A DNA stretch of 64,000 nt, from NCBI RefSeq assembly GCF_900182545.1, contig NZ_FXTJ01000002.1, positions 186,001-250,000 on the forward strand. The letters are read 5' to 3'. The DNA is from Geodermatophilus aquaeductus. GTDB taxonomy: Bacteria; Actinomycetota; Actinomycetes; Mycobacteriales; Geodermatophilaceae. Shown piece after piece: positions 1-64,000 of the stretch (position 1 is the first letter of the stretch; every line of letters begins with the position of its first letter). Position numbers and translations under genes: made by a program. The notes beneath the pieces are model-generated. The model did not search any database. It had not been told where the DNA came from and saw only the letters and a list, made by a program, of their open reading frames with translations.

Positions 1-232
1 GGTCGAGGACCTGCTCACCGGCGGTCAGGGGCTGGACCTCTCGCAGCGCACGGTGCGCTCCGGGGAGGTCGGGCTCGGGCCGCGCGACCTGCGCGACGTC
101 GTGCTGTCGGTGACCCGCGGCGGGCGCACGCTGCGCTTCGACGACCCGCTGATCGGCACGCTGCAGAGCGAGGACGTCCTGGTCGTCGTCCGCTCGCACG
201 GCCCCGACGGCCAGGTCTACGCGCGCGCGTAG
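1..232 (+). CDS. C-terminal end of a TrkA-C-type potassium channel or transport subunit (partial)
   Basis: The gene enters from outside the window; the frame runs from base 2 to a TAG at 230-232, giving 76 visible residues. They look like an RCK/TrkA-C regulatory domain at the end of actinobacterial NAD-binding K+ channels: a run beginning EDLLTGGQGLDL, then alternating strands, a GPRDLRDVVLSV segment, and a closing strand EDVLVVVRS. Such domains bind ligand on the cytoplasmic side and gate the channel. Its last 16 bases overlap the end of the convergent cyclase gene. The channel part is not visible, so a TrkA-type protein without a pore is also possible. Confidence 0.5.
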   Translation, partial: VEDLLTGGQGLDLSQRTVRSGEVGLGPRDLRDVVLSVTRGGRTLRFDDPLIGTLQSEDVLVVVRSHGPDGQVYARA

Positions 233-1731
233 GTCCGGGTCGGCTCCCCGCGCCCGCGCAGCTCCACCTCCGCGCCGGGCACCCAGTGGGCCGCCTCGCC
301 GCCGCCCGCGGCGCGCACCGCGGCCTCGCTGGCCACCGCCCGGCCGGGGTGCTCCTTGGCCAGCTCGGTGAGCCGCGCGGCCTCGTTCACCGGGTCGCCG
401 ATGACGGTGTACTCCAGCCGGCTAGCGGTGCCCACCTGCCCGGCCCACGCCGGCCCGCAGGCCACGCCGACGCCGACATCGACCTCGCCGGCGCGCGCGA
501 CGTCGTCGCAGATCCGGCGGGCCGCGCGCAGGGCCGCGCCGGAGGCGTCGGGGTGCGCGGTGGGCGCGCCGAAGACGCACAGCGCGGCGTCGCCCTCGAA
601 CTTGTCGACCAGCCCGCCCTCGGCCTCGATCGCGTCGACCACGACGGCGAAGAAGCGGTTGAGCAGGCCGACCATCCCCTCGGGGCCGGTGCGCCGCACC
701 AGCGACGTCGAGCCCACGACGTCGACGAACAGCGCCGCGACCGGCCGCACCTCACCGCCGAGCGAGGCGCCCTCGGCCAGCGCCCGCGCCGCGACCGTCG
801 TCCCCACGTGCCGGCCGAACAGGTCGCGCAGCCGCTCCCGCTCGGCCAGGCCGGCGGCCATCGTGTTCACGCCCTCCTGGAGCAGACCGATCTCGCCGGC
901 GTCGTCGACGGTGACGGCGGCGGTGTAGTCGCCGGCGCCGACCCGCTGCACCGCCTGCCGCAGGTCGCGCAGCGGCTGGCCGACGGCGCGCGCGGTGAGC
1001 AGCGTGGCCAGCCCGCCGACGAGCACGGCGACGACGGCGAGGAAGACGACGGCGGTGCGGCCGGGCCCCCCGGGGTTGCTCGGGTCGACGAACAGCAGCA
1101 CGACGCCGAGCAGCGGGACGGCGCTGGTCAGGCCCCAGGTGAGCAGCAGCCGCGGGCGGACGCCGAGGGCGAGCCGGCCCGACGGCGGGTGCGCGGCGAG
1201 CGCGCGGGTGGTGAGCCCGCGGGCGGCGCGGGCCACGAGCAGGTAGACGACGCCGGCGGTGACCGCGCCGCCGAACAGGGCGGCGACGCCGACCCGCAGC
1301 CCGACGAGCGGCTCGGGGAACGCGACCGCGGCGACGACGCCGGTGAGGACGGCGCCGAGGAGCCAGACCACGGCGGCGATCAGCGCGGTGTCCACCGGCA
1401 GCCGCAGCACGCGGGCGGCCTCGGCCGGGGTGGGGTCGCGGCCGGCGACCAGCCACGCGGTGGTGGCCCGCTGGCGGCGCAGCCCGGCGAGGGTGGCCAG
1501 GGGCAGCGCCACGACGAGGTAGCCCAGCGCGGTGAGCAGGACGGGGCCGCGGCCGGCGTCGTCCCCGCCGTCGGAGACGCCGAGCAGGAGCAGGGTCACG
1601 GTGCCCACGCCGACGAGGTCGGCGGCGACCACCAGCGCCACGATGAGCGGGACGGCGATCCGCCCGCTGGGCGCCCAGGCCAGCACGTCGTCGGCCCGCC
1701 GGGCGGCGGTGCGGGCGCTGGTCGGGATCAC
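217..1731 (-). CDS. Membrane-bound class III adenylate/guanylate cyclase with HAMP domain
   Basis: This 504-residue protein should make cyclic AMP (or cGMP) from the nucleoside triphosphate at the inner face of the membrane. About six hydrophobic segments occupy residues 25-250, followed by a HAMP linker (about 250-300) and a class III cyclase domain (about 325-470). Catalytic residues are visible: metal-binding D337 in FVDVVGS and D381 in KFEGDA, the purine-selecting pair K377 and D446, and the transition-state N449 and R453 in DPVNEAARL. The K/D pair favours ATP. The architecture is that of the mycobacterial Rv1318c-type cyclases. It converges on and overlaps the preceding gene by 16 bases and ends in TAG. 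Confidence 0.88.
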   Translation of the reverse strand: MIPTSARTAARRADDVLAWAPSGRIAVPLIVALVVAADLVGVGTVTLLLLGVSDGGDDAGRGPVLLTALGYLVVALPLATLAGLRRQRATTAWLVAGRDPTPAEAARVLRLPVDTALIAAVVWLLGAVLTGVVAAVAFPEPLVGLRVGVAALFGGAVTAGVVYLLVARAARGLTTRALAAHPPSGRLALGVRPRLLLTWGLTSAVPLLGVVLLFVDPSNPGGPGRTAVVFLAVVAVLVGGLATLLTARAVGQPLRDLRQAVQRVGAGDYTAAVTVDDAGEIGLLQEGVNTMAAGLAERERLRDLFGRHVGTTVAARALAEGASLGGEVRPVAALFVDVVGSTSLVRRTGPEGMVGLLNRFFAVVVDAIEAEGGLVDKFEGDAALCVFGAPTAHPDASGAALRAARRICDDVARAGEVDVGVGVACGPAWAGQVGTASRLEYTVIGDPVNEAARLTELAKEHPGRAVASEAAVRAAGGGEAAHWVPGAEVELRGRGEPTRTYARA

Positions 1732-1767
1732 GGTCGGCTCAACGACCCCGGCGCGGCGGGGACACGG

Positions 1768-1944
1768 TCAGACCGGGAGCGCGGCGAGGTCCTCGGCCAG
1801 CCGGGCGTCCGCGAGGACGAGGTCGGTGGCGGTGGTGTGCCAGCCGGCGACCAGCAGCAGCGGCCACGGGCGCTCGTCGTCGGCCGAGGCGGTCGCCGCG
1901 ACCAGACCTGCCTGCGCCACGGCGCGGCACGCGAGGGGGTTCAT
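1768..1944 (-). CDS. Small hypothetical protein
   Basis: A 58-residue reading frame (ATG at 1944; a GTG at 1998 would add 18 residues) lies between the cyclase and the divergent NTF2-like gene. The translation is a plausible compact protein, with an alanine-rich first half, a central hydrophobic PLLLVAGWH segment and an acidic C-terminal helix, but no domain is recognised. The ATG has only a weak purine stretch (GGGGAC) in front of it. It could be an ORF by chance in GC-rich DNA. Confidence 0.35.
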   Translation of the reverse strand: MNPLACRAVAQAGLVAATASADDERPWPLLLVAGWHTTATDLVLADARLAEDLAALPV

Positions 1945-2039
1945 GTCCCCGGGATCGGCAGGCGGGTGGGGTTCCTCCAGCCGGGCGGCGCACCTCACCC
2001 GCGGGGATGAGATCGGCCGGCCCGCGGGGTCTGCCCTGC

Positions 2040-2417
2040 ATGGACGGCAACGAGTACGGAGTGCGCGCGGCCCTCGAGGCGTGGGCGCAGGCGGTGCGGC
2101 AGGCCGACGTCGACGCGGTGCTGGCCCTGCACAGCGACGACGTCGTGCTCTTCGACGTCCCGCCGCCGATGACGATCACCGGGACGGAGGGCTACCTCGC
2201 CCAGTGGCGGCTGTTCTGGGACGCGCAGGGCGAGGGCCTCTTCGACGTCTCGGACCTGACCGTCGTCGCCGGGGACGACGTCGCCTTCGCGCACGGCCTG
2301 CTGCGGATCGGCGCGGCCGGCACCGAGGGGTTCCAGGTGCGGCTGACCGTGGGCCTGCGCCGCGACGGGGAGCGCTGGCTGGTCACGCACGAGCACCACT
2401 CGGTGCCGGCCGGCTGA
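2040..2417 (+). CDS. SnoaL/NTF2-like nuclear transport factor 2 family protein
   Basis: About 125 residues with the NTF2/SnoaL-like plan: an N-terminal helix VRAALEAWAQAV, then DVDAVLALHSDDVVLFDVPPP, and a C-terminal curved sheet ending in WLVTHEHHS. Proteins like this form cone-shaped pockets and act as small isomerases, hydrolases or ligand binders; the sequence does not fix the substrate. An ATG at 2007 in the same frame would add 11 residues, but its purine run touches the start codon, so neither start is well supported by a ribosome site. It converges on the NmrA-like gene at 2429. Confidence 0.75.
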   Translation: MDGNEYGVRAALEAWAQAVRQADVDAVLALHSDDVVLFDVPPPMTITGTEGYLAQWRLFWDAQGEGLFDVSDLTVVAGDDVAFAHGLLRIGAAGTEGFQVRLTVGLRRDGERWLVTHEHHSVPAG

Positions 2418-2428
2418 GCGACCGCCGC

Positions 2429-3286
2429 TCAGCCCCGGGCGGCGCGGACGGCGTCGGCCAGCGGGGTCACCGGCCGGCCGAGCAGGGCGGCGAGGTCGGC
2501 GTCGCCGGTGTCCAGGTCGCCGCGGGCGATGGAGGTGTCGATCCCGGCGACGAAGCCGGCGGTGCCGGCGTCGAGGCCGCCGCCCTGCAGGGTCGCGACC
2601 AGCTCCCCGGCCGGCAGGTCGCGGTAGCGGACCGTCGTCCCGGTGACCTCGGTGACGGCGGCGGCGAGGTCGGCGAGGGTGACGCCGGGGCCGCCCAGCT
2701 CGCGGACGACGGTGCCCTCCTCGTCGGCCAGCAGCGCGGCCGCGGCGGCGACGGCGAAGTCGTCGCGCGGGGCGACCGAGACCCGGCCGTCGCCCGCCGC
2801 GCCGACGATCTCGCCGGTGGCGAGGTACTCGTCGATGCGGGAGGTGTAGCCCTCGGCGTACCAGCTGTTGCGCAGGACCGTCGCCGGGACGCCGGAGCGG
2901 CGCAGCACCTCCTCGGTCTCCCGGTGCTCGGGGGCCAGCGGGTTGGTCGAGGTGTCGGCGTGCGCGATCGAGGTGTAGACGATCCGCTGGACGCCGCCGG
3001 CGGCCGCGGCGTCGATCACCGCGGTGTGCTGCGGGACGCGCTGCCCGGCCTCGCTGCCGGAGACCAGCAGCAGCCGGTCGACGCCGGCGAGCGCCGCGGG
3101 GAGGGTGTCCGGCCGCGAGTAGTCGCCGTGCCGCACCTGCACGCCGCGGGCGGCCAGGTCGGCGGCGGCGTCAGGACGGCGGACGACGGCGACGACGTCG
3201 GACGCGGGGACACCGCGGTCGAGCAGCTCCTGGACGGCGCGGCGGCCGAGGCCCCCGGTGGCTCCGGTGACGGCGTAGGTGGTCAT
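2429..3286 (-). CDS. NmrA/QorB-like atypical SDR, NAD(P)H-dependent quinone oxidoreductase
   Basis: The 285-residue protein opens with a Rossmann strand and the nucleotide motif GATGGLG (residues 8-14). It then follows the QorB/NmrA pattern: VVRRPD after strand 2, a short insertion naming a promoter-side loop (HGDYSRPDTL), and LLVSGSE after strand 4. It lacks the classical YxxxK of true short-chain dehydrogenases, as is usual in this subfamily, which reduces quinones or senses NADP. The ATG at 3286 has a strong AGGAGGAG ribosome site about nine bases upstream. It ends 12 bases from the convergent NTF2-like gene. Confidence 0.88.
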   Translation of the reverse strand: MTTYAVTGATGGLGRRAVQELLDRGVPASDVVAVVRRPDAAADLAARGVQVRHGDYSRPDTLPAALAGVDRLLLVSGSEAGQRVPQHTAVIDAAAAGGVQRIVYTSIAHADTSTNPLAPEHRETEEVLRRSGVPATVLRNSWYAEGYTSRIDEYLATGEIVGAAGDGRVSVAPRDDFAVAAAAALLADEEGTVVRELGGPGVTLADLAAAVTEVTGTTVRYRDLPAGELVATLQGGGLDAGTAGFVAGIDTSIARGDLDTGDADLAALLGRPVTPLADAVRAARG

Positions 3287-3519
3287 GCGGTGGCTCTCCT
3301 CCTGCGGGCGCGGTTGCTTGCGTCTTCAACAACTCCGGCGCGGGTGCTCCTCATCCCGGCCGCGTGTCCCCCGTCCGGCGGACCCGGAACCGCGCGTGGC
3401 GCCTGCACTGCGTACCGCCACGCCGGGCGGCCTCCCGGGGGAGGGAGGAGAGGGTGGACCGCCGCGGCGCCGTCCTCCTGGGATGGGCCGGCCGGACTCC
3501 CGAGACCGTGGAGGACGCC

Positions 3520-4656
3520 GTGCACGCGACCCGTCGCACCCGCCCGCTCGGCAGCGCCCTGCTCGTCACCGCCCTGCTCGTCACGGCTGCGGCCGTCGTC
3601 CTGCTGGCGCCGCCCGCCGCCGCGGCCGGCCCGACGGCGGCCGCGGCCGCACCGGAGACCGTGGAGGCGCCCGCGCCCTACGTGGCGCAGGCGGTCTGCG
3701 ATCCCGCGGCCAAGCCCGGCACGGCCGCGCTCGCGGAGCTGCTGGTCGACCACTACGGCACCGGCAGCGTCGGGATCTCCCGCGACTGCTCGGTCGGCGG
3801 TCCGAGCGAGCACAAGGAGGGTCGCGCCCTCGACTGGATGCTCGACGTCGGGGACCCCGCCGAGCGGGCCGTCGCCGAGGACGCGCTGGCGTGGCTGGCC
3901 GCGGCCGGGCCGGACGGGGAGCCCGCCTGGGCGGCCCGGCGGCTCGGCGTCATGTACGCCATCTGGGACCAGGGGATCTGGTCACCGGCGCGGGGCTGGC
4001 GGCCCTACACGGGGGTCAGCCCGCACACCGACCACGTGCACGTCTCGCTGTCGTGGGCCGGGGCGATGGGCGCCACCTCCTGGTGGACCGGCGTGACCGC
4101 CCGGGTGGACACCGGCCCCTGCACCCCCGACCCGGCCCCCGGCGACCTGCCGCCCTGCGCGCCGGGCGCCGAGCAGCCCGCGCCGAGCACCGACGCCGCC
4201 GCCGAGCCGCAGGAGGGGGCCTCGGCCCACGACACGGACGCGGAGGCCGGCGCCCTGGCCGAGCTCGCGGCGCTGCGCGCGGAGTCCCTCGCCCGGCTGA
4301 CGACGGACGGCCGCTGGGTGGCACAGCTCGCGTCCAAGGACGTCGGCATCACCGATCCGCTGCAGACCGCGCAGAACGGCACGCACGTCTTCCAGGCGGT
4401 CGACGTCCTCGCCGAGAGCCGGGCGGCCCTCGCGACCGTGACCGACCCGGCCGCGGTGTCCGTGCTGCACGGCACCGACTTCGGGCAGCGCTCCACCGCG
4501 CCCGACGGCGACCCGTACTGGATCACCGTGGTCGACGCCGGGTTCGGCGGCCGGGCCGACGTCGGGGCCTGGTGCGCGGCCACCTACCCCCAGCTCGCCG
4601 GCGACGAGCTGACCAACGCCTGCCTGCCGCGGCGGCTCACCCCGCCGCACGGCTGA
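3520..4656 (+). CDS. Secreted protein with an M15/D,D-peptidase-like domain and a possible SPOR-like C-terminus
   Basis: GTG at 3520 is chosen because GGAGGAC lies five bases upstream and it gives a normal signal peptide: arginines, a hydrophobic run to about residue 31, then PPAAAA. The mature part carries an M15-like domain (about residues 60-195) with candidate metal ligands H98 and D105 in SEHKEGRALDW and H172/H174 in HTDHVHVS, and a probable disulfide C60-C90. This H..D..H pattern is typical of a widespread actinobacterial exported family. After a Pro/Ala/Glu-rich linker, residues starting GRWVAQLAS resemble a SPOR peptidoglycan-binding fold. A role in the cell wall is inferred. No activity can be assigned with certainty. 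Confidence 0.7.
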   Translation: MHATRRTRPLGSALLVTALLVTAAAVVLLAPPAAAAGPTAAAAAPETVEAPAPYVAQAVCDPAAKPGTAALAELLVDHYGTGSVGISRDCSVGGPSEHKEGRALDWMLDVGDPAERAVAEDALAWLAAAGPDGEPAWAARRLGVMYAIWDQGIWSPARGWRPYTGVSPHTDHVHVSLSWAGAMGATSWWTGVTARVDTGPCTPDPAPGDLPPCAPGAEQPAPSTDAAAEPQEGASAHDTDAEAGALAELAALRAESLARLTTDGRWVAQLASKDVGITDPLQTAQNGTHVFQAVDVLAESRAALATVTDPAAVSVLHGTDFGQRSTAPDGDPYWITVVDAGFGGRADVGAWCAATYPQLAGDELTNACLPRRLTPPHG

Positions 4657-4692
4657 CCCGCCCTCCGTTGACACGCGTGCCATGGTCGGGCC

Positions 4693-6123
4693 GTGGCACC
4701 GGTGCCCGACGGACTCGTGGCGGTCGTCAAGCGCGACTGCCCCACCTGCTCGCTGGTCGAGCCGGTCCTCCAGCAGCTGGCCGGCGCCGGCGCGCTGACC
4801 GTCGTCAGCCAGGACGACCCGTCCTTCCCCGCCGGGCTGCCGGTGACCGACGACCGCGAGCTGGAGGTCAGCTGGCGGCTGGGCATCGAGACGGTGCCCA
4901 CCCTGCTGCGGATGGCCGACGGCGCGGAGACCGGCCGCATCGAGGGCTGGCTGCGCGGACAGTGGGAGTCCTTCACCGGCGTGACCGGCCTCGGCGAGGG
5001 GCTGCCCGAGCACCGGCCCGGCTGCGGGTCCCGCAGCGTCGAGTGGGGCGTCGAGGAGGAACTGGCCCGGCGCTACGGCGGCCGGGTGCTCCGCGCCCGC
5101 AGGGTGGAGCTCGCCGACCTCGAGGACGACGTCGAGGCGGTGTACGACCGCGGCTGGAGCGACGGGCTGCCGTGCGTGCCGCCCACCGAGGAGCGGGTGC
5201 TCCGGATGCTGGCCGGCACGCGGCGGGCTCCCGACGAGGTCGTCGCCGTCGTCCCGCCCGACCTGGTCGAGTGCACGGTGGAGAAGGTGGCGGTGAACGC
5301 CGTCCTCGCCGGCTGCCTGCCCGAGCACCTCCCGGTGGTGCTCGCCGCGGTCGAGGCGGCCTGCCGCGACGAGTTCGCGCTGCACGGCGTGCTGGCCACC
5401 ACCTGGTCCGCGGGGCCGGTGCTGGTGGTCGACGGCCCCGTCACCGCGCGGCTGCGGATGAACTCCGGCGTCAACGCGCTCGGCCAGGGCAACCGGGCCA
5501 ACGCCACGATCGGGCGCGCGCTGCAGCTCGTCGTCCGCAACGTCGGCGGCGGCCGGCCGGGTGAGGTCGACCGCGCGACGCTCGGCAACCCCGGCAAGCT
5601 CGGCTGGTGCTTCGCGGAGGCCGACGACGACCTGCGGCCCTTCCCCCCGCTGGCCGAGTCGCGCGGCGTCCCCGGCTCGGCGCTCACCGTCTTCGCCGGC
5701 GCGGGGCTCACCCCGTTCCTCGACCAGGCCAGCCGGACGCCGGAGTCGCTGGCGCGCACGCTCGCGCTCGTCCTGCGCACCGTGGGCCACCCGAAGGCCG
5801 CGCTGGGCATGGACGCCCTCGTCGTCCTCGGTCCGGAGCACGGGCGGGTGTTCCGCGAGGCCGGCTGGGACCGCGAGCGGCTGCTCGCCGAGCTCGACCC
5901 GCTCCTGGAACTGCAGCCCGACGAGTTCCGCCGCGGCGCGCTGGGCATCGCCGAGGGGATGCCGGACGCGCTGGCCGACCGGCCGCTGCCCAAGTTCCGC
6001 CCCGGCGGGCTGCTGTTCGCCTACGCCGGCGGTCCCGCCGGCATGTTCTCGGCGGTGATCGGCGGCTGGGTCAGCGGTCCGGCCGGCAGCGTGCCGGTGA
6101 CCGTCCCGATCGAGGAGGCCTGA
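4693..6123 (+). CDS. Thioredoxin-fold protein fused to a large uncharacterised domain
   Basis: This 476-residue protein starts at a GTG with only a weak ribosome site. The first about 100 residues look like a thioredoxin fold: a redox CPTC motif at residues 16-19, and a cis-proline region ETVPTLLRM. The remaining 360 residues are a conserved-looking domain I cannot name, with landmarks GWSDGLPCVPPTEERV, a segment MNSGVNALGQGN and a glycine-rich end. Its TGA overlaps the ATG of the selenoprotein gene (TGATG at 6121-6125), so the two are translationally coupled and probably act together. The CxxC, the coupled selenoprotein and the reductase-like protein downstream suggest thiol/selenol redox chemistry (inference). 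Confidence 0.75.
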   Translation: MAPVPDGLVAVVKRDCPTCSLVEPVLQQLAGAGALTVVSQDDPSFPAGLPVTDDRELEVSWRLGIETVPTLLRMADGAETGRIEGWLRGQWESFTGVTGLGEGLPEHRPGCGSRSVEWGVEEELARRYGGRVLRARRVELADLEDDVEAVYDRGWSDGLPCVPPTEERVLRMLAGTRRAPDEVVAVVPPDLVECTVEKVAVNAVLAGCLPEHLPVVLAAVEAACRDEFALHGVLATTWSAGPVLVVDGPVTARLRMNSGVNALGQGNRANATIGRALQLVVRNVGGGRPGEVDRATLGNPGKLGWCFAEADDDLRPFPPLAESRGVPGSALTVFAGAGLTPFLDQASRTPESLARTLALVLRTVGHPKAALGMDALVVLGPEHGRVFREAGWDRERLLAELDPLLELQPDEFRRGALGIAEGMPDALADRPLPKFRPGGLLFAYAGGPAGMFSAVIGGWVSGPAGSVPVTVPIEEA

Positions 6124-6641
6124 TGGCACGAGTGCTGCTCGACCCGACGAGCGAGCGACGGCCGGCCGAGCGGGCCCTGACGGCCCGGCCGGCGTCGCTG
6201 GCGGGGCTGACGGTCGGCCTGCTGGACATCTCCAAGAACCGGGGCGACGTCGTCGTCGCGGAGCTGGAGGCGCTGCTGGCCGCCGACGGCGTCCGGACCC
6301 TGCGCTATCGCAAGCCGACGTTCGCCCGCCCCGCGCCGGTGGACCTGCGGCACGAGATCGCCACGCGGTGCGAGGTGGTCATCGAGGCGCTGGCCGACTA
6401 GGGCTCGTGCACGTCGTGCAGTGTGCACGACATCGCCGATCTGGAGGCCCGGGGCGTGGTGGGGGTCTTCCTCGCCTCCTCGGAGTTCGCCGACGCCGCG
6501 GCCGTCCAGGCGCGGGCGCTGGGCCTGGCGGTGCCGCACGTCCTCGTGCCGCACCCGATCCAGGACCGGACCGACGACGAGCTGCGCCGGCTGGCCCGGG
6601 ACGCCTACCCCGCGGTGCTCGGGGCGGTCACGTCCGGCTGA
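6123..6641 (+). CDS. UGSC-family selenoprotein with selenocysteine encoded by in-frame UAG
   Basis: Codons 1-92 run from ATG 6123; codon 93 is TAG (6399-6401); the same frame then stays open for 79 codons to TGA at 6639-6641, giving 172 residues if the TAG is read as selenocysteine. Across it the protein reads ALAD-U-GSCTSCSVHD, the motif that names the UGSC (seleno)protein family, and both halves look like one family member (LLDISKNRGD in the N-terminal half, VPHPIQDRTDDEL near the C-terminus). The family usually has UGA at this position; UAG-directed selenocysteine is reported in Geodermatophilus and Blastococcus. A SECIS-like hairpin starts directly downstream. C96 and C99 form a CTSC next to the Sec. 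Function is unknown; a redox role is inferred. Automatic annotation would give a 92-residue stub. Confidence 0.85.
6405..6431 (+). promoter_or_regulatory. Bacterial SECIS-like hairpin for the UAG selenocysteine codon
   Basis: Counting the U of UAG as 1, bases 15-22 (6413-6420) pair perfectly with 26-33 (6424-6431), leaving a GUG loop in which G23 and U24 sit at the tip. This is the place occupied by the essential G23-U24 of the E. coli fdhF element that SelB reads. A second, mutually exclusive pairing (6405-6412 with 6423-6430, also 8 bp) leaves a ten-base loop. The bulged U17 of fdhF is not present; the base there is C and is paired. The element lies inside the coding frame, as bacterial SECIS elements do. 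Confidence 0.7.
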
Positions 6642-6652
6642 GCCGGCCCGGC

Positions 6653-6700
6653 GGGCGCCGGGACCTCCGGGCGCCGGGACCTCCGGGCGCCGGGACCTTC
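6653..6700 (+). repeat. Three tandem 16-bp repeats after the selenoprotein gene
   Basis: The unit GGGCGCCGGGACCTCC occurs three times without spacing (6653-6668, 6669-6684, 6685-6700; the last copy has one change near its end). Each unit contains the palindrome GGCGCC, and neighbouring units can pair through CCGGGACC-type segments. It sits 11 bases after the TGA of the selenoprotein gene, so it may act as a structured terminator. It could equally be a simple expansion. Confidence 0.6.
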
Positions 6701-6779
6701 GAGCCTGGTGCCCGGGCGCACCGCGCTCCTAGCCTCCCGGGATGACGGCACCGCCTGCCCGACGCGCCGGCCGGCCCAC

Positions 6780-8435
6780 GTGACCCTCCCCCTGCTGGTC
6801 GCGGTCGACGACGACCCCGGCCTGCTGCGGGACGTCGAGCGGGAACTGCGCACCCGGTACGCCGGCGACTACCGCGTCTGCTGCCTGGGCTCGGCCGGCG
6901 AGGCGCTGGCCGTGCTGCGGCGGCTCGCGGGGGCCGGCGAGGAGGTGGCCCTCGTGCTCGCCGGCGAGGTGGTCGACGGCCGCTCCGGCACCGAGCTGCT
7001 CGCCGAGGTCCCGCGCTCGTTCCCGCACGCGCAGCGCGTCCTGCTCGTCGCGTGGGGGCACCTCGGCGACTCCGGGACCGGCAACGCGATCTTCGACGCC
7101 GTCGCCACCGGGCGCATGGACCACTACGTGATCCGGCCCGCCCCGCCACCGGACGAGCAGTTCCACCAGGCGATCTCGGGCTCCCTGCTGGCGTGGGCCG
7201 ATGCGCGCGGCTCCGCTCCGCACACCGTGGACGTCGTCGGGGAGACCTGGACCGGCCGGGCGTCCGAGCTGCGCGAGGTGCTGGGACGCTGCGCCATCCC
7301 GCACCGGTTCTGCCTGGCCGACTCCGAGCAGGGGCGCACGCTGCTGGCCGGCACGGGCCCGCGGACGCTGCCGCTGGTGGTCATGCCGAGCGGGCACGTC
7401 CTGGAGGACCCGAGCGACGCGGAGATCGCCCGGGCCGCGGGCTCGACGGTGGACCCGGACAGGGACCGGTACGACCTCGTGATCGTCGGGTGCGGGCCGG
7501 CCGGCCTGTCCGCGGGTGTCTACGGCGCCTCCGAGGGGCTGCGCACCCTGGTCGTGGACTCGGGCAGCCTCGGCGGGCAGGCCACGTCGAGCTCGGCGAT
7601 CCGCAACTACCTCGGCTTCCCCCGGGGGGTCAGCGGCGCGGAACTGGCCCGCCGGGCCTACCAGCAGGCGTGGGTCTTCGGCGCCCGCTTCGCCTTCATG
7701 CAGCGGGTCACCGACCTGGCTCCCGAACCCGACGGCATCGCCCTCACCCTCGACACCGGCGGGGTCGCGGTCGCGCGCGCCGTCGTCCTGGCGACGGGTG
7801 CCAGCTACCGCCTGCTCGGCGTCCCGGCGCTCGAGGCGCTGCGCGGCGCCGGCGTCTTCTACGGCGCCGCGGCCTCCGAGGCGCCGCTGGTGGCGGGGAG
7901 GGACGTCGTCGTCGTCGGGGGTGCCAACTCCGCCGGGCAGGCCGTCCTGCACCTGGCCCACTACGCCCGCCGGGTCACGCTCGTCGTGCGGGCCGCGACG
8001 CTCGCCGCCGGGATGTCGGACTACCTGGTCCGGCAGATCGAGGCGACCCCCACCATCGAGGTCCGCACCGGGACCGAGGTGGTCGACGGCGGCGGGGAGG
8101 GCTGGCTGGAACGGCTCGTGCTGCGCGACCGCGCGACCGGGACCCGGGAGACGGTCGCCGCCGACGGGCTGTTCCTGATGATCGGCGCGCGGCCGCACAC
8201 CGAGTGGCTGCCCCCGGCCGTCCAGCGCGACGCGGCCGGGTTCGTGATGACCGGGCCCGACGTGGACGCGGGCGGACGCGACCGCGCTCCCCTGCCGCTG
8301 GAGACCAGCCTCCCGGGGGTCCTCGCGGTCGGGGACGTCCGGCACGGCTCGGTGCGCCGCGTGGCCTCCGCCGTCGGCGAGGGCTCGATCGCGATCCAGC
8401 AGGTCCACCGCCTGCTCGCCGCCACGGGCGCCTGA
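6780..8435 (+). CDS. FAD-dependent thioredoxin-reductase-like protein with degenerate receiver and glutaredoxin-like domains
   Basis: Start GTG 6780 gives 551 residues; an upstream ATG at 6708 only adds arginine-rich filler. Residues 5-125 form a response-regulator-like domain: the acidic patch DDD is present, but the phospho-acceptor position is G62 (VLAGEVVDG) and the conserved Lys is R119, so it should not be phosphorylated. Residues about 148-215 look like a glutaredoxin/ArsC-type fold. Residues 230-550 are thioredoxin-reductase-like, with FAD motif VGCGPAGLSAG and NAD(P)H motif VVVGGANSAGQA; the usual redox CxxC is replaced by a serine-rich TSSSAI. This architecture recurs in actinobacteria. 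It follows the selenoprotein gene by 138 bp and may supply electrons to it (inference). Confidence 0.8.
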   Translation: MTLPLLVAVDDDPGLLRDVERELRTRYAGDYRVCCLGSAGEALAVLRRLAGAGEEVALVLAGEVVDGRSGTELLAEVPRSFPHAQRVLLVAWGHLGDSGTGNAIFDAVATGRMDHYVIRPAPPPDEQFHQAISGSLLAWADARGSAPHTVDVVGETWTGRASELREVLGRCAIPHRFCLADSEQGRTLLAGTGPRTLPLVVMPSGHVLEDPSDAEIARAAGSTVDPDRDRYDLVIVGCGPAGLSAGVYGASEGLRTLVVDSGSLGGQATSSSAIRNYLGFPRGVSGAELARRAYQQAWVFGARFAFMQRVTDLAPEPDGIALTLDTGGVAVARAVVLATGASYRLLGVPALEALRGAGVFYGAAASEAPLVAGRDVVVVGGANSAGQAVLHLAHYARRVTLVVRAATLAAGMSDYLVRQIEATPTIEVRTGTEVVDGGGEGWLERLVLRDRATGTRETVAADGLFLMIGARPHTEWLPPAVQRDAAGFVMTGPDVDAGGRDRAPLPLETSLPGVLAVGDVRHGSVRRVASAVGEGSIAIQQVHRLLAATGA

Positions 8436-8593
8436 CCTGCGGGGCACGCGCGGGCTCCTCGACGCGCGGGGTGGCCCCGCACTACGGTCCGGGGCCACCA
8501 GGGGTGCCCCGCGTGCCGTCCGTCCGGCCGGCCCCACCCGTGCCGCTCGGCGACCCGGCACCCGTACCGCGGTGTCAGTTGGGACCGTGCACC

Positions 8594-10282
8594 GTGTCCG
8601 ACCTCCCCTCCGCAGGATCCCCCGATCACCGGCTCCGCGTCGGCGGCCGCAGGTCCCGGCGTCGCCGTCCACTGCGGCCGTCGCGCCCCGCAGGTCCTGT
8701 GGTCGTCGTCGCGGCCGTCGCGGCGCTGACGACCGCGTGCGCCACGGCCGGCGGAGGTGTGGCCGCGCCGGCGACGAGCAGCGGGCTGCCCACGGCGCCG
8801 CCGCCACCGGCGGCGCAGCTGACCCCGGAACAGGTCGAGCACGCCGTCGCCTCGGTGGACGACCTGGTGGGCGACGCGATGGAGCGGACCGGGGTACCCG
8901 GTGTGGCGGTCGCCGTGGTCTACCGGGACGAGGTCGTCTACTCGCAGGGCTTCGGGGTCCGCGAGGTGGGGAAGCCCGAGACGGTCGACGCCGACACGGT
9001 GTTCCAGCTGGCCTCCCTGTCCAAGCCGCTGGCCTCCACCGTCGTCGCGGGTGTGGTCGGGAGCGGGGCGATCGAGTGGGACGACCCGGTCGTGGCCTCG
9101 AACCCGGACTTCGCCCTCCGCGACCCCTACGTCACCGCGAACGCCACCTTCGCCGACCTGCTGTCGCACCGCAGTGGTCTCTCCACCGGCGCCGGTGACC
9201 TGCTCGAGGACCTCGGCTACGACCGCGACCACATCCTGGGACGGCTCGACCAGCAGCCCCTCGCCCCGTTCCGGTCGAGTTACAACTACAGCAACTTCGG
9301 CTTCACGGCGGGCGCCGAGGCCGCGGCGGACGCCACGGCGACGCCCTGGGAGGACCTCGCCGAGCAGACGCTGTTCGAGCCCCTGGGCATGGCCGAGACC
9401 AGCTACCGCCACGAGGACTACCTGACCGCGGCGAACCGGGCGGCGATCCACGTGCCCACCGGCGACCGGACCTGGGCGGCGCGCTACCAGCGGGACGCCG
9501 ACGCCGAGGCACCCGCGGGCGGCGCGAGCTCCTCGGTGCACGACCTGGCGCAGTGGATGCGCCTGCAGCTGGGCGCCGGTCTGTACGACGGCGAGCAGGT
9601 GATCGACGCGGACGCGCTGACCGTCACCCGCACCCCGCACTCCGTCTCCAACCCGCCGGGGAGCCCGGTCTCCCGCACCGGCTTCTACGGGCTGGGGTGG
9701 AACGTGTCCTACGACGACCGGGGGCGGCTGCAGATCGGGCACTCGGGCGCGTTCAACCTGGGTGCCGCCACCTCGGTGCAGATGCTCCCGGTCGAGGAGC
9801 TCGCCGTCGTCGCGCTGACCAACGGCCGCCCCGAGGGCATCGCCGAGGCGATCACCACCGGCTTCTTCGACGTCGCGAACAACGGTGCGCTCACCGTCGA
9901 CTGGCTCACCGCCTTCGCGGGGCTCTTCGCGCAGCTCGAGGAGGAGGACGCACCGGAGACCGACTGGACGCAGCCCCCGGCGCAGCCCGAGCCCGCCCGG
10001 GCCCCGGACGCCTACGTCGGGACCTACGACAACCCCTACTACGGACCGCTCACCGTGACCGCCGACGGCGACGCGCTGAGCATGTCGATGGGCCCGTCGG
10101 ACCGGCCCACGGTGTTCCCGCTGACGCACTACAGCGGGGACGTCTTCACCTTCGAGAGCATCGGGGAGAACGCCAACGGCCTCGCCGGGGCCCTCTTCAC
10201 GGTCGGCCCGGACGGGAGGGCCTCCAGCGTCCGGCTCGACTTCTACGACCGGACGGGACTGGGGACCTTCACCCGCGGCTGA
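8594..10282 (+). CDS. Serine beta-lactamase/penicillin-binding-like lipoprotein
   Basis: The 562-residue product begins at GTG 8594, gives an arginine-rich n-region, a hydrophobic stretch, and a Cys at residue 49 in a lipobox-like TTAC, so it is probably a membrane-anchored lipoprotein. Catalytic motifs of the class C beta-lactamase/esterase fold are visible: S141-x-x-K144 in ASLSK, Y232-S-N234, and HSG in IGHSGAF in place of KTG. A C-terminal beta-sheet domain (from about residue 470, starting DAYVGTYDNPYYG) is like those often appended to this family. It is a hydrolase or D-Ala-D-Ala peptidase of unknown substrate; resistance to beta-lactams cannot be concluded. A second, shorter family member lies at 24304-25467. 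Confidence 0.85.
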   Translation: MSDLPSAGSPDHRLRVGGRRSRRRRPLRPSRPAGPVVVVAAVAALTTACATAGGGVAAPATSSGLPTAPPPPAAQLTPEQVEHAVASVDDLVGDAMERTGVPGVAVAVVYRDEVVYSQGFGVREVGKPETVDADTVFQLASLSKPLASTVVAGVVGSGAIEWDDPVVASNPDFALRDPYVTANATFADLLSHRSGLSTGAGDLLEDLGYDRDHILGRLDQQPLAPFRSSYNYSNFGFTAGAEAAADATATPWEDLAEQTLFEPLGMAETSYRHEDYLTAANRAAIHVPTGDRTWAARYQRDADAEAPAGGASSSVHDLAQWMRLQLGAGLYDGEQVIDADALTVTRTPHSVSNPPGSPVSRTGFYGLGWNVSYDDRGRLQIGHSGAFNLGAATSVQMLPVEELAVVALTNGRPEGIAEAITTGFFDVANNGALTVDWLTAFAGLFAQLEEEDAPETDWTQPPAQPEPARAPDAYVGTYDNPYYGPLTVTADGDALSMSMGPSDRPTVFPLTHYSGDVFTFESIGENANGLAGALFTVGPDGRASSVRLDFYDRTGLGTFTRG

Positions 10283-10461
10283 CCGCACGCGGGCGCTCGG
10301 CGGCCGTCCCCCGGCGCTACGGCGAGGGGCGGTCGCCGGGCACCGGGGCCGGCGCCTCGCGTCCGGCCGCCACGGCGAGGACCTCGATCACCAAGGCCAC
10401 CTCGCTCACGGCTCGCACCGTACGCGCGGCGGGTTCCCCGGCCCGGTCACGAGGAACCGGA

Positions 10462-11349
10462 TCACTGCGCGTCGGTCGCGTCGCGGGCGGTCGTCGGGTG
10501 CGGCGAGCCGGCCCAGCTGGCGAGGAAGGTCAGCGCCTGCTGGGACGGCGACCCGGGCTCGGCGGTGAAGGTGATCAGCGTCTGGCCGGGGTCGCCGGTC
10601 AGCTCCAGCCCCTCGTAGGCCAGGACCAGGTCGCCGACGACGGCGTGGTGGAAGCGCTTGGTGCCGGTGGTGTGCCAGCGGACGTCGTGCGTGGCCCACA
10701 GCGCGCTGAACCGCCGGCTGCGGGTGCTCAGCTCACCGACGAGTCCGGACAGCTCCCGGTCGCCGGGGGTGCGCCCGGCCTCGGCACGCAGGAGCGACAC
10801 GCTGTCGGCGGCGGCGCGGTCCCAGTCGGGGTAGAGGTCGGTGGCCCGGGGGTCGAGGAAGGTGAACCGGGCGTGGTTGGGCACCCGGTCGGCCGCGGTG
10901 CCGGCGAACAGGTCGGCGTAGAGCGCCCGGGCGAGCGCGTTGGCGGCCAGGACGTCGAGCCGCCCGTTCTGCACGAACGCCGGGACGTCGGGCATCGCGT
11001 CGAGCAGCCGCTGGACGCCCGGACGGACGCGCCCGCGGGCGGGACGGCGGCGCGTGCGGGCCGCGGCCTCCGGGGTGCGCGCCAGGTCGTAGAGGTGCGC
11101 GCGCTCGGCCTCGTCGAGCCGCAGGGCCCGGACGAGGGCCTCCAGCACGCTGTCGGAGACGCCGGCCGCGTGGCCGCGCTCCAGCCGGGTGTAGTACTCG
11201 ACGCTCACCCCCGCCAGCATCGCCAGCTCCTCGCGGCGCAGGCCCTTCACCCGGCGGTGGCCGCCGGAGGTCGGCAGCCCGGCCTGCTGCGGCGTGATCC
11301 TGGCCCGGCGCGTGGCCAGGAACTCGCGCAGGTCCTTGCGGGTGTCCAC
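10462..11349 (-). CDS. XRE-family transcriptional regulator with MmyB-like ligand domain
   Basis: The 295-residue protein has an N-terminal helix-turn-helix (about residues 12-80; the characteristic RREELAMLAGVSVEYYTRLERG is there) followed by the MmyB-like PAS-type domain (about 105-275) with VLAANALARALY and FTFLDPRA. In actinobacteria such regulators usually sit divergently from the SDR gene they control, exactly as here: the start at 11349 faces the SDR start at 11503. It probably represses that gene until a small hydrophobic ligand binds. The ligand is not known. Confidence 0.9.
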   Translation of the reverse strand: MDTRKDLREFLATRRARITPQQAGLPTSGGHRRVKGLRREELAMLAGVSVEYYTRLERGHAAGVSDSVLEALVRALRLDEAERAHLYDLARTPEAAARTRRRPARGRVRPGVQRLLDAMPDVPAFVQNGRLDVLAANALARALYADLFAGTAADRVPNHARFTFLDPRATDLYPDWDRAAADSVSLLRAEAGRTPGDRELSGLVGELSTRSRRFSALWATHDVRWHTTGTKRFHHAVVGDLVLAYEGLELTGDPGQTLITFTAEPGSPSQQALTFLASWAGSPHPTTARDATDAQ

Positions 11350-11502
11350 GGCACCGAGGCTAGGTCCGTCCGTCGTTGGGAGGGGGTCCCTGCCGGTACC
11401 CCCTCCCGGCAGGCTCTCCCACCCCACCGCCGCCGGGGGTTGTCTCGGTCGCAGCGAGTCCGCGGTCCCGCGGGCGCTCACACCGAGAACCCGGAGGACG
11501 AC

Positions 11503-12357
11503 GTGAGTGAGAAGAAGGTCTGGCTGGTCACCGGCGCCGGCCGCGGCATGGGCACCGACATCGCCCGGGCCGCGCTCGACGCCGGTCACGCCGTCGTCGC
11601 CACCGGCCGCGACCCCGGGCGGGTCGCCGCCGCCGTCGGCGCGCACGACGACCTGCTGGCCGTCGCCCTGGACGTGACCGACCCGGCCGGCGTGCGGGCC
11701 GCCGTCGACGCCGCTGTCGAGCGCTTCGGCCGCATCGACGTGCTGGTCAACAACGCCGGCAACTTCCACGCCGGCTTCTTCGAGGAGATCACCGCCGACG
11801 ACTTCCGGGCCCAGCTGGAGACCAACCTGTTCGGCCCGCTGGACGTCACGCGCGCCGTGCTCCCGGTCATGCGCGCCCAGCGCTCGGGGCTCGTGGTGAC
11901 CGTCAGCTCGACCGCCGGCATCGTCGGGCAGGCGTTCTGCACCGCCTACTCCGCCAGCAAGTTCGCGCTGGAGGGCTGGAGCGAGTCGCTGGCCCCCGAG
12001 GTCGCGCCGTTCGGCATCCGCACGCTGCTCGTCGAGCCGGGCTTCTTCCGCACCGAGCTGCTCACCCCGAACTCGACCCGCTACGCCGAGCCCGTGATCG
12101 ACGACTACGCCGAGCGCACCCGGCAGACCGTCACCGCCTGGACCGGGATGGACGGCCGGCAGGGCGGCGACCCGGCGAAGCTCGCCCGCGCGCTGGTGCG
12201 GCTCGCCGGCTCCGCCGAGCCGCCGCTGCGCTGGGCCGCGGGCGCGGACGCCGTCGGGACGCTCGAGCAGAAGGCGCACGACCTGCTCGCCCAGGCCGGC
12301 GCCCATCGGGAGCTGTCGAGCTCGCTGGCCCACGACGACGTCCCGGCCGGCGCCTGA
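11503..12357 (+). CDS. Classical short-chain dehydrogenase/reductase
   Basis: This 284-residue enzyme starts at GTG 11503 with GGAGGA seven bases upstream. It has the cofactor motif TGAGRGMG (residues 11-18), NNAG after strand 4, catalytic serine in TVSSTAG and the YSASK catalytic pair. An Arg in ATGRDPGR after strand 2 suggests NADP(H). The substrate is unknown. It is transcribed away from the MmyB-type XRE gene across a 153-bp control region, a common regulator-target pair. Confidence 0.92.
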   Translation: MSEKKVWLVTGAGRGMGTDIARAALDAGHAVVATGRDPGRVAAAVGAHDDLLAVALDVTDPAGVRAAVDAAVERFGRIDVLVNNAGNFHAGFFEEITADDFRAQLETNLFGPLDVTRAVLPVMRAQRSGLVVTVSSTAGIVGQAFCTAYSASKFALEGWSESLAPEVAPFGIRTLLVEPGFFRTELLTPNSTRYAEPVIDDYAERTRQTVTAWTGMDGRQGGDPAKLARALVRLAGSAEPPLRWAAGADAVGTLEQKAHDLLAQAGAHRELSSSLAHDDVPAGA

Positions 12358-12444
12358 CACCTCGCCGGGCCCGGGTGCACGAGCGCCCCGGAGGGGGTGG
12401 GACCCGGGCTAGGCTCCCGCGCACCGAGGGCGCCGAGGTGAGCC

Positions 12445-13335
12445 ATGCGGCAGATCAGCACCATCCTGGACGGCCTGTCCTACCTGGAGTGCCCGCGCTG
12501 GCACGAGGGCCGGATCTGGGTGTCGGACTTCTACACCCACCAGGTGCTCTCGGCCCGCGACGACGGCAGCGATCTCCGGGTCGAGGCGGAGGTGCCGGGC
12601 CGGCCGTCCGGACTCGGGTGGCTGCCCGACGGCCGGCTCCTGGTCGTCTCCCAGCACGACGAGCGGCTGCTGCGCCGCGAGCCCGACGGGTCGCTGGTGA
12701 CACACGCGGACCTGTCGGCGCACGTCACCGGCGAGCCCAACGACATGGTGGTCGACCAGCAGGGCCGCGCCTTCGTCGGCGACTTCGGCTTCGACCTGAT
12801 GGCCGGCGCCCCGGTCGCACCAGCGGTCCTGCTGCGCGTCGACCCCGACGGGGTGGTGACCCAGGTGGCCGACGACATGTGGTTCCCCAACGGCAGCGTG
12901 ATCACCGACGACGGCACACTGCTGGTGGACGAGACGTTCGGCAACCGCATCACCGCGTTCGACATCGGCGCCGACGGCACGCTGGCGAACCGGCGGGTGT
13001 GGGCGTCGTTCGGCGCGCTGCCGACCGACCGCGACCTGCAGGCTGCACTCGGGCAGCTGGTGGTCGCGCCGGACGGTTGCGGTCTGGACGCCGAGGGAGC
13101 GCTGTGGGTCGCCGACGCGCTCGCCGGCCGGGTGCTCCGCATCCGGCGAGGCGGCGAGGTCCTGGAGGAACTACCCGTCGGCACCGGCGTGTTCGCCTGC
13201 ATGCTCGGCGGTGAGGACGGCCGCACGCTCTTCCTCTGCACCGCGCCGGACTTCGACCGCACCGCGCGACGTGCCGCGCGCGAGGCGCACCTGCGCTCCT
13301 GCCGGGTCGAGGTGCCGCACGCCGGCCGCCCGTAG
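12445..13335 (+). CDS. SMP-30/gluconolactonase/LRE family protein
   Basis: The 296-residue product is a six-bladed beta-propeller of the SMP-30 type. The first strand has the metal-ligand Glu in YLECPRWHEGRIWVSD. The middle GEPNDMVVDQQGRAFVGD carries the conserved Asn-Asp pair, and LDAEGALWVADA the later ligand Asp. Such proteins are Ca/Zn-dependent lactonases acting on sugar lactones. A GAGGTGAG ribosome site precedes the ATG. It lies 60 bp upstream of the LLM gene and may be co-transcribed. The TAG at its end is used as a true stop. Confidence 0.88.
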   Translation: MRQISTILDGLSYLECPRWHEGRIWVSDFYTHQVLSARDDGSDLRVEAEVPGRPSGLGWLPDGRLLVVSQHDERLLRREPDGSLVTHADLSAHVTGEPNDMVVDQQGRAFVGDFGFDLMAGAPVAPAVLLRVDPDGVVTQVADDMWFPNGSVITDDGTLLVDETFGNRITAFDIGADGTLANRRVWASFGALPTDRDLQAALGQLVVAPDGCGLDAEGALWVADALAGRVLRIRRGGEVLEELPVGTGVFACMLGGEDGRTLFLCTAPDFDRTARRAAREAHLRSCRVEVPHAGRP

Positions 13336-13395
13336 TCGGAGAGCACTCCCAGACCTCAGAGGTCCGCGACACCGTCGTCAGCAGAGGGGAACAGC

Positions 13396-14406
13396 ATGGA
13401 CGTCTCGGTCGCCTTTCCGACCGCGTTGGACTCGCACGAGAACATCGCGCTCGCGGAGGAAGTCGGCTATGCGCGGGCATGGCTCTACGACACCCCGCAG
13501 AACAGTCCCGACGTGTGGATGTGCCTGGCGCTCGCCGCGGAGCGCACCACCCGGATCGGCCTCGGGCCCGGCGTCCTGGTCCCCTCGCTGCGGCATCCCA
13601 TGGTGAACGCCGCCGCGACGGCGATGCTGGCGGCGCTGGCGCCCGGCCGGGTGGAGGTGGCCTTCGGGACGGGGTTCTCCGGGCGTAGGGCCATGGGTTA
13701 CGGGGCCATCAAGTGGTCGTTCATGGCGGAGTACATCCGGACCTACCGGGGGCTGCTGCGCGGTGAGGTCGTCGAGTGGGAGGGCGCCAGGATGCAGATG
13801 CTCCACCCGGCCGGTCACGCCCCTCCCCGACCGGTCGACGTCCCCGTCCTGATCAGCGCCCTGGGACCGAAGGGCGCCGAGGTCGCGCGGGAGCTGGGCG
13901 ACGGCCTGTACGCGACCCTGCAGCTCCCCGACTTCGCCCGGGAGTTCCCGAGGGTCTCGTACCTGGCCTGGGGCACCGTCCTGGACGACGGCGAGGACCC
14001 GACCTCCGAACGGGTCCGCCTCGCGGGCGGTCCCGGCACCGCACTCGCGTGGCACGGCGCGTACGAGTTCGGCGGACAGGCAGCCGTGGCCGGGCTGGCA
14101 GGCGGAGGAGCCTGGAACGAGGTGGTGGACCGGACTCCGGAGGAGCTCAGGCACATCGCCGTGCACACGGGTCACTGCGTCGAGCTCAACGAGGCCGACC
14201 AGGCGGCGTGGGATGCGGGGGGCTCCTCGTTGCTCGGACCGACCACGCTCAGCGGGACGCGGGAGGAGGTCCGCGGCAAGCTCGCCGAGCTCGCCGACCA
14301 CGGTGTCACCGAGATCGTCTTCCAGCCGTGCGGACCGGACGTCCGCCGTGAGCTCGAGACGTTCTTCGAGGTGGCCGGTCGCTCGACGACCGCTGTCAGC
14401 AGCTGA
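13396..14406 (+). CDS. LLM-class flavin- or F420-dependent oxidoreductase
   Basis: The 336-residue protein has the luciferase-like TIM-barrel pattern: an N-terminal strand, ERTTRIGLGPGVL, RHPMVNAAATAMLAALAPGR and PVLISALGPKGAEVA. These features bind the phosphate of FMN or F420. The PPOX-fold F420-type gene starts only seven bases after its stop, which favours F420, but FMN cannot be excluded. The substrate is not apparent. The ATG is preceded by AGAGGGGAACAGC, an acceptable ribosome site. Confidence 0.88.
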   Translation: MDVSVAFPTALDSHENIALAEEVGYARAWLYDTPQNSPDVWMCLALAAERTTRIGLGPGVLVPSLRHPMVNAAATAMLAALAPGRVEVAFGTGFSGRRAMGYGAIKWSFMAEYIRTYRGLLRGEVVEWEGARMQMLHPAGHAPPRPVDVPVLISALGPKGAEVARELGDGLYATLQLPDFAREFPRVSYLAWGTVLDDGEDPTSERVRLAGGPGTALAWHGAYEFGGQAAVAGLAGGGAWNEVVDRTPEELRHIAVHTGHCVELNEADQAAWDAGGSSLLGPTTLSGTREEVRGKLAELADHGVTEIVFQPCGPDVRRELETFFEVAGRSTTAVSS

Positions 14407-14413
14407 CCGGCCG

Positions 14414-14824
14414 GTGCGGACAGCGGAGCTGCGCGAGCGTTTCTCCTCTGCCGCCGTCGCTCGCCTGGCGACGGTCCGCCCGGACGGTGCTCCCCACCTC
14501 GTCCCGGTCGTGTTCGCGGCATCCGCCGACACCGTCTGGCTGGCCGTCGACGCCAAACCCAAGCGGACGACGCAGCTGCAGCGGTTGACCAACCTGCGGC
14601 GTGAGCCCCGGTGCGCCCTGCTGGTCGACCACTACGAGCAGGACTGGAGCCGGCTGTGGTGGGTGCGTGCCGACGGCGTCGGCGTCGTCATCGACGACCC
14701 GGGCGCCCACCATCCGGGACTGGCCGCACTCGTCGAGCGGCATCCCCAGTACCGCGCCCAGCCTCCGGCGGGACCGCTGGTCGTCGTCAGGATCGAACGC
14801 TGGAGTGGATGGTCGAGTACGTGA
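14414..14824 (+). CDS. PPOX-class F420-dependent enzyme, Rv0121-like (TIGR03668 type)
   Basis: The GTG start at 14414 gives 136 residues of a split beta-barrel flavoprotein of the pyridoxamine-phosphate-oxidase superfamily. Landmarks are the opening helix ELRERFSSAAVARLATVRPDG, HLVPVVFA, the basic DAKPKRTTQLQRLTN that binds the cofactor phosphate, and LLVDHYEQDWSRLWWVRADG, which is strongly diagnostic of the Rv0121-type family. It should carry out an F420H2-dependent reduction. It follows the LLM gene by seven bases, so both probably belong to one operon. Confidence 0.88.
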   Translation: MRTAELRERFSSAAVARLATVRPDGAPHLVPVVFAASADTVWLAVDAKPKRTTQLQRLTNLRREPRCALLVDHYEQDWSRLWWVRADGVGVVIDDPGAHHPGLAALVERHPQYRAQPPAGPLVVVRIERWSGWSST

Positions 14825-14841
14825 GCAGGAGCCCGGACGCA

Positions 14842-14878
14842 CGAGAGCCCGCACGGACGTCGTCCGTACGGGCTCTCG
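14842..14878. terminator. Hairpin between convergent genes (probable bidirectional terminator)
   Basis: The arms 14842-14859 and 14861-14878 are complementary with one mismatch and enclose an almost zero loop, so the folded tip is GTC. There is no T-run, as is usual for GC-rich actinobacteria. It lies between the end of the PPOX gene and the end of the convergent EcsC gene and can serve both. Confidence 0.75.
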
Positions 14879-14986
14879 CCGGGGTGAGGTTCTCCCCGAA
14901 TGCGTCTCCACAGGTCAACGACCTGTGGTTGATCCTGGGCATAGGACCATCACAACAAGATCACGATTCGTTCACACCGCGACCGG

Positions 14987-16081
14987 TCAGGAGCCGACCG
15001 GCTCCTCGCCACGGTCATCGTCGTCGTCTCTGTCGAGCTCCTCGTCGAGCAGCTCGGCCACGTCGATGACATGGGCCTCCTTGCTGACATCAGCTTCCTC
15101 GGTGCGCTCGCCGCTGGGGGAAGACATGTCAGGCGCCGGGAGGCAGCCGTAGCGTTCCCCCAGGAAGCGCTCGCGATAGATGTGCTCGGCATCGTCGGTG
15201 ACACTCATGAACAGCTTGGCGTTCATGCCGGCGCCGAACACGGTGCCGACGATCGGCACCGCCTGGCCGAGCTTGCGCTGGGTGATGCGGATGCCGAGTC
15301 GGGCGAAGACCTGCTCGACCACCCGGGTCACCGCGTTCTTGCGCAACTGCTCCCAGGTCGCTCGGCGGGCCAGCATCTGGACGAGCTTGTTGATCTCCGC
15401 GTAGGCGGCCACCTTGCCTGCCCCTGTCGCGGTCCCCATGCCGAGCACCGCCAGCGCGAACAGCCGCTCGTCCGGCTTGTCGACGTCGTAGCCGTAGTAG
15501 GCGGCGATGTGCGCGACGGCACGGTTGGCTCCCAGGAGCACGGCGACGGCATCCGCCGCCATCGCCCCGATCACCGTCGCCGCGCCGGGAGCGCCTCCGG
15601 CGCCGACGCCCAAGACGCCGCCGGCTGTTGCGAGGAGTTCGCCGCCTGAGACGGCGAGACCGGCGACAGCGCCTTCCGCGGTGGCACCGGCGGTGTAGGC
15701 CAGCGCCAGCTTCGGCTTCACGCGGTCGATGACCTGCAGATCCAGCTTTCGGATGTCATCGAGGTCATCGACGGTGTGGCCGCGCTTGCGGTAGGCCTCG
15801 ATGATCGCGTCGTCGCGCACGCTGGCCATCGCCGTCCGGGCCCCGAAGTCGCCCAGGCCGCCGAGGGCCTCCAGAAACCGTGACTCGAACTCGTGTGCAC
15901 CTGGCAGCGCCTCGAACTTCTCCTTCGCGTTCTGCCCTGCCTTCACCGCGCGGTCTCGCACCGCGGCTGGCAGCCTTCGTCGCGTCCGGGCGGTGAGTCG
16001 GTTCTGACGCCACTCGACGATCTCCGCCCACGCCCGCTCTTCGTACGGCGTCATCTCGGTCGACACACAGCCCCCCGTCAT
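14987..16081 (-). CDS. EcsC-family protein
   Basis: The ATG at 16081 is preferred over 16099 because GGAGGA lies seven bases before it; the product is 364 residues. The first third is helical and charged, the middle (about residues 120-260) alternates glycine/alanine-rich amphipathic and hydrophobic stretches, including GGAPGAATVIGAMAADAVAVLLGANRA-like segments, and IVGTVFGAGMNAKLFMS near the end is characteristic of EcsC proteins. The family is named after a gene next to the Bacillus EcsAB transporter; no activity is established. The acidic tail ends in EELDRDDDDDRGEE. Codons ending in A or T seem somewhat more frequent than in the neighbours. Confidence 0.8.
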   Translation of the reverse strand: MTGGCVSTEMTPYEERAWAEIVEWRQNRLTARTRRRLPAAVRDRAVKAGQNAKEKFEALPGAHEFESRFLEALGGLGDFGARTAMASVRDDAIIEAYRKRGHTVDDLDDIRKLDLQVIDRVKPKLALAYTAGATAEGAVAGLAVSGGELLATAGGVLGVGAGGAPGAATVIGAMAADAVAVLLGANRAVAHIAAYYGYDVDKPDERLFALAVLGMGTATGAGKVAAYAEINKLVQMLARRATWEQLRKNAVTRVVEQVFARLGIRITQRKLGQAVPIVGTVFGAGMNAKLFMSVTDDAEHIYRERFLGERYGCLPAPDMSSPSGERTEEADVSKEAHVIDVAELLDEELDRDDDDDRGEEPVGS

Positions 16082-16471
16082 CTGCGCTTCCTCCGACATC
16101 AGAGCACCGGATGTGCCAGCAGGACCCCCTCGGCACGCCGGGACCGCTCGACCGGGTGGGCAACTACCGCGTCGCGCCACCGGCGCCCGGTTGGCCTGCC
16201 CTCCTCCTGCCGGCACCCGCAGCGCTGCACGACACGCGTGACAGCGGCGTCTTCTGAGTCCGTCGCAGCCGAGGACGGGGGCGCGCCTGTCGCGTTCGAC
16301 GTCTTCGCGGTAGGGAACGGCGACGACTTCGATCGCCCGTAGGACCGCCGTCCGTGGCCACAGACGCACGTAGGGCCCGGTCGTTCGACCGGGCCCTACG
16401 TGGCTGAGCTGCAAGTTCTCCTGAAGCGCCGGATTCGAGGGAACGAATCCGAGTTCTCGGGGAGAACGCGG
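16082..16471. other. Gene-free stretch upstream of the EcsC gene and downstream of tmRNA
   Basis: No coding frame is supported in these 390 bases. The stretch holds the EcsC promoter region (no convincing -10/-35 pair is seen) and, at 16369-16400, the tmRNA terminator. The rest shows no repeat or RNA structure I can identify. Confidence 0.5.
16369..16400 (-). terminator. Rho-independent-type terminator of ssrA
   Basis: Bases 16369-16383 and 16386-16400 form a perfect 15-bp stem with a TT loop. It begins 72 bases after the 3' end of the tmRNA in the direction of transcription. There is no clear T-run. Confidence 0.8.
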
Positions 16472-16844
16472 GGTGGAGGTGGCGGGAATCGAACCCGCGT
16501 CCTGCGACGCATCACCAGGGCTTCTCCGAGCGCAGTCCGCTGCGTCTCTGCTCGGCCCTCCCGATCTCACGAACGAGTCGAGACGACGGGCCCAGTCACT
16601 GTTTGGTGTCCCGTGCACGCCCGCGACCGGCGCACACGGTTAGTCATCTAGCTGATGCCAGGATCCGGGCCGATGACGAACCCGGGCTGACAGAGTCGCC
16701 TCGCTACTTAGGCAGCGAGGGCGAACTCGCGCTGACTGGAGTCGGCGCTTGTGTTGTTTCCGACGCGTGGTTAACGAGCTCATCGTCGGCTTCCTCGGCT
16801 CGCTTCCCCTGGTCACCCGACCGCAGTCGAGACCATTCACCCCC
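16472..16844 (-). ncRNA. ssrA: Transfer-messenger RNA (tmRNA)
   Basis: The minus strand has the tRNA-like 3' end (T-arm GGACGCGGGTTCGATTCCCG, then CCACCTCC) and a 5' end GGGGGTGAATGGTCTCGAC; the 5' GGGGGTG pairs with CACCTCC (one G-U) to make the acceptor stem. An open tag frame lies at 16708-16761 and reads G-N-N-T-S-A-D-S-S-Q-R-E-F-A-L-A-A with a TAA stop, ending in the ALAA degron used in actinobacteria; the GGA resume codon is inferred by alignment with the E. coli context. Just past the discriminator A the DNA encodes CC then C, so the terminal A of CCA is not genome-encoded. With SmpB (26461-26937) it rescues stalled ribosomes. A TAGGAT at 16862-16867 on the minus strand is a candidate -10 box. 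Confidence 0.95.
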
Positions 16845-16910
16845 TGTGCAGTTGTGCATCCATCCTAACCGGGCAAGCCACCGCGTTGTTCCCGCGGCGC
16901 CCCGGCGGGC

Positions 16911-16979
16911 TGATCATCGGATGTCTGCCGCTCGACACGCCGTGCGACGGCGTGTCGTCGTGCATGCGTCCGATGATCA
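16911..16979 (-). terminator. Two-tier hairpin after corA (probable terminator)
   Basis: An outer perfect 11-bp stem (16911-16921 with 16969-16979, TGATCATCGGA and its complement) encloses an inner perfect 11-bp stem (16933-16943 with 16947-16957, loop GCG). It begins 17 bases beyond the corA stop codon and lies upstream of the tmRNA, so it separates the two transcription units. Confidence 0.7.
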
Positions 16980-16995
16980 ACAACCCGGCGCGGCG

Positions 16996-18138
16996 TCAGA
17001 TCCAGTCGCGGCGCTTGAAGACGGCGTACAGCGTCAGGCTCACGCCGAGCATCAGCACCAGCGCGAACGGATAGCCCAGGTGCCACGACAGCTCGGGCAT
17101 GTGCTCGAAGTTCATCCCGTAGACCGTGCCCACGAGCGTCGGCGCGAAGAGGATGGCCGCCCACGCGGAGATCTTCTTGACCTCCTCGCCCTGCGCGATC
17201 GAGGCCACGGTCAGCTCGCGGATCTCGTCGTTCTGCCGCTGCGCCACCAGGGTCGCGTTCACCGTGAGGATGTCGCGCAGCTGCAGCCGGAAGGCCTCGA
17301 TGCGCTCGTTGACCTGCGTGACGTGGTCGGCGACGTCGCGGAGGTAGCTGCGCAGGTCCTCGTCGACGCCGTACTTGTCGAACCCGGCGGTGATCGCGGC
17401 GAGGATCCCGGTCAGCGGCTGCGCGGCGCGCTGGAACTCCAGGACCTCCTGCGACAGCTCGTAGATGCGCCGGGAGACGCCGGGGTCACCGCGGAAGACC
17501 TCGGTCTCGATCTCGTCGATGTCGTTGGCCAGGCCGGCGACCACCGGCGAGTACCCGTCGACGACGGCGTCGAGGATCGCGTACAGCACCGCCTCGCTGC
17601 CCTTGGCCAGCAGCGCCGGCTCGCTCTCCAGGCGCCGCCGCACGCGGGCGAGATCGGGCGACTCCGAGTGCCGGACGGTGATCGCGAACTGCCGGCCGAG
17701 GAACAGGTGCAGCTCGCCGAACTCGACCTCCTCGGCCGCGTCCAGGTACCGCGCGGCCTTGAGGACGACGAACAGCGTGTCGCCGTAGCGCTCGAACTTC
17801 GGCCGCTGGTGGGCCTGGATGGCGTCCTCGACGGCGAGCTCGGGCAGGTCGTACTGCTCGGCCATCTCCCCCAGCTCGGCGGGCTCGGGCCGGTAGAGGC
17901 CGAGCCACACGAGCCGGTCGTCGAAGCCCTCGGTCAGCCAGTCGTGGCTCTCCTCGGCCGACGCCGGCGTCGCGATGCGCCGGCCGCCGGCGTAGACGGC
18001 GTTGTCGACCAGGCGCGAGAGGCGCTCGGGCTGCGGCGGCGCGGGCGGCGGCGGGGCCACCGGCCGGAGCACCTGCGGGCGGGGACGGCGCCCGAGGGTG
18101 GACAGGGCGGTGAGGGGCGCGAGGCGACGGTCGGCCAT
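16996..18138 (-). CDS. corA: CorA-family magnesium/cobalt transporter
   Basis: The 380-residue protein has the CorA layout: a long cytoplasmic alpha/beta funnel, then two C-terminal transmembrane helices (about 322-340 and 353-372). The signature GMN at 341-343, followed by an acidic loop FEHMPE, is the pore-mouth ion-selectivity motif. It should let Mg2+ (also Co2+, Ni2+) into the cell as a pentamer. The start has GGGAG at a good distance. It is transcribed alone, 270 bp downstream of the anion transporter. Confidence 0.95.
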   Translation of the reverse strand: MADRRLAPLTALSTLGRRPRPQVLRPVAPPPPAPPQPERLSRLVDNAVYAGGRRIATPASAEESHDWLTEGFDDRLVWLGLYRPEPAELGEMAEQYDLPELAVEDAIQAHQRPKFERYGDTLFVVLKAARYLDAAEEVEFGELHLFLGRQFAITVRHSESPDLARVRRRLESEPALLAKGSEAVLYAILDAVVDGYSPVVAGLANDIDEIETEVFRGDPGVSRRIYELSQEVLEFQRAAQPLTGILAAITAGFDKYGVDEDLRSYLRDVADHVTQVNERIEAFRLQLRDILTVNATLVAQRQNDEIRELTVASIAQGEEVKKISAWAAILFAPTLVGTVYGMNFEHMPELSWHLGYPFALVLMLGVSLTLYAVFKRRDWI

Positions 18139-18409
18139 GACGGGCTCCCGGGGGACGCTGGGTGACGGGACTCAGCGGAGGCCCTCCACGCACCGGCACC
18201 CGGCGCGCGCGGCGGCCGGGATCAGGCGGCGAGGGCCTCGGGACTGGGACTGGGCGGTTCGCTGCGCACGCGCTCGCCCTCCCTCCCGTCGACCGGCGCC
18301 CGACGTCGTGCGGGCCGTCGTCCATCGTGACACGCCGGAACGTGTCCGGCCCGCCACGGGGGGATGACTTCCCTCTCCGTTCACCCCCCTGCCATCGGCG
18401 GCGGGAGGC

Positions 18410-20023
18410 TCAGACGTTCAGCACGAGCTCGATCATCACCGGCAGCAGGACGACGATCAGCAGCGCCCCGAGCACGTCGAAGGAGATCCCCGAGCGGATC
18501 ATCTTCGTGATGGGCACGACGCCGGAGCCGTAGACGATCGCGTTCTGCGGCGTCGACACCGGCAGCATGAATCCGAAGGACGCCGCGAACGTCGCCGCCA
18601 GCGCGGGCACGAACGGGTTGATGCCCGCGGCCATCGCGACCGGGATGACGATCGGCACCACGACCGCCGCGGACGCGGTGTTGCTCGTGGTCTCGGAGAT
18701 GATGATCGCGAGGATGACGGCGAACACCGTGATGGCGAAGGTGCTGGTCAGGCCCAGAGTGTCGGCCGAGCTGGTGCCGATCGTCTCGGCCAGGCCGGTG
18801 TCGGCCAGCAGTGACCCGAAGATGATGCCGGTGCCGAAGAGCAGGATCGTGCCCCAGTCGATCTTCGCGGCGTCGGACCAGTTGAGGGTGAACTCCCGCT
18901 TCTTCCAGTCGGTGGGCAGCAGGAACAGCAGCGAGGCCCCGAGGACGGCGATGATGCCCTCGTCCATCCGGTCGCTGATCGTCACGTAGAGGTCGGACTC
19001 GGTGCCGGCGGTCAGCGCGATGACGCCGGGGAAGATCCAGCACGCGACGGTGAGCCCGAAGGCGATGAGCGTGTTCTTCTCCGCCCGCGTGACCGGGCCG
19101 AGCTGGGCGCGCTCCTGCTCGACGTACTCGTGCACGCCCTCGATCCGCCGGATCTCCGGCCGGTTGAGCAGCAGCAGGACGAAGGCCAGCGCCACGAACA
19201 TGAGCGCGCAGATGGGCAGCGCCATGAGCATCCAGTCGAGGAAGCCGATCCGCTCCCCCGTCGCCTCCTCGATCAGCCCGCGGCCGATCAGGTTGGGCGG
19301 CGTGCCGACGGGCGTGAGCAGCCCGCCGACGCTCGCGCCGTAGGCCAGCATGAGCATCAGGGCGACGCCGACCTTCAGCCGCAGCGGGTCGAAGTCCGGC
19401 GCCACCAGCTCCTTGTCCTGCATCAGCTTGGCGATCACCGACAGGATGCCGATCGCCGTGGGCAGCAGCATCGCCACGGTCGCGGTGTTGGAGACGAACG
19501 CCGACAGCAGCGCGGTGATCAGGCCGAAGGCGATGACCACCCGCGCCGTCGAGGCCCCGACCCAGCGCATCGACAGGATGGACATGGCGAACCGCCGGGC
19601 CACCCCGTGCTTGAGCATGGCGGCGGCCAGGATGAACGCCCCGATGAAGGTGAACACCGTCGTCGAGCCCAGCGGGCCCACCGCGTCGTCGGCCGGCACG
19701 ACGCCGAGCACGACGATCATCCCGACGCCGATCAGCCCGCCGATCGGGATGGGGACCGGCTCGGTGATCCACAGGACGATGACGCCGAGCAGGATCGCGG
19801 CGAGCAGGTGCTGGTCGCGCGGCAGGTCCAGGGGCAGCAGCGCGAAGACGATCGTCACGGCCGGGGCGAGGAACAGCCCGACGGTGCGCCGGCCCTTCTC
19901 GAAGCGTTCCTCGGCCGGGCTGAGCTCCTGCTCGCCCAGGCTCCGGTAGGTGGCCGAGCCGCGGAAGGCGGCGTCCACGTCGGTGCGCTGACCGGAACGT
20001 CCCGGTCGGTCGATGATGCTCAT
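18410..20023 (-). CDS. DASS/SLC13-family sodium:dicarboxylate or anion symporter
   Basis: The ATG at 20023 has GGGGAG six bases upstream and gives a 537-residue membrane protein with about a dozen hydrophobic segments. The two family motifs that bind Na+ and substrate carboxylate are clear: SNTATVAM in the first repeat and SETTSNTAS in the second, each followed by a proline-rich re-entrant loop (TPVGTPPNLIG; LPVSTPQNAIV). C4-dicarboxylate, citrate or sulfate are the usual substrates; which one cannot be read from sequence. A charged cytoplasmic N-terminus of about 45 residues precedes the first segment. Confidence 0.9.
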   Translation of the reverse strand: MSIIDRPGRSGQRTDVDAAFRGSATYRSLGEQELSPAEERFEKGRRTVGLFLAPAVTIVFALLPLDLPRDQHLLAAILLGVIVLWITEPVPIPIGGLIGVGMIVVLGVVPADDAVGPLGSTTVFTFIGAFILAAAMLKHGVARRFAMSILSMRWVGASTARVVIAFGLITALLSAFVSNTATVAMLLPTAIGILSVIAKLMQDKELVAPDFDPLRLKVGVALMLMLAYGASVGGLLTPVGTPPNLIGRGLIEEATGERIGFLDWMLMALPICALMFVALAFVLLLLNRPEIRRIEGVHEYVEQERAQLGPVTRAEKNTLIAFGLTVACWIFPGVIALTAGTESDLYVTISDRMDEGIIAVLGASLLFLLPTDWKKREFTLNWSDAAKIDWGTILLFGTGIIFGSLLADTGLAETIGTSSADTLGLTSTFAITVFAVILAIIISETTSNTASAAVVVPIVIPVAMAAGINPFVPALAATFAASFGFMLPVSTPQNAIVYGSGVVPITKMIRSGISFDVLGALLIVVLLPVMIELVLNV

Positions 20024-20068
20024 GGCGACTCCCCGGCTCGTGTGACGCACACCATAGGGAGCCGGAGG

Positions 20069-20602
20069 TCAGCCGGGAACCTCCCCGTCCGGCGGTGGCA
20101 CGTCCATCGCCACGAGGAAGCGGGCGACCATCCCGTAGGCGCCCACGAGCACGGTGAGCTCGACGACCTGGCGGTCGTCGAGGTGCCCGCGCACCGCGGC
20201 CAGGACCGGGTCGGGGACGGCGACGTCGCGGGCCGAGGCGTCGGTGAAGGCGAGGACCGCGGCCTGCGCCGGCGTCCACACCGGCTCGGCGGTCGGGTCG
20301 CCGGTGCGCAGCACCCGCAGGTGCAGGTCGGTGAGCCCGGCGCGGCGGGCGATCGGCTCGTGCGCGGCCCACTCGAACGCCGCCCCGGTGAGGACGGCGA
20401 CCCGCAGGACCACCAGCTCGCGCAGGTCGGCCGGCAGCGTCGTGCTCCCCCGCAGCGCGCCGAGCAGGGCGTTCCAGCCCTCGGCCACCGGCGGGCTGTG
20501 CAGCAGCAGCCGGTCCAGCGCGGTGAGGACGCCCCCGCGCCGGGCGCGCAGCAGGTCGGCGGTGGGTCCCTCGTCGGGGCCCTCGGGCAGGCGGGGGCTC
20601 AC
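20069..20602 (-). CDS. Carboxymuconolactone decarboxylase (AhpD-like) family protein
   Basis: The GTG start at 20602 overlaps the stop of the upstream gene (GTGA at 20599-20602), so the pair is coupled. The 177-residue helical protein matches CMD-family enzymes: ELVVLRVAVLTGAAFEWAAHEPIARRAG is the helix pair that usually has CxxC; here the cysteines are absent and the EWxxHE form is kept. That points to the decarboxylase-like rather than the peroxidase (AhpD) branch. The reaction is unknown. Confidence 0.85.
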   Translation of the reverse strand: MSPRLPEGPDEGPTADLLRARRGGVLTALDRLLLHSPPVAEGWNALLGALRGSTTLPADLRELVVLRVAVLTGAAFEWAAHEPIARRAGLTDLHLRVLRTGDPTAEPVWTPAQAAVLAFTDASARDVAVPDPVLAAVRGHLDDRQVVELTVLVGAYGMVARFLVAMDVPPPDGEVPG

Positions 20603-21477
20603 CGGCCCGCGAAGACCCCGGCCGGATAGGCGCCGTTGGCGACGAGGTTGGCCGACAGCCGCTTGCCCAGCTCGATCACGCGGGCCGTCCGCTCCGGGCC
20701 CAGGTGCGCCCACGGTGCCGTGGCCAGCGCGTCGGTCTCGGTCTCGAGGTCGGCGCGCAGCTGCCGGCCGGCCTCGGTGAGCCGGTCGCCGTCGAGCAGG
20801 CCGCGCTCGGCCAGGCGGGCCGCGGCGGCGTCCCAGTCCTCGTCGCTCCAGCCGCGGGTGGCCTTGGCTGAGGCGGGCAGGAACCCGCGGCCGGTGGCGG
20901 TGTGGGTGACCAGCGCCTCCAGTCCCGACAGCCCGGCCCGCACCAGGAGCGCGACGTGCCCGTCACCGCGCCACTCGCGCAGCAGCGAGGTGGCGTGCCA
21001 CAGCCGGGTGACCGTGTCCTCCGGCCAGGGCAGGTCGGCGTGCCCGGCGTACAGCGGGCGGCCCTCGGCGGTCAGCACGGTGCACGCCTCCACCAGCAGG
21101 CCGGTCAGCTCGGCCACCTCGGGGGCGGCCGCGGCCTCCTCGCCGCCGAGCAGCCGGGTGAGCGAGGCGCGGGCGGAGGCGGCGCGGGCCGCGACCACCT
21201 GCTCCGGCGAGGCGAGCGTCCACGCACGCGGGATGTGCCTGCCCACGATCGCCGGCGAGAAGTTGGAGAAGGTCGCCGTCACCACGCCCGGCCCGACGGC
21301 GCCCATCGGCGCCGCGCGGCCGGCGAAGTAGACCATCCGCCCGGGCCGCAGGCCGATCGCCGTGAGGTGCTGCTCGGTCTCCGGCACGAAGTACACGTGG
21401 TTGTGCAGGGGCTCGACGGCGCGGTGGGCCCGGCCGACGAGGGCCGGGTCGAGGACGGGCTGATCGGCGCTGACCAT
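20599..21477 (-). CDS. SCO6745-family protein with helix-turn-helix-like C-terminus
   Basis: The 292-residue protein resembles a family found across actinobacteria and known only as SCO6745-like: an N-terminal part with EPLHNHVYFVPE and GLRPGRMVYFAGRAAPMG, a long helical centre, and a winged-helix-like C-terminus (WDAAAARLAERGLLDGDRLTEAGRQLRADLE). The C-terminus resembles MarR-type folds, but there is no proof of DNA binding. It is coupled by a four-base overlap to the CMD-like gene. Confidence 0.8.
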   Translation of the reverse strand: MVSADQPVLDPALVGRAHRAVEPLHNHVYFVPETEQHLTAIGLRPGRMVYFAGRAAPMGAVGPGVVTATFSNFSPAIVGRHIPRAWTLASPEQVVAARAASARASLTRLLGGEEAAAAPEVAELTGLLVEACTVLTAEGRPLYAGHADLPWPEDTVTRLWHATSLLREWRGDGHVALLVRAGLSGLEALVTHTATGRGFLPASAKATRGWSDEDWDAAAARLAERGLLDGDRLTEAGRQLRADLETETDALATAPWAHLGPERTARVIELGKRLSANLVANGAYPAGVFAGR

Positions 21478-21487
21478 GCCGTGGACC

Positions 21488-21946
21488 CTAGCCAGCGGCC
21501 GGGACCGCCGTCCGCCGGTACAGCAGATAGGCGCCGTCCTCCCCCGCCGGCGCGAAGCCCGCCGCCTCGTACAGGGCGCGGGCCGGGTTGTCGCGGTGCA
21601 CGCCGAGGCGCACCTCCGCGTGCCCGGCCGCCGCGGCCTGGCGGGCGCACTCCTCCAGCAGCCGGCGGCCCAACCCCCGGCGAGGGAAGGACGGCAGCAC
21701 CTGCAGGGTCACCACCAGGGCGGCACCGTCCTCGGGCGTCCACACGACGAACCCGGCCGGCGTGCCGCCGACCTCCAGCACGGTGGTGCGGGACAGGTTC
21801 GCCCGCCACAGCGCCCGGTTGCGGCCGAGCGCGGCGGTCCAGACGGTCTCCTGCCCGGGCTCGACGTCGCGGATGTAGGCGCGCTCGGCCTCCTCGACCA
21901 GCGGCAGGTCGGCCTCGGTCGCCGAGCGTGTCGCCGGGCGGGTCAC
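21488..21946 (-). CDS. GNAT-family N-acetyltransferase
   Basis: This 152-residue protein carries the acetyl-CoA binding motif of GNAT enzymes, VLPSFPRRGLGRRLLEE (Q/RxxGxG form), and the later NPARALYEAAGF helix. The GTG start at 21946 overlaps the stop of the next upstream gene (GTGA, 21943-21946), so it is co-translated with the tandem-GNAT gene. The amine substrate is unknown. Confidence 0.88.
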   Translation of the reverse strand: MTRPATRSATEADLPLVEEAERAYIRDVEPGQETVWTAALGRNRALWRANLSRTTVLEVGGTPAGFVVWTPEDGAALVVTLQVLPSFPRRGLGRRLLEECARQAAAAGHAEVRLGVHRDNPARALYEAAGFAPAGEDGAYLLYRRTAVPAAG

Positions 21947-22956
21947 CCGCCGACGGGCGGGACGGCGAGGGCCCAGGCGGTCCGGGTCCGCGCGGTGCGG
22001 AAACCGACCCGCTCGTAGAGGGCCAGCGCCCCGGTGCTGTTCTCGCTGTCCACGTCGAGGGCGGCGCGGCCGCAGCCGGCCTCCGCCGCGGCGCGCAGCG
22101 AGGCCGCGATGGCCGCCGTCGCCACTCCCCTGCCGCGCGCCGTCGGCAGGACGCCGATCTGGCCCAGGTGCACGGTGGCCACGCCGGTGGCGCGGGTGTC
22201 GGCCTCGTACACGTACCCGAGGACGTACCCCGCGACGGCGCCGTCGACGAGCGCGAGCACCGACAGGTCGGGCCGGAAAGCCCGCTGGCCGGTGAACCAG
22301 CTGCGCCAGGCCAGCTCGTCGCGCTCGGTGGAGCCGTGGTGGGCGGTGAAGGAGGCGTTGTGGGCGCGGCGCACCTCGTCGTCGCGGTCCCAGGCGAAGG
22401 GCACCAGCTCGACGCCGGGCGCCGGGCGCACCTCCGGCACGTCGGCCAGGTCCCGCTCCATCGCGTGGTAGTACCGCTCGGCGGTGAAGCCGGCGCGCTC
22501 GAACAGCCGCGCAGCCGAGGTCATCGCCGGGTACGCCGACGCGACGAGCCGGCCGGGCAGCCCGGGCGGGGCGAACGCGGCGTGCTGCTCGGTGCCGCGG
22601 CGCACCTGCCAGTCCAGCAGCGCCCGGCCGATCCCGCGGCCGCGCCACTCCGGGTGCACGCGGCCCTCGGTCCACACACGCAGGGCGTCGCGGCCGCCGC
22701 GCGGGGCGATCGAGGTCGCCCAGGCCACCAGCCGGCCGTCGTCGGTGACCACGGCCCGGCCGTCGTGCGGGAGGTCGACCAGCTCGCGGCCCCACCACTC
22801 GGTGAGGTCGGCGGCGTCCTCGTGCTCGCCGGTGTCGTCGACGGCCTCGGCCGCCTCCAGCAGCTCGGCCGCGGCGTCGGCGTCGGCCAGGGTGAGCAGC
22901 CGGGCCGTCAGGCCGGCGGGGAGGGCGGTCGGGTCAGCGGAGAGCACGTCGGACAC
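21943..22956 (-). CDS. Tandem-GNAT acetyltransferase (mycothiol-synthase-like architecture)
   Basis: The 337-residue product has two GNAT domains. The N-terminal one has VHPEWRGRGIGRALLDW and the C-terminal one has VLPTARGRGVATAAIAASL followed by NSTGALALYERVGF. Two-domain GNATs of this size include mycothiol synthase MshD; this protein shares the plan, but I see no diagnostic sequence that proves it is MshD. Acetyl-CoA dependent N-acylation is expected. It heads a run that includes the single GNAT gene. Confidence 0.82.
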   Translation of the reverse strand: MSDVLSADPTALPAGLTARLLTLADADAAAELLEAAEAVDDTGEHEDAADLTEWWGRELVDLPHDGRAVVTDDGRLVAWATSIAPRGGRDALRVWTEGRVHPEWRGRGIGRALLDWQVRRGTEQHAAFAPPGLPGRLVASAYPAMTSAARLFERAGFTAERYYHAMERDLADVPEVRPAPGVELVPFAWDRDDEVRRAHNASFTAHHGSTERDELAWRSWFTGQRAFRPDLSVLALVDGAVAGYVLGYVYEADTRATGVATVHLGQIGVLPTARGRGVATAAIAASLRAAAEAGCGRAALDVDSENSTGALALYERVGFRTARTRTAWALAVPPVGG

Positions 22957-22967
22957 GGGCCGTCACG

Positions 22968-23378
22968 CTAGGCGGGCTCCCCCGCCGACGGCGACCCGTT
23001 TGTCAGCGACACGAACAGGCAGAACGGGTGGCCGTCGGGATCGGCGTAGACGCGCACGACCTCCTCGGGGTCGTCGTAGCCCCCCAGGCGCCGGGCGCCG
23101 GCCTCCTCGGCGAGCGCACAGGCGGCCTCGAGGTCGTCGACCTCCAGGTCGAGGTGCGTCTGCATCTGCTGGGTGCCCGGCTCCGGCGGCCACACCGGCG
23201 GCACGTGGTCGCGCTCGAACTGGAAGGACAGCCCGGTGCCGCCGTCGGCGGGGCGCAGCGTCGCCCACCCGTCCTCGTCGTCGCGGAGCCGCCAGCCGAG
23301 CAGCCGCTGGTAGAAGCGGGCCAGGGCACGCGGGTCCGGGCTGCCGAGCACGGCGGCGGTGAGGTGGAACTGCGGCAT
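22968..23378 (-). CDS. VOC-superfamily (glyoxalase/bleomycin resistance-like) protein
   Basis: A 136-residue protein with two babbab modules: HLTAAVLGSPDPRALARFYQRLLGW opens it, THLDLEVDDLEAACALAEEAGAR begins the second, and YADPDGHPFCLF closes it with the usual DPxGHxFCL. Candidate metal/ligand residues are H5, H75-type and the late Glu/His positions. VOC proteins isomerise, cleave or simply bind ligands. The ATG overlaps the TGA of the upstream amidohydrolase gene (TGATG), which links them in one operon. Confidence 0.88.
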   Translation of the reverse strand: MPQFHLTAAVLGSPDPRALARFYQRLLGWRLRDDEDGWATLRPADGGTGLSFQFERDHVPPVWPPEPGTQQMQTHLDLEVDDLEAACALAEEAGARRLGGYDDPEEVVRVYADPDGHPFCLFVSLTNGSPSAGEPA

Positions 23379-24271
23379 CAGCCCTCCAGTGCGAACAGCC
23401 GGGCGCCGTTGTCGTGCAGCACCGCGCGCAGCCAGTCCTCGCCGAGGTCCAGTCGGGAGAGTGCGGCCAGCTGCTCGGCATAGGGGTACGGGATGGACGG
23501 GAAGTCGCTGCCGAGCAGCACCTTGTCCCGCAGCGCGGCCAGCCGCGGCCGGTCGGCGGGATCGAAGGGCATCAGCCGCTCGGTGAAGTCGGTGGCGAAC
23601 ATCGTGGTGTCCAGGTGCACCCGCTCGTACCGCTCGGCGAGGTCGAGGAAGTCGCGGTACTCGGGCATGCCGAGGTGGGCGATCACCAGGCACAGGCCGG
23701 GGTGCCGCTCGAGCAGGCCGGTCATCGGCGCGGGCCCGGTGTGCTCACCGCGCAGCGGCCCGGACCCGCAGTGGATGACCACCGGCGTCCCGGTCTCCTC
23801 CAGCCGCGCCCAGACGGCGTCGAGGAGAGGGTCACGCGGGTCGAAGCCGCCCACCTGCACGTGCACCTTGAACACCCGCACGCCGCGGTCGAGCGCCTCG
23901 GCCACGTAGTGCGGCGCCTCCGGCTCGGGGAAGAACGTGGCCGACGACAGCACCCGCGGGTGCGCGGCGGCGAACGCGGCCGACCAGTCGTTGAGCCACG
24001 CGGCCATGCCCGCCTTGTGCGGATAGGGCAGCGTCGGGAACGCGCGCACGCCCAGCCGGCCGAGGACGGCGAGCCGCTCGTCCTCCGCCAGCGGGTAGTG
24101 CACCGGCCAGGCCGCCCCGTAGTGGGTCTCGGCCGCCTCGAAGTAGGACCACACCTTCGCCTGCACCCGCGGTGGCAGGAAGTGCACGTGCACGTCGACC
24201 AGGCCGGGCAGGCCGAGTTCGCGCCAGAACCGCGGGACGTCGTCGTCGTCGACGGGCGGGAGGGGGCTCAT
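23378..24271 (-). CDS. Amidohydrolase-2-family metal-dependent hydrolase
   Basis: The 297-residue protein is a TIM-barrel amidohydrolase of the ACMSD/2,3-dihydroxybenzoate decarboxylase-like type. Metal ligands are visible: HVHF after strand 1, VVIHCGSG, VIAHLGMPEY and the late Asp in LLGSDFPSIPYPY. Members hydrolyse lactones or decarboxylate aromatic acids. The ATG at 24271 is placed after a GGAGGG-like stretch. It is coupled to the VOC gene downstream. Confidence 0.87.
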   Translation of the reverse strand: MSPLPPVDDDDVPRFWRELGLPGLVDVHVHFLPPRVQAKVWSYFEAAETHYGAAWPVHYPLAEDERLAVLGRLGVRAFPTLPYPHKAGMAAWLNDWSAAFAAAHPRVLSSATFFPEPEAPHYVAEALDRGVRVFKVHVQVGGFDPRDPLLDAVWARLEETGTPVVIHCGSGPLRGEHTGPAPMTGLLERHPGLCLVIAHLGMPEYRDFLDLAERYERVHLDTTMFATDFTERLMPFDPADRPRLAALRDKVLLGSDFPSIPYPYAEQLAALSRLDLGEDWLRAVLHDNGARLFALEG

Positions 24272-24303
24272 CGGAGGGAACGTAGCGCTCCCCGGCCCTC
24301 CGC

Positions 24304-25467
24304 TCAGCGGGAGCCCGGCGAGACGGCGGCGCAGGTGGCCAGCTCGAACACGTCGTGCAGCTGCTCGAACTGCTCCGGTGCGCTGTCGGGGGTGATCTGT
24401 CCGTTCACCGACACCGTCACCGTCCGCCGGCCGTCCGCCGTGGCGGCCGCGAACTGGGTGTACCCGGCGGTGTTGCCGGTGTGCCCGTAGACGGTGCCGC
24501 AGCGGGTGTCGTACCGGAACAGCCCGAGGCCGGCGGAGTTGTCCCCCGGTCCCGGCGGCTCCGACGACCCCGGGCGGAAGCGGAACTGCTCGGCCCGGGT
24601 CCACCGGTCGGTGAAGGCGCCACGGACGTCCGCGCCGATGAAGCGGGCCATGTCGGCGGGGGTCGACACCACTCCTCCGGAGGCCCACGTCCAGCCCGCG
24701 GCGAACGCCGTGCTCACGTCCTCGGGCGGCTGCTCCGACACGTCGTAGCCGGAGATGTACGGCACGGGGAGGGCGGAGTCCTCGGGCAGGCTGGTGTGGG
24801 ACAGACCGGCGGGCTCGAGCACCTCGTCGCGCAGCACCTCGGCGTAGGTCCGGCCGGTGGCCGCCTCGACCATGAGCGCGACCGCGATGTTGTCGGAGTT
24901 GGAGTACCGGTACTCCGTTCCCGGGGGGAACAGCAGATCCGGGTCCTCGACGTAGGACAGCAGGACGCGGTGGTCCGACGGCGCGTCCTGCAGCGAGGCG
25001 AGCAGTGCGTCGCGGAACCTGGGGCTCTGGCTGAAGTCCGGGATGCCGCTGGTGTGCCCGAGCAGCTGGCGCAGCGTGACCTCCGACCACTCCTCCGGTA
25101 GGTAGGGGGTCAGGTCGGCGACCCGATCGTCGAGGGAGAGGACCCCGCGCGACACCAGCGACAGGGCCGTCGCGGCGCTGTAGGCCTTCGCCACGCTCGC
25201 CACCCGCATCGCGTCGCCGGCGTCGGGCGTCCGGCCGGTCTCCGTGTCGGCGACGCCCGCGGTCAGCACGTGGAGTCCGTCGTCGCGGCCCAGCGTCACG
25301 ATGGCCCCGGGTGGCCCGCCGGGCTGCCGCACCAGCTCGTCGAGGGCGCTCTGCAGGCCTCCGGTCCGTGGCCCGTCGTGGGCGACCGCGGGCGCCGCCG
25401 CGGCGACCACGCAGAGCCCGGTGACCAGGGGCGCGAGGAGGACCAGGGCACGCCGTCGTCTCAGCAT
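24304..25467 (-). CDS. Secreted beta-lactamase-family serine hydrolase (D-Ala-D-Ala carboxypeptidase-like)
   Basis: The 387-residue product has a signal peptide (RRRR, a hydrophobic run, cleavage near AAAPAVAHD at residue 30). The serine hydrolase motifs are S91-V-A-K94, YSN in YRYSNSD and HTG in VYGHTGNTAG, giving the SxxK/YxN/HTG triad typical of Streptomyces R61-type DD-peptidases. It should act outside the membrane on peptidoglycan-like peptides or esters. It stands 32 bp upstream of the amidohydrolase gene on the same strand. Confidence 0.88.
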   Translation of the reverse strand: MLRRRRALVLLAPLVTGLCVVAAAAPAVAHDGPRTGGLQSALDELVRQPGGPPGAIVTLGRDDGLHVLTAGVADTETGRTPDAGDAMRVASVAKAYSAATALSLVSRGVLSLDDRVADLTPYLPEEWSEVTLRQLLGHTSGIPDFSQSPRFRDALLASLQDAPSDHRVLLSYVEDPDLLFPPGTEYRYSNSDNIAVALMVEAATGRTYAEVLRDEVLEPAGLSHTSLPEDSALPVPYISGYDVSEQPPEDVSTAFAAGWTWASGGVVSTPADMARFIGADVRGAFTDRWTRAEQFRFRPGSSEPPGPGDNSAGLGLFRYDTRCGTVYGHTGNTAGYTQFAAATADGRRTVTVSVNGQITPDSAPEQFEQLHDVFELATCAAVSPGSR

Positions 25468-25526
25468 CCGCCGAGCCTCGCGGGGCCGACGGTGCGCCGA
25501 CCAGGGTCTTCGGGTCCGCCGGCCGG

Positions 25527-26450
25527 CTACCGCAGCGTGACGACGACCTTGCCGCGGACGTGCCCGCCGGCCACGAGGTCCTGCGCCTCGGCGGTGCGCT
25601 CCAGCGGGAACGCCTTCGCGATCGCCACGCGCAGCTGGCCGGCGTCGGCCATCCGGCCCAGCTCCTCGAGGTCGTGCCGCTCGGGCCGCACGAACACGTA
25701 GCGCCCGCCCATGTCGTTGACCGAGGGGTCCACGACGCTGGCGACCCGGGAGACGTCGCGCACCTGCTTCGGCGCATCGGCCAGCGCCTCGCCGCCGTTG
25801 AGGTCGAGGACGGCGTCGACCGGTTCGGACAGCTGCCCGCTCACCGGCCCCGCCGAGTAGTCGAGCACCTCGGCGGCGCCGGCGTCGCGCAGGAAGCCGT
25901 GGTTGCGCGGGCTCGCGGTGCCGATGACGTGTGCGCCGAGCGCGGCGGCGATCTGGACGGCGAAGAAGCCGACCCCGCCCGCGGCGCGGTGGACCAGCAC
26001 GCGGTCGCCCTCGCCGACCTCGAGCACCTCGGTGAGCGCCTGGTAGGCGGTGAGCCCGGCCAGCGGCAGCGCCCCCGCCTCGGCGAAGGACAGCGACTCC
26101 GGCTTGTGCGCCAGGCAGCGCTGCGGCGCGGGCACGAGCTCGGCGGCGGTCCCCCACTGGACCTCGTCGCGGCGCAGGTACCCCATGACCTCGTCGCCGG
26201 GCGCGAAGTCCACGACCGCGGGCCCGACCGCCTCCACGGTGCCGGCGAGGTCCCAGCCCGGGACGATCGGGAAGTGGTGCGGGAAGAGCCCGGCGAGGTG
26301 GCCCTCGCGGATCCCGACGTCGACCGGGTTGACGCCGGCGGCGTGGGTGCGGACGAGCACCGTGTCCGGGCCGACCGGCGGCTCGGGGAGGTCGTCGCGC
26401 AGCGTCAGGACGTCCGAGCCGCCGAACCGGTCGTAGGCGATACCTCTCAT
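25527..26450 (-). CDS. NADP-dependent MDR-type quinone oxidoreductase
   Basis: The 307-residue enzyme begins with the medium-chain GroES-like fold (GVNPVDVGIREG, VPGWDLAGTVEAVG) and continues to a Rossmann domain with the NADPH loop HRAAGGVGFFAVQIA. It lacks the zinc-binding cysteines, as quinone oxidoreductase-type members do. It ends with the C-terminal GHVRGKVVVTL. Substrate unknown. It is unrelated to the similar-looking truncated gene at 31344 and the one at 53065, which are separate MDR genes. It stops 10 bases before nothing but smpB on the upstream side. Confidence 0.9.
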   Translation of the reverse strand: MRGIAYDRFGGSDVLTLRDDLPEPPVGPDTVLVRTHAAGVNPVDVGIREGHLAGLFPHHFPIVPGWDLAGTVEAVGPAVVDFAPGDEVMGYLRRDEVQWGTAAELVPAPQRCLAHKPESLSFAEAGALPLAGLTAYQALTEVLEVGEGDRVLVHRAAGGVGFFAVQIAAALGAHVIGTASPRNHGFLRDAGAAEVLDYSAGPVSGQLSEPVDAVLDLNGGEALADAPKQVRDVSRVASVVDPSVNDMGGRYVFVRPERHDLEELGRMADAGQLRVAIAKAFPLERTAEAQDLVAGGHVRGKVVVTLR

Positions 26451-26460
26451 GCGGGCCCGA

Positions 26461-26937
26461 TCACCTGCGCCCCTTCACGTAGCGGCCGAAGGCCTTCTGG
26501 ATCTCGCGGCGGGAGTCCCGCTCGGCGAGGTCGTGGCGCTTGTCGTAGGACTTCTTGCCCTTGGCCAGCGCGAGCGTGGCCTTGACCTTGCCGTCCTTGA
26601 AGTACAGGTCCAGCGGCACGAGCGTCAGGCCGCCCTCGCGGGTCTTGCCGACCAGCTTGTCGATCTCGTCGCGGTGCATGAGCACCTTGCGCTTGCGGCG
26701 CGGGGCGTGGTTGGTCCAGGTCCCCTGCGTGTACTCGGGGATGTGCACGTGCTGGAGCCACACCTCGCCGTCGTCGACGGTGGCGAAGCCGTCCACCAGC
26801 GACGCACGGCCGGCACGCAGGCTCTTGACCTCGGTGCCGGTGAGCACCAGGCCCACCTCGTAGGTGTCGAGGATCGAGTAGTCGTGCCGCGCCTTCTTGT
26901 TCTGGGCGATGAGCTTCCGCCCCTGTTCCCGCGGCAT
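26461..26937 (-). CDS. smpB: SsrA-binding protein SmpB
   Basis: The 158-residue protein carries the full SmpB pattern: NKKARHDY near the start, [34 protein letters not shown], the [12 protein letters not shown] segment, and a basic tail ending [13 protein letters not shown]...KGRR. It holds tmRNA in the ribosome A site of stalled ribosomes, with the tail in the empty mRNA channel. Its partner RNA lies at 16472-16844. The gene is separated from ftsX by an acyl-CoA dehydrogenase gene, a departure from the usual prfB-ftsE-ftsX-smpB order. Confidence 0.97.
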
Positions 26938-26946
26938 GTCCCCAGG

Positions 26947-27963
26947 TTACCGGGGTCCGGCGGCGGTGATCTCGCGCCGGAGCTGGCCGTACGTCGGGGC
27001 CTGCACCGGGAGGAACGCCGCCTCGCGCACCCGCCGGGCGGTGTCGCTGCCGACGAGGTAGCCCGAGCCGCCGGCCACCGCGGTCTCCAGCCGGACCGCC
27101 TCGGCGGCGACGTCGAGGGCCGCCAGCCGCAGCGCCGCGAGGTCGCCGGGGTGCACGCCCACCCGGTCCCCGGCCAGGTCCTCCAGCCGCCGGCCGACGT
27201 CGTCGCGGCGCTCGCCCAGCGCGGTGGCGTCGGGCCGCAGGACGGTGGGCAGGTGCCCGGCGGCGGCGGAGAGCGCGGCGTCGGCGACGCCGAGGGACAG
27301 CGCGGTCTGCAGCAGCAGCATCGCCGGGCGGCACACGGCCATGAAGGCGGCCAGGTCCTCGCTGAGCACCTGCCCGGGCCCGACGGCGACGCCGTCGAGG
27401 TGCAGGCCCCCGGTGCCGGTGCCGCGCAGGCCGAGCAGGTCGTGCGGCCCGGTCGGCGTCACGCCGGCGTCGGTGCGCCGGAACAGCACGACCACGCGTC
27501 CCTCGTCGGCGGTCCGCGCGGGGCTCACGACGACGGCGTCGTCGAAGAGGTTGGACGCCCAGCCGACGGTGCCCGACAGCCGCCAGCCCGCGCCGTCGCG
27601 GACCGCGGTGATGGGCAGCGTGCCGGTGCCGGCGAGGTCGGCCACCGCCGGGGCGAGCGCGGTGGCCCCGGGCACGGTCCCGGCGCGCAGCTCGGCGACC
27701 AGCCCGGTCAGCGGCTCCGGCGGCGGGCAGCAGCGCAGGTACTCCAGCACCATGCGCTGCGACCACGCGGCGAACGCGGTGGCCAGCGACACCGCCGCGA
27801 GCTGGCGGAGCATCCGCACCGAGGCCAGCAGCGCGACGGTCGGGTCGTCGTCGTCCGCGCCGAACGCGCCGACCTCCCCGAGCCGGCGCAGGGCGGGGCG
27901 GACGTCGGCCCGGCCGGTGTCGAGGTCGTCTGCCGTGGCACCAGGGGCCGTCGTCGTCGTCAT
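26947..27963 (-). CDS. Acyl-CoA dehydrogenase-like flavoprotein (short)
   Basis: The 338-residue protein has the ACAD fold in outline: a helical N-terminus, a middle beta-domain (GAGWRLSGTVGWASNLFDDAVV), LGLRGTGTGGLHLDGVAVGPGQVL, and a helical C-terminus. It is some 40-60 residues shorter than normal dehydrogenases and I cannot find the usual catalytic Glu motif, so it may be a monooxygenase-type or non-catalytic member. It is inserted between smpB and ftsX and ends with TAA. Confidence 0.75.
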   Translation of the reverse strand: MTTTTAPGATADDLDTGRADVRPALRRLGEVGAFGADDDDPTVALLASVRMLRQLAAVSLATAFAAWSQRMVLEYLRCCPPPEPLTGLVAELRAGTVPGATALAPAVADLAGTGTLPITAVRDGAGWRLSGTVGWASNLFDDAVVVSPARTADEGRVVVLFRRTDAGVTPTGPHDLLGLRGTGTGGLHLDGVAVGPGQVLSEDLAAFMAVCRPAMLLLQTALSLGVADAALSAAAGHLPTVLRPDATALGERRDDVGRRLEDLAGDRVGVHPGDLAALRLAALDVAAEAVRLETAVAGGSGYLVGSDTARRVREAAFLPVQAPTYGQLRREITAAGPR

Positions 27964-27997
27964 GGCCCCTGCCTACCCCGCACCGGCCCCCGACGCG

Positions 27998-28057
27998 CGA
28001 GATCCCGTGATCTCGTCCGCCCCGGGGACCGGAGGCGTGCGAGATCACGGGATCTCG
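27998..28057. repeat. Double palindrome (REP-like) between ftsX and the ACAD-like gene
   Basis: An 18-base arm (27998-28015) and its exact inverted copy (28040-28057) flank a 24-base spacer. Each arm is itself a hairpin, CGAGATC-n4-GATCTCG. The element lies 17 bases after the ftsX stop codon. It could terminate ftsX transcription, but the nested palindrome also looks like an intergenic repetitive element or a protein site. Confidence 0.7.
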
Positions 28058-28074
28058 ACGGGAGGGGAACCGGA

Positions 28075-28959
28075 CTACAGGCGCACGTACAGGCGCAGCG
28101 TCACGTACGCGGCGACCGCGGCCAGGCCGACGCCGGCGGCACCGATGACCGGGGCGATCGTGGCGATCGCGCCCCAGTCGACCGGCGGGATGATGCCGGC
28201 CTTGATCGGCCCGGCCAGCGTCTTGTCGACGAAGAGCACCTTGGTGAGCACCAGGCCGCCGACAGCGAGCAGCGCACCGATCAGCCCGGCGAGCGCCGCC
28301 TCGAGGATGAACGGCAGCTGGGTGTACCAGCGCGAGGCGCCGACCAGCCGCATGATGTTGGTCTCGTTGCGGCGGTTGAACGCGGCCAGCTGGATCGTGT
28401 TGGAGATCAGCAGCAGGGCCGCCAGTGCCTGCACCACCGCCACGGCGATCGTGGCGTTGCGCGCGCCGTTGAGCAGGCTGAACAGGCGGTCGAGGAAGTC
28501 GCCCTCGTCGCGCACCTGGTCGACGCCGTTCTGCCCGTTGGGGAACTCCGCGGCGATGACCTCGTAGCGCTCGGGGTTGACCAGCTCCACGCGGAAGCTC
28601 TCCGGCAGCGCGTCCGGCGGCGTGTTCTCGACCAGCTCGGGCTGCTGGGAGAACTGCTGCTGGAAGCGGGCGTAGGCCTCCTCCTTGGACTCGTACAGGT
28701 AGTTCGCGACCTCGGGCGAGTCCGACAGCTGGGCCTCGATGGCGCTGCGCTGCTCGTCGGTGACGTCGTCGGCCAGGAAGATGGAGACCTGCACCTTGTC
28801 GTAGTAGATCTCCTTCATGTCGGAGATCATCCCGGCGATGAGCAGGCCGGTCCCCATGAGACCGAGCGAGATGGCCGTGGTCAGGATCATCGCGACCGTC
28901 ATGGTCAGGTTGCGACGCAGCCCGGTGGCCACCTCGGAGAGGACGAAGTTGACGCGCAT
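28075..28959 (-). CDS. ftsX: Cell division ABC transporter permease-like protein FtsX
   Basis: The 294-residue protein has four transmembrane segments, one near residues 20-45 and three in the C-terminal half (about 170-290), with an extracellular loop of about 120 residues between the first and second. The start MRVNFVLSEVATGLRRNLTMT and the conserved IMRLVGASRWYTQLPFILEA are typical. With FtsE it couples the septal ring to peptidoglycan hydrolase control (RipC in mycobacteria). It follows ftsE by 46 bp and is the last gene of the operon before the palindrome. Confidence 0.96.
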   Translation of the reverse strand: MRVNFVLSEVATGLRRNLTMTVAMILTTAISLGLMGTGLLIAGMISDMKEIYYDKVQVSIFLADDVTDEQRSAIEAQLSDSPEVANYLYESKEEAYARFQQQFSQQPELVENTPPDALPESFRVELVNPERYEVIAAEFPNGQNGVDQVRDEGDFLDRLFSLLNGARNATIAVAVVQALAALLLISNTIQLAAFNRRNETNIMRLVGASRWYTQLPFILEAALAGLIGALLAVGGLVLTKVLFVDKTLAGPIKAGIIPPVDWGAIATIAPVIGAAGVGLAAVAAYVTLRLYVRL

Positions 28960-29005
28960 GGATTCCCTGTCGTGAGGTGCAGGTCGAGGTGAGCGGAGGG
29001 GTGCT

Positions 29006-29695
29006 CTACCGGCCGACGCCGTAGACGCCGCGCGTCTGGTCGCGGGTGATCTGGCCACCGTTGAGCTCGATGACGCGGCGGCGCATCGAGTCGACGATGT
29101 GGTAGTCGTGCGTCGCCATGATCACGGTGGTGCCGGTGCGGTTGATCCGCTCCAGCAGCAGCATGATCCCCTCGCTGGTCTCCGGGTCGAGGTTGCCGGT
29201 GGGCTCGTCGGCGAGCAGCACCAGCGGCCGGTTGACGAACGCGCGGGCGATCGCGACCCGCTGCTGCTCACCACCGGAGAGCTCGTGCGGCAGGCGGTTG
29301 GCCTTGCCCTCGAGGCCGACCATCTCCAGCACCTCGGGCACGACCCGCTTGATCGTGCGGTGCGGCTTGTTGATGACCTCGAGGGCGAAGGCGACGTTCT
29401 CCGACACCGTCCGGTTGCGCAGCAGCCGGAAGTCCTGGAAGACGCAGCCCATCGTGCGGCGCAGCTTGGGCACCTGCCACTTGCTCATCGTGTTCAGCGT
29501 CTTGCCGTTGACCGTGACCGTCCCGCGGGTCGGGTCGTCCTCCTTGAGCAGCAGCCGGAGGAAGGTCGACTTGCCGGAGCCCGAGGAGCCGATGAGGAAG
29601 ACGAACTCGCCCTTGTCGATCTCCGTCGACACGTCATCGAGGGCCGGCCGTGCGCTGGCCGGGTAGAGCTTGGTGACGTGTTGCAATTCGATCAC
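29006..29695 (-). CDS. ftsE: Cell division ATP-binding protein FtsE
   Basis: This 229-residue ABC ATPase begins at GTG 29695 ([11 protein letters not shown] follows). Walker A is GSSGSGKST, the signature [14 protein letters not shown] and Walker [15 protein letters not shown], with the H-loop in [10 protein letters not shown]. It drives FtsX at the divisome. No ribosome site of note precedes the GTG. The gene order prfB-ftsE-ftsX is standard for actinobacteria. Confidence 0.97.
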
Positions 29696-29829
29696 GAGGG
29701 GCCACGGTACCTGCCCGGAACCGCACGATGGTCGGTTCTCGCGGAGACGCACCGGCGCTTCTTGCCGACCCGCCCTCCTACCCAGCGGGATCGCCCGGGC
29801 AACCTCGTCAGGCTGTGACCGAGCCGACC

Positions 29830-30942
29830 CTAGTTCGCCGGGACGGCCTCCTGCTGGCGGCGCCACCGGATGCCGGCCTCGATGAAGGAGTCGATGTCGC
29901 CGTCGAGGACCGCCGACGTGTTGCCGGTCTCCTGCTCGGTGCGCAGGTCCTTGACCATCTGGTACGGGTGCAGGACGTAGGAGCGCATCTGGTTGCCCCA
30001 GCTGCTCCCCTCCCCCTTGAGCGCGTCCATCTCGGCGCGCTGCTCGGCCTGGCGGACGGCCAGCAGCCGCGCCTGCAGGACCCGCAGCGCCGCGGCGCGG
30101 TTCTGGATCTGGCTCTTCTCGTTCTGGCAGGACACGACGATGCCGGTGGGCAGGTGGGTGATCCGGACGGCGGAGTCGGTGGTGTTCACGCTCTGCCCGC
30201 CGGGGCCCGAGGACCGGAAGACGTCGATCCGGATCTCGTTCTCCGGGATGTCGACGTGGTCGGTCTGCTCGACGACGGGCAGCACCTCGACGCCGGCGAA
30301 GGACGTCTGCCGCCGGCCCTGGTTGTCGAACGGCGAGATGCGCACCAGCCGGTGGGTGCCCTGCTCGACCGAGAGCGTGCCGTAGGCGTAGGGCTGCTTG
30401 ACCGCGAAGGTGGCCGACTTGATCCCGGCCTCCTCCGCGTAGGAGGTGTCGTAGACCTCGACGGGGTACCTGTGCCGCTCGGCCCAGCGCAGGTACATCC
30501 GCATGAGCATCTCGGCGAAGTCGGCCGCGTCGACGCCGCCGGCCTCCGAGCGGATGGTCACCAGCGCCTCGCGGGAGTCGTACTCGCCGTTGAGCAGCGT
30601 GCGGACCTCGAGCTCGTCGATCTCCTTGCGGAGCGCGTCCAGCTCCCGCTCGGCCTCGGCGGTGACGGCCTCGTCGGACTCCTCCTGGGCCATCTCGTGC
30701 AGCACGCCGACGTCGTCGAGCCGGCGGCGCAGCTCCTCGACCCGCCGCAGGTCGCCCTGCAGGTAGGAGAGCTTGGAGGTCAGCGCCTGCGCGGCCTCGA
30801 CGTCGTTCCAGAGGTCGGGCGCGGCGGCCTGTTCCTGCAGCTCGGCGACCTCGCGGCGCAGCCGCTCGACGTCGAGGACGGACTCGATGCTGGAGAGGGT
30901 CGTGTCCAGTTCGTCCAGGACGACGGAGAAGTCTGCGGCCAC
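29830..30942 (-). CDS. prfB: Peptide chain release factor 2
   Basis: The 370-residue protein, from GTG 30942, has the stop-codon reading tripeptide SPF in [11 protein letters not shown] and the catalytic GGQ in [17 protein letters not shown]2 recognises UGA and UAA. No in-frame UGA or frameshift site interrupts the early codons, so the programmed frameshift control known in E. coli prfB is absent here. The gene itself ends in TAG, which RF2 does not read. That matters because UAG is also used for selenocysteine in this genome. Confidence 0.97.
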
Positions 30943-30987
30943 AGCGATCCAGGGTAGTGCGCTCTCGTCCAGGGGTACCGGCAGCGC

Positions 30988-31275
30988 ATGGAGGAACCTC
31001 GCCGGAAGCGGACCCGCGAGGAGTACGAGCAGGGGCTCCCCGGCTACCACGACCCGACCGCGGGGATCGGCGGCGCGGCCCCCGCGCAGTCGGCGCTGAC
31101 GCTGCGCCTGGTGCTGGCCGCCTTCGGCCTGGTGTTCTGCCTCGTCGCCGGGATCCTGTGGCTGGCCACCGACCTGCCCGCCTGGCCGGCGGTGCTGCTG
31201 TTCGTCTTCGCCGCGGTCGCGATCGTGGACCTGGTGGTCGTGGCCCGCAGGAAGCTCCGGGGCGAACCCGGCTGA
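30988..31275 (+). CDS. Small membrane protein of unknown function
   Basis: A 95-residue protein with a charged N-terminal half ([14 protein letters not shown]) and two closely spaced hydrophobic helices (about residues 39-61 and 65-86), then a basic end. The two-helix hairpin with long cytosolic N-terminus is a common actinobacterial pattern. No known domain is recognised with confidence. It starts 46 bp from the divergent prfB and may share a control region. Confidence 0.7.
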
Positions 31276-31343
31276 GTCGGGAACGTGTCGGCGGTCACGG
31301 CGGTTGCAGCCGCACGTCGACCGCCGACCGGGAGGAGCGCGGG

Positions 31344-32180
31344 GTGCGCGCCGTCGTGTACACGGAGTTCGGGGAGCTCGACGTGCTGCACGTCGGGGAG
31401 GTGGAGGAGGTGCACGCCGGGCCGGGGCAGGTGCGGATCGGCGTCCGTGCGGCGGGCGTCAACCCGTTCGACTGGAAGGTGGTCACCGGCCTGATGGCCC
31501 GCGGCGAGCGGCCCGCCGGGCCGACCGTGCCGGGCGTGGAGGCCGCCGGGGTGGTCGACGAGGTCGGCGAGGGCGTGCACGGCGTGCAGGCCGGCGACCC
31601 GGTGTTCGGCCTCGGTGGGGCGACGGCGGCCGAGCACGCCGTGCTGCGCGCCTGGGTGCCGAAGCCGCCGGAGGTGTCCTTCGAGGTCGCCGCGGGGCTG
31701 GCCGTGGCCGGGGAGACCGCCGTCCGGGTGCTCGACCTGCTCGGCCTGCCGCCGGGGCGCACGGTCGTCGTCGACGGCGCGAGCGGCGGCGTCGGCACCG
31801 CGACCGTGCAGGTCGCCGTCAGCCGCGGGCTCGGGGTGATCGGCACGTCGTCGGCGACCAACGCCGACTTCGTGCGCTCGCTCGGCGCGCTGCCCACCAC
31901 CTACGGCGAGGGTCTGGTCGAGCGCGTGCGGGAGATCGCGCCCGACGGGGTCGACGGGGCGGTCGACACCGCGGGCCGGGGGTCGGTGCGCGACCTGGTC
32001 GCGCTCACCGGCGACCCGGGGAGGGCAGGCGGCCAGCCGCTCCTCGACGAGGGTCCGCGTGTAGCCGGCCAGCCAGTCGGCGTCCGGACCGGTGACGACG
32101 ACCTCGCAGCACTCGACGCTGTCCACCTGCCCATCGTGGGGTGCGTGCCCGGGGGCGCGCGGGGTAGGGCCCGCCCATGA
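31344..32180 (+). CDS. Truncated MDR-type (zinc-alcohol-dehydrogenase-like) oxidoreductase with a chimeric tail
   Basis: The start GTG 31344 has GGAGGAG at a good distance. Up to about residue 223 the protein is a normal quinone oxidoreductase-like enzyme ([37 protein letters not shown], and the Rossmann loop [15 protein letters not shown], then [11 protein letters not shown]). After LVALTGDP near 32015 the sequence stops looking like the family and reads the reverse strand of a cutA fragment to TGA at 32178-32180. The last about 90 residues of the enzyme are missing, so it is probably inactive. The original gene was cut by a deletion. Confidence 0.75.
32020..32126 (-). pseudogene. cutA: 5' fragment of a CutA-like divalent-ion tolerance gene
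   Basis: From GTG 32126 the minus strand reads a CutA N-terminus of about 37 residues, including the family's [12 protein letters not shown] strand-helix segment (CutA has the form LVEERLAAC). It then runs into the dehydrogenase 3' region. CutA should continue for about 70 more residues, with a trimerisation strand and a VLALPV-type end, none of which is present. The fragment is antisense to the chimeric tail of the dehydrogenase. The junction lies at about 32015-32026. Confidence 0.7.
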
Positions 32181-32413
32181 GCGACGACCTGACACTCGAC
32201 ATCGACGGCGAGCAGTACGTGCTGCGGCAGGGCGGCGAGGGCCTGCAGGTGGGCCGCCGCAACGGCGGCGACGTGGCCTGGCTCGACGACGTCGACCCGG
32301 CACTGCTGCCCGAGGACGCCCGCGCGGCGCTCAGCGAGGGCGACTCCTCCAACGAGTCGCTGCGCGTCGCGATCAGCGGGATCGTGCAGGCCGAGGTCGA
32401 GCGCGGCGGCTGA
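32177..32413 (+). CDS. Small acidic hypothetical protein
   Basis: A 78-residue acidic protein ([18 protein letters not shown]...) whose ATG overlaps the TGA of the truncated dehydrogenase (ATGA). It has short alternating strands followed by a helix rich in Ala, Asp and Glu, and no recognisable domain. A strong ribosome site is not apparent. Codon use is like the neighbours. Confidence 0.65.
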   Translation: MSDDLTLDIDGEQYVLRQGGEGLQVGRRNGGDVAWLDDVDPALLPEDARAALSEGDSSNESLRVAISGIVQAEVERGG

Positions 32414-32469
32414 CCCGGACGCCCGTGCGGGCGGCCACCGCGGTCGCGGTCACGGCCTAGGGTGCCGCC

Positions 32470-33063
32470 GTGACCGCGACCCGTGAGGACGAGACCCTCC
32501 GCGGCGACGACCGCTGGGGTGAGGACCTCTCCGGCGAGTCGTTCGTGCGCTGCACCTTCCTCGACGTCGACCTGTCCGAGACGACGTCGGTGGGCGCGAC
32601 CTTCGAGGACTGCACGTTCACCGACTGCCGGTTCTCCGCCGGCCGGCACGAGGCCTCGGCGTTCCGCGGCTGCCGGTTCACCGCGTGCTCGTTCACCACC
32701 GCGGAGTTCACCGACTGCACGTTCCTCGGCAGCGCCTTCGCGTCGTGCTCGCTGCGGCCGCTGCGGGTGAGCGGCGGCGACTGGTCCTTCGTGTCCCTCG
32801 TCGACGCCGACCTGCGCGGCGCTGTGTTCGCCGGCGTGAAGCTGCGCGAGGCCGACCTGCGCGGCGCCGACCTCACCGGGGCCACCGTCACCGGCGCCGA
32901 CCTCTCGGCCGCCGCGCTCGAGGGCAGCCGCTGGGCCGGCGCGGACCTGCGCGGCAGCGACCTGTCGGCGTTCGACCCGCGCGAGCTGCCGCTGGACGGT
33001 GCCCTCATCCGCGCCGAGCAGGCCGTCGTCCTCGCGCAACTGCTGGGGCTGCGCGTCGGCTGA
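32470..33063 (+). CDS. Pentapeptide-repeat protein
   Basis: The 197-residue protein (GTG 32470) is built from about 25-30 pentapeptides of the A(D/N)LXX or (C/S)XF form: TFEDCTFTDCRF, CRFTACSFTTAEFTDCTF, and in the second half DLRGADLTGATVTGADLSAAALEG. Such repeats wind into a right-handed square beta-helix. Size and plan recall MfpA/Qnr proteins, which bind DNA gyrase, but no gyrase-specific features are visible. It ends only 17 bp from the convergent cslZ. Confidence 0.85.
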   Translation: MTATREDETLRGDDRWGEDLSGESFVRCTFLDVDLSETTSVGATFEDCTFTDCRFSAGRHEASAFRGCRFTACSFTTAEFTDCTFLGSAFASCSLRPLRVSGGDWSFVSLVDADLRGAVFAGVKLREADLRGADLTGATVTGADLSAAALEGSRWAGADLRGSDLSAFDPRELPLDGALIRAEQAVVLAQLLGLRVG

Positions 33064-33080
33064 GGGGCCGGCGCGAGGCG

Positions 33081-34166
33081 TCAGTCGGTGACGAGGTCGG
33101 CGGCCGACTCGGGCCACCACTGGCCGGCCGGCGGGCCGCCGCCGCAGGTGCCGTCGGAGTCGCCGGGCTGCTTGACCCACAGCAGCGCGTCGAGCCGGGG
33201 GGCGTCGGGCGACGTCGTCGGCGGCTCGCCCAGCGCCCGTCCCGGCGGGTTGCACCAGCGGCCCTCGCCGCCGGGCGCGTCCTCGGGCGGGCCGGCGCCG
33301 TTGCGGCTGGTGTCGATCACGAAGTGGGCGACGAGGGTGCCGGCGGGCGCCCCCTCCTCCAGCTGCTCGGACAGCGCCAGGCCGTACTCCGCGTTGGCCT
33401 CGGTGGTCTCGTAGTTGGAGACGTTGAGGGCGAACCCGTCGGCCACGTCGACCCCGCTCTTGCGCAGGGCGTCGGCGAGCGCCGGCAGGTCGTCGATCCA
33501 GTCGGCGTTGCCGGCGTCGAGGTAGATGCGCGTCTCCGGCTGCCGGTCGAGGATCGCGACGGCCTGGGAGAGCAGGTCGTAGCGCGCGGCGGAGTCGACG
33601 CCGTCGCAGCCGGCCACCGCGTGCGGCACGGCGTCCGGCTCCAGGACGACCACCGCGGGGCGGTCGGCGAGCGCCGCGGCGAAGCTGCCGATCCACTCCA
33701 GGTAGGCGCCGGCGTCGGCGGCGCCGCCGGCGGAGTAGAGACCGCAGTCGCGCCCGGGCAGGTTGTAGGCCACCAGGACCGGCATCCGGTCCTCCTCGGC
33801 TGCGGCCCGGGAGATCCGCTCCACCACCGGGTACGGGTTGTCGGGGCTGGCGATCCAGACGGCGGTCGGCTGCTCGGCCAGCGGCGCGAGCGCCTCGGCC
33901 TCCTCGGTCCGCCCGGCGGCGCGGGCCTCGCTCACGGCGGCCGGGCCGTGCCCGGTGGGGTCGAGCCAGAGCTCCTCCCCCGCGAGCCGGCTGGACTCCT
34001 GCGGGGCGGCGGTGGCGGTCGCGGTCGCCGTGCCGTCGCCGCTCCCGCCGTCAGCGCTCCCGCCGCCGCTGCCGTCCGACCCGTTCCCGCAGGCGACCGC
34101 GGTGCCGGCCACGGCGGCCAGGACCGCGGCCCGCACCGAGCGCCGCCGGTGGAGACGGGTCCTCAC
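33081..34166 (-). CDS. cslZ: Glycoside hydrolase family 6 lipoprotein, endoglucanase of the CslA-GlxA system
   Basis: The 361-residue product (GTG 34166) has a lipobox cysteine at residue 26 (GTAVAC) and a Ser/Gly/Thr linker. The GH6 catalytic motifs follow: YNLPGRDC (equivalent of the pKa-modulating Asp), VLEPDAVP (equivalent of the catalytic acid Asp) and LWVKQPGDSDG (the Asp often proposed as base), with YLDAGNADWI in the substrate cleft. The GTG overlaps the glxA stop (34163-34166), so the two are coupled. In Streptomyces the third gene of the cluster is the GH6 enzyme CslZ that cleaves the nascent glucan. Confidence 0.9.
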   Translation of the reverse strand: MRTRLHRRRSVRAAVLAAVAGTAVACGNGSDGSGGGSADGGSGDGTATATATAAPQESSRLAGEELWLDPTGHGPAAVSEARAAGRTEEAEALAPLAEQPTAVWIASPDNPYPVVERISRAAAEEDRMPVLVAYNLPGRDCGLYSAGGAADAGAYLEWIGSFAAALADRPAVVVLEPDAVPHAVAGCDGVDSAARYDLLSQAVAILDRQPETRIYLDAGNADWIDDLPALADALRKSGVDVADGFALNVSNYETTEANAEYGLALSEQLEEGAPAGTLVAHFVIDTSRNGAGPPEDAPGGEGRWCNPPGRALGEPPTTSPDAPRLDALLWVKQPGDSDGTCGGGPPAGQWWPESAADLVTD

Positions 34167-36154
34167 GCGACGTGCACCCAGCGGGCCGGCGAGGGGACGC
34201 CGTCGGAGTCGAGCACCACCAACATGTACCAGCCGGAGGGGGTCAGCCCCTCCTCCTCGGGCACGGTGAGCTCGACCGTGCCGCTGCCGCAGCAACCGTC
34301 CGGGCAGTGCTGGCCGCCGTCGGCGGCGGTGTGGCCGGTCGCGCCCTCGGGACAGGACGCGGGCGCGACGTCGAGGGCCACCGACCGCTGCTCGGTGTCG
34401 GTCTGGTGGGTCACGGCGCTGGGCCGCATGAGCCGCGCCTCCGCGACCTCGGCCCCCTCGACGGTGACGGAGAAGCCGGTCCCCCGCGTGACCTCCTCCG
34501 GGGCGTCGGCGATGGCCGGCCGGTCCCCGGCGAACAGGTACGGCGGGGAGTAGATCTCGATCCGCGTCTCGAAGGTGCCGGTGCGGGTCTCCTCCGCGTC
34601 GGCGAACAGCGGGTCCGACCCCATGGTCATCACCCGCCCGTCGGGCAGCAGGATCGCCGTCGCGTGGTAGTTCCGGCCGATGAAGTTGCGGGCCGCCTCG
34701 TCGAGCTCGCCGGTCTCCGGGTCGTAGATCGTCGTCAGGTGGAGGTCGCTCTCCTCGTTGCCGCGGTAGTCGACCGACCCGCCGGTGAGCAGGGTGGTGT
34801 CGTCGGGCAGCGTGACGGCGTTGAGGTAGCGCACCGGGCTCGGGTAGTCCGGCGCCGGCTCGTAGCGCGGGGCCTCCTCGTCGAGGTCGACCACGTTGAA
34901 GCGCGCCGTCGACTCCGGGCTGTCGCCGACCAGGCCGCCGCCGACGATCCCGACCCGCTGGTCCTGCACCGGGGCGAGGAAGAACGACGCGCTGGTCTCG
35001 TTGTACTCGGGGTCCTCGAGGCCCGGGACGTCCTGCCAGGTGTTGTCGCGCAGGTCCCAGATCCCGGGCTGGCGCCCCTCCTCGGCCGGGCCGTAGCCGG
35101 TGTTGGAGCCGCTGTAGAAGACGCGCTGACCGTCCTCCAGCCGGAACAGCGCCGGGTAGGTCGGGAAGTAGCGGAAGAGGTCCGGCTGGTCGGTCCAGGT
35201 CCGGGTGGCCGGGTCGTAGATCTCGTTGTCGCCCGGGAGGATCCGGCCGTACTCGTCCAGGCCGGACACGGCCAGCACCCGGCCGCCGTCCAGGCCGATC
35301 AGGGTCGGGTACCAGCGCGCCTCGTCGAGCCGGCCGGTGCGCCGGTAGGTCTCGGTGGCGACGTCGAACTCGTAGGAGGCGTCGAGGCCCTGGAAGTTCT
35401 GCTTGTCCTTCGTGATGCCGGCGCCGCGGGCGTGGACCTCCCCGCGGTGCCGCGCCGGGAGGTCGGGCACGCCGAACGTGCGCTCCTCCTCGACGACGTA
35501 CTCGTCGCCGGTGCCCTCGGCCTCCACCCACACGTCGGCGACGCCGTCCATGTCCGAGCCGTCGGGCATCTCGTGCGCGGCGGGCAGCCGGACCTCCTCG
35601 GTGGAGGTGTAGGTCAGGCCGCTGACGGTGAACGGGGTGCCCACGGGCAGGGTGAGCGGCTCGTCGTGCTGGTTGGTGAGCGACAGGACGCCGGCGGCCC
35701 GGTCGACCTGCTCCTCGAGCCGCTCGTAGCGGCGGGTGCCGCCGGCGATGAGCAGGTTGCCGTTGGGCAGGTAGGCGTGCCCGCCGCAGAAGAGGTCCTC
35801 GGGGGTGGGCACCTCCTTGGTGTCGCCGGTGACCGGGTCCCAGACGATCGAGCGGAAGGTGCCCGCCTCGAACCGCTCGGCGTTGTTGCCCGAGCCGGCG
35901 ATCAGCAGGACCTTGCCGGTGGGCAGCAGGGCCGAGTGGATCGCCGACAGCCGGTACTCCTCCGGCAGCTCGACGGTCTCCCAGAAGCCGTACTGCGCCT
36001 TGTAGTCGTCCTGGTTGCGCTGGAAGTCGTAGACCAGCCGGTCGGCCACGTCGACGACGACCGGCCCGTTCGCCGCGACGACGCCCGTGACCGCGGCGCC
36101 GACCAGCGCGGCGTTGCGCAGCCGCCGCAGCGGCCCCGGCACCCGGCGGGTCAT
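34163..36154 (-). CDS. glxA: Copper radical oxidase of the galactose-oxidase type (GlxA-like)
   Basis: The 663-residue protein has an N-terminal membrane anchor (about residues 13-31), a Kelch-like beta-propeller and a C-terminal immunoglobulin-like domain of the galactose-oxidase-like family. Ligands can be placed: C123 (in FCGGHAY) and Y282 (in RWYPT) form the Tyr-Cys cofactor; Y496-H497 (in RNYHATAIL) and H583 (in VTHQTD) complete the copper site; W281 precedes Y282. In Streptomyces GlxA works with CslA to make an extracellular beta-glycan. Its ATG overlaps the stop of cslA (36151-36154). An odd CPDGCCGSG segment near 610-620 is present. Confidence 0.92.
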   Translation of the reverse strand: MTRRVPGPLRRLRNAALVGAAVTGVVAANGPVVVDVADRLVYDFQRNQDDYKAQYGFWETVELPEEYRLSAIHSALLPTGKVLLIAGSGNNAERFEAGTFRSIVWDPVTGDTKEVPTPEDLFCGGHAYLPNGNLLIAGGTRRYERLEEQVDRAAGVLSLTNQHDEPLTLPVGTPFTVSGLTYTSTEEVRLPAAHEMPDGSDMDGVADVWVEAEGTGDEYVVEEERTFGVPDLPARHRGEVHARGAGITKDKQNFQGLDASYEFDVATETYRRTGRLDEARWYPTLIGLDGGRVLAVSGLDEYGRILPGDNEIYDPATRTWTDQPDLFRYFPTYPALFRLEDGQRVFYSGSNTGYGPAEEGRQPGIWDLRDNTWQDVPGLEDPEYNETSASFFLAPVQDQRVGIVGGGLVGDSPESTARFNVVDLDEEAPRYEPAPDYPSPVRYLNAVTLPDDTTLLTGGSVDYRGNEESDLHLTTIYDPETGELDEAARNFIGRNYHATAILLPDGRVMTMGSDPLFADAEETRTGTFETRIEIYSPPYLFAGDRPAIADAPEEVTRGTGFSVTVEGAEVAEARLMRPSAVTHQTDTEQRSVALDVAPASCPEGATGHTAADGGQHCPDGCCGSGTVELTVPEEEGLTPSGWYMLVVLDSDGVPSPARWVHVA

Positions 36155-37950
36155 CGGAGGCTCTCCTGCGGGACGCCCGCGAGCTGGGCGGGCGCGACGA
36201 CCTGGGTCACGACCTGGGTGACGGCCTGCGGAACGACCGGCAGGTCCTGCACGATGTTGCCCTCGATCCGGTGGGGAGAGGCCGCCGCCCGGCGGCCGGA
36301 GAACGTGGTGCCCAGCCAGCAGGCGACCGGGACGAGACACATGAGCGCGCTGAGGCCCGCCCAGGCGGAGACGGCGACGTGCACGTGGCCCAGCGGGAAC
36401 GAGGCGACCAGCACCCCGACCAGCACGGTGCCCCAGGCCAGGTGCCGCCGGAAGACGCCGAGGTGGTCACCGGAGACAGCGCCCTTGCGGGTGACGACGA
36501 AGGCCGGCTCGCGCCGCCGCATCGCCTGCACCAGCGCCTGCACGTAGACCGGCGCCGACATCGCCGACATCGCCATGCCGGCCACGCCGGAGGAGCCCTC
36601 CTGCTCGTGCGGGCTCACGTTGTGCCGGCGGTTCCAGAAGTAGACGCCGAGGTGGAGCACCGCGGAGTTGACGTAGAGCATCAGCCAGATCTGCGCGGTG
36701 ACCTGCAGGCCGCCGACGCCGGTCAGCAGGAAGGCGGTGAGGTTCAGCGCGCCCAGCACCCAGCTGACCGCCGACGACGGGTAGTAGGCCAGCAGCATCG
36801 TGTAGTGCGCCCGGCCGGCCCACGACAGCTTCCGGAACGAGCGGCGGAAGTGGCGGAGGATCGTCTGGTCGGCCCCGCAGGCCCACCGGTGCTGCTGGGT
36901 GAAGAAGTCCCGCCAGGTGGCCGGGCCCTCGCCGACGGCGAGCACGTCGGGGGTGTAGACGGACTTCCAGCGCGCGCCGGTCTCGGGGTTGTGCGCGGCG
37001 TGCCAGACGATGCTGGTGGCGGCGTCCTCGGTGATCGAGTCCTGCAGCCCGCCGATGGCGCGCAGCGCCGAGATGCGGACGGCGTTGTTGGTGCCGACGA
37101 ACATCGCCGAGGCCAGCCGGTTGCCCGCGCGCTGCAGCACGCTGTGGAACATGTACTGCTGCGACTCCGCGCCCCGGGTGACGACGTTGTCGTAGTTGCC
37201 GTACACCTGCGGGCCGACGACGAAGGCGACGTCGGGGTCGCGGAAGTAGCCGACGAGCCGCTCGACCATGTTCGGCTGCGGCACGTGGTCGGTGTCGACC
37301 GACACCCAGAAGTCGTAGTCGTCGCCGTGCGCGTCGAGCCAGGCGTTGTAGTTGCCGTGCTTGGTGCGCGCCTTGAACCCGCCGCTGGGCTGGTTCCAGC
37401 GCTCGACACCCTTGCGGCTGAAGTGCCGGACGCCGAGCTCGGCGCACATCGCGCGGACGGCGGCGTCGTCGCCCTCGTCGAGCAGCCACACGTCGAGCGG
37501 GCCGTCGTAGCGCATCCGCAGCGCCCCCTCGAGGGTGCCGCGCACCATCTCCAGCGGCTCCTTGCCGGGGACGATCGTGGTGAGGAAGGCGACCCGCTGG
37601 CCGGCCAGGGGGGTCATCGGGACCGGGTCGCGCGCGTTGAGCGTGGCCAGCGCCAGGGTGACGACGTTGACCATCTGCAGCAGCCCGATGACGGCGACGC
37701 TGCCCAGCAGCACGACCGCGAGCACCGAGCGCCAGTCGCCGACCCACTCGGGGTGGTGCGCGGGGAGCATCAGCCAGATCAGGAAGACCAGCTCGAAGGT
37801 GAAGGCGCCGAGGACCAGCAGCCGCGCGCGGACCCGGGCCCAGCCACGGGTGACCGGCCGGAAGCGGACGCGGCCGTCGGCCGGCGGCTCCTGCAGCGGC
37901 CCGGCGAGCTCGCTGAACTCCTCGTACGGGTAGGCAGCGGCCTCAGACAC
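36151..37950 (-). CDS. cslA: Cellulose-synthase-like glycosyltransferase (GT2)
   Basis: The 599-residue membrane protein (GTG 37950) has two N-terminal transmembrane segments, a GT2 catalytic domain and about four C-terminal segments. Processive synthase residues are all there: D158 (LLDEGDD), D219-T-D221, T307-E308-D309 and Q352-QH-R355-W356 (QxxRW). It should polymerise a beta-glucan-type chain from UDP-sugar while moving it across the membrane. With GlxA and CslZ it forms the operon known from Streptomyces. The promoter must lie in the 441-bp region to its right. Confidence 0.92.
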   Translation of the reverse strand: MSEAAAYPYEEFSELAGPLQEPPADGRVRFRPVTRGWARVRARLLVLGAFTFELVFLIWLMLPAHHPEWVGDWRSVLAVVLLGSVAVIGLLQMVNVVTLALATLNARDPVPMTPLAGQRVAFLTTIVPGKEPLEMVRGTLEGALRMRYDGPLDVWLLDEGDDAAVRAMCAELGVRHFSRKGVERWNQPSGGFKARTKHGNYNAWLDAHGDDYDFWVSVDTDHVPQPNMVERLVGYFRDPDVAFVVGPQVYGNYDNVVTRGAESQQYMFHSVLQRAGNRLASAMFVGTNNAVRISALRAIGGLQDSITEDAATSIVWHAAHNPETGARWKSVYTPDVLAVGEGPATWRDFFTQQHRWACGADQTILRHFRRSFRKLSWAGRAHYTMLLAYYPSSAVSWVLGALNLTAFLLTGVGGLQVTAQIWLMLYVNSAVLHLGVYFWNRRHNVSPHEQEGSSGVAGMAMSAMSAPVYVQALVQAMRRREPAFVVTRKGAVSGDHLGVFRRHLAWGTVLVGVLVASFPLGHVHVAVSAWAGLSALMCLVPVACWLGTTFSGRRAAASPHRIEGNIVQDLPVVPQAVTQVVTQVVAPAQLAGVPQESLR

Positions 37951-38391
37951 GCCGGGACGTGACCAGGAGGCTGCCTCCTTCCCGGTCGGACACCAACGGG
38001 TGCGTCGCAGCCCGGCGGGGCACGGCGGTCTGGGGCAAGGCGGACCCAATCGTGAGACGGCGGTCGGGCGGTGCACGCGGCGCAGCGCCGGCGGAGGAGG
38101 CCGGCGGACGGAGGGACCGTGGCGTGCCTCAGTGAGGGACTCCGTCCCAGCGCGCCTCTGCGTGGGTCGGATCCGACCGGTCCGTTCCGTACAGCATCGG
38201 TGGATGCCGCGACGGACGGTAACCAGAGCCGATCGGCGGAGGCCAACTGATCACACGTTCGGGACCGTGTCGGCCTCGTTATAGGGGTGTCGGTCACCTC
38301 TCCCTCGGGCGACGCTCACGCTGCGTGACATCGGTGGTCCGTGCGTGCGACCTCCCTACAGGGCCCCCGCCGCCGCTACCCTCCCCGGCCC
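37951..38391. other. Divergent control region between cslA and the 38392 gene
   Basis: No coding frame is supported. The region must hold the promoter of the cslA operon and of the rightward gene. A candidate -10 (TATAAC, read leftward, rc of GTTATA near 38278-38283) is seen, but with no matching -35, so it is only weak. No repeat or operator-like palindrome stands out. Confidence 0.4.
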
Positions 38392-39630
38392 GTGACCCGA
38401 CCCCCGGTGGCCGCCCGCATCCGCGGCCGCGCCGCCCTCGACCCGCGGGACCGGGAGGACGCGCGGCGCGGGCACCCCGCCGTCGACCTCACCGCGTTCG
38501 CGCGGGCCCGCGGCCTGCAGCCGCTGGGCAGCCAGAACCCCAGCGGCTACACCGCCGTGATGCCGATGGAGCCCGAGCTGCAGTCCAACGTCGTGCGCGG
38601 TCAGGTCGGCACCCGCGACGCCGTCCTGTGGCACTGGCGCTACCCGTGGCCGCTGGACGACGACGGCCCGGTCGGCTCCTACGCCTTCTCCGGCGTGGCC
38701 TCCGCGGCGCGGTCGGGCTGGCGCTCGTTCCTCGGCATCGGCGTCGACGACGACCAGTACGTCGGCGTCCCCTGCACCGGGGCGGCCGCGCTCGTACCGG
38801 AGGCCGGGCTGCTCCCCCCGCTCCGCATCGCCTGCGGTCCGGGCGCGCGGCAACCGCCCCGGCGGGCGGTGGACCTCGGCCCGTCCGGCCTGCCCGGCGC
38901 CGCGCTGGACGCCGACGGCCCGCTGCCGGAGGGGACCGCCGCGGCGCTGGTGCGGGGACCGCTCGGTGCGGTGGTGCGCGCCGGGTCGCGGTGGCCGCTG
39001 TTCGACGTCGGCTACCGGTTCGGCACGGTGGTGCTGCGCCGCAACGGCTACCTGGCCGACGAGCGCGACCTCGACGGGCTGCTGCGGATGGCCGTCGACG
39101 CGGCGGACGGGCTGGCCGGGCTGGCGCGGCCGCTGACGTCGCCGCGGCCGGTCGAGGAGCCGCTGCCGGCCCCGGGACCCGACCCGCTGCCGCACCGGCT
39201 GGTCCCGCCGGCCGCGCAGCTCGAGGCGGTGCACGCGCTCGCCCGCCGGTTCGGGCTGACGCCGGAGGACCCGCTGGCCTACACCGCCGCCTTCCCCACC
39301 AACCCGGTCCCGGGCACCGCGTGGGCGGTGCTGCGCGGGGCGCTGCCCGGCCTCCCGCCGACGACCCGGCTGGCGCTGCACACCGAGGCGCCGGTGCGGG
39401 AGGTGAACACCGGCCGCACCGCGCTGGTGCTGCCCGCCGGCGACGCCGCGCCCACGCCGCGCGGTGGGGTGCGCATCGACTCACCGGGAGCCCCGCTGCG
39501 CCTGGCGGTGTACGACGGGCTGTGGACGTTCTCGGTGCTGCGGCACCGGCCGCTGGACCTCGGCGACGTCGACCTGCTGCTGTCGGCGGGCGCGGACCTG
39601 GCGCGGCGGACCGGCGCGCTGCCCGCCTGA
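38392..39630 (+). CDS. Uncharacterised protein of about 412 residues
   Basis: The GTG at 38392 is chosen over ATG-like upstream codons because the preceding residues are filler. It gives 412 residues with no signal peptide or membrane segment. The sequence is repetitive in plan: two halves that each contain a strand-rich unit (TAVMPMEPELQSNVVRG in the first; LAYTAAFPTNPVPGTAWAVLRG in the second), suggesting an old duplication. I recognise no family. It lies alone between a control region and a terminator hairpin. Confidence 0.65.
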   Translation: MTRPPVAARIRGRAALDPRDREDARRGHPAVDLTAFARARGLQPLGSQNPSGYTAVMPMEPELQSNVVRGQVGTRDAVLWHWRYPWPLDDDGPVGSYAFSGVASAARSGWRSFLGIGVDDDQYVGVPCTGAAALVPEAGLLPPLRIACGPGARQPPRRAVDLGPSGLPGAALDADGPLPEGTAAALVRGPLGAVVRAGSRWPLFDVGYRFGTVVLRRNGYLADERDLDGLLRMAVDAADGLAGLARPLTSPRPVEEPLPAPGPDPLPHRLVPPAAQLEAVHALARRFGLTPEDPLAYTAAFPTNPVPGTAWAVLRGALPGLPPTTRLALHTEAPVREVNTGRTALVLPAGDAAPTPRGGVRIDSPGAPLRLAVYDGLWTFSVLRHRPLDLGDVDLLLSAGADLARRTGALPA

Positions 39631-39691
39631 GCGGGCGCCCCTGCAGGGACCTCCGACCCTCTTCCGGGCCCCGCGCCGGTCCTAGCGTCGG

Positions 39692-39721
39692 GTCCGGACG
39701 CCGGCGCGTCGGCGTCCGGAC
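39692..39721. terminator. Hairpin after the 38392 gene
   Basis: Bases 39692-39702 and 39711-39721 (GTCCGGACGCC and its complement) form a perfect 11-bp stem with an eight-base loop. It lies 62 bases past the gene and 37 bases before the next ATG, so it may end the first transcript. Confidence 0.65.
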
Positions 39722-39757
39722 GCCGGTCTCCGTGGCCGGTCGCTCCGGGGAGTCCCC

Positions 39758-39988
39758 ATGAGCACACCCGTCGACCACCCCACCCCCTCGTCCGAGGGAC
39801 CGGAGCCGGCCGCCGGCCGGACCGCCCAGCACACCGACGAGGACGACTACGCGAACAAGCGCGGCATCGAGGACCGCAGGTGGCTGCTGGCCATCGTGGT
39901 CATCGGCTTCATCGTGCTGGCCTTCGTCGGCATGTTCGTGCTGACCGCCCTGGGCGGCGGCACCGACTACGTGCCCTGGAACGAGTGA
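39758..39988 (+). CDS. Small single-span membrane protein, hypothetical
   Basis: The 76-residue product has a hydrophilic, Pro/Glu/Asp-rich N-terminal half (to about residue 40), one transmembrane helix (about residues 43-65: LLAIVVIGFIVLAFVGMFVL), and a short outside tail. GGGGAGTCCCC precedes the ATG. Single-pass proteins like this are common and mostly uncharacterised in actinobacteria. Confidence 0.6.
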   Translation: MSTPVDHPTPSSEGPEPAAGRTAQHTDEDDYANKRGIEDRRWLLAIVVIGFIVLAFVGMFVLTALGGGTDYVPWNE

Positions 39989-40214
39989 GGCCCCTGCCGG
40001 CGCGGGCGCGCGCCGGCAGGTACCCGTCACGCAGGCCCGAACCCGATCCGGACGCCCTCGTCACGTCGCCATGACGCGAGGGAGGGCCGGATCCCACGCT
40101 TGCCACGCGCGCGCACGCGCGAGGAGGTCACGTCATCGCATCGTCGTCCTGGCGTCTTCAGGAGGAGCCCAGTGACAGGGCTCACACCTGTTCGCTTGGA
40201 CCAAGGAGAAGACG

Positions 40215-40667
40215 ATGCGCATCCGAACCCTCACTGCTGCAACCGCTCTGGCCGCGGGAGCGACCGTCGGCCTGGCGGCCCCGGCTGCCGCGCAGCCGCC
40301 GGACCAGTCGGGCCTGGTCAACGTCAACATCTCCGATCTGGATGTACAGATCCCGATCGGGATCGCCGCGAACATCTGCGACGTCGACGTCGCCGTCCTC
40401 GTGCAGGACCTGCTCGACGATGCCGCCCAGTGCGACGCCGTGGCCACTCCCAACGCCGTCATCACGAGGCCGGCGGACGACGGCGCCCCCGGCACCCAGG
40501 AGGGGCTCGTGAACGTCAACGTGTCGAACATCGCCATCCAGGCCCCCATCGGCGTCGTCGCCAACGTCTGCGACGTGAACGTCGCCGTGCTGGTCAGCGG
40601 ACTGGTCGACGACTCAGCGCCCTGCACGGGCAGCGCCGACCCGGACTCGACGATCACCCTGGTCTGA
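40215..40667 (+). CDS. Secreted protein made of two about 40-residue repeats
   Basis: A strong ribosome site (AAGGAGAAGACG) precedes the ATG. The first 26 residues are a signal peptide ending near PAAAQ. The mature part consists of two near-identical units, residues 33-77 (GLVNVNISDLDVQ...) and 97-141 (GLVNVNVSNIAIQ...), each with a Cys pair 18 residues apart (C55/C73, C119/C137). Units of this kind occur in small exported actinobacterial proteins of unknown role; the alternating hydrophobic strands could form a surface fibre (inference). No anchor is visible. Confidence 0.8.
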   Translation: MRIRTLTAATALAAGATVGLAAPAAAQPPDQSGLVNVNISDLDVQIPIGIAANICDVDVAVLVQDLLDDAAQCDAVATPNAVITRPADDGAPGTQEGLVNVNVSNIAIQAPIGVVANVCDVNVAVLVSGLVDDSAPCTGSADPDSTITLV

Positions 40668-40673
40668 CGGGTT

Positions 40674-40706
40674 CCACCTCCCGGCGGCGACCCCGCCGGG
40701 AGGTGG
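40674..40706. terminator. Terminator between convergent genes
   Basis: Bases 40674-40687 and 40693-40706 make a perfect 14-bp stem with a five-base loop. It starts seven bases after the TGA of the secreted-repeat gene and ends five bases before the end of the leftward small gene. Confidence 0.75.
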
Positions 40707-40711
40707 CCCGG

Positions 40712-40894
40712 TCACTGCTGGGCGGCGAACCGCTCGTCGAGCAGGCGGTTGACGCAGCCCTCGGCCTCGGTGACGGCGGAGGCGTTCTCCCCACTCGGGC
40801 ACCGGTCGAACGAGCTGCGGGCGACGCCCAGTGCGATGTAGGCGACGGAGATGTCGTAGTCGAGCTGGTCGAAGCTGCTGACGGTCGGGCTCAT
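40712..40894 (-). CDS. Small hypothetical protein
   Basis: The 60-residue frame from ATG 40894 is supported by an AGGAGG ribosome site five bases upstream. The sequence is a probable helical hairpin with SSFDQLDYDISVAYIALGVARSSFDRCP and C-terminal EAEGCVNRLLDERFAAQ. It contains two cysteines and matches no domain I know. It faces the DinB-like gene across a 161-bp region. Confidence 0.7.
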   Translation of the reverse strand: MSPTVSSFDQLDYDISVAYIALGVARSSFDRCPSGENASAVTEAEGCVNRLLDERFAAQQ

Positions 40895-41055
40895 GACGAC
40901 CTCCTGGCGTTCGGTGCCTGTGAGCTGCACGTTAAGACGCAGGTGTGACGGTTTTGATGCGCCGATGTCATCGGCAGATGGCGATCCGTTCCGTCCGGCC
41001 CTCCCTCCCCCTAGCGTCGGCGCCGACCCACCGGAGGACGACGGAAGGCGGACCC

Positions 41056-41568
41056 ATGACCGGTACGACGACCCTCACGCGCGAGCGGGCCGACCTCGTC
41101 GAGTCGCTGCGGAGGCACCGGGCCTTCCTGCGGTTCACCGTCCGCGACCTGACCGACGAGCAGGCGCAGCGGCGGCCGACCGCGAGCGCGCTCAACCTGG
41201 CCGGGCTGGTCAAGCACGTGGCGGCCACGGAGGCCGGCTGGGTGCGCTTCGCCGAGGGCGGCGCGGAGGCGATGCACCGCAACTGGGGCCCCGACGCCGC
41301 GACCCGGCACTGGCACCTCGCGCCTGGGGAGACGCTGGAGGACGTGCTGACGGAGTACGAGGCGGTCGCCCGGCACACCGACGAGCTCGTCGCCACGCTG
41401 CCCGACCTCGACGCCGAGCACGCGCTGCCCGACGCCCCCTGGTTCGAGGCGGGCGCCCGCTGGTCGGTCCGCCGGGTGTTCCTGCACGTCATCGCGGAGA
41501 CCGCGCAGCACGCCGGCCACGCCGACATCCTGCGCGAGTCGATCGACGGCCAGAAGACGATGGGCTGA
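41056..41568 (+). CDS. DinB-superfamily protein (mycothiol-dependent transferase-like)
   Basis: This 170-residue four-helix protein matches the DinB/DUF664 type: a first helix with ADLVESLRRHRAFLRFTV, a metal His in LVKHVAATEAGW, and the C-terminal HVIAETAQHAGHAD with two more His. These three histidines form the DinB metal site. Many actinobacterial members are mycothiol S-transferases. The substrate is unknown. The start ATG follows GGAAGGCGGACCC. Confidence 0.88.
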   Translation: MTGTTTLTRERADLVESLRRHRAFLRFTVRDLTDEQAQRRPTASALNLAGLVKHVAATEAGWVRFAEGGAEAMHRNWGPDAATRHWHLAPGETLEDVLTEYEAVARHTDELVATLPDLDAEHALPDAPWFEAGARWSVRRVFLHVIAETAQHAGHADILRESIDGQKTMG

Positions 41569-41627
41569 CCGGCCGTCCTCAGCGGTCGACGTCGCGGTCG
41601 GTCCCGACAACGGGTCATCACAGGCAG

Positions 41628-41650
41628 TGCAGCGCTTGCAGCGCTAAAGT
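41628..41650 (+). promoter_or_regulatory. Direct-repeat operator and -10-like box upstream of vapB
   Basis: Two tandem copies of TGCAGCGCT (41628-41636 and 41637-41645) are followed by TAAAGT (41645-41650), a possible -10 element, six bases before the vapB ATG. Such a position would make the transcript nearly leaderless. Short repeats at this place are expected for autorepression by VapBC, but binding is inferred. Confidence 0.4.
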
Positions 41651-41656
41651 GCATGC

Positions 41657-41899
41657 ATGGCGACCATCCAGATCCGGGACGTGCCCGAGGACATCCACCG
41701 GACCTACCGCCGACGCGCCGCGGACGCCGGCAAGAGCCTGCAGGAGTTCCTCCTGGCCGAGCTCATCGCGGGTGCGCGTGCGCAGACCCCGGCCGAGGTG
41801 GTGGCGGAGGTCCGGGAGCACCTGGAGCGGAGCGCCGGTGCGGGCTTCAGCCCCATGTCCTCGGCCGACCTCGTCCGCGCCGACCGCGACAGCCGGTGA
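41657..41899 (+). CDS. vapB: VapB-type antitoxin (ribbon-helix-helix, FitA-like)
   Basis: The 80-residue protein opens with MATIQIRDVPEDIHRTYRRRAADAG, a ribbon-helix-helix DNA-binding motif of the FitA/RHH type, and ends with a tail that would embrace the PIN toxin. The downstream toxin GTG overlaps its TGA (GTGA at 41896-41899). RHH antitoxins autoregulate and block the RNase active site of VapC. Confidence 0.88.
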   Translation: MATIQIRDVPEDIHRTYRRRAADAGKSLQEFLLAELIAGARAQTPAEVVAEVREHLERSAGAGFSPMSSADLVRADRDSR

Positions 41900-42309
41900 G
41901 GGTCCTCGACGCGTCCGTGGTCATCGACGCCATGGCCGTCGCCGGACCTGCCGGGGACAGCGCCCGGCGCCTCGTCTCGGAGGAGTCATGGCTGCACCTG
42001 CCGTCGATGGCCGGTGCGGAGATCACCTCGGCGCTGCGGAGCATGGTCCTCCGCGGCGTGCTGAGCGCCGGTGACGCCCGCGTGGCCGCGGTCCGCGCGT
42101 CACGACTCCGAGCTCGGCGCTATCCGTTCGAGCCCTTCCTCGCGAGGGTGTGGGACCTGCGCGACAACGTGACCGTCTACGACGCCTGGTACGTCGCGCT
42201 GGCCGAGTCCCTCGATGCACCCCTGGTCACCGCGGACGACCGGCTACGCCGCGCCGACGGTCCACGCTGCGAGGTCCTCAGCCCCGAAGAGGCCCTCGTC
42301 GGCAGGTGA
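41896..42309 (+). CDS. vapC: VapC-type PIN-domain ribonuclease toxin
   Basis: The 137-residue PIN protein starts VRVLDASVVIDAM, giving the first active-site Asp at residue 5. A Glu in MAGAEITSAL and the pair of Asp in TVYDAWYVALAESL and VTADDRL complete the four acidic residues. The enzyme is expected to cut RNA in the absence of VapB. Codon use is like the neighbours, so there is no strong sign of recent transfer. Confidence 0.9.
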   Translation: MRVLDASVVIDAMAVAGPAGDSARRLVSEESWLHLPSMAGAEITSALRSMVLRGVLSAGDARVAAVRASRLRARRYPFEPFLARVWDLRDNVTVYDAWYVALAESLDAPLVTADDRLRRADGPRCEVLSPEEALVGR

Positions 42310-42339
42310 TCGTGGCAGCACAGTGAGCTGTGAGCCGGC

Positions 42340-42804
42340 TCAGCGGTCGACGTAGCGGTCGATCTCGACGACGAACTGCCCGGTGGCGGTGTTGGCGTCG
42401 ACGAACTCCGGCAGCAGCGGGATCCGCACCGTCACGGTGGCGCAGACGGAGAACTCCTCCCCGGGCGCCAGCGTCGGCGCGTACCCGCCCGCCCCGTCGT
42501 CGCACGCGACGCCGGCCGGTACGAAGGACAGCCGCACGTCGGTGGCGTCCACCGACTGGTCGGCCACGGCCAGCTGCGCCGCCCGCTCGGCCCGCGCCAG
42601 CCCGGAGCCGGCGTCGGGCGCGGTGGCCAGCGCCCGCCCGGCCTCCCGCGCGGCCGCCGTCGCCGCGAACACCCCGCGCTGCACCGCCGAGAACCCGGCG
42701 ACGACGTAGACCAGCGGCACGAACACCACCAGCGCGACGAACACGAACTCGACGATCGCCGACCCGCGCTCGCCGCCGCGCAGACGCGCCCGCAGCCACC
42801 TCAC
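42340..42804 (-). CDS. TadE-family pilus assembly protein
   Basis: The 154-residue protein has the class III prepilin-like start ERGSAIVEFVFVALVVFVPLVYVVAGF, where GSAIVEF gives the Glu at position +5 and a single transmembrane helix follows. The rest is an extracellular domain with two cysteines. TadE/TadF/TadG-like pseudopilins assist assembly of Tad (Flp) pili. GTG 42804 overlaps the next gene's stop (GTGA). Confidence 0.85.
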   Translation of the reverse strand: MRWLRARLRGGERGSAIVEFVFVALVVFVPLVYVVAGFSAVQRGVFAATAAAREAGRALATAPDAGSGLARAERAAQLAVADQSVDATDVRLSFVPAGVACDDGAGGYAPTLAPGEEFSVCATVTVRIPLLPEFVDANTATGQFVVEIDRYVDR

Positions 42805-43199
42805 GCGGCCTCCTCCACCGCGCGGCCGGTGACGTCGAGCGGCAGCAGGTCGCCCAGCCCCGCCAGCAGCGTCGGCACCGCGCCGGTGCAGCGCACGCTC
42901 ACCAGCACCAGGCCGGTGCCGTCGACCCCCTCCGCCGCGGTGCACACCAGTCCCACGGCGGTGCCGGCCGACGTCGCCCGCGCCACCGTGGCCAGCGTCC
43001 GCCCGGTGGCGGCGCCGGTGGGCACGTCGGCGTTGGCCGCGTACCGGGCGCCCTCCTGCGCGCTGGCCGTCACCACGTTGCGGACGTGCACGTAGACGGC
43101 CACCTGCAGCACCGCCAGCAGCAGCACGACGACGAGCACCGAGACCAGCACGAAGTCGACGACCGCGCTGCCCCGCTCGCGGTCGTCGACCTCAGCCAC
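42801..43199 (-). CDS. Second TadE-like pseudopilin
   Basis: This 132-residue protein has the same lead, ERGSAVVDFVLVSVLVVVLLLAV, with an Asp at the +5 position instead of Glu, then one transmembrane helix and a small outer domain ending in LPLDVTGRAVEEAA. It starts at GTG 43199, within the preceding 43192 frame by eight bases, so the three genes are tightly packed. Together with the gene at 42340 it belongs to the minor pilins of the Tad machine. Confidence 0.83.
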   Translation of the reverse strand: MAEVDDRERGSAVVDFVLVSVLVVVLLLAVLQVAVYVHVRNVVTASAQEGARYAANADVPTGAATGRTLATVARATSAGTAVGLVCTAAEGVDGTGLVLVSVRCTGAVPTLLAGLGDLLPLDVTGRAVEEAA

Positions 43200-43410
43200 C
43201 GGCCGTGACGGAGGCCAGCGCGTTCTGCACCGCCGACACGATCGCCTCGCGGAACGGCACGAGGATGGCCAGCACGAGCGCCGCCGTCATCACGGTGATC
43301 ATCACCCAGCCGGGGACGTCGCCCCGCTCGGGATCGTCGTCCCGCAGCCGCGCGGCCACCCCCCTCGTCAGCGTCGCCGTCAGTGTGAGCAGCCAGGCCC
43401 AGGCCCGCAT
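43192..43410 (-). CDS. Small Tad-cluster membrane protein, possible pilin-like subunit
   Basis: The 72-residue protein has an N-terminal hydrophobic stretch, a basic/acidic linker (RLRDDDPERGDVPGW) and a second hydrophobic helix (VMITVMTAALVLAILVPF), ending in a short polar tail. The position in the cluster is where Flp major pilins or DUF4244-like pilins usually sit. The G-D-V-P-G-W around the predicted cleavage lacks the usual Glu, so it is not a normal Flp prepilin. The role is inferred only from position. Confidence 0.6.
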   Translation of the reverse strand: MRAWAWLLTLTATLTRGVAARLRDDDPERGDVPGWVMITVMTAALVLAILVPFREAIVSAVQNALASVTAGG

Positions 43411-43440
43411 GCGTCGTCCTCCTCCGTTGTGCGCCGGCGC

Positions 43441-44376
43441 TCAGCGCGCCAGCGAGACGATGCTGATCAGCCCCGGGAACAGGGCGAACAGGACGGTGAC
43501 CGGCAGCACCAGGAAGACGACCGGCACCATCATCTGGATCTCCTTGCGGCCGCCGGCCTCGAGCAGCCGGCGCTTGCCGGCCTCGCGGACGTCGGCGGCC
43601 TGCGCGCGCAGCACCTCGGCCAGCGGGGTGCCGCGCTCGATGGCCACGAGCAGGCCGTCGACGAAGCGGGCGAGCGCGTCGACCGACGTCCGGTCGGCCA
43701 CCTGCTGCAGGGCCGTGACCAGGGGGACGCCGGCCCGCGCGCGGCCGAGCGCGCCGCCGAGCTCGCGGGCCAGCTCGCCCCCCGACAGCCGCGTCACCCG
43801 GGCGATCGCCGCCGCAGGCCCCTCCCCCGCGGTCACCGCGAGCGCCAGCAGCTCGGCGACGACCGGGAACTCTGCGAGCAGCAGGTCCTCGCGCCGGCGC
43901 ACCTGCTGGGTGAGCCACCAGTCGCGGCCGAGGACGCCGCCGAGCAGCCCGGCCAGGCACAGCAGCGCCACCGACAGCACGTTGACGCCGCCGGCCAGCA
44001 GCGAGCCGACCGCGGCCACCAGCGCGGCGCCGAGCAGGCCGAGCCCGCCCCACACGACCTGCTCGACGCGGAGGTCCTCGACGGTCTGCTCGGCGCCCAG
44101 GGCGTCCAGGCGGCGCCGGACGGCGGCGCGCCCGCCGAGCACGCGGTCGACGAACCGGGCGCCGTCGGCGACCACCGGGCCGAACACGCGGCGCGCGGCG
44201 GTGAGCAGGCCCGGCTCGGTCGCCGTCCCGAGCAGCCGCGACGGCGGCGGAGTGTCGTGCACGTAGGGCGCGAGCCGGTCGACCAGCCGCACCGCGCGGA
44301 ACGGCGGCGCGAAGGAGACGACCAGCAGCACTCCAACTGCGGCGACTCCGCCGAGCAGCATCCCGAAGAGCGTCAC
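43441..44376 (-). CDS. tadC: Type II secretion/Tad pilus inner-membrane protein TadC
   Basis: The 311-residue protein (GTG 44376) is of the T2SS F/GspF family. A cytoplasmic F-domain (about residues 165-290) contains DLLLAEFPVVAELLALAVTAGEGPAAAI, and helices at the start, at about 110-150 and near the end cross the membrane. With TadB it forms the inner-membrane platform on which the TadA ATPase acts. The GTG overlaps the stop of the upstream tadB-like gene. Confidence 0.87.
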   Translation of the reverse strand: MTLFGMLLGGVAAVGVLLVVSFAPPFRAVRLVDRLAPYVHDTPPPSRLLGTATEPGLLTAARRVFGPVVADGARFVDRVLGGRAAVRRRLDALGAEQTVEDLRVEQVVWGGLGLLGAALVAAVGSLLAGGVNVLSVALLCLAGLLGGVLGRDWWLTQQVRRREDLLLAEFPVVAELLALAVTAGEGPAAAIARVTRLSGGELARELGGALGRARAGVPLVTALQQVADRTSVDALARFVDGLLVAIERGTPLAEVLRAQAADVREAGKRRLLEAGGRKEIQMMVPVVFLVLPVTVLFALFPGLISIVSLAR

Positions 44377-45236
44377 TGGAGCACCCGCACGTCCTGCGGC
44401 AGCCGCCCGATGCGCATCATCAGCCGGTACGCGACGAGGCAGACGGCGCCGCCGCCGACCAGCAGCGCGGTGCCGAGCGGGGTGTCGTAGGCGGCCAGCG
44501 TCGTCGACTGGGTCGCGAGCAGCAGGAGCACCACCCACGGCGCGCCGACGGCGAGCCGCGCGGCCTGCACCACCCAGCCCTGCCGGGTCTCCAGCTCGGC
44601 GCGGGCGCGGGCGTCCTCGCGGAGGAAGCCGGCCAGCGTCCGCAGCACCCGGCCGAGATCGGAGCCGCCGACCTCCCGGGCCACCCGCAGCGTCTCGACG
44701 ATGCGGTCGCCCACCGGGTCGGCGAGGTCGGCCTTGAGCCGGTCGAGGCCCTCGCCGAAGCGCCCGCTGGAGCGGTGGTCGGCGGCGAAGCGGGCGAACG
44801 GCGGGCGCAGCACCTCGGGGCCGCGGGTGGCCAGCGCCGCCAGCGACTCGGGCAGCGACAGCCCGGCGCGCACGGCCGAGGCCAGGTTGTCGACCACCTC
44901 GGGCCACACCTCGCGCAGGTCGGCCCGCCGGCGCGCGGCCAGCCGCCGCACCTGCGCGTGCGGCAGCGCGGCGGCGAAGACGCCGAAGGCGAGGCTGACG
45001 GTGACCGTGCCGGTGGTGAGCAGGACGACGACGAGCGCCAGCACCCCGAGCGCGACCTGCAGCGCGACCAGCTGGGCGGGGTTGATGCCGGTCAGCCCGG
45101 CCTCGGCCAGCAGCCGCGCCCGGCGTCCCGGCCCCCGCGGGGTCGTGCTGCGCCGCGGCGCGCGGGGCCCACTGCGCCAGACGAGCAGCAGACCCACGCC
45201 GAGCAGAAGCCCGAGCAACGCGCCGGTCAGCTCCAC
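44373..45236 (-). CDS. tadB: Tad pilus inner-membrane protein TadB
   Basis: The 287-residue protein starts at GTG 45236 and is another T2SS F-family member: an N-terminal transmembrane helix, two further helices near 65-90, an F-domain with EVWPEVVDNLASAVRAGLSLPESLAALATRGP, and two terminal helices. Order tadA-tadB-tadC is the usual one for the Tad locus. Its start lies within the last bases of tadA. Confidence 0.87.
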   Translation of the reverse strand: MELTGALLGLLLGVGLLLVWRSGPRAPRRSTTPRGPGRRARLLAEAGLTGINPAQLVALQVALGVLALVVVLLTTGTVTVSLAFGVFAAALPHAQVRRLAARRRADLREVWPEVVDNLASAVRAGLSLPESLAALATRGPEVLRPPFARFAADHRSSGRFGEGLDRLKADLADPVGDRIVETLRVAREVGGSDLGRVLRTLAGFLREDARARAELETRQGWVVQAARLAVGAPWVVLLLLATQSTTLAAYDTPLGTALLVGGGAVCLVAYRLMMRIGRLPQDVRVLQ

Positions 45237-46471
45237 GACGACGTCCCGAGCAGCGCGGCGAGGTCGAACCCGGCGGCGGCGAACCGCTCGGGGTGGGGCG
45301 GGAAGCCGTCGGCGCGGACCAGCCGGCCCTCCCGGGTGGTGAAGACGTCGGCCAGCTCGATCACGCCGTCCTCGGCCCGCCCGGGCACCGCCACGACCTC
45401 GCGCACCCGGCGCTGCCCCGAGGCCTCCGTGGCCACGTGCACGACCAGGTCGACGCTGGCCGCGACCGTGGGGACGACGAAGGCGTGGCCGATGTTGTCG
45501 CCGGCCAGCAGCGGCAGCGTGCACATCTTCACCACGGCCTCGCGGGCACTGTTGGCGTGCAGCGTGCACATTCCCGGCAGCCCGCTGTTGAGCGCGATCA
45601 GCAGGTCCAGGCACTCCTCCTGCCGCACCTCGCCGACGACGATCCGCGAGGGCCGCATCCGCAGCGCCTCCTTGACCAGCCGCCGCAGCGGGATCTCGCC
45701 GGCACCCTCGAGGTTGGGCTGGCGGGTCTGCATCGCGACGACGTCGGGCAGCGGCACCCGCAGCTCGAAGACCTCCTCGCAGGTGATCACCCGTTCGCGG
45801 GCCGGGATCGCCGAGCAGAGGCAGTTGAGCAGCGTCGTCTTGCCCGCCTGGGTGCCGCCGGAGACGAGCACGTTGAGGCCGGCGGCGACGGCGGCCTCGA
45901 GGAAGCGCGCCGCCTGAGGGGTCAGCGTGCCGGTGGCGACCAGCTCGTCGAGGCCGTGCGCGCGCAGCACGAACTTGCGGATGTTGACGGCCATGTGCCG
46001 ACGGGTGATGTCGGGGATGACCACGTGCAGCCGAGAGCCGTCGGGCAGCATCGCGTCGACGAAGGGCTGGCTCATGTCGATGCGCCGCCCCGAGCTGCGC
46101 AGCATGCGCTCGACCAGGTCGGCCAGCTCGCCGGCGCCGAGGATCGTCGTCGTCAGCTCGCTGCGGCCGCGGCGGGCCACGAACACCCGGCCCGGCTCGT
46201 TGACCCAGATCTCCTCGACCTCGGGGGCGTCGAGGTGGCGCTGCAGGGGCCCGAAGCCGGCCACCCGGTCGAGCACGTCGCGCACCACCGACTCGGCGTC
46301 GCCGATGGGCGGCAGCGCCGAGGTCAGCGACCGCTCGGAGTAGTCGGCGACGACGTCGCGCACCAGCACGCGGACCGGCGCGGGATCGCTGAACGGGTCG
46401 AGCCCGCGGCGCCGGATGAGCTCGCGCACCTCGCCGTCGACGACCTCGAGAGCGCTCGTCGCAGTCGGCAC
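45227..46471 (-). CDS. tadA: Tad pilus assembly ATPase, CpaF/TadA family
   Basis: The 414-residue protein (GTG 46471) is a secretion ATPase of the GspE/VirB11 superfamily. Motifs: Walker A GGTQAGKTTLL, an Asp/His-box region ITCEEVFELRVPLPDVV, Walker B-like RIVVGEVRQEE and the MCTLHANSAREAV loop. A pilus-type N-terminal domain (residues 1-130) precedes them. It powers pilin extrusion. No TadZ-type or prepilin-peptidase gene is visible nearby, so those components must be elsewhere. Confidence 0.92.
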   Translation of the reverse strand: MPTATSALEVVDGEVRELIRRRGLDPFSDPAPVRVLVRDVVADYSERSLTSALPPIGDAESVVRDVLDRVAGFGPLQRHLDAPEVEEIWVNEPGRVFVARRGRSELTTTILGAGELADLVERMLRSSGRRIDMSQPFVDAMLPDGSRLHVVIPDITRRHMAVNIRKFVLRAHGLDELVATGTLTPQAARFLEAAVAAGLNVLVSGGTQAGKTTLLNCLCSAIPARERVITCEEVFELRVPLPDVVAMQTRQPNLEGAGEIPLRRLVKEALRMRPSRIVVGEVRQEECLDLLIALNSGLPGMCTLHANSAREAVVKMCTLPLLAGDNIGHAFVVPTVAASVDLVVHVATEASGQRRVREVVAVPGRAEDGVIELADVFTTREGRLVRADGFPPHPERFAAAGFDLAALLGTSSWS

Positions 46472-46615
46472 CGCACCCCCGTCTCGCCTGCCCGACCCCG
46501 TTCGGGACGACGGGACGATAGGGAGACGCGGCCGTTCCGCGGGAGGCTCGTCAGCCGATCTGTGGACAGCGCGTGCGCGGCCGGGGACCGGCGCCACCCG
46601 GTCGGGTGTCCCCCG

Positions 46616-48136
46616 TCAGCGGAGCAGGGCGAGTACGCGGCCGGCGGACTGGTTGGCCTGCGCCAGCATGGCGGTGCCGGCCTGCGCGAGGACCTGGCCG
46701 CGGGTGAGCGCGGTGACCTCCTCGGCCACGTCGACGTCGCGGATCCGCGACTCCGCCGCCGTCGCGTTCTCGATCGAGACGTTCAGGCGCTGCACCCCCG
46801 AGGTGAACCGGTTGTCCATCGCGCCGATCTCGGCCCGCAGGTCCGACACCCAGCCGATCGCCCGATCGAGCGCGCGCAGCGTGCCGGCGGTCCCGGCGTC
46901 CCCGGTGTAGTACGGCGTCATCGCGTGCGCGTCGGCGGCCGTCGACGTCGGGCCGGGCGTCGGCGCGGTGAAGACCAGCCCGGTCGCGGTCGCGACGAAG
47001 GGGCTGAAGGTCGTGCCGAGGGCGGCGATCGCCGCGGCGTCGAGCCGGTCGATGCGGTCCTGCACCGAGACGGCGCCGGTGTAGTCCACCGAGCTGAGGT
47101 CGAAGGTGCGCCCGCCGTAGGTAAGCGTGCCGACGAGCGCGTCGTAGCTGGTGGCGTACGCGTCGGCGGAGACGTAGTCGCCGGCCAGGAGGAGCCGCCC
47201 GGCCGACGGGGTGTTGCGGGCGGCGGGGACGGCGGCGTCCACCGTGGCGGCGGTCCCGCCGGTGTAGTGCGGGGTGAGGGCGGCGGCGTCGGCAGGGAGC
47301 GACGTCGGGCCGGGCGTCGCGCCGGTGAGCACCAGGCCCGAGCCCGACGCGGTGAAGGAGCCGGCGCCCAGCGCGGCGCCGAGCCGGTCGAGGTGGTCCT
47401 GCGCCGTGACGGCGCCCGTCCAGTCGACCGTCCCGAGGTCGAGGGTCCGGCCGTCGTACGTGACCGTCCCGGTCAGCGCGCGGAAGGCGGCGCCGGACGT
47501 GTAGTCGCCGGCCAGCGTAAGCCGGCCGGGTGCCGGGGTGCTCGGCTCCACGGCGACGGCCCGGCTCAGCGTGTGCTGCAGGCCGAGCCCGCCGGTCAGG
47601 TCGACGTCGGAGAGCCCGAGCCCGGCGACGTCGACCGCCCGGCCGGAGACGGCGAGGACGACGCGCACGGTGTCGCCGGCGTCGGCGCCGGCCTGGACCA
47701 GCCGGTCGTAGGTGCCGTCGAGCAGGGCGATGCCGTTGAACGACGTGCGGCCGGCGACGTCGTCGATCTCGGCCTTGAGCTGCTCGAACTCCGCGCGGAC
47801 GGCGGCCGTCGCCTGCGCGTCGAGGAGCCCGGCGTTGCCGCCCTGCACGGCGAGGTCGCGCATCCGCCGCAGCATCGACTGGACGCCGTCGAGGGCGGCG
47901 TCGGCGGTCCGCAGCAGGCCGATGCCGTCCTGGGTGTTGCGCACGGCCTGGGTCATCCCGCGGACCTGGGCGCGCAGGCCCTCGGAGACGCCGAGCCCCG
48001 TCGCGTCGTCGGCAGCGGTGGCGATCCGCAGCCCGGAGGCCAGCCGCCGCAGCGACGTCGCCACGGACTGGTCCGTCCGCCCCAGCGCGCGGGAGGTCCC
48101 GAGCGCCGCCACGTGCGTGGCGATACCCAGACCCAT
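46616..48136 (-). CDS. Flagellin with a duplicated central domain
   Basis: The 506-residue protein has conserved flagellin termini: N-terminal D0/D1 helices (RRLASGLRIATAADDATGLGVSEGL, residues 31-55) and C-terminal helices (RFTSGVQRLNVSIENATAAESRIRDVDVAEE, about 443-474, and a hydrophobic end). The middle contains two about 100-residue units, residues 202-298 and 311-418, each running from GRLxLAGDY through YxGRTxDL and TPGPTS to TPxYTG. No other flagellar gene is in the window. A GGAGG lies 10 bases before the ATG. No sigma-28-type promoter is evident. Confidence 0.93.
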   Translation of the reverse strand: MGLGIATHVAALGTSRALGRTDQSVATSLRRLASGLRIATAADDATGLGVSEGLRAQVRGMTQAVRNTQDGIGLLRTADAALDGVQSMLRRMRDLAVQGGNAGLLDAQATAAVRAEFEQLKAEIDDVAGRTSFNGIALLDGTYDRLVQAGADAGDTVRVVLAVSGRAVDVAGLGLSDVDLTGGLGLQHTLSRAVAVEPSTPAPGRLTLAGDYTSGAAFRALTGTVTYDGRTLDLGTVDWTGAVTAQDHLDRLGAALGAGSFTASGSGLVLTGATPGPTSLPADAAALTPHYTGGTAATVDAAVPAARNTPSAGRLLLAGDYVSADAYATSYDALVGTLTYGGRTFDLSSVDYTGAVSVQDRIDRLDAAAIAALGTTFSPFVATATGLVFTAPTPGPTSTAADAHAMTPYYTGDAGTAGTLRALDRAIGWVSDLRAEIGAMDNRFTSGVQRLNVSIENATAAESRIRDVDVAEEVTALTRGQVLAQAGTAMLAQANQSAGRVLALLR

Positions 48137-48249
48137 CCCCCGCGCCTCCGTGCTCTCGGGGCCCGCCGCGTCCGTGCGGCAGGGACCTCCTGTCACAACG
48201 GCACCACGCGACCCGTCCTCGACCCGAACCGGTCAGTCCACTGCGCGGA

Positions 48250-48290
48250 CGCTCGTGCTCTGCCCCCGGACAGTGGGCAGAGCACGAGCG
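48250..48290 (-). terminator. Terminator of the GGDEF-EAL gene
   Basis: Bases 48250-48265 and 48275-48290 make a perfect 16-bp stem with a nine-base loop. It starts 14 bases after the stop of the leftward GGDEF-EAL gene and lies upstream of the flagellin gene. Confidence 0.75.
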
Positions 48291-48303
48291 AGCGCGGGGT
48301 CCG

Positions 48304-51036
48304 TCAGGCGGGGCGGGTCAGCGCGCGGGGCGCCGAGCGCAGCGGCACGATCGCCGGCATCGCGCCGCGGGCCGCGGCCTCCTCGAGCAGCAGCGCCTCG
48401 GCGTCGCACGCCTCGAGGGGGCGGGCGAACAGGTAGCCCTGCGCGCTGTCGCACCGGCCCTCAGCCAGCAGCCGCGCCTGGTGCTCGTGCTCCACACCCT
48501 CGGCGAGCACCTCCAGGCCCAGCGTGCGGCCCAGGTCGATGGTGCCGCGCACGATCGCCGGCAGCGGCTCGCCCTCGGCCATCGCGCTGACGAACGACCG
48601 GTCGATCTTGAGCACGTCCACGGTGAACTGCCGCAGGTGCGCCAGCGAGGAGTAGCCGGTGCCGAAGTCGTCCAGCGCCAGCCGCACGCCGAGCGCCCGC
48701 AGGGCCGCCAGGCACGCGGCCGCCCGCTCGGGGTCGCCCACCAGCGCCGTCTCGGTCACCTCGAGCACCAGCGCACCGGCCGGCAGCCCGCTCTCGGCCA
48801 GCGCGGCGGCGATGGAGCCGACGAGGTCCGGCGAGGTCAGCTGGGTGGCCGACACGTTCACCGCCATCGAGAACCGCCCGGCACCCGGGTGGCGGTGCCG
48901 CCAGGCCGCCGCGGTGGCGCACGCCTCGCGCAGCACCCACGCGCCGATCTCGTCCATCAGACCCGCGGCCTCGGCCACCGGCACGAACCGGTCGGGGGTC
49001 ACCGGGCCCAGCCGCGGGCTGTCCCAGCGCAGCAGCGCCTCGAAGCCGGTCACCCGGCGGTCGGCCAGGCCGATCACCGGCTGGTAGGCCAGCCGGAACT
49101 CGCCGCGGGCTCCCGCGCCGCGCAGCTCCTGCTCCAGCTCGCGGGCGGCCAGCGCCGCCGCGCGCATGCCGGGCTCGAAGCGCTGCACCCGGGCGCGGCC
49201 GCCGAGCTTGGCCGCGTACAGCGCGAGGTCGGCGTCGCCGATCAGCGACGCGCCGGCGACGTCCCCGCGGCCGACGGCCACGCCGACACTGGCCGACACG
49301 GTCACCGGACCGCCGGACAGCGCCACCGGGCGGGCCAGCACCTCCAGCACGCGGGCGGCGGTGAGCAGCGCCTCGTCGTCGCCGTCGCCGGCCTGCTCGA
49401 CCAGCACGGCGAACTCGTCGCCGCCCAGGCGGGCCACCGTGTCGTCGGCGCGGACCGCGGCGCGCAGCCGGGTCGCCACCTCGCGCAGCAGCGCGTCGCC
49501 GGCGGCGTGGCCGAGGGAGTCGTTGACGGCCTTGAAGCCGTCGAGGTCGAGGGAGAGCACGGCCACCGAGCCGCCGCCGCGCACCGTCCGGCGCAGCGCC
49601 TGCCCGACGCGGTCGGTGAACAGCGCGCGGTTGGCCAGCCCGGTGAGCCCGTCGTGCAGCACCGAGTGCGCGAGCGCCTCCTCGGCGCGGCGGCGGCCGG
49701 TCACGTCGGTCACGTGGACGACGACGCCGCCGACGTCGGGGTCACCGCTCAGGTCGACCAGGCGCGCGCCGATCCAGCGGTCCTCGCCGCGGTGGCGGGC
49801 GGGCAGCTCGGCGTCGACGACCCGGCCGCCGGCCTCGAGTGCGCGGGTGAACAGCGCGGTGGCCATCGCGGGGTCCACCCCGGAGAGCGCGACGGCATCC
49901 GCGGTGGTGGCGACGTCGGCCGGCGGGACGCCGAGCAGCGCGGACAGCGGCGCGGGGTCGCTGAGCAGCCGGCCGTCGCGGGCGACGACCACGACCGCGT
50001 CGGAGGAGTGCGCGGAGAGCTTGGCGGCGAACCGCTCCCGCGAGCGCACCAGCGCCCGGGCGGCCGCCTCGCCGCGCACCAGCAGCGCCGCGCGGACGAA
50101 CACCAGGACGGTCAGCGTGACCATCGCGGTGAACACCGCGCCCGAGGCGTCCTCGCCGCCGGTCAGGTCGATGACCAGCTCCGTCGTCGGGGGGACCAGC
50201 AGCGCGCCCAGGCAGACGGCCAGGCGGGCCAGGCCCGACACCGGGTGCCGGAGATCGCTCGCGGGCGAGGTACGGGAGGTGCCGGGCCAGGCGGCGACGG
50301 CGAGCAGCACGCTGCCGAGCAGCCAGCCGGCGTCGAGCAGCGAGCCGAGGTCGTCGGCGTCGACGTCGAGCAGGTAGACGACGTCGGAGAAGAGCCAGCA
50401 GGCGCAGGCGACCGCCACGGCCAGCGAGGCCCGCTCCCCGTGCCGGCGGGTGGCCAGCAGCCGCACGACCAGGCCGATGAGGGCCGCGTCGAGGGCCGGG
50501 TACAGGGAGAGGACGACGCGGTCGAGGCCCCCGAGCGTCGGGTCCTGGACGGTGGCCGCGATGGACAGCTCCCAGACCACGAGCAGCGCGGCGACGAACA
50601 CGACGAGGGCGTCGATCCAGCCCGACGCCCGCTGGTCACGGTCGGCCTGGCGGGTGCGGGCCATGAGCGCCAGCGCGGTGACCAGGGCGACGTAGCTGCC
50701 CAGGTACGCGACGTCGGCGATCCCGACGTCCGCGCCGGACCCGGTCAAGGACGTCTGGACCTGCCAGATCACGTCACCGGCGCAGGTCAGGGTGACGCCG
50801 AGGGCGACGAGGACGGCGGGGAGCCGGCGTCCCCCGCGGGACACGCCCGCCCAGGCGGTGACGACGGCCAGCCCGAGGACCGCGAAGTACAGCGTCGTGC
50901 CGGTGACCGTCCCGTACGTCACCCCCTCGGCGACGAGCAGCGCGGCGACGAGGGCGATGACCAGCGCGGGCGCACGCCGCAGGGCCAGCCGGCTCCTGCC
51001 GGCCGTCCAGCTGGGTCCATCGAGGGTCCACGACAC
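48304..51036 (-). CDS. Membrane GGDEF-EAL protein with PAS domain (c-di-GMP turnover)
   Basis: The 910-residue protein (GTG 51036) has about nine transmembrane segments in residues 1-310, a PAS-like domain (about 330-440), a GGDEF domain with intact RLGGDEF and an I-site RADD five residues before it, and an EAL domain with FEALLRW, VLKIDRSFV and DDFGTGYSSL. Both halves keep their catalytic residues, so it may make and break cyclic di-GMP, controlled by the membrane sensor. It lies between a flagellin gene and a ThDP-enzyme gene, with a 113-residue filler upstream that I do not treat as coding. Confidence 0.92.
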   Translation of the reverse strand: MSWTLDGPSWTAGRSRLALRRAPALVIALVAALLVAEGVTYGTVTGTTLYFAVLGLAVVTAWAGVSRGGRRLPAVLVALGVTLTCAGDVIWQVQTSLTGSGADVGIADVAYLGSYVALVTALALMARTRQADRDQRASGWIDALVVFVAALLVVWELSIAATVQDPTLGGLDRVVLSLYPALDAALIGLVVRLLATRRHGERASLAVAVACACWLFSDVVYLLDVDADDLGSLLDAGWLLGSVLLAVAAWPGTSRTSPASDLRHPVSGLARLAVCLGALLVPPTTELVIDLTGGEDASGAVFTAMVTLTVLVFVRAALLVRGEAAARALVRSRERFAAKLSAHSSDAVVVVARDGRLLSDPAPLSALLGVPPADVATTADAVALSGVDPAMATALFTRALEAGGRVVDAELPARHRGEDRWIGARLVDLSGDPDVGGVVVHVTDVTGRRRAEEALAHSVLHDGLTGLANRALFTDRVGQALRRTVRGGGSVAVLSLDLDGFKAVNDSLGHAAGDALLREVATRLRAAVRADDTVARLGGDEFAVLVEQAGDGDDEALLTAARVLEVLARPVALSGGPVTVSASVGVAVGRGDVAGASLIGDADLALYAAKLGGRARVQRFEPGMRAAALAARELEQELRGAGARGEFRLAYQPVIGLADRRVTGFEALLRWDSPRLGPVTPDRFVPVAEAAGLMDEIGAWVLREACATAAAWRHRHPGAGRFSMAVNVSATQLTSPDLVGSIAAALAESGLPAGALVLEVTETALVGDPERAAACLAALRALGVRLALDDFGTGYSSLAHLRQFTVDVLKIDRSFVSAMAEGEPLPAIVRGTIDLGRTLGLEVLAEGVEHEHQARLLAEGRCDSAQGYLFARPLEACDAEALLLEEAAARGAMPAIVPLRSAPRALTRPA

Positions 51037-51113
51037 GCGACGGGAATCGGCCCGGAACGGATCGGTCTGGAACGGATCCGGCCGGTGTTCCCCCGAGGGG
51101 GTGAGGAGGAGTT

Positions 51114-52664
51114 TCAGCCGGCCGGTCGCAGCACCGCCTGCACCAGGTGCGGACCGGGCTCGCGCAGCGCGGTGCCCAGCTGCTCGGCCAATTCCTCGGC
51201 GGTCTCCGCGCGGGTGGCGGGCACCCCCATGCCGGTGGCCAGCGCGACGAAGTCCAGCGCGGGGCCGCCCAGGTCGAGCAGCTGCCCGGCCCGCTCCCCG
51301 CCGCCGGCGGCGCCCACCCGGGACAGCTCGCCCTGCAGGATCGCGTAGGACGCGTTGTCGTACAGCAGGACGGTGACGTCGAGCTGCTCGCGGGCCATCG
51401 TCCACAGCGCCTGCAGCGTGTACATCGCGCTGCCGTCGGCCTGCAGGACGAGCACCGGCCGGTCGGGGCAGGCCACCGCCGCGCCGACCGCCATGGGCAG
51501 GCCGTCGCCGATCGCCCCGCCGGTGAGGGACAGCCAGTCGTGCCGTGGCGCGCCCGAGGTCAGCTCCACGATCCCGACGCCGGAGGTGATCGCCTCGTCC
51601 ACCACGATCGCCCGCTCGGGCAGCAGGGCGCCGACCACGGCCGACACCCCGCGCGGCGTGAGGCGCCCGCTCGGCAGCTCCGGGCGGGAGGCCTCCAGCG
51701 GCTGCGGCGTCGCGCCGGGGGCGGCCATCTCCCCGAGCGCGCGCAGCGCGGCGACGCCGTCCTCCCCGGGCTCGGACAGGACGTGCACGGTGCAGTCCTC
51801 GGGCACCGGCGTGCCCGGCACGCCCGGGTAGGCGAAGAAGTGCACCGGCGACAGCGCCCCGGCCAGCACCACGTGCCGCGTGCCGGCCAGCGCCTTGATC
51901 GCCACCTCCGGCGGATACGGCAGCTTCCCGATGTCGGGCAGCCCCGCGCCGCGCACCATCCGCGCCGGGAAGGTCTCGGCGAGCAGCCGGGCACCGGTGG
52001 CGCCGGCGATCGCGGACGCCACGAGCTGCCCGTCCTCGCTGGCCAGGACGTCACCGCCGAGCAGGACGACGGTCGGCTCCCCCGACTGCAGCACGGAGGC
52101 GACCTCGCCCAGCCGGGCCTCGGTCGGCCCCGGCGGGGTCCAGGGCGGCGGCGGGTCGGCCACGGCGGCGCCCTCGGACCAGGAGACGTCGGCGGGCAGC
52201 ACCAGCGTGGCGATCTGCCCGCGTGCCGCCGCGGCGACGGCGTCCGCGGCGTCGGCGGCGACGTCCTCCGGGGCCAGCGACCGGCGCACCCAGCCCGACA
52301 CGGTGCCGGCCACGGCGTCGATGTCGGACTCCAGCGGCGCGTCCAGCCGCTTGTGCGAGCGGCCGTGGTCGCCGACGACGTTGACCATCGGCGTGCGGCC
52401 GCGCCGGGCGTTGTGCAGGTTGGCCAGCCCGTTGCCCATGCCCGGGCCGAGGTGCAGCAGCGTGGCGGCGGGCCGGCCGGTCATGCGCGCCCAGCCGTCG
52501 GCGGCGCCGGTGGCCACCCCCTCGAACAGGGTGAGGACGCCGCGCATCTCCGGGACGTCGTCGAGCGCGGCGACGAAGTGCATCTCCGACGTGCCGGGGT
52601 TGGCGAAGCAGACGTCGACGCCGGCGTCGACGAGCGTGCGGATGAGGGCCTGGGCGCCGTTCAC
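51114..52664 (-). CDS. Thiamine-diphosphate-dependent enzyme of the acetolactate synthase/decarboxylase family
   Basis: The 516-residue protein (GTG 52664) has the ThDP fold: the proton-relay Glu in TLFEGVATGAADG, HLGPGMGNGLANLHNARR, a middle domain, and the Mg/ThDP motif ending in QADGSAMYTLQALWTMAREQLDVTVLLYDN. The catalytic form resembles benzoylformate decarboxylase-like members rather than true AHAS, which has longer subunits. Its GTG overlaps the stop of the EthD gene (GTGA, 52661-52664). Confidence 0.87.
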   Translation of the reverse strand: MNGAQALIRTLVDAGVDVCFANPGTSEMHFVAALDDVPEMRGVLTLFEGVATGAADGWARMTGRPAATLLHLGPGMGNGLANLHNARRGRTPMVNVVGDHGRSHKRLDAPLESDIDAVAGTVSGWVRRSLAPEDVAADAADAVAAAARGQIATLVLPADVSWSEGAAVADPPPPWTPPGPTEARLGEVASVLQSGEPTVVLLGGDVLASEDGQLVASAIAGATGARLLAETFPARMVRGAGLPDIGKLPYPPEVAIKALAGTRHVVLAGALSPVHFFAYPGVPGTPVPEDCTVHVLSEPGEDGVAALRALGEMAAPGATPQPLEASRPELPSGRLTPRGVSAVVGALLPERAIVVDEAITSGVGIVELTSGAPRHDWLSLTGGAIGDGLPMAVGAAVACPDRPVLVLQADGSAMYTLQALWTMAREQLDVTVLLYDNASYAILQGELSRVGAAGGGERAGQLLDLGGPALDFVALATGMGVPATRAETAEELAEQLGTALREPGPHLVQAVLRPAG

Positions 52665-52981
52665 CGGGAGACGTGCACCTCGTTCACCTCGTAGTGCGTC
52701 ATGACCGCGCCCCCGCTGGCGAACTTCGGCACGTCCCGCGCCGTCGCCTTGCCCTCGTCGGAGGCGAACGCGGCGCCCATCGCCTCCTCGGAGTCGAAGT
52801 CGAGCTGCGCGACCAGGTAGGGGGCGGGGTGCGAGGGGTCCATCGACTGCGGCTTCCCCGTGGTCAGCCGGACCAGCCCGGGCATCTGCACGGCGAGCGG
52901 GGTGTGCGTGTCGCGGTAGTACGCGTCGAACGCCGCCGGGTCGTCGGGCTGTCCGTAGCTGACCACCAGCCTGTGCACCAT
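52661..52981 (-). CDS. EthD-family protein
   Basis: A 106-residue ferredoxin-like protein of the EthD type: MVHRLVVSYGQPDDPAAFDAYYRDTHTPLAVQMPGL has the signature YYRxTHxPL, and the end HYEVNEVHVSR completes the fold. EthD-like proteins are small dimers, some involved in ether degradation, others in quinone handling. It precedes and overlaps the ThDP enzyme gene, so both may form one catabolic step. Confidence 0.87.
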   Translation of the reverse strand: MVHRLVVSYGQPDDPAAFDAYYRDTHTPLAVQMPGLVRLTTGKPQSMDPSHPAPYLVAQLDFDSEEAMGAAFASDEGKATARDVPKFASGGAVMTHYEVNEVHVSR

Positions 52982-53064
52982 CTACCGCACCTCCGCGCTC
53001 GCGCCCGGGCACCGCTGCCCGGGGTCTCCCCCACCCTGGCAGGGACCCGCCGGTCCCCGCGACC

Positions 53065-54000
53065 TCAGAAGGTGATCACCAGGCGGCCGCGCACCCCGCC
53101 GGCGGCCAGCACGCGGTGGGCCTCGGGCGCGTCCTCCGGCGTGAAGGTGCGGGCCACCCGCACCGTCAACGCGCCGGAGTCCACCTGGTCGCGCAGCCGG
53201 TCGAGCGCGGCGGCGTTCTCGGCGTAGCGGCGCACCAGCGTCGGCAGCACCTCGACCCGGCCGGACCCGTCGCCGCGGTAGCCGCGGACGGTGGTCACCT
53301 TCCCGCCGTCGCGGACCGCGGGCAGCACCAGCGCGTCCTGCACCGACCCGTCGGACAGCCCGTCGACGCCGTCGGGGAACTCCGCGCGGATCCGGTCGGC
53401 CACGTCGTCGCCGCGCCGCACCACGACGTCGGCGCCGAGGTCGCGGACCAGCTGCTCGTCGGCCTCGGAGGCGTCGGCGACGACGGTGTGCCCGTCGGCC
53501 TTGGCCAGCTGGACGACGTAGCCGCCGAAGGCACCCGCCGCGCCGGTCACCGCGACCACCGACCCGGCCGGCAGCGCCATCTGGTCGAGCGCCAGGCGGG
53601 CGGTGAGCGCGTTCATGGGCAGCGTGCAGGCGGCGACGGCGTCGGCACCGGCGGGCACGCGGGCCACCGAGCCGGCCGGCAGCACGAGGTCCTCGCGGTA
53701 GCCGCCGTGCGCGCCGGTGGGGACGACGATCCCCATGACCGCGTCGCCGACGGCCACCCGGTCGACGTCGCCGGCCACCTCGACCACCTCACCGGCGGCG
53801 TCCATCCCGGGCACCCACGGCGGTGTCTTCACCGTGTCGCGCCCCGCGTAGGCACCGCTGCGCAGGTGGGTGTCGGTCGGGCTGACCGCCGCGGCCCGCA
53901 CCCGCAACCGCACCTGCCCGGGCCCGAGCGGCTCGTCGGGCACGTCGACGACGGTGAGGGCCTCGGGCCCGCCGAACTCGGTCACTCCCACGGCTCGCAC
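53065..54000 (-). CDS. MDR-type NADPH:quinone reductase
   Basis: The 311-residue enzyme has a GroES-like start (PWVPGMDAAGEVVEVAGDVDRVAVGDAVMG), a Rossmann loop VTGAAGAFGGYVVQLAKADG (an Ala-Gly variation of AAGGVG), and the VVRRGDDVADRI strand, closing with HRVLAAGGVRGRLVITF. It has no zinc-ligand cysteines. Quinones or enones are likely substrates. It is transcribed from near the LacI gene but is separated from it by 22 bp. Confidence 0.9.
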   Translation of the reverse strand: MRAVGVTEFGGPEALTVVDVPDEPLGPGQVRLRVRAAAVSPTDTHLRSGAYAGRDTVKTPPWVPGMDAAGEVVEVAGDVDRVAVGDAVMGIVVPTGAHGGYREDLVLPAGSVARVPAGADAVAACTLPMNALTARLALDQMALPAGSVVAVTGAAGAFGGYVVQLAKADGHTVVADASEADEQLVRDLGADVVVRRGDDVADRIRAEFPDGVDGLSDGSVQDALVLPAVRDGGKVTTVRGYRGDGSGRVEVLPTLVRRYAENAAALDRLRDQVDSGALTVRVARTFTPEDAPEAHRVLAAGGVRGRLVITF

Positions 54001-54022
54001 GCCCCGACCCTAGGGCGGCCGC

Positions 54023-55087
54023 TCAGCCGGGGCGGCGGGTGGTCGTCCGCTCCACGACCCGCCACGCGTCCCGTCCCGGCACGTCGCCGGGGCGGCCGAG
54101 CGCGACGAGGGCGCAGGCGGCGCCCTGCGCGCGCAGCGACTGCGCCACGGTGGTCAGGCCGGCCGGCTCCGCGGCGTCGCTGTCGTCCCAGCCGGTGACG
54201 GCCACGGCGCCGGGGACGGCGAGGCCGGCGTCCGCCACGGCCCGCAGGGCGCCGAGGGCGAGCTCGTCGCTCATCGCGGCGATCGCGTCGGGCCGGTCCG
54301 CGCCGGCGAGCAGCTCGGCGGTGAGCGCCTCGCCCTGGTCGGCGTCGTTGACCGGGCAGACGGCGAGCCGCAGCTCCGCCGCCGGTCGGCCGGCACCCGT
54401 CCAGGCGTCCCGGAGGCCCTCCCAGCGGTGCCGGGTCACCGGGAACCGGACCGGTCCCACGGCGTCGCCGTCGAGCAGCTGCCGGTCGCGCGCCCGGTCG
54501 AGCGGGAAGCCGAGCACGACCGGCCGCCGCGCGCCGGTGAACGCCACCCGGCCGACCGCCTCGGCGGCGGCGCGGTCGTCGATGCCGACCACCGGCAGGC
54601 CCCGGTGGTGCGGACCGGCGTGGACGACGGCGGGCAGGCCGGTGTCGGCCACGGCGTCGAGCACCGGGTCGTCGTCGCTGGTGGTCCAGACGACGAGGCC
54701 GTCCACGACCGCCCGGGCCACGCGCTCGACGTCGCTCGGGGCACCGGTGATCGGCACGAGGGTCAGCCCGACGCCCTCGGCGGCGCAGACGTCCGCGACC
54801 CCGGCCAGGAACCGCGCGGCCTGCGGGTCGTCGAAGGCGTAGCCGAGCCGCTCGCCGAGGACGACGCCGAGCGTGCCGACCCGCCCCTGCCGCAGCGAGC
54901 GGGCGGCCGGGTGCGGCCCGGGGTAGCCGAGCTCGTGCGCGGCCGCGCGCACCCGCGCGGCCGCCTCGTCCGAGACCCGCCCGGGCTGCGAGTAGACGTA
55001 GGACACCGTCATCGCCGAGACGCCGGCGGTGCGGGCGACGTCGCGCATCGTCGGACGGCGCGACGGGTGGTCGCCGGGACTGGCCAC
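54023..55087 (-). CDS. LacI-family transcriptional regulator
   Basis: The 354-residue protein has an N-terminal helix-turn-helix (TMRDVARTAGVSAMTVSYVYSQPGRVSDEAAARV; residues 13-47) and a hinge PHPAARSLRQ, followed by a periplasmic-binding-protein-like core. The region VNDADQGEALTAELLAGADRPDAIAAMSDELALG is the sugar-binding domain. It starts 15 bp from the operator palindrome at 55102-55117 and is divergent from the MFS gene, the usual arrangement for a local repressor. The effector is not known. Confidence 0.92.
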   Translation of the reverse strand: MASPGDHPSRRPTMRDVARTAGVSAMTVSYVYSQPGRVSDEAAARVRAAAHELGYPGPHPAARSLRQGRVGTLGVVLGERLGYAFDDPQAARFLAGVADVCAAEGVGLTLVPITGAPSDVERVARAVVDGLVVWTTSDDDPVLDAVADTGLPAVVHAGPHHRGLPVVGIDDRAAAEAVGRVAFTGARRPVVLGFPLDRARDRQLLDGDAVGPVRFPVTRHRWEGLRDAWTGAGRPAAELRLAVCPVNDADQGEALTAELLAGADRPDAIAAMSDELALGALRAVADAGLAVPGAVAVTGWDDSDAAEPAGLTTVAQSLRAQGAACALVALGRPGDVPGRDAWRVVERTTTRRPG

Positions 55088-55101
55088 TCGTAGAGTCTAG
55101 G

Positions 55102-55117
55102 TGTGTATCGATACACA
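55102..55117. promoter_or_regulatory. LacI-type operator over the MFS start codon
   Basis: The perfect 16-bp palindrome TGTGTATCGATACACA has the central CG of LacI-family sites. It begins one base before the proposed GTG of the MFS gene. A -10-like TAGAGT at 55091-55096 lies upstream, so bound repressor would block transcription start. It also lies 15 bp from the start of the LacI gene itself, so autoregulation is possible. Confidence 0.8.
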
Positions 55118-56311
55118 AGGACACGGGCCGACGCCGCCGACGTCCCCCTGTCGAGCGGTCCACGGCCGGACGGGTTCACCCGGGACGCGCCCACCGTGCT
55201 CGCCTACGCGACCCTCGGGTGCTTCACGTTCTGGCTGTACGCGTTCGGCCCGGCGCTGGCGCTGCTGCGGGCGGAGCTGCACTTCTCCTACACGTTGCTG
55301 GGCGTCTACTCCGTCCTGTGGTCGGGTGGCGCCGCCCTCGCCGGTGCCGGGTTCGCGCCGGTGTCCCGCCGCCTGTCGCGCTCGGTGCTGCTGTGGTCCT
55401 CGGCCGCCGCCACGGCCGCCGGCGCCGGGCTGTTCGCCCTCGACTCCGGGCTCGTCCCGACCCTGCTCGGGGCCGGCGTGCTCGGGGTGGCCGGCACGAC
55501 GCTGCTCACGGCGACCCAGGCGGTCCTCTCCGACCGGCACGGCGCGCGGCGGGACCGGGCGCTGACGGAGGCCAACGTGGTCGCCGGGGCGTGCGCGGTG
55601 GTCGCTCCCCTGGTGCTCGGCGCGCTCGCCGTCGGCGCGGCCGGCTGGCGGATCGCCTTCGCGGTCCCGGCCGTCGTCCTCGCCGTCCTGTTCCTGCGGT
55701 ACCGCGGCCGGCCGCTGCCGCCGCCGGCCGGGCGTCCGGCCGCCGGCCGGTCCGGGCGGCTGCCACTGGCCTGCTGGCTGTTCGCCGCCCTGACCGCGGT
55801 CGCCACCGCCATCGAGTTCTGCCTCGTCTACTTCGGCACCGAGGTGCTCGTGGGCACCGGGCTGTCCACCGCCACGGCCGCCACGGCCCTGGGCAGCAAC
55901 TACCTCGGCCTCCTGGTCGGCCGGATCGGCGGCGCGGCGCTCACCCGCCGCCCCGGGCGGTCGGTCCCGCTGCTGTACGCCTCACTGGCGGTCACGGCCG
56001 CCGGGTTCGCGCTGTTCTGGCTCACCGCCGGCCCCGCGGTCGCCGTCCTCGGCCTGTTCGTCTGCGGAACCGGAATCGCCAACCTGTACCCGCTGGCCCT
56101 GGCGCTGGCCCTCGGCGCCGCCGGCGGGCAGGAGGACCGGGCCAACGCCCGCACCCAGCTGCTCGGCGGCCTGGTCACCGCGACCGCACCCTTCCTGCTC
56201 GGCCGCCTGGCCGACGGCCACGGGCTGACCGCCGCCTTCGCGCTCGAGCCCGTCCTCATAGGCACCGCACTCCTCCTCCTGCTCGGCGGACTGCGGGCCC
56301 GCAACGCGTGA
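55103..56311 (+). CDS. MFS transporter
   Basis: The 402-residue protein has about 12 transmembrane segments, beginning near residue 32 (VLAYATLGCFTFWLYAFGPALALL), with a central loop after segment 6 (about 190-210) and a proline/arginine motif RFxSRRLSR-like in ARFAPVSRRLSRS. The proposed GTG lies in the operator and has no ribosome site; with a -10 seven bases upstream the mRNA may be leaderless. A GTG at 55196 is an alternative start, but it lies right at the first transmembrane segment. Substrate unknown; repression by the divergent LacI protein is inferred. Confidence 0.85.
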   Translation: MYRYTRTRADAADVPLSSGPRPDGFTRDAPTVLAYATLGCFTFWLYAFGPALALLRAELHFSYTLLGVYSVLWSGGAALAGAGFAPVSRRLSRSVLLWSSAAATAAGAGLFALDSGLVPTLLGAGVLGVAGTTLLTATQAVLSDRHGARRDRALTEANVVAGACAVVAPLVLGALAVGAAGWRIAFAVPAVVLAVLFLRYRGRPLPPPAGRPAAGRSGRLPLACWLFAALTAVATAIEFCLVYFGTEVLVGTGLSTATAATALGSNYLGLLVGRIGGAALTRRPGRSVPLLYASLAVTAAGFALFWLTAGPAVAVLGLFVCGTGIANLYPLALALALGAAGGQEDRANARTQLLGGLVTATAPFLLGRLADGHGLTAAFALEPVLIGTALLLLLGGLRARNA

Positions 56312-56360
56312 CACCACGAGGGGTTGCGTGTGACGCCACAGTGGTGTCATGGTGACGTCA
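56309..56360. promoter_or_regulatory. Three copies of a TGACRCCAC site upstream of the RHH gene
   Basis: TGACACCAC occurs at 56309-56317, TGACGCCAC at 56331-56339, and its inverted complement GTGGTGTCA at 56341-56349, the last two forming a near-perfect palindrome; TGACGTCA follows at 56353-56360. The cluster fills the space between the MFS stop and the RHH start. Such inverted 9-mers are what a ribbon-helix-helix repressor would bind. Confidence 0.65.
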
Positions 56361-56872
56361 TGGACCTCGCGCCGTTCGTCGACCAGCTCCGCCGGGACCT
56401 CCTCGCCGCCGCCGCACCCGGCGGCGAGGAGGCCCGCGAGCTGGCCGAGCGCCTCACCGCACCGCTGGAAGCGTCGGTGCGCCTGGCCCTGCTCAGCGCG
56501 CTGTCGGCCGCGGCCGAGGAGCTGACCAGCCAGCTCGCCCCGGGCGCCGTCGACGTGCGGCTGCGCGGCAGCGACATCGGGTTCGTCGTCACCCCGCCCC
56601 CGGCGGCAGCCGAGGCGCACGAGGCCCCGGCGCCCGAGCCGGGAGTCGCCGACGCCGACGACGGCACCACCATCCGCATCACCCTGCGGCTGCCCGAGCA
56701 GCTGAAGGTCCGCGTCGAGGAGGCCGCCGCCCGCCTCGGCTCGTCGGTCAACACCTGGCTGGTCCGGGCCGTCACCGACGCGGTGGCCCGCACCGAGCGG
56801 CCGCCGACGGTGACCGACGGCCGCCGCTCCCGCTGGTCGGGCGGCTCCCAGTACACGGGCTGGGCGCGCTAG
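56360..56872 (+). CDS. Protein with C-terminal ribbon-helix-helix domain
   Basis: The 170-residue protein has a helical N-terminal half (DLAPFVDQLRRDLLAAAAPGG; a leucine/alanine-rich helix to residue 60), a proline/alanine-rich acidic linker at 80-105, and a C-terminal RHH (TIRITLRLPEQLKVRVEEAAARLGSSVNTWLVRAVTDAVA). RHH domains bind DNA as dimers. The nearby repeat cluster suggests autorepression. It looks like the HicB/Arc type of small regulator, but no toxin partner is present. ATG 56360 is used; a GTG at 56324 would add 12 residues. Confidence 0.75.
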   Translation: MDLAPFVDQLRRDLLAAAAPGGEEARELAERLTAPLEASVRLALLSALSAAAEELTSQLAPGAVDVRLRGSDIGFVVTPPPAAAEAHEAPAPEPGVADADDGTTIRITLRLPEQLKVRVEEAAARLGSSVNTWLVRAVTDAVARTERPPTVTDGRRSRWSGGSQYTGWAR

Positions 56873-56975
56873 CGCGTCCCGCCCGCACCGGAACACGCAC
56901 CGCGCCTGAACACGCACCGCGACCCCGGCCGACCGGCCCGGGGGCGATCTCCCCTGCCCCGAGGAGGGCGCAGCC

Positions 56976-57767
56976 ATGCCCACGTTCGACACCCCGCAAC
57001 CCGTCTCCGCGCGCATCGAGGTCGCCGCCGGCAGCGTCCGGGTCCGCGCCTCCGACCGGCGCGACACGGTGGTCACCGTCCGGCCGCGCAACGAGCGCAG
57101 CGCCGCCGACGTCACCGCCGCCGAGGGCACCGTCGTCGAGCACACCGACGGCGAGCTGCTGGTCCGCTCGGCCGGCCGCCCCCGGCTGCTGTTCCTGGGC
57201 TCGGGCGGCCAGGTCGACGTCGACGTCGCCCTCCCCGAGGGGTCCTCGGTGGAGGTGCACACCTCGGCCGGCGACGTCTCCTGCTCCGGCCGGCTGGGCA
57301 CCGCCGTGCTCGACAGCCGGTACGGCGACATCCGGCTCGACTCGGCCGAGCGGCTCCGGGCGAGCACCAGCAGCGGCGGCATCACCGCCGGCGCCGTCGA
57401 CGGGGACACCGTCATGCGGACCTCCTACGGCGACGTGCGGCTCGGCCGCACCGACGGCGACGCGCGGCTGGAGACCGCGTGCGGCGACGTCACCGTCGAC
57501 CGGTCACGCGGGTCGCTGCGGGGCAGCACGAAGTACGGGAAGGTGCGGGTCGGCGAGGCGGTGCGCGGGTCGCTGGTGCTCGAGACCGCCTACGGCGAGG
57601 TCGAGGCCGGCATCGCGGCCGGCACCGCGGCGTGGCTGGACCTGCAGTCGGGGTCGGGCAGCGTCCGCAGCGAGCTCACCGCCGCCGAGGGGCCCGAGGA
57701 CGCCGGCGAGACCGTCGAGCTGCAGGCCCGCACCGCCTACGGCGACATCCTCGTGCGGAGGGCCTGA
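56976..57767 (+). CDS. DUF4097-family beta-helix protein
   Basis: The 263-residue protein is a run of short strands that repeats the pattern GDxxLxxxxG: RYGDIRLDS, SYGDVRLGR, ACGDVTVDR, KYGKVRVGE, AYGEVEAGI, and AYGDILVRR. This is a beta-helical domain known as DUF4097, often next to two-component or ABC genes. It lacks a signal peptide. Its TGA lies two bases before the ATG of the ABC ATPase, so all three genes are co-transcribed. Confidence 0.85.
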   Translation: MPTFDTPQPVSARIEVAAGSVRVRASDRRDTVVTVRPRNERSAADVTAAEGTVVEHTDGELLVRSAGRPRLLFLGSGGQVDVDVALPEGSSVEVHTSAGDVSCSGRLGTAVLDSRYGDIRLDSAERLRASTSSGGITAGAVDGDTVMRTSYGDVRLGRTDGDARLETACGDVTVDRSRGSLRGSTKYGKVRVGEAVRGSLVLETAYGEVEAGIAAGTAAWLDLQSGSGSVRSELTAAEGPEDAGETVELQARTAYGDILVRRA

Positions 57768-57769
57768 GC

Positions 57770-58723
57770 ATGGGCACGTCGAGGGACACCGCCGTCTCCG
57801 TCACCGGCCTGTGCAAGGCCTTCGGGTCCACCGTCGTCCTCGACGGCCTGGACCTCGCCGTCGCCGAGGGCTCGGTCTACGCGCTCCTGGGGCCCAACGG
57901 CGCCGGGAAGACGACCACCGTCGACATCCTGTCCACGCTCACCCCGGCCGACGCCGGACAGGTGAGCGTGGCCGGGCACGACCTCGCCCGCGACCCCGCC
58001 GGGGTCCGCTCCGCCATCGCGGTGACCGGGCAGTTCTCCGCCGTCGACGACCTGCTCACCGGCCGGGAGAACCTCCGGCTGATGGCCGACCTGAACCACC
58101 TCGGCCGCCGGGAGGGCCGTCGCCGCGCCACCGACCTGCTCGAGCGCTTCGACCTCGTCGAGGCCGCCGACCGCCGGCCGGCCACGTACTCCGGCGGCAT
58201 GCGTCGCCGGCTGGACCTGGCGATGGGGCTGCTCGGCGACCCGCGCGTGGTCTTCCTCGACGAGCCCACCACCGGCCTGGACCCGCGCAGCCGCCGGGCG
58301 ATGTGGGACGTCGTCCGCGGGCTGGTCGCCGAGGGCGTCACGATCCTGCTCACCACGCAGTACCTCGAGGAGGCCGACCGGCTCGCCGAACGCATCGGCC
58401 TGCTCGACGGCGGCCGGCTGGTCGCCGAGGGGACGTCCGACGAGCTCAAGCGGCTGGTCCCCGGCGGCGCGGTGCGGCTGACCTTCGCCGACGCCGACGC
58501 GCTCGAGACGGCCGGACGGGTGCTCGGCGTCCCGCCCGGCGACCCCGCCGCGCTGGTGCTCGAGGTGCCCTCCGACGGCAGCGTCCACGCGCTGCGGTCC
58601 CTGCTCGCCCGCCTCGACGACTCCCGCGTCGACGTCGCCGGGCTCACCGTCACCACGCCCGGCCTCGACGACGTCTTCCTGGCGCTGACCGGCCGCCCGA
58701 CCTCCGAGGAGGTGCCCGCGTGA
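57770..58723 (+). CDS. DrrA-type ABC transporter ATP-binding protein
   Basis: The 317-residue ABC ATPase has Walker A LLGPNGAGKTTT, signature YSGGMRRRLDLA and Walker B VVFLDEPTTGLDPRSR, and a H-loop TTQYLEEADRL. The C-terminal region (about 230-315) is the DrrA-like extension with LxLTFADADALETAG. Such ATPases export drugs such as anthracyclines with a DrrB permease. The permease GTG overlaps its TGA (GTGA, 58720-58723). A specific drug cannot be named. Confidence 0.92.
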   Translation: MGTSRDTAVSVTGLCKAFGSTVVLDGLDLAVAEGSVYALLGPNGAGKTTTVDILSTLTPADAGQVSVAGHDLARDPAGVRSAIAVTGQFSAVDDLLTGRENLRLMADLNHLGRREGRRRATDLLERFDLVEAADRRPATYSGGMRRRLDLAMGLLGDPRVVFLDEPTTGLDPRSRRAMWDVVRGLVAEGVTILLTTQYLEEADRLAERIGLLDGGRLVAEGTSDELKRLVPGGAVRLTFADADALETAGRVLGVPPGDPAALVLEVPSDGSVHALRSLLARLDDSRVDVAGLTVTTPGLDDVFLALTGRPTSEEVPA

Positions 58724-59508
58724 GCACGACCCACGCGCTGACCGACAGCCGGACGATGCTGCGCCGGAACCTGCAGCACGCCGTCCGCTACCCGTCGCTG
58801 ACCCTGATCGTGGCGGCCGTCCCGATCGTCTTCCTGCTGCTGTTCGTCTACGTCCTCGGCGGCACGCTCGGCGCCGGTCTGGGCGGGCCGGGCGGCGGGC
58901 GCACCGAGTACGTCACCTATGTGGTGCCCGGCGTGCTCATGCTGGCCGTGGCCGGCGCTCCGCAGGGGACGGCGATCGCGGTGGCCATGGACATGACCGA
59001 GGGCATCATCGCCCGGTTCCGGACCATGTCGATCGCCCGCGTCTCGGTGCTGACCGGCCACGTCGTCGGCTCGGTGATCCAGACGCTGCTGGGCCTGGCC
59101 GTCGTCCTCGCCGTCGCGCTGCTGGTCGGCTTCCGGCCCGACGCGGACGCGCTGGAGTGGCTGGCCGCGACCGGCCTGCTGGCCCTGGTGGCCTTCGCCC
59201 TGGCCTGGCTGGCGGTCGCGATGGGCCTGGCCTCCCCCACCGTGGAGGCGGCGAGCAACCTGCCGATGCCGCTGTCGCTGCTGCCCTTCCTCTCCAGCGG
59301 GTTCGTGCCGGTGGAGTCGATGCCGGCCGGGCTGCGGTGGTTCGCCGAGCACCAGCCGTTCACGCCGATGATCGAGACACTGCGCGGGCTGCTGACCGGC
59401 ACCGCGATCGGGTCCAGCGCCTGGGTCTCGCTGGCGTGGTGCGCGGTCATCGCGCTGGCCGGGTACCTCTGGGCACGGCGGGGCTACGAGCGCCGTCCGG
59501 CCCGCTGA
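58720..59508 (+). CDS. DrrB-type ABC transporter permease
   Basis: The 262-residue protein has six transmembrane segments (about residues 27-50, 66-90, 117-140, 152-170, 180-200, 235-255) and the typical ABC-2 start with RTMLRRNLQHAVRYPSLTL and the SIARVSVLTGHVVGSVIQT segment. Followed by PTVEAASNLPMPLSLLPFLSSGFVPVESMP. It pairs with the preceding ATPase. A strong terminator ends the operon. Confidence 0.91.
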   Translation: MSTTHALTDSRTMLRRNLQHAVRYPSLTLIVAAVPIVFLLLFVYVLGGTLGAGLGGPGGGRTEYVTYVVPGVLMLAVAGAPQGTAIAVAMDMTEGIIARFRTMSIARVSVLTGHVVGSVIQTLLGLAVVLAVALLVGFRPDADALEWLAATGLLALVAFALAWLAVAMGLASPTVEAASNLPMPLSLLPFLSSGFVPVESMPAGLRWFAEHQPFTPMIETLRGLLTGTAIGSSAWVSLAWCAVIALAGYLWARRGYERRPAR

Positions 59509-59554
59509 GACGACGAGCGGCCCGGGACCTGGGGGTCCCGGGCCGCTCGTCGTC
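59509..59554. terminator. Strong bidirectional terminator
   Basis: A perfect 21-bp stem (59509-59529 with 59534-59554) has a four-base loop TGGG. It begins directly at the drrB-like stop and ends two bases before the end of the leftward acyl-CoA dehydrogenase gene, so it can serve both. Confidence 0.85.
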
Positions 59555-59556
59555 GC

Positions 59557-60753
59557 TCAGCGCTTGAGGCCGTACTCCTTGAGCAGGCCGCGGCTGATGA
59601 TCGTCTTCTGGATCTCGCTGGTGCCCTCGCCGATGAGCAGGAACGGCGCCTCGCGCATGAGCCGCTCGATCTCGTACTCCTTGGAGTAGCCGTAGCCGCC
59701 GTGGATGCGGAAGGACTGCGTGGTCACCTCGGCGCAGTACTCGCTGGCGATGAGCTTGGCCATGCCGGCCTCGACGTCGTTGCGCTTGCCGGCGTCCTTG
59801 AGGCGGGCGGCGTTGACCATCATCAGGTGGGCGGCCTCGACCTTGGTGGCCATCTCGGCGAGCTGGAAGGCGATCGCCTGGTGCTGGACGATCGGCTTGC
59901 CGAAGGTCTCCCGCTGCTGGGCGTACTCGACGGCCAGCTCGAAGGCGCGGATGGAGATGCCGCAGGCCCGGGCGGCGACGTTCACGCGGCCCACCTCGAC
60001 GCCGTCCATCATCTGCGCGAAGCCGCGGCCGGGCTCTCCGCCGAGGATCGTGTCCGCGCCGATGCGGTAGCCGTCGAACACCAGCTCGGTGGTGTCGACG
60101 CCCTTGTAGCCCATCTTGTCGATCTTGCCGGGGATGGTCAGGCCCGGGGCGACGGTGCCGAAGCCGGCCGGCTTCTCCACCAGGAACGTCGTCAGGTTCT
60201 GGTGGGCCTTGTCCGCGCCGAGGTCGGTGCGCACCAGCGTGGCCACGAGCGTCGAGGACCCGCCGTTGGTCAGCCACATCTTCTGGCCGTCGATGACGTA
60301 GTCGTCGCCGTCCTTCACGGCCTTGGTGCGGATGCCGGCGACGTCGGACCCCAGGCCCGGCTCGGACATCGAGAACGCGCCGCGGACCTCGCCGGTGGCC
60401 ATGCGCGGGAGGAAGTGCTCCTTCTGCTCCTGCGTGCCGTGCTGGCGGATCATGTAGGCGACGATGAAGTGGGTGTTGATGACACCCGAGACGCTCATCC
60501 AGCCGCGGGCGATCTCCTCGACCACCAGCGCGTAGGTCAGCAGCGACTCCCCGAGGCCGCCGTACTCCTCGGGGATCATCAGCCCGAAGATGCCGAGCTC
60601 CTTGAGCCCCTCGACGATCTCGGTCGGGTACTCGTCGGCGTGCTCGAGGGCCTGCGCGTGCGGGATGATCTCCTTGTCCACGAAGCTCCTGACCGTCGAC
60701 AGGATCTCCTGCTGGATGTCGGTCAGGTCGGCGGTCTGCGCCAGTCGGGCCAC
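59557..60753 (-). CDS. Acyl-CoA dehydrogenase
   Basis: The 398-residue enzyme has the GTG at 60753 with GAGGAGTGAGC upstream. The ACAD features are clear: FSMSEPGLGSDVAGIRTKAVKDGDDYVIDGQKMWLTNG (FAD and substrate site), YEIERLMREAPFLLIGEGTSEIQ with the catalytic Glu segment at the end, and RIHGGYGYSKEYE. It oxidises an acyl-CoA to enoyl-CoA, passing electrons to ETF. The adjacent CoA-ester lyase suggests a branched or C4-C5 acyl-CoA pathway (inference). Confidence 0.93.
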   Translation of the reverse strand: MARLAQTADLTDIQQEILSTVRSFVDKEIIPHAQALEHADEYPTEIVEGLKELGIFGLMIPEEYGGLGESLLTYALVVEEIARGWMSVSGVINTHFIVAYMIRQHGTQEQKEHFLPRMATGEVRGAFSMSEPGLGSDVAGIRTKAVKDGDDYVIDGQKMWLTNGGSSTLVATLVRTDLGADKAHQNLTTFLVEKPAGFGTVAPGLTIPGKIDKMGYKGVDTTELVFDGYRIGADTILGGEPGRGFAQMMDGVEVGRVNVAARACGISIRAFELAVEYAQQRETFGKPIVQHQAIAFQLAEMATKVEAAHLMMVNAARLKDAGKRNDVEAGMAKLIASEYCAEVTTQSFRIHGGYGYSKEYEIERLMREAPFLLIGEGTSEIQKTIISRGLLKEYGLKR

Positions 60754-60854
60754 GCTCACTCCTCGGGACTCCGGTGTCCGGTTGCTACCGGCGAGTATGG
60801 GCGAGGCGCTCCGGCCCGTCGCCGTGTCCCCGGTCACGACTCCCGCAGACGACG

Positions 60855-60888
60855 ACGGCCCGCCCGGGGGGTCTCCCGGGCGTGCCGT
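60855..60888. terminator. Hairpin after the CoA-ester lyase gene
   Basis: Bases 60855-60868 and 60875-60888 pair with one mismatch around a six-base loop. It starts 17 bases past the stop of the leftward lyase gene and separates it from the acyl-CoA dehydrogenase promoter. Confidence 0.65.
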
Positions 60889-60904
60889 CCCGGGTCGGCG
60901 CGGC

Positions 60905-61858
60905 TCAGCTCTCCGGCGGGGTGAACGTCGAGGTGCGGCTCATGCCGGCCGCGCGGCCCTTGCCCGCGATGACCAGCGCCATCTTGCGGCTGGCCTCGTC
61001 GATCATCTCGTCGCCGAGCATCGCCGAGCCCTTCTTGCCGCCGGCCTCCGACGTGTACCAGTCGTAGGCGTCGAGGATCAGCTCGGCGTGGTCGTAGTCC
61101 TCCTGCGACGGCGCGTAGATCTCGTTGGCGGCGTCGATCTGGCCCGGGTGCAGCACCCACTTGCCGTCGAAGCCGAGGACCGCCGAGCGCTTGGCGACCT
61201 CGCGGAAGGCGTCGACGTCGCGCACCTGCAGGAACGGCCCGTCGATGGCCTGCACGCCGCGGGCGCGGGCGGCCATGAGGATCTGCATGAGGATGTAGTG
61301 GAACGGGTCGCCCGGGTAGTCCGGGTGTAGCGCGCCCACGACCAGCGACTTCATGTTGATGCTGGCCATGAAGTCGGCCGGGCCGAAGATGATCGTCTCG
61401 ATCCGCGGGCTGGCGAAGGCGATGTCGTTGACGTTGATCAGGCCCTGCGCGGTCTCGATCTGCGCCTCGATGCCGATCCGCCCGACCTCCAGGCCGTTGG
61501 CCTTCTCGATCTGGCTGAGCAGGAAGTCCAGCGCCGCCACCTGATGGGCGTCGACGACCTTCGGCAGCATGATGCAGTCGAGGTTGGCACCGGCGCCCTC
61601 GACCACCTCGATGACGTCGCGGTAGGTCCACTCCGTCGTCCAGTCGTTGACCCGGACCGTGCGGATCTTCTCGCCCCAGCCGCCCTCGTTGAGCGCCGCG
61701 ACGATGTTCTTGCGCGCGCCCGGCTTGGCCAGCGGCGCGCACGCGTCCTCCAGGTCGAGGAACACCTGGTCGGCGGGCAGGCCCTTGGCCTTCTCGAGGA
61801 AGCGCGGGTTGCTGCCCGGCACGGCGAGGTTGGAACGACGGGATCGGAGCTCGGCCAC
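60905..61858 (-). CDS. CoA-ester lyase of the HpcH/HpaI-CitE family (malyl-CoA lyase-like)
   Basis: The 317-residue TIM-barrel protein (GTG 61858; SD GGAGG at four bases) has SRRSNLAVPGSNPRFLEKAKGLPADQVFLDLEDACAP with the acidic LDLEDA metal-binding helix, IGIEAQIETAQGLIN (active-site Glu/Gln) and VLGFDGKWVLHPGQIDAANEIYAP. This pattern is closest to L-malyl-CoA/beta-methylmalyl-CoA lyase, which cleaves to glyoxylate plus acyl-CoA. Citramalyl- or other CoA-ester specificity cannot be excluded. Confidence 0.9.
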   Translation of the reverse strand: MAELRSRRSNLAVPGSNPRFLEKAKGLPADQVFLDLEDACAPLAKPGARKNIVAALNEGGWGEKIRTVRVNDWTTEWTYRDVIEVVEGAGANLDCIMLPKVVDAHQVAALDFLLSQIEKANGLEVGRIGIEAQIETAQGLINVNDIAFASPRIETIIFGPADFMASINMKSLVVGALHPDYPGDPFHYILMQILMAARARGVQAIDGPFLQVRDVDAFREVAKRSAVLGFDGKWVLHPGQIDAANEIYAPSQEDYDHAELILDAYDWYTSEAGGKKGSAMLGDEMIDEASRKMALVIAGKGRAAGMSRTSTFTPPES

Positions 61859-61932
61859 GGTGCCTCCGCTGGTGTGTCGATGATCGGCCACCGGAGGGTA
61901 GCCAGGCGGCAGTGATGGCCATTTCTGCCGGG

Positions 61933-62862
61933 TCAGGTGACCGGCTCGACCGGCGTCGGTGGGCGGCTCGCCCGCACGACCAGTGCCACCCCGGCCACGA
62001 CGGCGACCATCCCCGGCAGCGCGAGCAGCGGCGGGGTCTGCCCGAGCAGCACGAGCGCCACGAGCAGCGCGCCGGGCACCTCCAGCAGCACCGCGAGCCC
62101 CACCACGGTCGGCCCGACGCTGGACAGCACCAGGTTGAGCAGCGTGTGCCCGAGGATCTGCGCGCACACGGTGATCGCCGCGATCAGCCACCAGTCGCGG
62201 GCGCTGAACCCGGCGAGCGGGGTGGTGGTCACCAGCGCCGCGACGGCGAGCACGACCGCGCAGGTGGAGTAGCAGACGACGGAGTACGCCGACGTCGCCA
62301 GCCGCGTGCGGGCGCGCGCCCCGGCGAGCATGTAGCCGCCCGCGCAGATGGCGCCGAGCAGCGCCAGCCCGTCACCGGCCAGCGCCTCCAGGCTCACCGC
62401 GACGTCCACCCCGGCGATCAGGGCGGCCCCGACGACGGCGAGCCCGAGCCCGGCCCACACCTGCCCGGGCAGCCGCACGCCGGAGACGCGCGCGGCCAGC
62501 GCCGTCCAGATCGGGGTGGTGGTGACCAGCGCCGTCGACGCCGCGACGGTCGTCATCGACAGGCTGGGCAGCCACGCGGCGAAGTGCGCCGCGAGGAACA
62601 GCCCGGCGACCACGGAGCTGCCCAGGTCCCGGGCCCGCAGCCCGGTCAGCGTCGAGCGCTCGCGGCCGAACAGCACGGGGAGCAGCAGCGCCGCGCCGGC
62701 CGCGTTGCGCCAGAAGGCGATGGCGAGGAAGGAGGTGGTCACCAGCGCGGTCAGCGGGCCGGAGAACGACACCCCGACGACGGCGACCGCCATCAGCCCG
62801 ACCTCGCGGGCGCCCGGGCGGTGGACCGCCCACGGGGACGGCGCGGTCGTCGTCTGGCTCAT
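61933..62862 (-). CDS. EamA/DMT-superfamily transporter
   Basis: The 309-residue membrane protein has ten transmembrane segments in two five-helix repeats, the pattern of drug/metabolite exporters: a first EamA domain (residues 20-150), with the motif LFLAAHFAAWLPSLSMTTVAASTALVTTTPIWTAL, and a second (155-300). The substrate is not apparent. Its ATG overlaps the stop of the PhzF gene (62859-62862, ATGA), so both are co-translated. Confidence 0.9.
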   Translation of the reverse strand: MSQTTTAPSPWAVHRPGAREVGLMAVAVVGVSFSGPLTALVTTSFLAIAFWRNAAGAALLLPVLFGRERSTLTGLRARDLGSSVVAGLFLAAHFAAWLPSLSMTTVAASTALVTTTPIWTALAARVSGVRLPGQVWAGLGLAVVGAALIAGVDVAVSLEALAGDGLALLGAICAGGYMLAGARARTRLATSAYSVVCYSTCAVVLAVAALVTTTPLAGFSARDWWLIAAITVCAQILGHTLLNLVLSSVGPTVVGLAVLLEVPGALLVALVLLGQTPPLLALPGMVAVVAGVALVVRASRPPTPVEPVT

Positions 62863-63737
62863 GGACGGCGGATGCGGCCGGCGGCCACCGGCACCACCGC
62901 GCCGGCCACCGTGGCCGCCGTCGCGCGGCCGGCCTCGGCGGTGACGGTGCAGGACAGCACCGACGGCCGCCCCATCGCCTCGCCCTGCCGCACGGTGTAG
63001 GACGACGTCCCCTCCGGCGCCACCAGCCCGGAGGCGACCAGCCACACGCCGGTGCCCAGCGCCGCGGAGCCGGTGGCCGGGTCCTCGCCCCAGTGCAGGT
63101 CGTTCGCGAAGACGCGCGCGTACGCGGTCGAGCCGTCCCAGGAGAGCACCGAGACGCCCTCCCCCACCCCGAAGGCGGCCAGCGCGGCGGGGTCCGGGGT
63201 CGCGCGGTCGACGACGCCCGGGTGCACGGCGAGGACGGCGAAGGGCAGGCCGCAGCCGGCGACGGACGCGGGCAGCCCGACGACGTCGGCCGCCGACAGT
63301 CCGAGCGCCCGGGCGAGGGCCGCCGGGTCGGGGCCGTCCTCGAGCGTCGGACGCCCGCCGGTCAGGGTGGCGCCGTCCTCGGTGACCTCGATCGGCAGCA
63401 CGCCGGCGCCGCACTCCTGGTGCAGCGTCCCGGCGGGCAGCCGGCCGGTGCGCACCAGCGTGTGCGCGGCGCCGACGCTCGGGTGCCCGGCGAAGGGCAG
63501 CTCGGCGTAGGGCGTGAAGATCCGCACCCGGTAGGAGGCGCCGGGCTCGGTGGGCGCGCAGAGGAACGACGTCTCCGACAGCGCGAACTCGTTGGCCAGC
63601 GCCTGGCACTGCGCGGTGGTCAGGGAGTCGGCGTCGAAGACGACGGCCAGCGGGTTGCCGGCGAAGGCCCGCGACGCGAACACGTCGACGACCTCGTACT
63701 CCACGGACTCGAACTGGCCGGACCCCGGGTTCGCCAC
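62859..63737 (-). CDS. PhzF-family isomerase-like protein
   Basis: The 292-residue protein has the PhzF fold of two open barrels: EVVDVFASRAFAGNPLAVVFDADSL near the start, FTPYAELPFAGHPSVGAAHTL, and ATGSAALGTGVWLV near the end. The catalytic Glu of PhzF lies after LANEFALSETSFL (Glu in LSE). The family includes diaminopimelate epimerase-like and isomerase enzymes; no phenazine genes are nearby, so true phenazine synthesis is not implied. GTG 63737 is used; a GTG at 63704 is an alternative start. Confidence 0.9.
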   Translation of the reverse strand: MANPGSGQFESVEYEVVDVFASRAFAGNPLAVVFDADSLTTAQCQALANEFALSETSFLCAPTEPGASYRVRIFTPYAELPFAGHPSVGAAHTLVRTGRLPAGTLHQECGAGVLPIEVTEDGATLTGGRPTLEDGPDPAALARALGLSAADVVGLPASVAGCGLPFAVLAVHPGVVDRATPDPAALAAFGVGEGVSVLSWDGSTAYARVFANDLHWGEDPATGSAALGTGVWLVASGLVAPEGTSSYTVRQGEAMGRPSVLSCTVTAEAGRATAATVAGAVVPVAAGRIRRP

Positions 63738-63761
63738 GGCCCCGACGGTAGCCTCGCGACC

Positions 63762-64000
63762 GTGAGCACGGTGACCAGGGCATACGTCTCCCGGCTCGCC
63801 GGACTCCCCGTCTTCGACCCCAACGGGGACCGCGTCGGGCGGCTGCGCGACGTCGTCGTGGCGCTGCGGGTGGGCACCGCCTGCCCGCGGGCGCTGGGCC
63901 TGGTCGTGGAGGTCGTGGCCCGCCGCCGGATCTTCGTGCCGATGGGCCGGGTGACCAGCATCGACCCGGGCGCGGTGGTGCTCGGCTCGGGCACGCTGAA
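63762..64000 (+). CDS. Start of an MgtE-type magnesium transporter or related PRC-barrel/CBS protein (partial)
   Basis: From GTG 63762 about 79 residues are visible before the window ends. They match the PRC-barrel-like N-terminus used by actinobacterial MgtE-like proteins: AYVSRLAGLPVFDPNGDRVGRLRDVVVALRVG, then LGLVVEVVARRRIFVPMGRVTSIDPGAVVL. The rest of the gene (CBS domains and channel) would be to the right. It is divergent from phzF, 24 bp away. Confidence 0.7.
   Translation, partial: MSTVTRAYVSRLAGLPVFDPNGDRVGRLRDVVVALRVGTACPRALGLVVEVVARRRIFVPMGRVTSIDPGAVVLGSGTL

Follow-up and report, generated by a model that had tools for sequence, protein, structure and literature searches.

The window, by which we mean the whole 64-kb stretch of DNA analysed here, contains a gene of the UGSC family that is interrupted by an in-frame UAG, and the start of this gene shares bases with the stop of the preceding gene (TGATG). 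The features of the locus are as follows.

4693..6123, plus strand: partner gene, whose product has an N-terminal thioredoxin-like domain carrying CPTC and a further domain of 350 residues that lacks a Pfam match
6123..6641, plus strand: UGSC-family gene, 172 residues when UAG is counted as selenocysteine (Sec), with profile matches in both halves
6399..6401, plus strand: in-frame UAG, the predicted Sec codon (U of UGSC, residue 93), with UAG at this place in 72/95 family copies
6413..6431, plus strand: putative bSECIS-type hairpin supported by comparative evidence, GTCGTGC (6413-6419), loop AGTGT (6420-6424) and GCACGAC (6425-6431)
6639..6641, plus strand: TGA, the true stop codon according to the frame reading

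Reading of the frame gave 92 codons from 6123, the TAG at 6399-6401, 79 sense codons and the TGA at 6639-6641, which confirms the frame proposed in a preliminary description of this DNA. Both parts matched the UGSC profile PF24696 (172 positions), the first over positions 2-92 with 57.6 bits and the second over positions 94-171 with 64.6 bits (cut-off 25). The two halves leave exactly position 93 uncovered, so the TAG occupies the missing position, the U of the motif, where the preliminary description had placed it. Family membership requires U or C followed by GSC, and the window gene carries UAG-GSC at this point with the UAG on the U column. Read through the stop, the gene passed the cut-offs of PF24696 (141.9 bits, cut-off 25) and NF041046 (133.6 bits, cut-off 125); the halves scored separately against NF041046 reached 52.9 and 67.1 bits, each below 125. 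The probability that 79 codons stay open by chance at the G+C content of the window is about 0.31, which is weak evidence by itself and was not counted. Chance is ruled out by the homology found both before and after the TAG, and by the recurrence of TAG at this codon in 72 of the 95 family copies, without any other stop.

The family set comprised 112 genomes; NF041046 was found in 54 of them, in 95 rows, and the codon at the U was read in every row. It was TAG in 72, Cys in 22 (TGC 20, TGT 2), TCG in one degenerate copy (G066) and TGA in none, and in none of the 95 rows was there a stop elsewhere than at the U codon. The presence of the same TAG in 48 genomes rules out a sequencing error as its source. 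In addition, the GTDB species genomes were scanned for the UGSC gene and the best 80 named loci were taken, a sample that overlaps with the family genome set. Here the codon was TAG in 15, all from Geodermatophilus or Blastococcus, and TGA in 65, with the top-ranked TGA copy, from a Frankiaceae genome, 76% identical. Relatives thus carry Cys or UGA at the site, in agreement with what the preliminary description expected of such an alignment. Across the class, UGSC matches were found in 20 of 345 genomes, the source genome included; the only other match with an internal stop came from an outgroup (G514), which has TGA in a window-type gene and a tRNA-Sec with the TCA anticodon. In a tree of 82 rows (the window, the best 80 named loci and G514) the 16 TAG rows fell on one side of a branch of low support (60), requiring one change against a mean of 14.8 after shuffling. 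Several family genomes (L019-L026, L085-L091) also carry Cys-type UGSC paralogues, often two per contig and lacking the AGT loop described below, with the UAG-type gene elsewhere in the genome.

The source genome (G000; 5.43 Mb, 99.97% complete) encodes a single tRNA above the Rfam tRNA-Sec cut-off (G000:C7:110346-110437, 65.4 bits), and its anticodon is CTA (CUA). It is adjoined by selA (413.5 bits) and selB (279.2 bits), and selD (389 bits) lies on the opposite strand about 0.5 kb from this group, all three over their cut-offs. The preliminary description had proposed selC with a CUA anticodon, selA, selB and selD as the genes by which a Sec reading could be checked, and the presence of all four lends it support. 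SelD has a Cys within its GGGCACK motif, at what we take to be the catalytic position, and in the SECIS-binding part of SelB the sole Pfam match is one winged helix near the C-terminus.

A second gene with an in-frame UAG is found in the same genome. The FDH gene (NF041513, 1915.7 bits) contains a TAG (first base at G000:C13:118449, minus strand), which aligns with residue X of PDB chain 1kqf_A (FDH-N), presumably Sec. The TAG is followed by an 11-base spacer, a 7-bp stem and a GGTCT loop, the same geometry as in the UGSC hairpin. At the Sec site TAG was present in 11 of the 12 FDH loci checked; the twelfth (L278, genome G079) gave no Sec-motif match, and its row, with one TGA, is a partial or damaged copy. 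FDH itself occurs in at least 98 of the 108 family genomes searched (E <= 1e-50). None of the nine AhpC-TSA matches in the source genome (E <= 1e-5) has an internal stop. The genome hence combines the elements by which a UAG-decoding bacterial Sec system is recognised: a CUA tRNA-Sec, selA, selB and selD, a hairpin after the codon and more than one predicted UAG selenoprotein gene.

A different meaning of the codon, pyrrolysine or an ordinary amino acid inserted by an amber-suppressor tRNA, is very improbable. ARAGORN labels the CUA tRNA-Sec (L017:10342-10437) as tRNA-Pyl, a label that we attribute to its CTA anticodon, but the tRNA scores over the Rfam tRNA-Sec cut-off and adjoins selA and selB, and so does not qualify as a tRNA-Pyl. 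Furthermore, the site is occupied by UGA or Cys in relatives, and the UAG of the FDH gene falls on the residue of 1kqf_A assumed to be Sec.

The UAG is also used as an ordinary stop. Among 33 window ORFs, picked mechanically by length and codon-position G+C and left uncurated, 25 end with TGA, 7 with TAG and one with TAA. Because UAG terminates these other frames and a conserved SECIS-type hairpin follows the Sec UAG, we regard the decoding as context-dependent recoding with a bSECIS-type hairpin and reject a general reassignment; the "true codon reassignment" of the preliminary description is therefore not upheld. A search for a stop followed by such a hairpin matched the 64-kb window once, at 6399.

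The hairpin begins 11 bases past the UGSC UAG and has a 7-bp stem. Its AGTNT loop stands at a constant position downstream of the TAG in 72 of 72 TAG rows of the family against 0 of 23 other rows, and AGT is a rare codon, used for 4 of the 641 Ser codons in the 33 window ORFs. Over 31 distinct sequences, 91.9% of the cells were paired, three pairs had changed on both sides, and covariation was 0.354 against 0.100 in shuffled alignments, with slid controls reaching 0.148 at most. Simply counting the pairs with double changes gave no excess over the shuffles (452/500), and some of the covariation stems from the protein, since the subfamilies differ in amino acids here. Among the best 80 named loci, all 67 with the exact GSCTSCS.HD motif (52 TGA, 15 TAG) have the AGTGT loop; of the TGA loci L186, L240 and L237, the first two have it and the last lacks it. 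When the window's own copy is folded alone, another hairpin is favoured (z -1.61), and among 5000 silent recodings 233 fold no worse than the real sequence. In the fold test, mean z was about -2.1 to -2.4 for subfamilies A, B and C, and a weak -0.7 to -1.05 for subfamily D; in the 23 rows that lack TAG it was -0.22.

The conservation on the two sides of the TAG bears on two further readings. If the gene were a nonsense pseudogene, its UAG would have arisen by mutation from a Cys or UGA codon and its second half would be decaying; such genes are usually recognised by a lone in-frame stop, and the family does contain the one degenerate UGSC copy in G066. However, the same-codon TAG recurs in 72 copies from 48 genomes without any other stop, the AGT loop codon is kept in all 72, and purifying selection is equal across the TAG (pN/pS 0.367 before and 0.359 after, in 36 type A copies). 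We hence share the view of the preliminary description that a pseudogene is unlikely, and would put its probability close to nil. Real termination at the UAG, with the halves made as separate chains by reinitiation at GTG 6423, could draw on this in-frame GTG shortly past the UAG, on the storage of the first half in databases as a stub and on the fact that selection on both halves cannot tell one chain from two, but it is hardly credible, as the Cys homologues are single chains, the residues right after the UAG (GSCTSC), invariant in a 13-row alignment, would be lost, and the CUA tRNA-Sec and the hairpin would be left unexplained. As to the database entries, many of the 120 UGSC homologues listed, out of 2562, are short and cover about half of the query, and two of them (P0020 and P0038) finish with ...IEALAD, that is, at the stop.

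A UAG at the place where relatives have UGA or Cys, in a genome that encodes a tRNA-Sec(CUA), is very likely read as Sec. On these comparative grounds we consider that the UAG of the UGSC gene at window positions 6123-6641 is, with high probability, decoded as Sec by the tRNA-Sec(CUA) of the source genome. In the mechanism that we propose, SerRS would charge the tRNA-Sec(CUA) with serine, and SelA, using selenophosphate from SelD, would convert the charged serine to Sec. SelB would then deliver the Sec-tRNA to the ribosome, recognising the hairpin located 11 bases past the UAG, and this delivery may outcompete RF1 at the UGSC UAG only.

The match between codon and anticodon was followed through the family. 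A tRNA-Sec match was obtained in 109 of the 112 genomes, that of G071 being weak (51.8 bits). The anticodon was assigned in 107 of the 112: 99 genomes have CTA alone, seven have TCA alone (genera g5, g6 and g7) and one has both. All 48 genomes with a TAG UGSC copy have a CTA tRNA-Sec, 47 of them CTA alone and one CTA together with TCA. The six remaining genomes with UGSC genes have Cys copies only, with a TCA tRNA-Sec in two and a CTA in four. In the whole order, the CTA tRNA-Sec pattern matched 77 of 397 genomes, of which 75 belong to this family; the other two are G362, a two-mismatch match that reads TTCAAA and thus has a UCA anticodon, and G230, from another family. The G230 match (contig C194, L163; genome 82% complete) lies on a contig of 4.8 kb, which carries the CUA tRNA-Sec together with a selD closely resembling that of the source genome and may be contamination.

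The single genome with both anticodons (G058) belongs to the genus of the window. Its CUA tRNA-Sec (G058:C11:15836-15927, L184; 65.3 bits) adjoins the only selA match of the genome. The UCA tRNA-Sec (G058:C17:1173-1263, L050 and L084; 81.8 bits) lies near the start of a contig of lower G+C whose ORFs appear transposase-like by eye. Neither the sel, FDH, UGSC or partner proteins of the source genome (tblastn) nor the stop-plus-hairpin pattern had a match in positions 1-60000 of this contig (of 69,133), and the contig may be a contaminant.

Taken together with the relatives, these data suggest that the anticodon (UCA to CUA) and the Sec codons (UGA to UAG) changed together with the hairpin unchanged. 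A wider scenario seems doubtful to us: a single UGA-to-UAG swap for a whole branch of the family, with anticodon and codons changed and the SECIS kept as it was, and with one or more members (G058 at least) also holding a UCA tRNA-Sec, on the contig with transposase-like ORFs, which would give Sec two codons, UAG and UGA, in one cell served by a single SelA.

Structure modelling of the UGSC protein (pLDDT 88.6) gave alternating strands and helices in a flavodoxin-like arrangement, with residue 93 just before a helix. By sequence it had no match to PDB chains at E <= 1, and the fold search with the model turned up matches of generic kinds only (flavodoxin, TIR, PurE and receiver-type), for which reason we claim no enzyme function. 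The product may function in thiol/selenol redox chemistry, its U-x-x-C site lying at the helix start. A homologue of the partner (more than 150 residues matched) was present in the fetched flank, in any order or on either strand, of 92 of the 95 family UGSC rows and 73 of the best 80 named loci, several flanks of the latter being shortened. The partner protein has at least 8000 homologues, and its CPTC is invariant in 14 of them that were aligned. Its structure model is poor (mean pLDDT 62.7); most of the 50 fold matches listed are thioredoxins, none at E <= 0.001, and the N-terminal part is thioredoxin-like with weak scores. This CPTC domain is likely to reduce a selenenylsulfide of the U-x-x-C site. 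Downstream, at window positions 6708-8435, a TrxR-like protein with an extra N-terminal part is encoded. It was dropped as a candidate component of the system, being found near one of 36 type A UGSC copies (that of the window itself) and 9 of 19 type C copies.

UAG-encoded Sec in UGSC genes of Geodermatophilaceae is already in print, and the window gene adds a member. Mukai et al. 2016 (Angew Chem 55:5337), as cited in PMC5330540, reported a CUA tRNA-Sec and UAG in FDH and UGSC genes of three Geodermatophilaceae genomes, PMC5330540 added the UAG-encoded AhpC of Blastococcus saxobsidens DD2, and UAG-Sec in some bacteria is mentioned in general terms in PMC10778597 and PMC8124441. The present system shares the family, the tRNA-Sec(CUA) and the UAG in UGSC and FDH with the one set out in PMC5330540, and in these respects there is no basic difference. 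Beyond that account, as far as PMC5330540 sets it out, go the anticodon census (99 CUA, 7 UCA, 1 both), the hairpin common to UGA genes and the partner gene, which we do not claim to be unreported. With the AhpC of B. saxobsidens DD2 (PMC5330540) the window gene has the UAG, the bSECIS and the tRNA-Sec(CUA) in common, while the protein differs. Similarly, the UGA-encoded UGSC selenoproteins (PF24696, NF041046; PMC2398784) share its family, UxxC and AGUGU-loop hairpin, but the Sec codon of the window gene is UAG, not UGA. Moreover, the 2008 GOS survey held a Trx-like fold likely for the UGSC family (PMC2398784), whereas the fold predicted here is flavodoxin-like.

The locus represents a natural codon swap in which the same gene, residue and hairpin occur with UGA or UAG according to lineage, matched by the anticodon. 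This suggests that the tRNA and the hairpin, and not the identity of the stop codon, determine the meaning Sec. Whether the anticodon or the codons changed first, or a stage with two tRNAs occurred, could be tested in cultured Geodermatophilaceae. In practical terms, UAG-Sec genes enter the databases as truncated stubs, and the tRNA-Pyl label given by ARAGORN is a likely source of wrong annotation in Geodermatophilaceae.
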